A program made the position numbers and the translations under genes. A stretch of DNA of 22,823 bases from a virus. The notes under the pieces were generated by a model. That model did no database searches. It worked only from the letters and a program-made list of their open reading frames with translations, and was not told the DNA's origin. Location: IMG/VR virus record IMGVR_UViG_3300012930_000028, positions 1 to 22,823 of that record. One strand, written 5' to 3'. Of the stretch, positions 1 to 22,823 are shown piece after piece; position 1 is the stretch's first letter, and the number at the start of each line of letters is the position of its first letter.

Positions 1-42
1 TAAAAAAATGGATAGAAAATAATCAAAATAAGGATCTAAATA

Positions 43-936
43 ATGGCTAACTCATGGCTCAGGCTATGGCATGACATGCCTACAGACCCCAAGTGGCGAA
101 CTATTTCAAAAATAAGCGGACAACGCATTGGCGATGTAATTTCTGTGTTTATACACATGCTTGTTTGTGCATCGAACGCAAACGAACGCGGGCGAACGCA
201 ATCGTTCAACTGTGAAGATGTTGCAAGCGCACTTGACCTTGAAATCGACCAAGTATCCTCGATTGTTGATGCCATGCAGTCCCGTGTTTTAGATGGGGAT
301 AGACTCAAAGGATGGGAGACTCGCCAAGTGGCACGGGAAGACGGTAGCGCCGAGCGTGCAAGAGCATGGAGAGAGGATAAAAAAGCACTAAATTCTCCAT
401 TGCGAACGCAAACGAACGCAAACGAACGCAAACGAACTCCAGATTCAGATTCAGATTCAGATTCAGATTCAGATTCAGATTCAGATTCAGATTCAGATAT
501 AAAAAAAGAAATACAAAAGAAAAAAAATCCTGATGTCGCTAACGCTCCTCCTGTTCGGGCTGAAATTTTTGAGGTGTTTAATTTTTGGAAAGAAAAATTT
601 AATCATCCGCGACAGTCGCTTAACGACCAATACAAAAAAATAATTTCACTGGCATTAAAAAATTTAACGCTGGCGGATTGTTTGGAAGCAATCGAGGGCT
701 GCTCACTCACGCCTCACAACATCGGGCAAAACGACACTGGGCAGAAATGGGACGGGTTGCATATTATTTTTGATTTCAAAAAAGGCAATCCGGCGCGGTT
801 CATCGAAAATAAAAATAATCCACCCACCCCTAAGAATTTAAAAATTGGACAGAAGGCACAAAACACAAAACAGGCAGTCGAGTACATCATTCAAAAAATA
901 GAGGAGCAAAAAAATGACAACGAACGAAATGCATGA
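43..936 (+). CDS. Phage replication initiator (lambda O-like organisation)
   Basis: This 297-aa protein probably binds the phage origin and starts replication. Residues about 1-95 (starting MANSWLRLWHDMP, then a helical region ending near RLKGWETRQ) resemble the N-terminal domain of phage replication proteins that I recognise from many phages. A charged, repetitive linker follows (residues about 115-165), including nine Asp-Ser pairs at residues 134-152. The C-terminal part (about 170-297) begins FEVFNFWKEKF and carries an LTLADCLEAIEGC segment, as seen in replisome organisers. An AAGGAT ribosome site precedes the ATG. Its 3' end overlaps the helicase-loader gene by 23 bases, a typical initiator-loader pair. 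The gene itself contains phased iteron-like repeats, as lambda O does. The family assignment is from recognition, not a search; the general replication role is fairly safe, the exact family less so. Confidence 0.72.
   Translation: MANSWLRLWHDMPTDPKWRTISKISGQRIGDVISVFIHMLVCASNANERGRTQSFNCEDVASALDLEIDQVSSIVDAMQSRVLDGDRLKGWETRQVAREDGSAERARAWREDKKALNSPLRTQTNANERKRTPDSDSDSDSDSDSDSDSDSDIKKEIQKKKNPDVANAPPVRAEIFEVFNFWKEKFNHPRQSLNDQYKKIISLALKNLTLADCLEAIEGCSLTPHNIGQNDTGQKWDGLHIIFDFKKGNPARFIENKNNPPTPKNLKIGQKAQNTKQAVEYIIQKIEEQKNDNERNA
171..200 (+). repeat. Iteron cluster 1 (three 10-bp units)
   Basis: Three head-to-tail 10-bp units with core CGAACGC start at 171, 181 and 191. They are exactly one helical turn apart and sit inside the replication gene, where they encode an NANER-type peptide. 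A partial inverted copy (CGTTC) follows at 203-207. The spacing to the second cluster at 401 is 230 bp, which keeps both clusters in helical register. Confidence 0.7.
401..440 (+). repeat. Iteron cluster 2 (three full units and one partial unit, 10 bp each)
   Basis: Units start at 401, 411, 421 and 431. The first three share CGAACGCA and the fourth diverges after CGAAC. The array again encodes a NANER peptide. Further single copies of AACGAACG lie at 919-926 (start of the next gene) and at 8348-8355 (start of terS). Those two may be chance, because Asn-Glu-Arg is encoded. Confidence 0.75.
442..498 (+). repeat. GATTCA hexanucleotide tandem repeat, nine full copies
   Basis: Perfect GATTCA repeats run from 442 to 495, followed by GAT. 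They encode an Asp-Ser repeat that forms an acidic flexible linker. Every unit uses the same two codons, so the tract is young or kept uniform by slippage. Copy-number changes of one unit would stay in frame. Confidence 0.95.
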
Positions 937-1477
937 GTTTAAAAATATCATGATGGGGATAACTGAAATTTACGGCATGGAATTTAGCGCAGCTGCTGTT
1001 CAAATTTATTTGAACGCTGTCTCGCATATCGACATCGATACCATCCGCGAAGCGGTGAACGAGCACGTAAAAAAAATACCGGAGGGACGGTTTTACCCTA
1101 AGCCATGTGAGATAATCGGATATCACGAAGGCAAACTTAAAAAAATTGAAGCTGAGAAAATTCGAGAAAGAAATTTACGGCATGAAAAAAAATTGGAACT
1201 TGAGAATTTTGTTAGCGGCGAGATAGCTGCGTTGCGATTGGATGCTGCTACGAATAAAAAAAATATTACATGCACAATAAACCCTTCGACGCTGGCTTAC
1301 GTTGAAAAATTGGGAGGCTGGGAAGAGATTTTGAAAATGTACAAACAAAATTTATATTTTTTTGACGTGATGATAACCGGATTTTTTAAATTTGAATTGG
1401 AAAGACGTCAACTAACTCACAATTGGGATTTTACAGCGAATTTAAATTTACGCCTGGTGAAAAATAATGAAAATTAA
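914..1477 (+). CDS. Probable replicative helicase loader
   Basis: This 187-aa protein overlaps the initiator gene and is likely to deliver the host DnaB-type helicase to the origin. The N-terminal part (residues about 1-70) has the pattern of phage loader/inhibitor proteins: a helical segment around FKNIMMGITEIYGMEFS, a tyrosine-containing helix, then EGRFYPKPCEIIGY, close to the FFPKP-type signature of that group. A long charged helix spans about 72-105. The C-terminal part is helical and contains LGGWEEIL. No ATPase motif is visible, so it is not a DnaC-type AAA+ loader. The ribosome site GAGGAG lies 7 bases before the ATG. The role comes from position and pattern; it could be another replication accessory protein. 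Confidence 0.6.
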   Translation: MTTNEMHEFKNIMMGITEIYGMEFSAAAVQIYLNAVSHIDIDTIREAVNEHVKKIPEGRFYPKPCEIIGYHEGKLKKIEAEKIRERNLRHEKKLELENFVSGEIAALRLDAATNKKNITCTINPSTLAYVEKLGGWEEILKMYKQNLYFFDVMITGFFKFELERRQLTHNWDFTANLNLRLVKNNEN

Positions 1478-1835
1478 TAGCAAACAAAAAGGCGCGAGAG
1501 GTGAACGCGAATTTGCGCAGTTACTTCGTGACCATGGATTTGAAGCTCGACGTGGGCAGCAGTACTGCGGAGCGAATGGCGATGCTGATGTGATTTGCGA
1601 CTCTCTGCCACAGTTTCATTTTGAAGTCAAGCGTACCGAAACTTTGAATCTAAAAAAGGCAATTTTACAAAGTCAGGCTGATTGTGGCAAAAAAATGCAG
1701 GAAAACTTAAATCGTATAGGGGTACATTCAACGATCGTACCAGTGGTAATGCATAGGTACAGTGGTGGAAAATGGATGGCTATAATAGAAGCTAATGAGT
1801 TTTTAAAGATGGTTAACAAAAAAGAGAATTTATGA
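1467..1835 (+). CDS. Holliday-junction-resolvase-like PDDEXK nuclease
   Basis: This 122-aa protein fits a small nuclease acting on branched DNA made during phage replication and recombination. The N-terminus (KQKGARGEREFAQLLRDHGF) has the Glu of a PDDEXK fold. It is followed by GDADV (catalytic Asp, about residue 41) and FEVKRTE (E-x-K, about residues 53-55). The arrangement matches phage and archaeal Hjc-type resolvases, and the length is right for that family. It overlaps the upstream gene by 11 bases and its stop overlaps the next start as ATGA, so it is part of the replication operon. A generic restriction-like endonuclease of the same fold is the main alternative. Confidence 0.72.
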   Translation: MKINSKQKGARGEREFAQLLRDHGFEARRGQQYCGANGDADVICDSLPQFHFEVKRTETLNLKKAILQSQADCGKKMQENLNRIGVHSTIVPVVMHRYSGGKWMAIIEANEFLKMVNKKENL

Positions 1836-1966
1836 CAGAACAAGAAAAATTATATCCTATAGATAATGTTATCGGTGAGGAAGATTGTAAAAAAATCCAA
1901 GAAAATGAAAAAATTGAGGATTTTAAATTAAATGTATTGAAGAGGATTTTAAATGACGCATATTGA
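1832..1966 (+). CDS. Small hypothetical protein (44 aa)
   Basis: The ATG overlaps the stop of the nuclease gene as ATGA, which favours translational coupling. The product begins MTEQEKLYPIDNVIGEEDC, is acidic and lysine-rich, probably helical, and has no membrane segment. I recognise no family. Its 3' end overlaps the next small gene by 14 bases, continuing the compact run of overlaps in this operon. Confidence 0.55.
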   Translation: MTEQEKLYPIDNVIGEEDCKKIQENEKIEDFKLNVLKRILNDAY

Positions 1967-2054
1967 TTATTTAATTTGGGATTTAGTTTGTTTAGTAATA
2001 ACCGGTATAGTTTATTTTGCTTTGAAAAATTCTAGGAGTAAGGATGATGAGTGA
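1953..2054 (+). CDS. Single-pass membrane mini-protein (33 aa)
   Basis: The frame starts at an ATG preceded by AGAGGA. It encodes MTHIDYLIWDLVCLVITGIV and then a short positively charged tail with a final acidic patch (KDDE). Residues about 6-24 form one hydrophobic segment long enough to span the inner membrane. It overlaps both neighbours (14 bases upstream, 8-11 downstream), which supports a real coupled gene. The function is unknown; phage membrane mini-proteins of this kind are often lysis or superinfection factors, but nothing here decides that. Confidence 0.5.
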   Translation: MTHIDYLIWDLVCLVITGIVYFALKNSRSKDDE

Positions 2055-2364
2055 TGTTGAAAAAATTTTATCGATAGGCGCGAATTTTAGGATAACAAAA
2101 TTATTTTTTCCTCGTGGGCAAGAGATTAGAATTGAATGCATTTATTTTTTACATGATGAGTTAGATGGTAGTCGTATTGAAATAGAAGGCTATTTTAAAT
2201 CTGAAGAAGAAGCAATCGATAGAGTTTTTATTGAATGTAAAAAATATATAGAAAGTCGGCTTGATCATTATCGATATTTAAAAGAAGAATCTAAAGAAAA
2301 AGCAAATGAATATGGTGATATAAGTATAGATTATTTAAAAAAATTAGATATATTAAATTCATAA
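2044..2364 (+). CDS. Hypothetical protein (106 aa)
   Basis: The protein begins MMSDVEKILSIGANFRI and has alternating beta-like segments (RITKLFFP, EIRIECIYFL, SRIEIEGYF). A helical, charged second half follows (EEEAIDRVFIECKKYIES). I do not recognise the family. AGGAG at 2034-2038 serves either ATG 2044 or ATG 2047; the second gives better spacing. The stop shares its last base with the next start (TAATG). Confidence 0.65.
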   Translation: MMSDVEKILSIGANFRITKLFFPRGQEIRIECIYFLHDELDGSRIEIEGYFKSEEEAIDRVFIECKKYIESRLDHYRYLKEESKEKANEYGDISIDYLKKLDILNS

Positions 2365-2549
2365 TGACTAAAAGTATTAGATATGATTTTTATAAACCAT
2401 CCGATTATGATAATTGCGATCATGAATGGAAGAAAACAGGACGTGAAAATTATTCAAATGAATTATTAACTGACATGATATGCATTAAGTGTAATTGCCC
2501 TGGTGAAAAAGACGAAGATCTTGATGAAGTATATTATCCGGCAACATAA
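2364..2549 (+). CDS. Small probable zinc-binding protein (61 aa)
   Basis: Four spaced ligands suggest a zinc ribbon: NCDHEW near residues 17-22 and MICIKCNC near 38-45, giving C-x-H ... C-x2-C. The rest is acidic. The start overlaps the upstream stop (TAATG), which indicates coupling. No function can be given; such ribbons in phage early operons often bind nucleic acid or host proteins. The zinc call rests only on the residue pattern. Confidence 0.6.
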   Translation: MTKSIRYDFYKPSDYDNCDHEWKKTGRENYSNELLTDMICIKCNCPGEKDEDLDEVYYPAT

Positions 2550-2555
2550 AAAATT

Positions 2556-2903
2556 ATGATTACTAAAAACCTCTCTGAGTTAATTAAGTCTTACATATCT
2601 GACGATCAAATCAGGCTTGTAATTTGTGAGCGACGATTTGGCGCGGTCATTGAGTTAAACTTAATTAATTTGGAAGGCAAAAAATCTTGGTGGATTACAC
2701 AGTTAAGAGTTGACCCTAATACCACTAAAAAAGAAAAATTGGCTTCCTATATTTTAAAAGAAGCCATCAAAATAGTTTATAAAAAATATCCTGCGCAAAT
2801 TTATGTCTCAAGTTCTAACTGGGGGGTGTTTTTGGAACATCAAAAAGATTTTTATTTAAATAATAGTTTTGTTAGGAAAGGAAGTTATTTTGTTTGTGGG
2901 TGA
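2556..2903 (+). CDS. Hypothetical protein, possibly GNAT-like fold (115 aa)
   Basis: The middle and C-terminal parts run beta strand (WWITQLRVDP), amphipathic helix (KKEKLASYILKEAIKIVYKKY), strand (AQIYVSS), helix, then FYLNNSFVRKGSYF. This order resembles the core of GNAT acetyltransferases, where a final FY-x-x-x-GF motif is common. The acetyl-CoA-binding loop (Q/R-x-x-G-x-G/A) is not evident, since TTKKEKLAS takes its place, so activity is doubtful. The ribosome site is weak. It is the last gene of the rightward early group, facing the leftward operon. Confidence 0.55.
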   Translation: MITKNLSELIKSYISDDQIRLVICERRFGAVIELNLINLEGKKSWWITQLRVDPNTTKKEKLASYILKEAIKIVYKKYPAQIYVSSSNWGVFLEHQKDFYLNNSFVRKGSYFVCG

Positions 2904-2941
2904 TATAATTTGTATGGCGCGGTATATCCAACATTTAGATA

Positions 2942-2978
2942 CCCTGCAATAGTAGGGGGGTGTAAGTGAAAATCTTAC
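2942..2978. terminator. Tandem hairpins at the convergent gene junction
   Basis: Two small stems lie between the convergent operons. One is CCCTGC/GTAGGG with an AATA loop (2942-2957); the other is GTAAG/CTTAC with a 7-nt loop (2962-2978). Neither is followed by a good T-run on either strand, so intrinsic termination is uncertain. The position is where both transcripts should end. Confidence 0.35.
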
Positions 2979-2989
2979 CCGCGTCGCTT

Positions 2990-3298
2990 TTATAATATTT
3001 TGCATTTTATTCCTTGCTTTCTAAAATGAAATATTAATTCATTCCTTGGGAATGGGATCGTATCAGTTTTAAGATATTCCATTAATTTAATAAAATTTTT
3101 TACTTTATCAAAATAATCATAGAATTTTTGTTGTTTTTTTGTACGAGGCTCTATCTTTGCAGTAAAAAATAGTTTTAAGCAAGGGCTAAAACATAATATA
3201 AATTCATCGTTTAAAATAATATCGGCACCGTACGAAATTGGATCAAGCCCAAAGTTTGTAATGTTAACGGAGGTAATTTTATAATCTTCAATTTTCAT
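2990..3298 (-). CDS. Hypothetical protein, last gene of the leftward operon (102 aa)
   Basis: The N-terminus MKIEDYKITSVN matches the start of the 80-aa protein encoded at 4194-4436 (MKIEKYKIKAVN), so the two may share a short N-terminal module. Beta-rich segments follow (SYGADIILNDEFILCFSP), then a helical KQQKFYDYFDKVKNFIKLMEYL. An AGGAAA ribosome site precedes the start. No recognised family, and no membrane segment or signal peptide. Confidence 0.6.
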   Translation of the reverse strand: MKIEDYKITSVNITNFGLDPISYGADIILNDEFILCFSPCLKLFFTAKIEPRTKKQQKFYDYFDKVKNFIKLMEYLKTDTIPFPRNELIFHFRKQGIKCKIL

Positions 3299-3307
3299 AT
3301 TATTTTC

Positions 3308-4192
3308 CTACCACGTATGAATGATAATGTTATCTTTAATAAAACTAAAAACTTGGCGTGATGCCGCCTTAATAATCTTTTGTATTTCTTCCTCTGTGCC
3401 AATGATTTCTTTCTCTTTTACTAAATCTTCAAAATATGCTTTAACTGTGTCGACGATATTTTCAACGTAAGTAAACTTTTGATCGCGCGATAATAATTTT
3501 TCTAAGCGCATTGGTTGGCATAGGTAGTCATAGTCAGTTTTAATAGTTTTTATTCTTTCGATAGGTTTATTTTCATGCTTAAAAACTTTTTTATAAAGTT
3601 TGTGATCAATAGAAATGACAATACCTTCTGGCTCCATAAAACCTGGGCATAGAAGCGAGCCGTTTTTTCTAAGTGATGAAAACATGTCGTTGATGACATC
3701 GTTTAATTCTGATGCTTTTATTAGACCTTCAAAGAGAAGCGGCACTAAAACAGTTTGAGGAGGAAATTCATCTAGTTTTAAATAAGGATTGAATAATACA
3801 AATTTTCTATCGCTTAATCCTTCACCGCTGTTAATTCCTTTTCCGCACCATTCTCCGTAGTAACGCCCGGCAGGTAACTTTAAAAATTCATCTTCATTTT
3901 CTAAAACAAAATTGCAGAAACCGTAGTTATCATCGTCGTATTCAAGCCATCGGGAGCGTGATCCTATTCCTGTAATTTTTTTTATTGTTTTTCCTGGTCT
4001 TACATTAACAAAAGGTTTAGATGTATAAAAAAAATTATCGTGGATATTTATTATTTCTTCTTCTATTAAAATTTGAGCATTAGTGCCATGTATTTTTTGA
4101 GTGATGTAGACGTCTAATCGGTCTATATTTTCAATAGATTTAAAGGATTTGAATAATGTAGGGTCAGAGTTTAATTTATATTTTTCAGTCAT
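3308..4192 (-). CDS. RNA ligase (covalent nucleotidyltransferase family)
   Basis: This 294-aa protein should seal RNA ends through an enzyme-AMP intermediate. The nucleotidyltransferase motifs are visible in order: motif I KIHGTN (nucleophile Lys33), motif Ia SRSR (78-81), motif III YYGEWCGKG (Glu114), motif IV EGIVI (Glu189) and motif V YKKVFK (Lys202/Lys205). A helical C-terminal region of about 80 residues follows. I chose the ATG at 4192 over the in-frame one at 4213 because GGAG sits just before it, inside the end of the upstream gene. It is embedded in the leftward early operon. Known phage RNA ligases can repair host tRNAs cut by anticodon nucleases; that role is inferred here. DNA-ligase identity is unlikely given the size and the KxHG motif. 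Confidence 0.88.
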   Translation of the reverse strand: MTEKYKLNSDPTLFKSFKSIENIDRLDVYITQKIHGTNAQILIEEEIINIHDNFFYTSKPFVNVRPGKTIKKITGIGSRSRWLEYDDDNYGFCNFVLENEDEFLKLPAGRYYGEWCGKGINSGEGLSDRKFVLFNPYLKLDEFPPQTVLVPLLFEGLIKASELNDVINDMFSSLRKNGSLLCPGFMEPEGIVISIDHKLYKKVFKHENKPIERIKTIKTDYDYLCQPMRLEKLLSRDQKFTYVENIVDTVKAYFEDLVKEKEIIGTEEEIQKIIKAASRQVFSFIKDNIIIHTW

Positions 4193-4193
4193 T

Positions 4194-4436
4194 TTATCGC
4201 TCCAAATTTTCAAAATCTATTGCATATTCATCTGTAGTAACAATTGTTTTTATTAATGAAATTGATTTGTAATTATTTAGTTCTTTTTTTAGTTTAGAAA
4301 AAATTTTATAAACTTTGTCATAATTTTGTATTTCATTATTGCCGAGTTCGCTGCTAAACTTTTCACTATTAAAATCAAAATCATAAATTTCATTATATTT
4401 ATTCACTGCTTTAATTTTATATTTTTCTATTTTCAT
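4194..4436 (-). CDS. Hypothetical protein with MKIE-YKI start (80 aa)
   Basis: The ATG at 4436 is preferred to the one at 4451 because GTGGAGA lies 6-10 bases before it and it falls just after the upstream stop. The product starts MKIEKYKIKAVNKYNEIYDF, similar to the protein at 2990-3298. It continues with a lysine-rich helical region (DKVYKIFSKLKKELNNYKS) and an acidic end. One base separates it from the RNA ligase gene, so the two are probably co-translated. No family is recognised. Confidence 0.6.
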   Translation of the reverse strand: MKIEKYKIKAVNKYNEIYDFDFNSEKFSSELGNNEIQNYDKVYKIFSKLKKELNNYKSISLIKTIVTTDEYAIDFENLER

Positions 4437-4437
4437 T

Positions 4438-4653
4438 TTATTTCTCCACAAATTTATACTCTATCCTACCGCCTAAAGCTTTTGCGTACGCGTCTATACG
4501 GTTTAAGCTGGGCGAATGGTCGGTATTATCTTTGCCTTCTTCTAATCGACATATAGAGCCTGCGTGCGTGCCTAGTCTTTCAGCTATTTGTTTTTGAGTA
4601 AGTTTAAGGGATAAACGTTTATTTTTTAGTTGTATTATTATTGGATGTTTCAT
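4438..4653 (-). CDS. XRE-family helix-turn-helix regulator (71 aa)
   Basis: The product contains a Cro/CI-type helix-turn-helix, LTQKQIAERLGTHAGSICRLE, at about residues 18-38. A helix with ALGGRIEYKF follows, typical of small XRE proteins including antitoxin-like and Cro-like repressors. The ATG at 4653 overlaps the upstream stop (ATGA), which decides the start over the upstream in-frame ATG codons. Being in the middle of the operon, it may repress the operon promoter near 7313-7341, whose start site overlaps a palindrome. An orphan antitoxin is the main alternative, since the upstream 61-aa neighbour could be a partner. Confidence 0.8.
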   Translation of the reverse strand: MKHPIIIQLKNKRLSLKLTQKQIAERLGTHAGSICRLEEGKDNTDHSPSLNRIDAYAKALGGRIEYKFVEK

Positions 4654-4835
4654 CTGTCGTATACCTGCCATAAAGATCTTAATAAACATTCCGCATGGAC
4701 TGTAATAGAATCTATATTTTTTTTATCACTTGTAATTTCAACTACTACTAATTTATAGGTATTTTCTTCACATGAGCAACATGGTTTAGACATTTTTAAA
4801 GCTGTATCTTCATGTACTCTAATTATATTAAACAT
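4650..4835 (-). CDS. Cysteine-rich small protein (61 aa)
   Basis: The sequence has KPCCSCEENTYKL (three cysteines near residues 19-22) and VHAECLL (His and Cys near 47-50), a spacing that could bind one zinc ion. Between them lie two beta-like segments (LVVVEIT, IDSITV). AAGGAG precedes the start. Its stop overlaps the XRE gene start (ATGA), so the two are coupled. It could be a partner of the regulator or an independent host-interaction protein. Confidence 0.6.
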   Translation of the reverse strand: MFNIIRVHEDTALKMSKPCCSCEENTYKLVVVEITSDKKNIDSITVHAECLLRSLWQVYDR

Positions 4836-4844
4836 AATTTCTCC

Positions 4845-5228
4845 TTAGGTTTTGTTATGAATTATTTCTGGTTTTGGCGAATCATAAATATTAGCTAATA
4901 AATCCTCAGCTGATATTTTATGATTGATGGACTGGCTAAATCTTTTAGTAAAAGTATCATTGCTTAAACATTCAATATTACAGCGAGTAAATTTGAATAG
5001 AGCTTCCATTTCTTCGCCGGTTACTTCGATAGTGGGTAATTTTTTTGGGTATTCTTTAGTGATTACGCACCTTACTGTTTCAAAATAATTCATATCGATT
5101 TTATTAAATTCTTCTTGTGTTAATTCCCAGGTTTTTGTTTTCATAAAATATGTCGCGCCCGTTTGTAATAGATGCTCTCCGGCAAAAGGGTCGCAACAAT
5201 CTTTGATTTTATAAGTTATTTCTGACAT
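4845..5228 (-). CDS. Hypothetical protein (127 aa)
   Basis: The protein opens MSEITYKIKDCCDPFAGEHLL, has a segment rich in aromatic and acidic residues, then VTGEEMEALFKFTRCNIECL and a hydrophilic tail. Four cysteines occur (CC near residues 11-12, one near 54, CNIEC near 82-86). An AGGAG ribosome site is well placed. I recognise no family, signal peptide or membrane segment. It is a regular member of the leftward operon. Confidence 0.62.
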   Translation of the reverse strand: MSEITYKIKDCCDPFAGEHLLQTGATYFMKTKTWELTQEEFNKIDMNYFETVRCVITKEYPKKLPTIEVTGEEMEALFKFTRCNIECLSNDTFTKRFSQSINHKISAEDLLANIYDSPKPEIIHNKT

Positions 5229-5247
5229 TAAGTTATCTCCTGTTTTT

Positions 5248-5496
5248 TTAGTTTAATTTATCGTATAGTTTTGACATTTCTTTCGATAGCTCATCACTTT
5301 CTAGTAAAAGTTTAGAGTAATAAAGAATTGCTTTCTCGTAAGAGAAAAAAATATCTATTGTTATTGCGCCACCTGGGATTTCTTCATTCACAAAGTAACA
5401 TCTGAGTTGAGTTTCAGTTATGAAGAAAGTGCTACACTCGGATTTTTTTAACGTTATATTTGTGTACGTGCTTTGATAGTTTTCTATGGTTTTCAT
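5248..5496 (-). CDS. Hypothetical protein (82 aa)
   Basis: The product starts MKTIENYQSTYTNITLKKSE and alternates beta-like segments (TFFITETQLRCYFV, GAITIDIFF). It ends with a helix YEKAILYYSKLLLESDELSKEM. The start overlaps the stop of the upstream cysteine-rich gene (ATGA) and has a GGGAG site. The strand-strand-helix layout is shared loosely with other small proteins of this operon, such as 2044-2364 on the other strand, but no family is recognised. Confidence 0.6.
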   Translation of the reverse strand: MKTIENYQSTYTNITLKKSECSTFFITETQLRCYFVNEEIPGGAITIDIFFSYEKAILYYSKLLLESDELSKEMSKLYDKLN

Positions 5497-5645
5497 AATT
5501 TTGTTATCTCCCTATTTGTAATTTCTTTATCATCTTCTTTGTCATCAAAACAATTGCAAATACAATCACACTCGTCCATGTGATTATTTTGACATTCCGA
5601 ACAAGAATGAATCTCACAAAATTGACCTTTAAGATAATTTGTCAT
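5493..5645 (-). CDS. Very cysteine-rich mini-protein (50 aa)
   Basis: A short frame, MTNYLKGQFCEIHSCSEC and onward, places cysteines at about 10, 15, 18, 26, 28, 30 and 32 with histidines at 13 and 22. An acidic tail DDKEDDKE follows. This density suggests metal binding, perhaps two sites. The start overlaps the upstream stop (ATGA), its stop overlaps the next start (ATGA), and AAGGAA precedes it, so translation is well supported. The function is unknown. Confidence 0.62.
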   Translation of the reverse strand: MTNYLKGQFCEIHSCSECQNNHMDECDCICNCFDDKEDDKEITNREITKL

Positions 5646-5809
5646 TTTTTTCCTTTTGATTTTTTATATTCTTCTTCAAATTTTCTATTTTCTTCATCTA
5701 TTTTCTTTAAATAATCGAAATATTTAATGAAGGGTAATGATTGTTTTACTTTTTCAGCAACTAGTTTGTTGTATAACAATTCTTCTGGTGTCATTAATCT
5801 AATAGTCAT
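5642..5809 (-). CDS. Charged helical mini-protein (55 aa)
   Basis: The frame starts MTIRLMTPEELLYNKLVAEK and ends in a long Lys/Glu helix (DEENRKFEEEYKKSKGKK). An AGGA site precedes the ATG and the stop overlaps the next start as ATGA. It fills the gap between the better-sized genes, and the coupling on its 3' side argues that it is expressed. The predicted helix could be a short coiled coil; no family is recognised. Confidence 0.6.
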   Translation of the reverse strand: MTIRLMTPEELLYNKLVAEKVKQSLPFIKYFDYLKKIDEENRKFEEEYKKSKGKK

Positions 5810-5821
5810 GATGGGTTCCTT

Positions 5822-6016
5822 TTAGTTGTTAAAGTGGTCTCTGAAATGTTCCCGAAGGTCTTCGCTAACGGTTCCAAGGTTGTTAGGGAAAAATATTTCA
5901 TCACCTTGGAAAGTAATTAAAATTGAAAGGTCATTAAAAACTTTTACCTGACAGTCAGTTTGTTTGTTTAAAAAGTCTTGTATATCTTGCGGTAGTTTTG
6001 ATAAATATGATTTCAT
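5822..6016 (-). CDS. Hypothetical protein (64 aa)
   Basis: The sequence begins MKSYLSKLPQDIQDFLNKQT and continues with beta-like CQVKVFNDLSILITFQGDEIFFP and an acidic helix at the end (SEDLREHFRDHF). The start overlaps the upstream stop (ATGA) with AAGGAG before it. Its stop codon lies within AACTAAAAGGAA, which also supplies the ribosome site of the next gene. No family is recognised. Confidence 0.6.
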   Translation of the reverse strand: MKSYLSKLPQDIQDFLNKQTDCQVKVFNDLSILITFQGDEIFFPNNLGTVSEDLREHFRDHFNN

Positions 6017-6195
6017 GATGCACTCCTTTTCTCCCTTAATTTTTGTAAAAATTCGCCTACTGCTGTTTTTAACATTCTTCGATTGTGAGAATTATTTAAC
6101 ATAGTGGATGTTCCTCTGAATTTTAAATGTTCCCGAGCGTCTTCAATTGTTATTTCTCCTGGGGAAAATTTAGTTTTACCTTTTTGTTTTTTCAT
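6013..6195 (-). CDS. Basic hypothetical protein (60 aa)
   Basis: The product is strongly basic (MKKQKGKTKFSPGEITIED, then NRRMLKTAVGEFLQKLREKR). Its composition would suit nucleic-acid binding, though no motif is recognised. An AAGGAAA site precedes the start and the stop overlaps the next start (ATGA). Confidence 0.58.
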   Translation of the reverse strand: MKKQKGKTKFSPGEITIEDAREHLKFRGTSTMLNNSHNRRMLKTAVGEFLQKLREKRSAS

Positions 6196-6209
6196 AATGG
6201 TTTCCTTTT

Positions 6210-6440
6210 TTATGCCGTTGCGTAATATTTTGTTCCGTGAGGTTGATAGGCTTTAACAAATTTTGAAGCTTGAGGTTCGTTCCATCCAAATTCATCAATT
6301 AAAGCCCATTTGCAATTGTGAAACCACCACGCCAGTGATACGTCCATTTGCATATAATGCGCTCTAGCTAAAGCTTTTATTAAACCCGCTTGAGTTTTAT
6401 ATTTTTGTGGTGATTTCATTCTATATTTTTGATTTTTCAT
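6210..6440 (-). CDS. Hypothetical protein rich in Trp and His (76 aa)
   Basis: A basic N-terminus (MKNQKYRMKSPQKYKTQ) leads into a helical region AGLIKALARAHYMQMDVSLAWWFHNCKWALIDEFGW and then KFVKAYQPHGTKYY. The tryptophan content is high for so short a protein. The central stretch is amphipathic rather than a clear membrane segment. AAAAGGAAC lies before the ATG. No family is recognised. Confidence 0.6.
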   Translation of the reverse strand: MKNQKYRMKSPQKYKTQAGLIKALARAHYMQMDVSLAWWFHNCKWALIDEFGWNEPQASKFVKAYQPHGTKYYATA

Positions 6441-6452
6441 AATCGGTTCCTT

Positions 6453-6713
6453 TTAGTTATATGACGTTTCTTTTCTAATTAAATTATAAAAAACTTGCTC
6501 AGCGCCTAATTTTTTTAATTTGAGGCGAGCGGCACTAATAGCCATTTTCTCAGTTTTGTATGTTCTCATATCTATAACATTTTCGTTGCTAAATACATCG
6601 GCTCCCTCAGGAACGTAACATAGAAAATTTTTATATATAATTTCTCCACTTTCTTTTTGTTTTTGAAAAATGTTTACTAAATAAAAATTGTTTTTAGATT
6701 TAAGTGTGATCAT
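6453..6713 (-). CDS. Hypothetical protein (86 aa)
   Basis: The protein begins MITLKSKNNFYLVNIFQKQKE. It has strand-like segments (IIYKNFLCYVPEG, VIDMRTY), then a helix EKMAISAARLKLKKLGAEQVFYNLI. The start overlaps the upstream stop (ATGA) with AAGGAG before it. Its stop lies in an AACTAAAAGGAA element that serves the next gene. No recognised family. Confidence 0.6.
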   Translation of the reverse strand: MITLKSKNNFYLVNIFQKQKESGEIIYKNFLCYVPEGADVFSNENVIDMRTYKTEKMAISAARLKLKKLGAEQVFYNLIRKETSYN

Positions 6714-7009
6714 GCTGCGCTCCTTTTTAAATAAAATATTTCACCTTGTAAATCATAAAAATATTTTTTGCATAGATTTTTTATAGATTGTTTATCGTGA
6801 TGGCAATTATAAGATTTAAGCTCGTTTTGTTTGATATGCCATACGTTTATATCGTCCTCTTCTTTTAGATCAAAGGATTTTCTAGCAACAGTGACAAATT
6901 CAATATAAAGATCAATATCACGTAAAACTAAATAAGGTGATAAATTTTTTCTTGATTTACGATAAACAGCCTCAAAGTTTTTTTCTGTGAATTTATCTTG
7001 TGTTCTCAT
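6710..7009 (-). CDS. Hypothetical protein (99 aa)
   Basis: The product begins MRTQDKFTEKNFEAVYRKSRK. It is mostly helical with YLVLRDIDLYIEFVTVARKSFDL, then a polar stretch with KQNELKSYNCHHDKQ and a C-terminal KYFYDLQGEIFYL. A CHH motif and a second cysteine occur but no clear metal site. The ribosome site is CTAAAAGGAAAAC. It overlaps the next gene as ATGA. No recognised family. Confidence 0.6.
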   Translation of the reverse strand: MRTQDKFTEKNFEAVYRKSRKNLSPYLVLRDIDLYIEFVTVARKSFDLKEEDDINVWHIKQNELKSYNCHHDKQSIKNLCKKYFYDLQGEIFYLKRSAA

Positions 7010-7037
7010 TTTGTTTTCCTTTTAGTTGAGTTTATTT

Positions 7038-7265
7038 TCAATAATTTTCGCTTATACAAGTAATTTTTATGATGTGCTCTGCGTCTGATACTTTCCATTT
7101 TTTAGGATAGCCTTTCACTAAAGTTTTAAAGACATCATAAGAGCCATCGATTTTGTTTAAGCGAGATACTTTATAAGAAATAGCTGGGATTTCTTTTTTT
7201 GTTTCTAAAGACTCATAAAGAGATACAAAGTTTTCATAGTTAATTTTTGCTTGCGTTGTGTTCAT
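7038..7265 (-). CDS. First gene of the leftward operon, hypothetical (75 aa)
   Basis: This gene is nearest the leftward promoter, so it should be among the first proteins made. The sequence, MNTTQAKINYENFVSLYES and onward, has a beta-rich core (AISYKVSRLN, SYDVFKTLVKG) and an acidic C-terminus. Its ribosome site is CTAAAAGGAAAC. No family is recognised. The promoter-proximal position and small size fit an early host-takeover factor, which is inference. Confidence 0.6.
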   Translation of the reverse strand: MNTTQAKINYENFVSLYESLETKKEIPAISYKVSRLNKIDGSYDVFKTLVKGYPKKWKVSDAEHIIKITCISENY

Positions 7266-7284
7266 TTTTGTTTCCTTTTAGTTT

Positions 7285-7306
7285 ATACAGCCTTGATTGA
7301 CTGTAT
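7285..7306. promoter_or_regulatory. Operator-like palindrome at the leftward start site
   Basis: Arms ATACAG (7285-7290) and CTGTAT (7301-7306) flank a 10-bp spacer. The element lies 7-28 bases downstream of the -10 box of the leftward promoter, covering the expected start. A dimeric helix-turn-helix repressor, such as the XRE protein at 4438-4653, could bind it. The arms are short, so this is a candidate only. Confidence 0.45.
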
Positions 7307-7312
7307 GTGAGA

Positions 7313-7341
7313 ATTGTAACGAGTTCGTGATATGATGTAAA
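7313..7341 (-). promoter_or_regulatory. Sigma70-type promoter of the leftward operon
   Basis: On the minus strand TTTACA (7341-7336) and TACAAT (7318-7313) are separated by exactly 17 bp, close to consensus. Transcription would start near 7306 and read the fifteen leftward genes. No other promoter is obvious within the operon. Confidence 0.75.
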
Positions 7342-7381
7342 GGGTTTAAATGTAAATTTAGCGTAAGGAATTGTAAATGAA

Positions 7382-7410
7382 TTGTCAGATTATGAATAAA
7401 TTTGTAAATT
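7382..7410 (+). promoter_or_regulatory. Candidate rightward promoter
   Basis: TTGTCA (7382-7387) and TAAATT (7405-7410) are 17 bp apart, ahead of the gene at 7468. The surrounding region holds four TGTAAA copies at 7336, 7351, 7372 and 7401; the first doubles as the leftward -35 complement. The -10 box is weak, so confidence is moderate. Confidence 0.4.
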
Positions 7411-7467
7411 TGATGCATTTGATTTCCGTTTTTGGTATTGTTTTGTTTCATTAAAAGGAGAAAGTTT

Positions 7468-7617
7468 ATGAAAGATACTTATTTGATAGTCGTATTTTCG
7501 GCTACTGTGTTCATCGTAGGTTGTGCTTTAATTGACACCTACTTTTCTATCGGTAAAATGGATAAAAACATCCAAAAAATCGAAAAAGTTTTAGTGGAGA
7601 AGCAGGGAGTTAATTAA
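7468..7617 (+). CDS. Single-pass membrane protein (49 aa)
   Basis: I chose the ATG at 7468, preceded by AAAAGGAG, over the in-frame ATG at 7432, which has no ribosome site. Residues about 5-24 (YLIVVFSATVFIVGCALIDT) form one transmembrane segment. A short amphipathic, lysine-rich helix follows (MDKNIQKIEKVLVEKQ). A cysteine after VG could be read as a lipobox, but no proper signal-peptide layout is seen. It lies beside the tRNA-like gene in the divergent region. A lysis-accessory or superinfection role is possible but not shown. Confidence 0.62.
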   Translation: MKDTYLIVVFSATVFIVGCALIDTYFSIGKMDKNIQKIEKVLVEKQGVN

Positions 7618-7623
7618 AGTTTT

Positions 7624-7726
7624 GGAGAGGTGGCAGAGTGGTTTATTGCGCTTACTGATTGCTTTACCTCCTGTCAGTAGGTACGGGCTTAATTGCGGGT
7701 CGCGGGTTCGAATCCCGCCCTCTCCT
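7624..7726 (+). tRNA. tRNA-Ser-like gene with an enlarged anticodon arm
   Basis: The acceptor stem is perfect (GGAGAGG 7624-7630 with CCTCTCC 7719-7725). The D arm is present (GCA/TGC around GAGTGGTTTAT), and the T arm is canonical (GCGGG, TTCGAAT, CCCGC at 7702-7718). A 20-nt variable region (7682-7701) makes it a type II tRNA, and the 5' half reads like bacterial tRNA-Ser. The anticodon arm is abnormal: an 8-bp helix (7651-7658 with 7674-7681) closes a 15-nt loop (7659-7673) instead of 5 bp and 7 nt. Within it TTGCT would place U33 and anticodon GCT (7661-7663), followed by about eight extra bases. No CCA is encoded, and the discriminator is T rather than the G usual for Ser. It may be a decoy, an intron-bearing or decaying tRNA, or part of an attachment site. 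Confidence 0.7.
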
Positions 7727-7747
7727 TCTAAATTTGGAGTTTAAATT

Positions 7748-7966
7748 ATGTCTGAAGAATATTTTTTGAGAAGATATAGCCCGCTTATCGTTTCTTATTT
7801 TGAAGAAATCGGTCCATTGCGTCCTGAAGAAATACAAAAATTTCTCAATATACAATCAAATCATTTCCATCCTTTTAACCAACTTTTTGACATGACCCGC
7901 CAATCCATGCACAGAACTGAAGTATCTTGCGCTTGCGCTTCTTTGGCATTTTGCAGTTGCCCATAA
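7748..7966 (+). CDS. Hypothetical protein (72 aa)
   Basis: The frame follows the tRNA-like gene and has a TTTGGAG ribosome site. The N-terminal half (YSPLIVSYFEEIGPLRPEEI and a following helix) could form a small winged-helix-like fold, with MTRQSMHRTEVS resembling a recognition helix. The C-terminus contains four cysteines (CACASLAFCSC). I do not recognise the family. The stop lies immediately before a 9-bp hairpin. Expression is likely but not certain. Confidence 0.48.
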   Translation: MSEEYFLRRYSPLIVSYFEEIGPLRPEEIQKFLNIQSNHFHPFNQLFDMTRQSMHRTEVSCACASLAFCSCP

Positions 7967-7990
7967 TTCCGATAAATACTATTATCGGAA
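7967..7990. terminator. Perfect 9-bp hairpin after the 72-aa gene
   Basis: TTCCGATAA and TTATCGGAA form a perfect 9-bp stem around a 6-nt loop, directly after the stop codon. No T-run follows on the plus strand (GTAAAATTAT), so it is a weak intrinsic terminator at best. It could equally be a protein-binding palindrome ahead of the late promoter. Confidence 0.5.
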
Positions 7991-8035
7991 GTAAAATTAT
8001 AAGTCATTGATTTAATTCTTGTTATTTATTTCCAC

Positions 8036-8063
8036 TTGTTTTATTTCCCCTTTACGTTATAAT
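8036..8063 (+). promoter_or_regulatory. Candidate promoter for the packaging/late operon
   Basis: TTGTTT (8036-8041) and a consensus TATAAT (8058-8063) are 16 bp apart, about 50 bp ahead of the first packaging-cluster gene. The 115-bp gap from 8000 to 8115 contains nothing else that I can support. Confidence 0.55.
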
Positions 8064-8115
8064 TTAATAAATCGTCAGTTTATGTAAATTTTATTGATTA
8101 AATTTAGGAGTAAAA

Positions 8116-8337
8116 ATGCAAGCTATACTTGATAATATTATCGTTAAATCCACAATTTCTGATTCTGAATCCGGTATTGGTTATGGAGAGGTTGAGTCTG
8201 TGGGAATGAATATATCTACTGTTTTCCCAGGAAATAAAGTTTATTTTTCTCTTTGTGATTATTACAAGATAAACAAATTCCCTGAATTTTTTTATGTGAT
8301 AAAAGAAGATGCCGTTCTAGCTATCGATAATCAATAA
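8116..8337 (+). CDS. GroES-like protein lacking the mobile loop (73 aa)
   Basis: This looks like a co-chaperonin (Cpn10) subunit core. MQAILDNIIVK corresponds to the first strand of GroES, GYGEVESVG to the GEVLAVG strand, PGNKVYFS to VGDIVIF, and FYVIKEDAVLAI to the C-terminal strand with ESDILAI. Between residues 11 and 22, however, only about ten residues remain (STISDSESGI), where GroES has its roughly 16-residue mobile loop with the GroEL-binding I-V/I-L tripeptide. The roof hairpin is absent, as known for T4 gp31. AGGAG precedes the start. terS begins one base after its stop, and a second GroES-like gene follows terS. Without the loop it may not bind GroEL alone; it could form mixed rings or have a new structural role. 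The fold assignment is by eye. Confidence 0.6.
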   Translation: MQAILDNIIVKSTISDSESGIGYGEVESVGMNISTVFPGNKVYFSLCDYYKINKFPEFFYVIKEDAVLAIDNQ

Positions 8338-8338
8338 C

Positions 8339-8779
8339 ATGACTTACAACGAACGCCGACAAAAATTTGTAGAAGAAATGGTCTTAAATGGCGGTAATGG
8401 TACTAAAGCTGCTATAGCGTCTGGCGCTTCTGAAAAAAGCGCAAGTTGTATCGCTACTCGATACATGAAAGAAAAAGAAGTCTTAGATAGCTTAAAAGAT
8501 GCTCGTGCTGAACTCAGAAAAAAAGCATGTGAAGTACTTGGCATTAGTCAACTCACTAAAATGCAGATACTTTGGAAGCATGCTAAAAATGCTACCCCAA
8601 ATGAATCAATACGAGCAATAGCTGAACTTAATAGAATGACTGGTGATTACGAGCCAGCCGAAACAAAAAGCGATATAACAAGCGCAGGCGAGCCTTTATC
8701 TTCAGTTGTAATACTCCCAGAAAATAACCGTAACATAAACTTTGAGAATGAAGAGGAAAGCGCGAATGAGAACAGTTAA
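8339..8779 (+). CDS. terS: Terminase small subunit
   Basis: This 146-aa protein should recognise the phage packaging site and feed DNA to the large subunit. The N-terminus (ERRQKFVEEMVLNGGNGTKAAIASGASEKSASCIATRYM) matches the Terminase_2-type small-subunit pattern with its helix-turn-helix. A helical oligomerisation region (about 50-100) and an acidic tail likely to contact TerL follow. Length is close to P22 gp3. It sits immediately before a co-chaperonin gene and terL, and overlaps the former by 14 bases. An AACGAACG copy occurs in its first codons. The packaging site may lie within this gene, as in P22, but I see no proof. Confidence 0.85.
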   Translation: MTYNERRQKFVEEMVLNGGNGTKAAIASGASEKSASCIATRYMKEKEVLDSLKDARAELRKKACEVLGISQLTKMQILWKHAKNATPNESIRAIAELNRMTGDYEPAETKSDITSAGEPLSSVVILPENNRNINFENEEESANENS

Positions 8780-9005
8780 AGACAATCTAATCGTAAAAGT
8801 AGAATACAAAAAATCTGAAATAATCCTTAATGTAAAAACCGAGAACGCCGCGGAAAAAGGCGAAATAGTAGCATGCGGTAAGAAAGTAGAGGAAGTAAAA
8901 GTAGGCGATTTTATTAACTTTTCCCCTTTTGCGGGATTTAAAATCATAAAAGAAGGCATAGAATATCGCGTGATGAAAGAAGACCAAGTCATGATGATAT
9001 GCTAA
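8766..9005 (+). CDS. GroES-like co-chaperonin (79 aa)
   Basis: This protein resembles GroES/Cpn10, the lid of the GroEL folding chamber. Residues 4-11 VKDNLIVK match the first GroES strand. Residues 15-31 form a mobile-loop equivalent with Ile19-Ile20-Leu21, matching the GroEL-binding IVL of GroES. GEIVACG, VKVGDFINF and the C-terminal KEDQVMMI then follow the family order. The roof hairpin is missing, as in T4 gp31. I chose ATG 8766, with GAGGAAA before it, over the in-frame 8742. It overlaps terS by 14 bases and terL by 7. It may retune host GroEL for coat or other phage proteins; a GroEL homologue is not in the window. Confidence 0.8.
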   Translation: MRTVKDNLIVKVEYKKSEIILNVKTENAAEKGEIVACGKKVEEVKVGDFINFSPFAGFKIIKEGIEYRVMKEDQVMMIC

Positions 9006-10414
9006 ATGCTTTATCAGAAGAACAAAAAGCTCAGATAAAAAACGCTCGTACAATCTTTAGACCGCAACCAGGTGGTCAAACCCTTTTCCTTTCATCATCA
9101 GCCGATTTCGTTTTATACGGAGGTCAGGCAGGCGGTGGTAAAACATATTCTCTTATGCTTGAATGTCTTCGTAACTCTCATATTAAAGGTTTTGATGCAG
9201 TTATTTTTAGACGGGAAATGAAGCAAATTACTGCTGCTGGTGGTTTATGGGATGAGTCATCGTCAATCTTTCCTTATTTTGGAGCTAAACCTAACGTACA
9301 ACGCTTAAAATGGGTATTTCCTTCTGAGGCTACGATTGGTTTTGCAGGACTCGAGCTTGAAGCTGATAAGCTAAAGTGGCAAGGTTCCCAAATATGCTTG
9401 CTGTGCTTTGATGAAACAACGCACTTTACCGAGACCCAGTTTCGATACTTGATGACTCGTAATCGCTCTACCTCTGGCGTAAAACCTTATATACGCGCTA
9501 CCTGCAACCCTGACCCCGACAGTTGGGTAAAACGTTTCGTTGAATGGTATCTTTTGCCGCAAGGCACCCCAGACCATTCTAAGCGCGGTATAATTCGATA
9601 CTTCGGTCTTAAAAAGAATGATTATGTTTTCGGCGAAACACCAAAAGAATTATTTCAAAAATACGGTATAGAAGAACAATACTGCAAAACTTACACTTTC
9701 ATTTATGCTACTTTAGATGATAATCAAAAGCTCCTTGAGAAAGACCCAGGCTATGTAACTAACCTTAAACTCGCAGGTGAAATAGAAAGCGAAGCACTTC
9801 TGCATGGCAATTGGAATATCAAAAAAGTCGGCAAGTTATTTAAACCTGAAGACTTCAAAATATATACCGTTCTCCCGCAATTTAAATACAAAATAATCGT
9901 TGCGGATACTGCACAGAAAACTAAGGAAGCAAACGATTACTCGGTCTTACAGTGCTGGGGAATTTGCGATAAAGGAATTTATCTAATCGACCAGTTACGC
10001 GGTAAATATGAATACCCTGATTTAGAGACACTAGCCATTTCATTTGTTCATAAACATTCAGATGTAAAAGACATTTTCGTTGAAGATAAGGTTTCTGGGA
10101 GCTCGCTCATTCAATCTTTGCGCAGAAAGATACTAAAGCCTATCGTTGCCATTCAGCGTAACAAGGATAAATATACCCGGGCTTTTGATGCGCAAGGTTA
10201 TATAAAATCAGCTTACGTATTCGTTAACCCTTTAACCGATTATTACACAGATTACATTAATGAGATGGTATCATTTTGCCCTGAAGGCGATTATGCGCAT
10301 GATGACCAGGCAGACTGTACTTTTGATGCAATTGAACTTCTGCTTATCAACCCACGCTACAAAATAACTCAAGAAGAATACAATTTGAGTTTTAAACCTC
10401 AGATTGTTTATTAA
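8999..10414 (+). CDS. terL: Terminase large subunit
   Basis: This is the ATPase-nuclease motor that packages phage DNA through the portal. Walker A is GGQAGGGKT (residues 41-49), Walker B ends in Asp138-Glu139 (LLCFDE), and the coupling motif is RATCNPD (166-172). The C-terminal RNase-H-like nuclease has the expected acidic residues: Asp303 (VADTA), Asp363 (VEDK) and Asp435/436 with Asp439 (HDDQAD). Length (471 aa) is near P22 gp2. It overlaps the co-chaperonin stop by 7 bases, so translation is probably coupled. All key residues are present, so it should be active. Confidence 0.96.
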   Translation: MLNALSEEQKAQIKNARTIFRPQPGGQTLFLSSSADFVLYGGQAGGGKTYSLMLECLRNSHIKGFDAVIFRREMKQITAAGGLWDESSSIFPYFGAKPNVQRLKWVFPSEATIGFAGLELEADKLKWQGSQICLLCFDETTHFTETQFRYLMTRNRSTSGVKPYIRATCNPDPDSWVKRFVEWYLLPQGTPDHSKRGIIRYFGLKKNDYVFGETPKELFQKYGIEEQYCKTYTFIYATLDDNQKLLEKDPGYVTNLKLAGEIESEALLHGNWNIKKVGKLFKPEDFKIYTVLPQFKYKIIVADTAQKTKEANDYSVLQCWGICDKGIYLIDQLRGKYEYPDLETLAISFVHKHSDVKDIFVEDKVSGSSLIQSLRRKILKPIVAIQRNKDKYTRAFDAQGYIKSAYVFVNPLTDYYTDYINEMVSFCPEGDYAHDDQADCTFDAIELLLINPRYKITQEEYNLSFKPQIVY

Positions 10415-10460
10415 TTTCTTTCATTTCTAGTCTCATTCTTTCATTTTACTCTTATTAAAA

Positions 10461-10484
10461 GATAAGCATCTCTTCGTGCTTATC
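10461..10484. terminator. 8-bp hairpin after terL, with a tandem repeat
   Basis: GATAAGCA (10461-10468) pairs perfectly with TGCTTATC (10477-10484) around an 8-nt loop. The downstream arm TTCGTGCTTATCT is repeated at once, so a second arm competes for the same partner. No T-run follows. It probably reduces read-through or stabilises the terL transcript end. Confidence 0.45.
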
Positions 10485-10521
10485 TTCGTGCTTATCTCAC
10501 ACTAAGAGTATTTATTATTAA

Positions 10522-10550
10522 TTGCATATAATTAAATTATCAATTAAAAT
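10522..10550 (+). promoter_or_regulatory. Promoter candidate for the head-gene operon
   Basis: TTGCAT (10522-10527) and TAAAAT (10545-10550) are 17 bp apart in the 214-bp gap between terL and the 51-aa gene. The expected start near 10557 lies just before two identical palindromes. This would give the head genes a transcript independent of the packaging cluster. Confidence 0.5.
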
Positions 10551-10564
10551 AATAATTCAAATAC

Positions 10565-10599
10565 TTCTCAGTTGAGAAATAAAAGTTCTCAGTTGAGAA
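10565..10599. promoter_or_regulatory. Pair of identical 14-bp palindromes (operator candidate)
   Basis: TTCTCAGTTGAGAA occurs at 10565-10578 and 10586-10599, with centres 21 bp apart (two helical turns). Longer flanks AATACTT (10560-10566) and AAGTATT (10605-10611) make a larger inverted repeat around both. This is the pattern expected for cooperative binding of two repressor dimers beside a promoter. As RNA, each copy could form only a 5-bp stem, so DNA binding seems more likely. Confidence 0.6.
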
Positions 10600-10628
10600 A
10601 TGATAAGTATTAAAAAATAGGAGAAATT

Positions 10629-10784
10629 ATGAAAAAATCCAATCCTGGTTTTAAAGCCGTTCAAAATAAAATAATGAAAGAAGGTTATAGCAAGAAATCA
10701 GCGGGTGCAATTTTAGCTAATGCGACTCGTAATGCTTCTACCAAAGCTAAAAAAGCAAATCCTAATCTTAAGAAAGTAAAATAA
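10629..10784 (+). CDS. Small basic conserved phage protein (51 aa)
   Basis: The product is very basic and ends in a lysine-rich tail. MKKSNPGFKAVQNKIMKEGY is followed by a helix SKKSAGAILANATRNAS and then KKANPNLKKVK. I recognise this pattern (GFKAVQ, AGAILA-x-xTR, KANPNLK) from many phages, where a small gene of unknown function lies near terminase and portal. It has an AGGAG site. Its charge suggests DNA contact inside the head, which is inference. It sits just downstream of the paired palindromes. Confidence 0.75.
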   Translation: MKKSNPGFKAVQNKIMKEGYSKKSAGAILANATRNASTKAKKANPNLKKVK

Positions 10785-10794
10785 GGAGAAAACC

Positions 10795-11280
10795 ATGCCA
10801 GCAGGTCGTCCAAGAAAAATTGAGTCTTATAATGAACTTAATTTAATCCAAGGAAATAAGTCGCCAACTGTTGTTCCATTAGTTGATGAAAACATTTTAG
10901 TATTACAAAATAAATTAAATGAATTAAATATTGAATTTAATGAGTCTGATGACTTCTTAACCTTAGTTGATTTGTTATCAAAAGCTAATAAAAAACCTGA
11001 TGTAGACAAATTAAAGTCTTATGCAAGCAACACTAATTTAAAAACCCAAGAATTTATAGAACGTCTTTATAAGCTAGGGGTTTCATCTTTCTACATTTCC
11101 CCTATTGTTGACCCTCGTAAACCTGATTCTGCTCCCATTAATCTTTTTACAGATAATGACAATGTACTTTCTGATGTTGAATTATTAGAAAAAGTAAGAT
11201 TTTGCGGTTTTGAGCCTGTAGATTTTACAAGCATTATGGCAAGTTATGCAAAACAACCACGTCCTCAACGAATGAGATAA
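10795..11280 (+). CDS. Hypothetical head-region protein (161 aa)
   Basis: The N-terminus MPAGRPRK carries an AT-hook-like GRPRK core. Predicted helices (NILVLQNKLNELNIEF, LVDLLSKANKKPDVDKLKSYAS) and a loop region with PIVDPRKPDSAPINLF follow. The last base is one base from the portal start. AAGGAG precedes the ATG. No family is recognised. Its place between terL and portal suggests a packaging or head-assembly accessory. Confidence 0.6.
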   Translation: MPAGRPRKIESYNELNLIQGNKSPTVVPLVDENILVLQNKLNELNIEFNESDDFLTLVDLLSKANKKPDVDKLKSYASNTNLKTQEFIERLYKLGVSSFYISPIVDPRKPDSAPINLFTDNDNVLSDVELLEKVRFCGFEPVDFTSIMASYAKQPRPQRMR

Positions 11281-11281
11281 T

Positions 11282-13318
11282 ATGGCGTGTCCTGAACCGG
11301 TTGACGTTATTGCAGAAAAAGAACTTTGGAAATCGCTTTATGGTAAAAACAATGAGCGTGGTGAGTATTCAATAAAATTTGGTCAAGTGGGCGATCAATG
11401 GGATTCAGATGTTGCTAGTAGACGTGAATCTACAAATAAAGAATCACTGACATTTAATCTCTGTCTAAAGCACATCAAGAAAATCAAATCTCAATTTCGC
11501 CAGATTGATTTCAATTTAAACGTTTATCCTACAAACCAACGAAGTTATGACAGTTTGGAACTTAATTGTTTCAAGATGCTGTTTAATCACTTCATGATGT
11601 CGGATGAAACCCATAACACAATGGCTCAAGCATGGGACAAAATGGCTGATTTCGGCTATTCTTTTGTTGAAGTTAACTACGATACAGAAAGCGACGATAC
11701 ATTGTCATTAAAGCCAGTATTGCGCATGCATGAAGACCCTGCACTTGCTTTCTGGGATTTTAAGTCTTCTACCCCAACTAAAATTGATGGTGATTATTGC
11801 GGTATGGTTAAAACCATTTCCGATGATGAGCTTCGTGATAAATACGACCAAGCAAAAGATAAATCATTTCTTGAAGAAAAAAATACTGTTATTGAGTATT
11901 GGTATCGAGAAAGAAAAAAAATCGATTTTATTCAATTGGTCGGTGGCGAGTTTAAAAGAAAGGACTTAATAGACGAAAGTACCGATAAAATATACTACGA
12001 TACTACTAGTAATCTAGTGACTAGAAAGGGATATAAAAGCTGTATTTATTACATGGTGATTTGCAATAATGAGGTTCTTGTCAAACCTAAGTTATTCCCA
12101 ACTGAAGACTTGCCACTTGTTTATCATCCTGGATTAACCGTATGGACTCCAGACGGTTATCAGACCTTCCCTTTTATTTTCGCAATGGAAGGCTCACAAA
12201 AGCTTCATAATTTCACCATGAGTCAGATAGCGACTCTCGCGAAGAATGTATCGGCAACTAAATACTTTTTAACACCTGATCACATCCAAACTCCTGAACA
12301 GCGTGATGCTGCGATTAATATTTCAAAATATGAAGGTGCTATTGTGTTAGGTGAGCGCGCGGATGGAAATAGCAAGCCTCCTATGATTGTGCCGCCTTCT
12401 GAAATGCCGATGAGCATGCTTAATCTAGGAACTCAAACTAAGCAGGAGATTGATGAAATAGCGGGAGCGTTTATAGATGGAGCATTAAGCGACCAGTCCA
12501 TGATATCTGGTAAAGCTATCGGTTTAATTGCTCAAAATATGAATATGAGCACGATTAATGCTCATTTAATTTCATCGCAAATAATATTCATTGATTCAAT
12601 TTGTAAATTATTCCAGCAGATGCTTCCTAAAATAGTGACAGAGCAGCGGTGCATTACCATTCATAAAGAAGATGGGTTGTCAGAAGATATATATGTAAAT
12701 CAATTACTTGCGACTGGTAAAATCAAAAATAATATTAAGGATATCAGAAATACTTTTTTATATAACATTAAATCCGGTCCTAGTGCAGAGATGCAGCAAG
12801 AATCAAGTTTGAAGGCATTGATGGCATTTTATAGCGTTCCTCCTACCCCTGATTTTGCAGCAACAAAAGATTTATTCGCCCGTAATTTGCCGATTAAAGA
12901 TATTGACGAGTTTGAAAAGAGAATATTAACTACGATGGATCCAATGTTGATTAAATATACTAATGGCGAAATCACAAAAGATGAATATACAAAATACATT
13001 CAGCAGCAACAAATGCAAGCTCAACAGATGGCTGCACAGCAAGCTCAGATTCAGCAACAAATGCAGCAAGCTCAGATTCAAGTTGAGCAGCAACGCGCTA
13101 ATAGTATGCAGTTCAATGAAGAAACTAAACGCATGAAAGAAATTAGCGATTCACAGGCAGCAGACGCCGCTAATTATATTAATATGGCTAAGGTTCAAGG
13201 CGACCAAGAAATAAAAGCAGCTGATAATGCTTTGGGTCAACAAATGCATGAATTAGAAGTTGCCAAGTTAGCTAATCAGCAATTTAAAGAAATGCAAGAA
13301 ATTAACGCTCATCATTAA
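11282..13318 (+). CDS. Portal protein (P22 gp1-like)
   Basis: This 678-aa protein forms the dodecameric ring through which DNA enters and leaves. Recognisable features include an N-terminal region containing KFGQVGDQWDSDVASRRES, a central wing and stem with GAFIDGALSDQSMISGKAI, and conserved IKSGPSAEMQQES. The C-terminal region (about 575-675) is a long Gln-rich helix (QQQQMQAQQMAAQQAQIQ), as in the extended barrel helix of P22-type portals. Length is near P22 gp1 (about 725). Translation starts one base after the upstream stop without a strong ribosome site, so coupling is likely. The family is assigned by recognition and context. Confidence 0.9.
   Translation: MACPEPVDVIAEKELWKSLYGKNNERGEYSIKFGQVGDQWDSDVASRRESTNKESLTFNLCLKHIKKIKSQFRQIDFNLNVYPTNQRSYDSLELNCFKMLFNHFMMSDETHNTMAQAWDKMADFGYSFVEVNYDTESDDTLSLKPVLRMHEDPALAFWDFKSSTPTKIDGDYCGMVKTISDDELRDKYDQAKDKSFLEEKNTVIEYWYRERKKIDFIQLVGGEFKRKDLIDESTDKIYYDTTSNLVTRKGYKSCIYYMVICNNEVLVKPKLFPTEDLPLVYHPGLTVWTPDGYQTFPFIFAMEGSQKLHNFTMSQIATLAKNVSATKYFLTPDHIQTPEQRDAAINISKYEGAIVLGERADGNSKPPMIVPPSEMPMSMLNLGTQTKQEIDEIAGAFIDGALSDQSMISGKAIGLIAQNMNMSTINAHLISSQIIFIDSICKLFQQMLPKIVTEQRCITIHKEDGLSEDIYVNQLLATGKIKNNIKDIRNTFLYNIKSGPSAEMQQESSLKALMAFYSVPPTPDFAATKDLFARNLPIKDIDEFEKRILTTMDPMLIKYTNGEITKDEYTKYIQQQQMQAQQMAAQQAQIQQQMQQAQIQVEQQRANSMQFNEETKRMKEISDSQAADAANYINMAKVQGDQEIKAADNALGQQMHELEVAKLANQQFKEMQEINAHH
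13037..13080 (+). repeat. 17-bp direct repeat in the portal barrel-helix region
   Basis: CAGCAAGCTCAGATTCA occurs at 13037-13053 and again at 13064-13080, a 27-bp period coding QQAQIQ in frame. The repeat reflects duplication inside the Gln-rich helix. Changes of one period would add or remove nine residues without a frameshift. Confidence 0.85.
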
Positions 13319-13319
13319 C

Positions 13320-14684
13320 ATGCCAGTAATTACGGTTCCCATAAATAAAGGATTTTCACCAGACTGGAATACACGGCTAGGTTCACCTGATTTAGTTAAT
13401 ATGTTCGTGGGTCAATCTGGCGAGTTATATCCGACTCCAGGAATGTCATTATTAGTTTCTATCGATAATATTAGAAAAATACATTTCACTCCTTTTAAAT
13501 CAACATCTTATATCGTAGTAACGTCTAGCAATGTGTTAAGAGTCGATTTAAGCGGTGATGTATCTTTAATAAGCACGATTATCAATAGTGGTTTACAGGT
13601 TCAAATAGCCGAGAACCTACAAAATCAAATTGCTATCTCTGATGGCAGAAATGGGTATGTATATGACCAGAATACGTCAGTATTCACAAAGTTAGACCCC
13701 GTCAATAATAATTTTGCAATTACATCGCCAATTTCTGTTATCTCTTTGAATTCATATATTATTTTCCTAGGTTCTGATGGAATTTGGCAGGTTAGTTTAC
13801 CTAATCAAGCGGTTCAATATGACCCTGAAGGAGAACAAAAAATAGACTCCTCTTTAACGAGTGCGAAGTGTCTATCGAGTGTAGATAACAACCTTTTTAT
13901 TTTTGGTTTAACGGGTATTGAGAGATGGATACCAACCTTAAATACTAATGTGTATTTATTCCCCTTTCAAAAAGACACTAACTATAAAAAGGATTTTGGG
14001 GCTATATCGAGCGCATGTGTTGCCAATGGAATTAATAAAATCTACTTTTTATCTTCTCGTTTTATTCCTATGTCTTTGGATTCAAATGGAATGTTGGAAT
14101 TGCCAGACCAGCAAAATGCGATTGGGATTAGTAAAATAATTAGTCAATATCAAGAGAAAGAATTATGTCATGGTTCATTTTATAGCTTTAGAGGTAATTA
14201 TTTTTTCCATATTACCTTTCAAAAAGAGGGAATATCCTTAGTTTATAATCAGAACAGCAATAAATTGACCAAAAGTGATGATTTAATAATTAGCTCAGCG
14301 CAAAATCATGAAGTAGTTGCAAAACAGAGTAATGTTTACAATTTATCACTAGAGACTGATTACAAAAAAAGGACTTTAATCACAGAACGTCTAGTATTGT
14401 ACAAAGAACAGGCTAACTCTCGAAATCTATTAAATGGAATCGAGGTAAAAATGGTGCAGGGTTACTCTCAAAAAATAGAACCACAATTATTGGAAATATC
14501 ATTATCATTAGATTCTGATAGTTGGTTAAACGTAATAAGAATACCCTTTGGACTCACTGGAGAAAGGAATCATTTAGCTATATTAAAATGCAATGTTTCA
14601 TTTCCTTATGAATTAACCTTAAAAATTGAATACCACGGCAACTATAATTTCACAATTGAAAAACTAACATTAACCGTAAATTAG
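13320..14684 (+). CDS. P22 gp10-like packaged-DNA stabilisation protein
   Basis: This 454-aa beta-rich protein resembles the P22 gp10 tail hub component that seals the portal after packaging. It starts MPVITVPINKGFSPDWNTRL, then SPDLVNMFVGQSGELYPTPGMSLL, a pattern seen in that family (N-terminal NL/NMF ... P-G-L). Repeated four-strand, propeller-like units fill residues about 40-330. Length is close to P22 gp10 (about 470). The gene sits between portal and scaffold, whereas in P22 it follows gp4. The start is one base after the portal stop and no strong ribosome site is visible. Confidence 0.75.
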   Translation: MPVITVPINKGFSPDWNTRLGSPDLVNMFVGQSGELYPTPGMSLLVSIDNIRKIHFTPFKSTSYIVVTSSNVLRVDLSGDVSLISTIINSGLQVQIAENLQNQIAISDGRNGYVYDQNTSVFTKLDPVNNNFAITSPISVISLNSYIIFLGSDGIWQVSLPNQAVQYDPEGEQKIDSSLTSAKCLSSVDNNLFIFGLTGIERWIPTLNTNVYLFPFQKDTNYKKDFGAISSACVANGINKIYFLSSRFIPMSLDSNGMLELPDQQNAIGISKIISQYQEKELCHGSFYSFRGNYFFHITFQKEGISLVYNQNSNKLTKSDDLIISSAQNHEVVAKQSNVYNLSLETDYKKRTLITERLVLYKEQANSRNLLNGIEVKMVQGYSQKIEPQLLEISLSLDSDSWLNVIRIPFGLTGERNHLAILKCNVSFPYELTLKIEYHGNYNFTIEKLTLTVN

Positions 14685-14694
14685 GAGACCAAAA

Positions 14695-15399
14695 ATGACA
14701 GATGAGAATCAAGTACCACAACAAGAACCTGTTGCAGAACCACAAACGGAGGCGGTTGGTCATTCTCCTGCTGAAGACGGCGAATTAAACGAGTTTGATG
14801 CTGCTACTAAAGAGAAAATGAGTAAGACTATTCAAAATAGAATAGCGCCCATTACTAAAAAGAAAAATGAAGCTGAGCAACGTGCTGCCCAAGCAGAAGC
14901 TGAACGGGATGCGATTAAGAAACAGCATGAAGAGATGATGTCTAAGATGCAGCAAAATCCTGCTGCTATGACACCTGACCAAATGCAAAAAATGATTCAA
15001 GAAGAATCACAGAAGGTTCAACAAAGTGGAAAGGTAGCGAGTCTTGACTATAAAATAAATGAAGCTAAAAAAGAAGACCCAGAGTTAGGGGAATTATTAA
15101 CAAAAGGGAACGCCATTCCTCCAAGCATGGTGCAATTTCTTGCCAATCAAGATCATATTAATAATATGCCAGCGGTCGTAAAGCATTTATTGAAGGATAA
15201 AGGAGACCATGCCGTTTATATGAGTTCTAGTACGCCAGCCGAAGCGATTAATTTTATTAATAATTTAAGTAATAAGCTTTCTTTAAATAACCAACCTAAA
15301 CCAAGTGAGTTCACGCCTAACCCAAAACTATCAGACCAATCAGAAGATAATTTTAATGTAATAAAATATGTAAAAAGTAAGGGTTCTTATAGAAATTAA
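14695..15399 (+). CDS. Scaffolding protein
   Basis: The product is hydrophilic, acidic at its N-terminus (MTDENQVPQQEPVAEPQTEA) and largely helical. A coiled-coil-like segment lies at about residues 55-85 (KKKNEAEQRAAQAEAERDAI), followed by further charged helices. A lysine-containing C-terminus (NFNVIKYVKSKGSYRN) could be the coat-binding helix, as in P22 gp8. It lies just before the coat gene, which is the usual place, and has an AGGAG site. Composition and position make this assignment, as scaffolds are poorly conserved. Confidence 0.78.
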   Translation: MTDENQVPQQEPVAEPQTEAVGHSPAEDGELNEFDAATKEKMSKTIQNRIAPITKKKNEAEQRAAQAEAERDAIKKQHEEMMSKMQQNPAAMTPDQMQKMIQEESQKVQQSGKVASLDYKINEAKKEDPELGELLTKGNAIPPSMVQFLANQDHINNMPAVVKHLLKDKGDHAVYMSSSTPAEAINFINNLSNKLSLNNQPKPSEFTPNPKLSDQSEDNFNVIKYVKSKGSYRN

Positions 15400-15428
15400 T
15401 TGACTTTGTAATTTTTATTAATTAAAAT
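15400..15428 (+). promoter_or_regulatory. Promoter for the coat gene
   Basis: TTGACT (15400-15405) and TAAAAT (15423-15428) are 17 bp apart, close to consensus. The -35 begins directly after the scaffold stop. A separate strong promoter would explain a higher need for coat than for scaffold protein. Confidence 0.65.
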
Positions 15429-15431
15429 TAA

Positions 15432-15530
15432 GGCTCGTCAACATAAGACGTTAACTTATGCCATGGGATTCATGTAAAAAATCCAGTCCCCTAAGACTAT
15501 AAAAATGCGACCCGGAAGTTGTAATTTTAT
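15432..15530 (+). promoter_or_regulatory. Structured 5' leader of the coat mRNA
   Basis: Between the promoter and the coat ribosome site lie several small stems. CATAAG/CTTATG (15442-15460) competes with CGTC/GACG (15436-15450); these overlap and exclude one another. GGATT/AATCC (15466-15484) and AGTC/GACT (15485-15498) follow, then a GC-rich stretch GCGACCCGG unlike its AT-rich surroundings. A cis-regulatory RNA or a small RNA is possible. Nothing matches a riboswitch that I know. Confidence 0.45.
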
Positions 15531-15551
15531 TAATTATTTAGGAGACTAAAC

Positions 15552-16835
15552 ATGGCTAGCATTAACACGAACATTGTAACCTCGTTCGTTGCAAAACAAA
15601 TATTTGAGCTAAACGTGGGCATGAACCCGCTTATTAGTTCAGCAAATCGATATTATGTCGATACATTTCAAAATTCATTACCTTACGCTCCCGGCACTAC
15701 TGTAAATATTAAAGTACCTGGATATCCTAATGTGAATACTGGATTAACAGATATTCCGCAAGGTCTTGTAGATGTTGTATTACCTTATGTTATTACTGAA
15801 GATGATATTTATAGTACAACTTATCTAGTCGATAACTTCGAGATTAAATTTAACTTTAAAGGTGGCGCAGGCGCATTAACTGATGCACAAAAAGCAAATA
15901 TTGTGGATTCTTACGCGCTTCCAACTTATCTTGCTTTCCAACAAAAACAAGAAAATGTTGCGGCTTTCCGAATGAAGACAACCGCAATGTACACCCCAAT
16001 CGATACTCTTGAAAAATTATCAGGCATTAATAATTTCTCTGGCGTGTCGCAAGTATCTGAATTCATGGATAATTTACAATATTCAGAGGAACGATACTTC
16101 ATGATGAATTTGAAAGATGGATATGCCGTTTCAAATTCATTGCAAAATTCATTTAATACAAAATTGAATGAAAATGTATCTGATTCTGGTTGGATTGGTG
16201 GTAGTTCAATAAATTCTAATCTAGCAGGATTACAAGTTAAGAAATCTAAAAATTTAACTAAGCATACTGCGGGTCCATTAGCAGCATGGTCGCTGACAAA
16301 TCCAATCACTATTGCTAGCATTGACGGGACTGGCACCTTGGTAACTTTAACAGGCGTTGATGCTGTATCAACTAAATTAGTTAATGCTGGGGATTATTTC
16401 TCTGTTCCTAGTGTTCAGTTACTCAGTCCTATTGATAAAGTAGTTTTTGATAAAAAACTCGTTCTTAAAGCATCTGAAGATGCGAATGGTGACGGCTTCG
16501 GTAACGTCGTTATTAAATTACCTTATCCATTATTTGCCTCTGGTATGCATGCTATTGTTGATAGTTTGCCAGCTCCTGGTGCTGCTGTAATTCCTTATCC
16601 TAGTCGTAACTTAAACTTCGCCTATGTTCCTTCAGGATTAAGCGTTGTTCCGTTGCCATTAGGTAAAGTTTACGGTGCTGAAAATTCAGACAGTACAGCG
16701 ATGAATAAATGTCCTATCAGTGCTTATATGCAAGGTGCTGTATTAGATTTAGCGAATGTGTTCCGTATCGCTCAATTGATAGGTATACGCGCTTTTACTC
16801 CTTACATTGTAGAAGTTCCATCATCAGCTGCTTAA
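15552..16835 (+). CDS. Major coat protein (P22 gp5-like)
   Basis: This 427-aa protein is close in length to P22 coat (430). It starts MASINTNIVTSFVAKQIFEL, as P22-type HK97-fold coats do. The N-terminal arm leads to strands with TVNIKVPGYPNV. A central insertion of about 100 residues (around 220-330, containing TITIASIDGTG-like strands) could correspond to the telokin-like I-domain. The C-terminal helix-rich part ends LIGIRAFTPYIVEVPSS. A strong AGGAG site, its own promoter upstream and a hairpin after the stop suit a highly expressed gene. HK97 fold and P22 kinship are by recognition. Confidence 0.88.
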   Translation: MASINTNIVTSFVAKQIFELNVGMNPLISSANRYYVDTFQNSLPYAPGTTVNIKVPGYPNVNTGLTDIPQGLVDVVLPYVITEDDIYSTTYLVDNFEIKFNFKGGAGALTDAQKANIVDSYALPTYLAFQQKQENVAAFRMKTTAMYTPIDTLEKLSGINNFSGVSQVSEFMDNLQYSEERYFMMNLKDGYAVSNSLQNSFNTKLNENVSDSGWIGGSSINSNLAGLQVKKSKNLTKHTAGPLAAWSLTNPITIASIDGTGTLVTLTGVDAVSTKLVNAGDYFSVPSVQLLSPIDKVVFDKKLVLKASEDANGDGFGNVVIKLPYPLFASGMHAIVDSLPAPGAAVIPYPSRNLNFAYVPSGLSVVPLPLGKVYGAENSDSTAMNKCPISAYMQGAVLDLANVFRIAQLIGIRAFTPYIVEVPSSAA

Positions 16836-16842
16836 TACTAAC

Positions 16843-16860
16843 AGGGGGAGAAATCCCCCT
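16843..16860 (+). terminator. GAAA-capped hairpin after the coat gene
   Basis: AGGGGGA and TCCCCCT form a perfect 7-bp stem with a GAAA tetraloop, beginning 8 bases after the coat stop. Only two T residues follow, so it probably acts as a partial terminator or mRNA 3' stabiliser, lowering expression of downstream genes relative to coat. Confidence 0.65.
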
Positions 16861-16876
16861 TTAATGAGGAATAAAA

Positions 16877-17293
16877 ATGACAGCATTAAATTTAACACCG
16901 AAAGATACAAATTATTTAAATTGTAGTTTGATTAATCAGCAATTAACTCAGAATAAAGAGTTTTTAACTCTTAGTAGCGTGGATATAAGTTTTCCTGCCG
17001 GCGCTCCTGGTTATTTTATTACAGACGGGACAGGCAGAGGGCAATTAAGCGGACAAATTAATATTGATTCTAATCCCGCAATAAATATGGAATTATTTAG
17101 ACTACCAATAAAATATAAAATACCTACAGATTATTATTTTCCTGTTGTAGTCCTGGGAGCAGGTTATTCACCTAATGCAATAAGTATTAAAACTATTTCA
17201 GGCGTCATAGTCGTTACATTAATTAATTTACCAACTGTCGGCGATATAGTTATTTTAGATTCTGCGCCTTTTTTATTAAATTCGTATAACTAG
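16877..17293 (+). CDS. Beta-rich virion protein of unknown role (138 aa)
   Basis: The protein is almost entirely predicted strand. It starts MTALNLTPKDTNYLNCSLIN, then EFLTLSSVDISFPAGAPGYF, a Gly-containing middle, and repeated hydrophobic strands (YYFPVVVLGAGY, GVIVVTLINLP). It lies between coat and gp4-like genes, with an AGGA site. A head decoration or connector protein is plausible; I do not recognise the family. P22 has no obvious counterpart at this position. Confidence 0.6.
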   Translation: MTALNLTPKDTNYLNCSLINQQLTQNKEFLTLSSVDISFPAGAPGYFITDGTGRGQLSGQINIDSNPAINMELFRLPIKYKIPTDYYFPVVVLGAGYSPNAISIKTISGVIVVTLINLPTVGDIVILDSAPFLLNSYN

Positions 17294-17301
17294 GAGTTAT
17301 T

Positions 17302-17985
17302 ATGTTGATTTCAACATTAGTAACAGATGCACTTTATTTATCTTTGTATGATCGAGAATTGCAACCTGCTATTAATGGAGGAGTGACGAATGCTGCCTTA
17401 AATACATTAAATTATATATTTGATGAATGGCGAGATTTAATCCCTTATCCAGTAGAGTACACTTTTAACAGTGCCGCTGAATTATTAAATACCCCGTTTG
17501 TTTCGGTTGATAATGTTAATTATTTACTGCCAGGTAGCAATGTAAAACAACCCTTACTTTCAAAAGACTTAACTGATTTCAACAAATTAAGTTTAATCGT
17601 AGGACAGCAGTCAATTCCTAATATTTATTATTTTGATCCTCTCTTGCAGAATATTAATATTTACCCGTTACCGTCCCAGGTTGATAGTAGATTTATAGTG
17701 TGGGGTCGTGCTGCTTTGGGTCCATTAACCTTAAACTCCGCATTACCTCAAAATATGCCTATTTTCATGGCAAATGCACTGATATACGAATTAGCAGGGC
17801 GTCTTGCTGGTGAAAAGGGAGCCGTTTTCAATGAACGAAAAGAAAGAACACGGCTAGATTTAATAGGGCAGTTGAAATCAAAACGACAAGTTAGTTTATC
17901 AACCCCTAGAGATAATGTTTTTGGTAGCCCAAACGGGAAGCATCCATTTCCTTTTTTTTATTATTTATCAGGGGGTGGTTCTTAA
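17302..17985 (+). CDS. P22 gp4-like portal adaptor / tail accessory protein
   Basis: This 227-aa protein begins MLISTLVTDALYLSLYDREL, then ALNTLNYIFDEWRDL, resembling the helical core of P22 gp4-type head-completion proteins (typical pattern: alternating helices with a mid-length D-x-W). Further parts include SIPNIYYFDPLLQNINIYPL and ALIYELAGRLAGEKG. These adaptors attach under the portal and receive the gp10-like hub. It is longer than P22 gp4 (about 166). AGGAG precedes the ATG. Its stop shares a base with the next start (TAATG). Confidence 0.75.
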   Translation: MLISTLVTDALYLSLYDRELQPAINGGVTNAALNTLNYIFDEWRDLIPYPVEYTFNSAAELLNTPFVSVDNVNYLLPGSNVKQPLLSKDLTDFNKLSLIVGQQSIPNIYYFDPLLQNINIYPLPSQVDSRFIVWGRAALGPLTLNSALPQNMPIFMANALIYELAGRLAGEKGAVFNERKERTRLDLIGQLKSKRQVSLSTPRDNVFGSPNGKHPFPFFYYLSGGGS

Positions 17986-18242
17986 TGGACAATCAAATAC
18001 CTACACCTCCCTTAAATCCTGATTTAGTGGAAATTCACAAGCATATTATTCAGCTTAATAATTGGTTGGGCAATATGTTTTTAACGGGGAACCAAGCCAC
18101 CCATTTAGACCAATCTACTTTAAATAAAATGGTATCAACAAATGATTTAAAGCAGGCGGGAAAGATTTTCTTTAATACAGGTAATAACAAAACACAAAAG
18201 GCAACCATTGTGTCAGGAAACTTAATTATTTCGGATTTTTAA
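17985..18242 (+). CDS. Small virion-region protein (85 aa)
   Basis: A short hydrophilic protein, MDNQIPTPPLNPDLVEIHKH, has a helical N-terminal half and a C-terminal half of probable strands (KIFFNTG, TIVSGNLIISDF). It overlaps the gp4-like stop by one base (TAATG) and is followed after one base by the next start. No family is recognised. It lies where P22 has its needle and gp14 genes, but it is too short for a needle. Confidence 0.55.
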   Translation: MDNQIPTPPLNPDLVEIHKHIIQLNNWLGNMFLTGNQATHLDQSTLNKMVSTNDLKQAGKIFFNTGNNKTQKATIVSGNLIISDF

Positions 18243-18243
18243 T

Positions 18244-18918
18244 ATGTTTAATCCTATTTTAGATGCATTTGGCGATAATCAAGGAGCATACGATGATGCT
18301 TATAATGCTTTTAATCAGCAGGCGCAACGCTACAACCCATGGATTGAAAGAGGCAACAGAGCATCTGATTTAGCCTTTCAGCAATATCAACAGAATGCTC
18401 AAAATCCTACTTTTCAGCAAGATGCAATAGCGCGACATTGGCAGCAATCTCCTTTCCAAACTCAATTATCTGACGCTTTAACAAAGCGCATGAATATGAA
18501 TGCTGCTAATTCCGGCATGATTATGTCACCAGTGGCTCAAGACGCTTTAAATAAGCAACTTAATACTCAGACTGGGCAATTTCAGCAAGATTATGTCAAC
18601 CAAGGACTAGACCAATATAATAAGTCTTTGGGTGGTTTAAGCCAAATAGGGCAATCCGGCTTAACCGCTTTAGATTCTCAAGGTAATTTAATAACCCAAG
18701 GAATTGGTGCGAGATTAGGCGGCTCTATATCCCATAATAATGCCATTAATAGATTATTAGGAACGGGCGCGAACCTGGCAATGGCTTATGCCCCGTCTAT
18801 GATGAGTGGAGGTTTTACAAGTCCTGGCGGTACAAATTACATGAACACCCCTAACATGAGTTATGGTGCTTATTCACCTCCGTCGTCTTCATCGACCTTT
18901 AATATAGGTGGATATTAA
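18244..18918 (+). CDS. Probable DNA ejection protein (P22 gp7-like position)
   Basis: This 224-aa protein is first of three consecutive genes whose lengths (224, 457, 595) closely track P22 gp7, gp20 and gp16 (about 229, 471, 609). The sequence is Gln/Asn/Ala-rich and helical (AYNAFNQQAQRYNPWIERGN), with a Gly/Ser-rich tail (PSSSSTFNIGGY). Such proteins are packed in the head and injected with the DNA to form a channel across the envelope. The identity is based on order, size and composition, not on detectable motifs. Translation probably couples to the upstream stop. Confidence 0.65.
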   Translation: MFNPILDAFGDNQGAYDDAYNAFNQQAQRYNPWIERGNRASDLAFQQYQQNAQNPTFQQDAIARHWQQSPFQTQLSDALTKRMNMNAANSGMIMSPVAQDALNKQLNTQTGQFQQDYVNQGLDQYNKSLGGLSQIGQSGLTALDSQGNLITQGIGARLGGSISHNNAINRLLGTGANLAMAYAPSMMSGGFTSPGGTNYMNTPNMSYGAYSPPSSSSTFNIGGY

Positions 18919-18920
18919 GA

Positions 18921-20294
18921 ATGTATGAAACTGGTCAACGCTACGGAATTTGGGGGGTAATTCCTCAAGCGAATGATGCTGTCAGTTATGGACTTCAGCA
19001 AGCGGGTACTTTAAGTAATCTAAAACATGAAGGATTGTTAAATCAAGCTTTAGATATTCAAAATCAATCGGCTCCTCAATTAAATGCATTGAAGATACAA
19101 GGCGGACAATTAAAAAACCAATATTATCCGCAAGATGAGGCAGTTAGATTAGCAAATGCTTTGACATTAATTAATAGGCAAGGTTTACAGCAAAGTAGGT
19201 TTGGCGACCCAGTATACATGTTAACTAAATGGTTAAATTCTCAAGCAATGCCAGTGAGAACTGCTTGGGCTCAAGCTAATCCTGAACTATATGCACAAGT
19301 TACAAATAGACAATTTAATAATGTAATGAATCCTGGTTCTAATCCTGCGGGGTTAGGGGCTAATAATGATATGCAAGCCTATAATTTGTTAACTCCTTTC
19401 GCAAGAATGGGTAACCAGTCGCAAACAGGAGGGCAACAGCAACCACAAGCTTTAGGTCAACAACAGCCAGACCCTGTACAGTCACCTAATTATTTTTATT
19501 CCTCGAAGGGGGGATTAGGGAATCAACCTATTAATAACCCGTTAGCTACAATCGCACCTTCAGGAGCATTAGGTCAGCCTTCTGGTGGAGCAGTCCAACC
19601 TGGAATAGGCGCGACGACTCAGATAAATACACCGCCACCTCAACCTGTTTCTGGTGGTTCATCAGGAACACAACCAACACAATATTTTACTGGTGCCCAA
19701 ATAAAATCTTCCACTGATAATGCATTATCAAAAGAATTAGATACTACCGCTACTATTAATCGCCAACAAGCATTTGGAAGATTGAAATCAGGTGTATCTA
19801 GTTTTATGGATAACATAGATTCATTTGCAAAATACCAGGGAATAACTGGGAAAGCTCAATTAGCGATAGATGCCGCTAAGTCTGCATTGGGTCATACTCC
19901 TGATGATTATCAACAATATCAAAATGCGCAAAATTCATTGGATATTATTAAATCAGATTTGGGTCCTATGTTAGGGAAACAAGCAACAGACCAAGCTGTA
20001 AAAGATGCTGCAAAAATTTTAGATTTTGACGGAATTAGTTCAAATCCTAAATTTGCATTAAATAAATTTTATAACCTTCTCCATACCTTACAAAAAACAG
20101 GCGAGGTAAATGAATTGCCTTTAGGTCAGCAAAAAGCTCATCCTAAATTAGTTGATGAAATTAATGCACGTCCTGCTCATGATTGGGCTGCCCCTCCTCA
20201 GCGTTGGATGGCAGGCGGTCAAGTGTATAGCGATGGGAAAGGTAATTTTTATACTAAAGATGAAATTGACAAAATGGCGGCTTCTAAAAAATGA
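18921..20294 (+). CDS. Probable DNA ejection protein (P22 gp20-like position)
   Basis: This 457-aa protein has a helical N-terminal third (YGLQQAGTLSNLKHEGLLNQ). A low-complexity Gln/Pro/Gly centre at about 170-265 (GGQQQPQALGQQQPDP) follows, then a helical C-terminal domain with LDTTATINRQQAFGRLKSGV and DYQQYQNAQNSLD. The disordered middle is typical of injected proteins that must pass a narrow tail. It is second of the three-gene set; its stop overlaps the next start as ATGA. No catalytic motif is seen. Confidence 0.65.
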   Translation: MYETGQRYGIWGVIPQANDAVSYGLQQAGTLSNLKHEGLLNQALDIQNQSAPQLNALKIQGGQLKNQYYPQDEAVRLANALTLINRQGLQQSRFGDPVYMLTKWLNSQAMPVRTAWAQANPELYAQVTNRQFNNVMNPGSNPAGLGANNDMQAYNLLTPFARMGNQSQTGGQQQPQALGQQQPDPVQSPNYFYSSKGGLGNQPINNPLATIAPSGALGQPSGGAVQPGIGATTQINTPPPQPVSGGSSGTQPTQYFTGAQIKSSTDNALSKELDTTATINRQQAFGRLKSGVSSFMDNIDSFAKYQGITGKAQLAIDAAKSALGHTPDDYQQYQNAQNSLDIIKSDLGPMLGKQATDQAVKDAAKILDFDGISSNPKFALNKFYNLLHTLQKTGEVNELPLGQQKAHPKLVDEINARPAHDWAAPPQRWMAGGQVYSDGKGNFYTKDEIDKMAASKK

Positions 20295-22078
20295 CACAAC
20301 AAGAAGCTTTAGCTATCCAAGCGCGGCATCCTGATAACTTACCTAAAAATACTTTATCGCCTGTTTCTTCTATGACACCTGAAATGGCTCAACAAATACA
20401 GGAACAAAATCCCATTAAATCAAATAATGATTCAGGAAATTACCCACTAGCAGAATCCTTAGGAAGAAATACGGCAGCCATTCTCGGATCGGCTGGGCGC
20501 GATATCATCAATACTCCTAGAAATTTATTAAATCTCGTGCCGGGTGTAAATAATCAGAATAACCCATTAAAATCTTATGAACCTAATTACGATTATTACC
20601 ATGCAATGGGGGTTCAACCAAGCACAGCTAAATCTATTGCACAAGGGGCGGTTGAATTTGGCGCTCCATTAGGGATAGCAAAAGGCGTTGGAATGTTAGG
20701 TACTCTTCCTAAAATATCTGAGGCATTACAAACTAATGCTCTTGCAGGTGGTTTAGGTGGCGCGGCTAGCACTCCTGATAATGCAGGTACTGGTTTTGGG
20801 ATTGGTACTGGCTTAGGAGTTTTGGCTCATGCTGGAGGGTTGGCAGGAAGTGCAGCTGCCAGTGTAGCTGCCAACTTATACGCTAAAAGTGCGCTACCTG
20901 GTTTAGTTTCACGTGCAACATCTGCCGTTAAAAATAGTTTAATTGGTGGTGATGATATCGTTGCTCCTTTAAAAAATGCACATGATTCTGCCGTCATGAA
21001 TGAAACAACACAATGGGCAAATGCTAATAATAAAGCAGCTGATTTAGATAATAATTTAATGAGACCCGACCCATCGCCTTACCTTGATTATATTAATAAT
21101 TATATTAAAGAAAAATCAGCATTAGAGCCTGCTATTAGAGCAGGAAGTGAAGAAGCTTTAGATTATGCTAAAAATAATGCAATGGCTTTAACGCCACAAA
21201 GTTATCAAGGAGCTGTTTCATTACGCCAAGGATTGAATGAAAACATACAAGATTATTTGAAAATGAAAAACAAAGATGCTCCTAGCAGAGGGCTAAATAA
21301 TTTTGTGACAGGTTTAAAATCGACCTTAAATGATGTCGTGAACCCAGAAAACTCACCGCCTCAAGTCCAAGATTTTTATAAATCATGGGAAGATGCAAAT
21401 AATGCAACGCAAAGAAAACAACAATTTTATATGTCTCCCGATAAAAACGGGACATTGCAATATAATCCTGCTCTACAAAAAACATTAAAGAGTGATTTTC
21501 CTGATGCTTCTGTTATAAATGAATTTTCGCCAAAACCATCACAGACGGGAACAAGTGGTATAGACCATTTATCTAATTTGGTGGGTGATAAAGATACTGC
21601 GTCCAATATGGTTAATTCCTACATGATGCGTCAATTACCGCAGAGTGGTGCAGCGACAAAGACAGCGTCTGATTACTACTCTAAATTATCGCCACAACAA
21701 CGCACTGCATTATTTCAGAATAATCCAGCTGACCCTTATTTAAAGACAGCTAATGATGTGATGCTGAATTATGGAAAAGATGTTCCAAACCCCACTTCAT
21801 TTGGAAGAGATGCTTATAATGTAGGCGCTTTTCATTTTTTGCCAGCAATAGCCGGTTATGGGGCTGGTCAATATTCAGGATTAAATCCTCAAGAGTCCGC
21901 GGCATTAGGATTAGGTTTAGGAACAGGCTCTGTTGGTTTACGTTACGCAACTCGGAAAGCACCTATAAGCCTTATCCGTGGCGCGATGAATTACGGACGT
22001 CAACCTGCGCAAAATCCTGGCTCTATATTAAATCCAGCATTAAATTCAATTAACTACGGTACAAATCATGGCGGATAA
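20291..22078 (+). CDS. Probable DNA ejection protein (P22 gp16-like position)
   Basis: This 595-aa protein completes the ejection set. Two Gly/Ala-rich hydrophobic stretches stand out, about residues 115-200 (GAPLGIAKGVGMLG, GLGGAAS, GTGLGVLAHAGGLAGSAAAS) and near the C-terminus (AGYGAGQYSGLNPQESAALG). They could insert in the cell membrane during DNA entry. Between them lies a long helical, charged domain. I see no lysozyme or transglycosylase motif, so cell-wall cutting is not indicated. The start overlaps the upstream stop (ATGA), and the stop lies within the next gene's start region (11-base overlap). Confidence 0.68.
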   Translation: MTQQEALAIQARHPDNLPKNTLSPVSSMTPEMAQQIQEQNPIKSNNDSGNYPLAESLGRNTAAILGSAGRDIINTPRNLLNLVPGVNNQNNPLKSYEPNYDYYHAMGVQPSTAKSIAQGAVEFGAPLGIAKGVGMLGTLPKISEALQTNALAGGLGGAASTPDNAGTGFGIGTGLGVLAHAGGLAGSAAASVAANLYAKSALPGLVSRATSAVKNSLIGGDDIVAPLKNAHDSAVMNETTQWANANNKAADLDNNLMRPDPSPYLDYINNYIKEKSALEPAIRAGSEEALDYAKNNAMALTPQSYQGAVSLRQGLNENIQDYLKMKNKDAPSRGLNNFVTGLKSTLNDVVNPENSPPQVQDFYKSWEDANNATQRKQQFYMSPDKNGTLQYNPALQKTLKSDFPDASVINEFSPKPSQTGTSGIDHLSNLVGDKDTASNMVNSYMMRQLPQSGAATKTASDYYSKLSPQQRTALFQNNPADPYLKTANDVMLNYGKDVPNPTSFGRDAYNVGAFHFLPAIAGYGAGQYSGLNPQESAALGLGLGTGSVGLRYATRKAPISLIRGAMNYGRQPAQNPGSILNPALNSINYGTNHGG

Positions 22079-22823
22079 AATTTACAAAATCAATACTCCT
22101 TTAATAAACTATTTTCTTTATAAAGACGGCCCCAAAATTAATACGCCTTTAATTGCAGGAATTATTGATTTTTTTTCCGATGTTGACCATACACAACGTG
22201 CTGATACGTACTCTGATATTAGTGACCCTGAAAATCCAGTTGTTAATACCAATCCTATAGTTTTGGATGCTAACGGTTCATGTCCTGTTATTTACCTGCA
22301 AGACATATATTATTTTATTGTGATAAAAAGTGAAGAAGGCGAAGTCATTCGTACCTACACTTACTACAAAGGTGCGTCTTTCGATGGAGGCGGTATAACG
22401 CCAATCACAATTGATGCATCTAGTAATTTGTTGACTAATGGTCAATTTACTTATCCCGTAAAATTTTATAAAACAAGCGATCCTGTTGGAAAAATAACAA
22501 CAGATATTACGACCGTTGCGTTTGGTTGGGATTTTTTACAAAATCAAGGTTCTACTGAAAATTTTGTTTATAGCGATGACATTTCAAATGAAGCGATCGA
22601 AGGACGCCCTCTTAATCAATTAAGAGTCACATCGGGAATTTCTACTACTCAAACCGAAAAAGCATTACGTTCAAAGTATGGGCATGTCACTATTTTGGAA
22701 GGTAGAGCATTAACGTTTTCATGTCAGTTAATCAATGAAAATACAGGCATTGTGCCCGTTGATGTTTTTGTGGCGAAACATTATGGGGATGGCGGATCAC
22801 CGACGACTTACACAAAAATAGCA
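22068..22823 (+). CDS. Tail fibre or tailspike, N-terminal 252 residues (cut by window end)
   Basis: The frame starts at ATG 22068, overlapping the upstream gene by 11 bases, and stays open to the last base. The first about 100 residues have the virion-binding layout of podovirus receptor-binding proteins: IAGIIDFFSDVDHTQRADTY, then PVVNTNPIVLDANGSCPVIYL and YYFIVIKSEEGEVIRTYTYY. The 'NPIVLDANG' segment is a familiar signature of this domain. After a Gly-rich hinge (FDGGGITP), a beta-sandwich-like region follows (LLTNGQFTYPVKFY, GWDFLQNQGSTENFVY), perhaps a carbohydrate-binding module. The rest, including any depolymerase domain, lies outside the window. It ends the virion cluster in the P22 gp9 position. 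Confidence 0.75.
   Translation, partial: MADKIYKINTPLINYFLYKDGPKINTPLIAGIIDFFSDVDHTQRADTYSDISDPENPVVNTNPIVLDANGSCPVIYLQDIYYFIVIKSEEGEVIRTYTYYKGASFDGGGITPITIDASSNLLTNGQFTYPVKFYKTSDPVGKITTDITTVAFGWDFLQNQGSTENFVYSDDISNEAIEGRPLNQLRVTSGISTTQTEKALRSKYGHVTILEGRALTFSCQLINENTGIVPVDVFVAKHYGDGGSPTTYTKIA

Follow-up and report, generated by a model that had tools for sequence, protein, structure and literature searches.

The small gene p1 (8116..8337, + strand) encodes a natural 73-aa protein with a Cpn10 fold and without the GroEL-binding mobile loop. It is located near p2 (8766..9005, + strand; 79 aa), which encodes a loop-bearing Cpn10/GroES co-chaperonin, and it is known so far from one genome. Both genes were found in a fragment of an uncultured phage, IMG/VR virus record IMGVR_UViG_3300012930_000028; the window, i.e., the whole stretch of DNA analyzed, comprises positions 1 to 22,823 of this record (22,823 nt).

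On the + strand, p1 is the first gene of the late operon and is followed by terS, p2 and terL, with the portal and head genes further downstream. The terminase small subunit gene terS (8339..8779, +; 146 aa) was annotated based on Pfam Terminase_2 (E 1.5e-6) and PHROG 51 (E 1e-9), and the large subunit gene terL (8999..10414, +; 471 aa) based on Pfam Terminase_6N (E 4.6e-21) and PHROG 979 (E 3.2e-108). The head module includes a gene for a P22-like portal protein of 678 aa (11282..13318, +; Pfam P22_portal, E 1.4e-62). The original prediction placed two small proteins sharing D-N-[LI]-I-V-K at residues 6-11 on either side of terS, and both the coordinates and the motif were borne out: p1 carries D6-N7-I8-I9-V10-K11 and p2 carries D6-N7-L8-I9-V10-K11. 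The overlap with the terminase genes, claimed for both, holds for p2, which shares 14 nt with terS and 7 nt with terL, but not for p1, the TAA of which ends at 8337, 1 nt before the terS ATG at 8339.

A ribosome-binding site, AGGAG, was read in the region preceding p1 (8101..8115, +). ATG at 8766 was taken as the start of p2, since the residue numbers of the original prediction fit this codon and AGAGGA is present upstream; the mechanical ORF list instead has TTG at 8742. No clear ribosome-binding site was read for either terS or terL, and their starts abut or overlap the preceding genes, so translational coupling of p1 with terS and of p2 with terL is a reasonable inference from the gene junctions. 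The codon usage of the p1 and p2 frames matches that of the phage's other genes.

Elsewhere in the window, a tRNA gene of 103 nt (7624-7726, +) was detected by Rfam (tRNA, 42.1 bits) and left uncalled by ARAGORN. It appears to be Ser-like; its variable arm is long, and the anticodon region has a long stem with an oversized loop, roughly 14 nt above normal. In addition, the − strand (3308-4213) encodes a 301-aa protein with a K-x-H-G-T-N motif and an RNA_ligase match of 24.0 bits, below the cut-off of 27. The occurrence of this RNA ligase-like protein and the odd tRNA in the same fragment possibly reflects a repair or splicing pair.

Judging by its sequence, p2 is a true member of the Cpn10/GroES family, its Cpn10 barrel being assessed by profile only. 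Its match with Pfam PF00166 (Cpn10) reached 35.2 bits against a curated cut-off of 21.1, with residues 3-77 aligned to profile positions 4-91, and phrog_3188, "co-chaperonin GroES", was matched with E 1.7e-11. Several GroES models of NCBIfam gave E of about 1e-7, none above their own equivalog-type cut-offs, and the phmmer matches were solved Cpn10s and Cpn20. Matches of p2 in Streptomyces phages sit within a 1644-residue protein and were rejected as chance. As predicted, p2 keeps a mobile-loop equivalent with Ile-Ile-Leu at residues 19-21: the segment (codons 12-31, 8799..8858, +; VEYKKSEIILNVKTENAAEK) comprises 20 residues, versus 24 in E. coli, and has no Gly-Gly but includes the hydrophobic triplet I19-I20-L21. 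At the triplet site, two p2 orthologues from related phages carry V-I-Q-I-L and I-I-E-I, so the hydrophobic motif is looser in the p2 clade. Furthermore, the roof hairpin is absent from both p1 and p2; unlike in E. coli GroES, the strand following the loop leads straight to a V-x-x-G-[DN] turn.

To describe the loop of p1, residues were counted from the end of the second strand to the strand that starts with G-[ETF]-[VI] in most Cpn10s. This segment comprises only 12 residues in p1 (codons 12-23, 8149..8184, +; STISDSESGIGY), versus 20 in p2, 23 in the two p2 orthologues and 21-29 in ten other Cpn10s, including E. coli GroES and T4 gp31. Given 20-29 residues in all 13 Cpn10s other than p1, the claim that p1 had lost nearly the whole loop was right by length. 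The 12-residue segment contains no I-[VIL]-[LI] triplet. Canonical loops start with S-x-G-[IL], and the S-E-S-G-I-G of the segment can also be aligned to this start, of which it may be what is left; the loop half lost by p1 is therefore not fixed. A search for natural Cpn10s without the loop, covering open-access papers, revealed only an engineered one.

Sequence comparison clearly points to p1 being a homologue of p2, of Cpn10 descent. BLASTP aligned the two proteins over 78 columns with 31% identity (E 6e-7) and a single 8-residue gap at the loop. Their Smith-Waterman score of 72 (z 9.8) was reached by none of 2000 p1 shuffles, the highest of which scored 49. The identity includes both ends of the proteins, DN[IL]IVK and V-x-KED-x-V-x-x-I; in GroES, the N- and C-terminal strands pair between subunits. 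The profile similarity to Cpn10 that was looked for in both proteins was above the cut-off for p2 and below it for p1, which scored 12.9 bits against PF00166 versus the required 21.1 (E 0.12); the match covers residues 22-70 on profile positions 43-92, that is, the portion after the loop. A weak phmmer match of p1 was to the GroES-like domain of alcohol dehydrogenases, a domain that has the Cpn10 fold; this match and the Pfam one are weak but independent signs of the same kinship.

Modelled alone, p1 gave a pLDDT of 56.5 and no significant structural match, and this model was too poor for use. AlphaFold2 with a five-row alignment (p1, p2, the two p2 orthologues and one further phage Cpn10) gave a pLDDT of 88.9 and a pTM of 0.78, with strands at residues 7-12, 21-29, 41-45, 50-54, 57-63 and 67-71. 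The best match of the latter model was 1p3h (E 1.2e-4, TM 0.86 of query). In VIA-align, all 73 residues were superposed on M. tuberculosis Cpn10 at 2.1 Å with Z 12.6; the next matches were those from Thermus, Xanthomonas, E. coli and human mitochondria and gp31, and the dehydrogenases had Z < 8. The named viral structural matches at E < 0.001 were co-chaperonins. Structure prediction, named beforehand as a check that could refute the idea, thus returned a Cpn10 rather than a non-Cpn10 fold when the alignment was supplied, and the other refuting outcome, a lack of profile similarity to Cpn10, did not occur either. The model confirms that p1 fits the Cpn10 barrel, although it leans on its alignment and is thus no fully independent proof; together with the p1-p2 homology and the p2 score, it upholds the proposed Cpn10 descent of both proteins. 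Because of the 12-residue loop without a triplet, p1 is filed as a Cpn10-fold relative and not as a co-chaperonin.

An IMG/VR scan with a terL alignment gave one phage (L020) with a terL 60% identical, and a scan with a portal alignment recovered this phage and added another, the portals of the two (L101 and L102) being 54% identical each. In both related phages, a Cpn10 scoring above the cut-off (34.6 and 33.4 bits) is encoded between terS and terL; L102 apparently has an additional small frame between the Cpn10 gene and terL. These p2 orthologues are 113 and 120 aa long, with 34-43% identity to p2. They share a C-terminal tail, M-P-x-x-E-I-N-F-H-T-D-R-K-K, that is absent from p2 (L101:2319-2657 and L102:1705-2064). 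In a tree of 14 Cpn10s, built on 69 columns and with weak deep support, p2 and its orthologues grouped without p1 (ultrafast bootstrap 86, FastTree 0.95); p1 itself is on a long branch, and its own placement is not settled. Given the position of the orthologues and their grouping with p2, these data identify p2 as the co-chaperonin of long standing in this phage clade, with a conserved position.

The gene p1 was found in neither relative; it should be noted that the L020 search with p1 lacked a positive control and that both records may be fragments. Upstream of terS, both relatives encode a different small protein, that of L101 having a helix-turn-helix match just under the cut-off. The implied origin of p1 and p2 as a matched pair was not supported, since p2 and its orthologues exclude p1 and neither relative yielded it. 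The history of p1 is one of later acquisition, of loss elsewhere or of an old duplication; a recent copy of p2 is disfavoured by the same grouping. No close relatives of p1 or p2 were found in IMG/VR by single-sequence scans, nor were any relatives by a search with the p1 and p2 alignment. A tblastn search of GenBank phages with p1 gave only three matches at E 2-5, one of which was chaperonin 10, and no portal or terL relatives were found in bacterial and archaeal genome contigs. No GroEL gene was present in the three records (the window phage and the two relatives), so GroEL would have to be supplied by the host or encoded in a part of the genome that is missing here. In a more distant relative, terL (L006:3237-5870, 877 aa) is, by eye, apparently split by an intein-like insert, within which an HNH/NUMOD-like frame (4023-4745, also read by eye) lies on the opposite strand.

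The restriction of p1 to one genome, its score below the family cut-off and its long branch are in line with p1 being a relic, a decaying second groES minus the loop that is retained for now through translational coupling with terS. However, the frame is intact, with its own ribosome-binding site and in-frame codon usage, and the deletion is limited to the loop, leaving the barrel core whole; we regard a relic as rather unlikely. It is a more serious possibility, though a tentative one, that p1 works outside the chaperonin cycle, either as a stand-alone packaging or head protein (e.g., bound to TerS) or as a virion component, and that p2 is the sole co-chaperonin. The lack of a GroEL-binding loop, the place of p1 outside the p2 clade and the relatives' having p2 without p1 are consistent with this, as is the location of p1 right before terS, the two being probably co-translated across the 1-nt gap; adjacency to terS nevertheless says little on its own. 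Moreover, the structure searches gave no Cpn10-fold virion or packaging protein, the best matches being co-chaperonins and then the dehydrogenase GroES-like domain.

The packaging operon had been considered an unusual place for a chaperonin gene. This view was not supported, and such a location is not rare: the two relatives keep the p2 orthologue between terS and terL, and groES is a head-module gene in Roseobacter phage CRP-902, Synechococcus phage MinM2, Pelagibacter phage HTVC023P, Caulobacter phage RW and two Manatee Spring phages. As in the window phage, the Cpn10 gene of these six lies inside the late packaging/head operon. However, their groES has terL or a portal-type gene before it and capsid-type genes after it, whereas p2 is between terS and terL; it is single in the stretches read, whereas the window phage has both p1 and p2; and its loop is long, with a Gly-Ile motif. 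As far as seen, the terS-terL slot for Cpn10 is peculiar to the present clade. Siphovirus B8b was reported with groES in 2015 (PMC4294664).

A small gene encoding 55-74 aa, helical-looking by eye, was observed directly upstream of the head-module groES in six phages (L014, L015, L108-L111). These proteins were considered as loop-less Cpn10s and rejected, with a best score of 4.9 bits and a different sequence. A GroEL gene beside GroES was observed in a Manatee Spring podovirus (L008:6368-8258), in Bacteroides phage SJC03 (L012:2938-4837), where the GroEL-like protein is annotated as hypothetical, and in Flavobacterium elemo phages (L016:439-2252).

Based on the above results, we suggest, with a probability of about 0.38, that p2 serves as the phage co-chaperonin lid and that p1 mixes into its rings, which would then have fewer GroEL-gripping loops. 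Seven p2 copies would form an open-topped lid in the style of T4 gp31, bind host GroEL via the Ile-Ile-Leu loop and aid the folding of head proteins from the same operon. The p1 protein, which is of different descent, retains the barrel as well as both terminal strands, by which subunits are joined in GroES; it would enter rings of p2, or else of host GroES, and cut the number of GroEL-gripping loops, and the mixed lid would be weaker or faster-released. Lacking a loop to hold GroEL in the known way, p1 cannot act as a lid by itself. We infer the heptamers, the GroEL binding by p2, the p1-p2 co-assembly and the effect on folding; p2 most likely caps host GroEL like gp31, which has no roof loops and replaces GroES (PMC6318259). 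According to the part of PMC4242682 that cites Nojima 2008, GroES binds GroEL only if at least four of its seven subunits are functional; on this rule, a ring could include up to three copies of p1 without losing GroEL binding.

The same rule, together with the lost loop and the retained barrel and edge strands, would also suit an inhibitor or decoy role, in which p1 would join the GroES rings of the host and leave them with fewer loops, freeing host GroEL for p2. An early takeover function is not what a late-operon site by the terminase genes would suggest, however, and a decoy is improbable. Returning to mixing with p2, the occurrence of p1 in one genome fragment only argues against it, as do the two relatives, which apparently manage without p1; being outside the p2 clade, p1 may never have been in one ring with p2. 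For p1, a task of its own is almost as probable as mixing with p2. A two-subunit GroEL lid, in which loop-less p1 dilutes loop-bearing p2, is doubtful; if true, the loop sequence alone would not set the affinity and release of the lid, which would depend on subunit mixing.

Several known systems can be compared with p1 and p2. T4 gp31 is likewise a phage-encoded Cpn10 without a roof hairpin and, like p2, has a hydrophobic triplet in its loop; the p1 model was superposed on it (1g31) over 72 residues at 2.0 Å with Z 9.4. However, gp31 is 111 aa long and its inter-strand segment has 29 residues, versus 20 in p2 and 12 in p1, and T4 gene 31 lies beside rIII and 31.1 and not among terminase genes. 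In Arabidopsis chloroplasts, Cpn10(1) has no activity by itself and functions only when hetero-oligomerized with Cpn20 (PMC4242682), a precedent for a two-subunit lid that resembles p1/p2 in combining two unlike Cpn10-type subunits, one of them inactive alone in the plant. The plant proteins nevertheless have mobile loops, and p1-p2 co-assembly is presumed by analogy. Among engineered human Cpn10s with the mobile loop altered or removed, some loop-substituted versions are heptamers (PMC5118791). In that case, the loop was removed or replaced on the Cpn10 barrel in the laboratory, whereas p1 is natural.

In this clade, the conserved terS-Cpn10-terL order hints at a tie between assistance in folding and the packaging genes. 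Co-chaperonins of phages have been described before, and the number of loops that a GroES ring needs, out of seven, has been addressed in the laboratory. A natural loop-less Cpn10 two genes from a loop-bearing one would place this question of loop number in a biological setting; alternatively, p1 may show the reuse of the Cpn10 barrel for another task.
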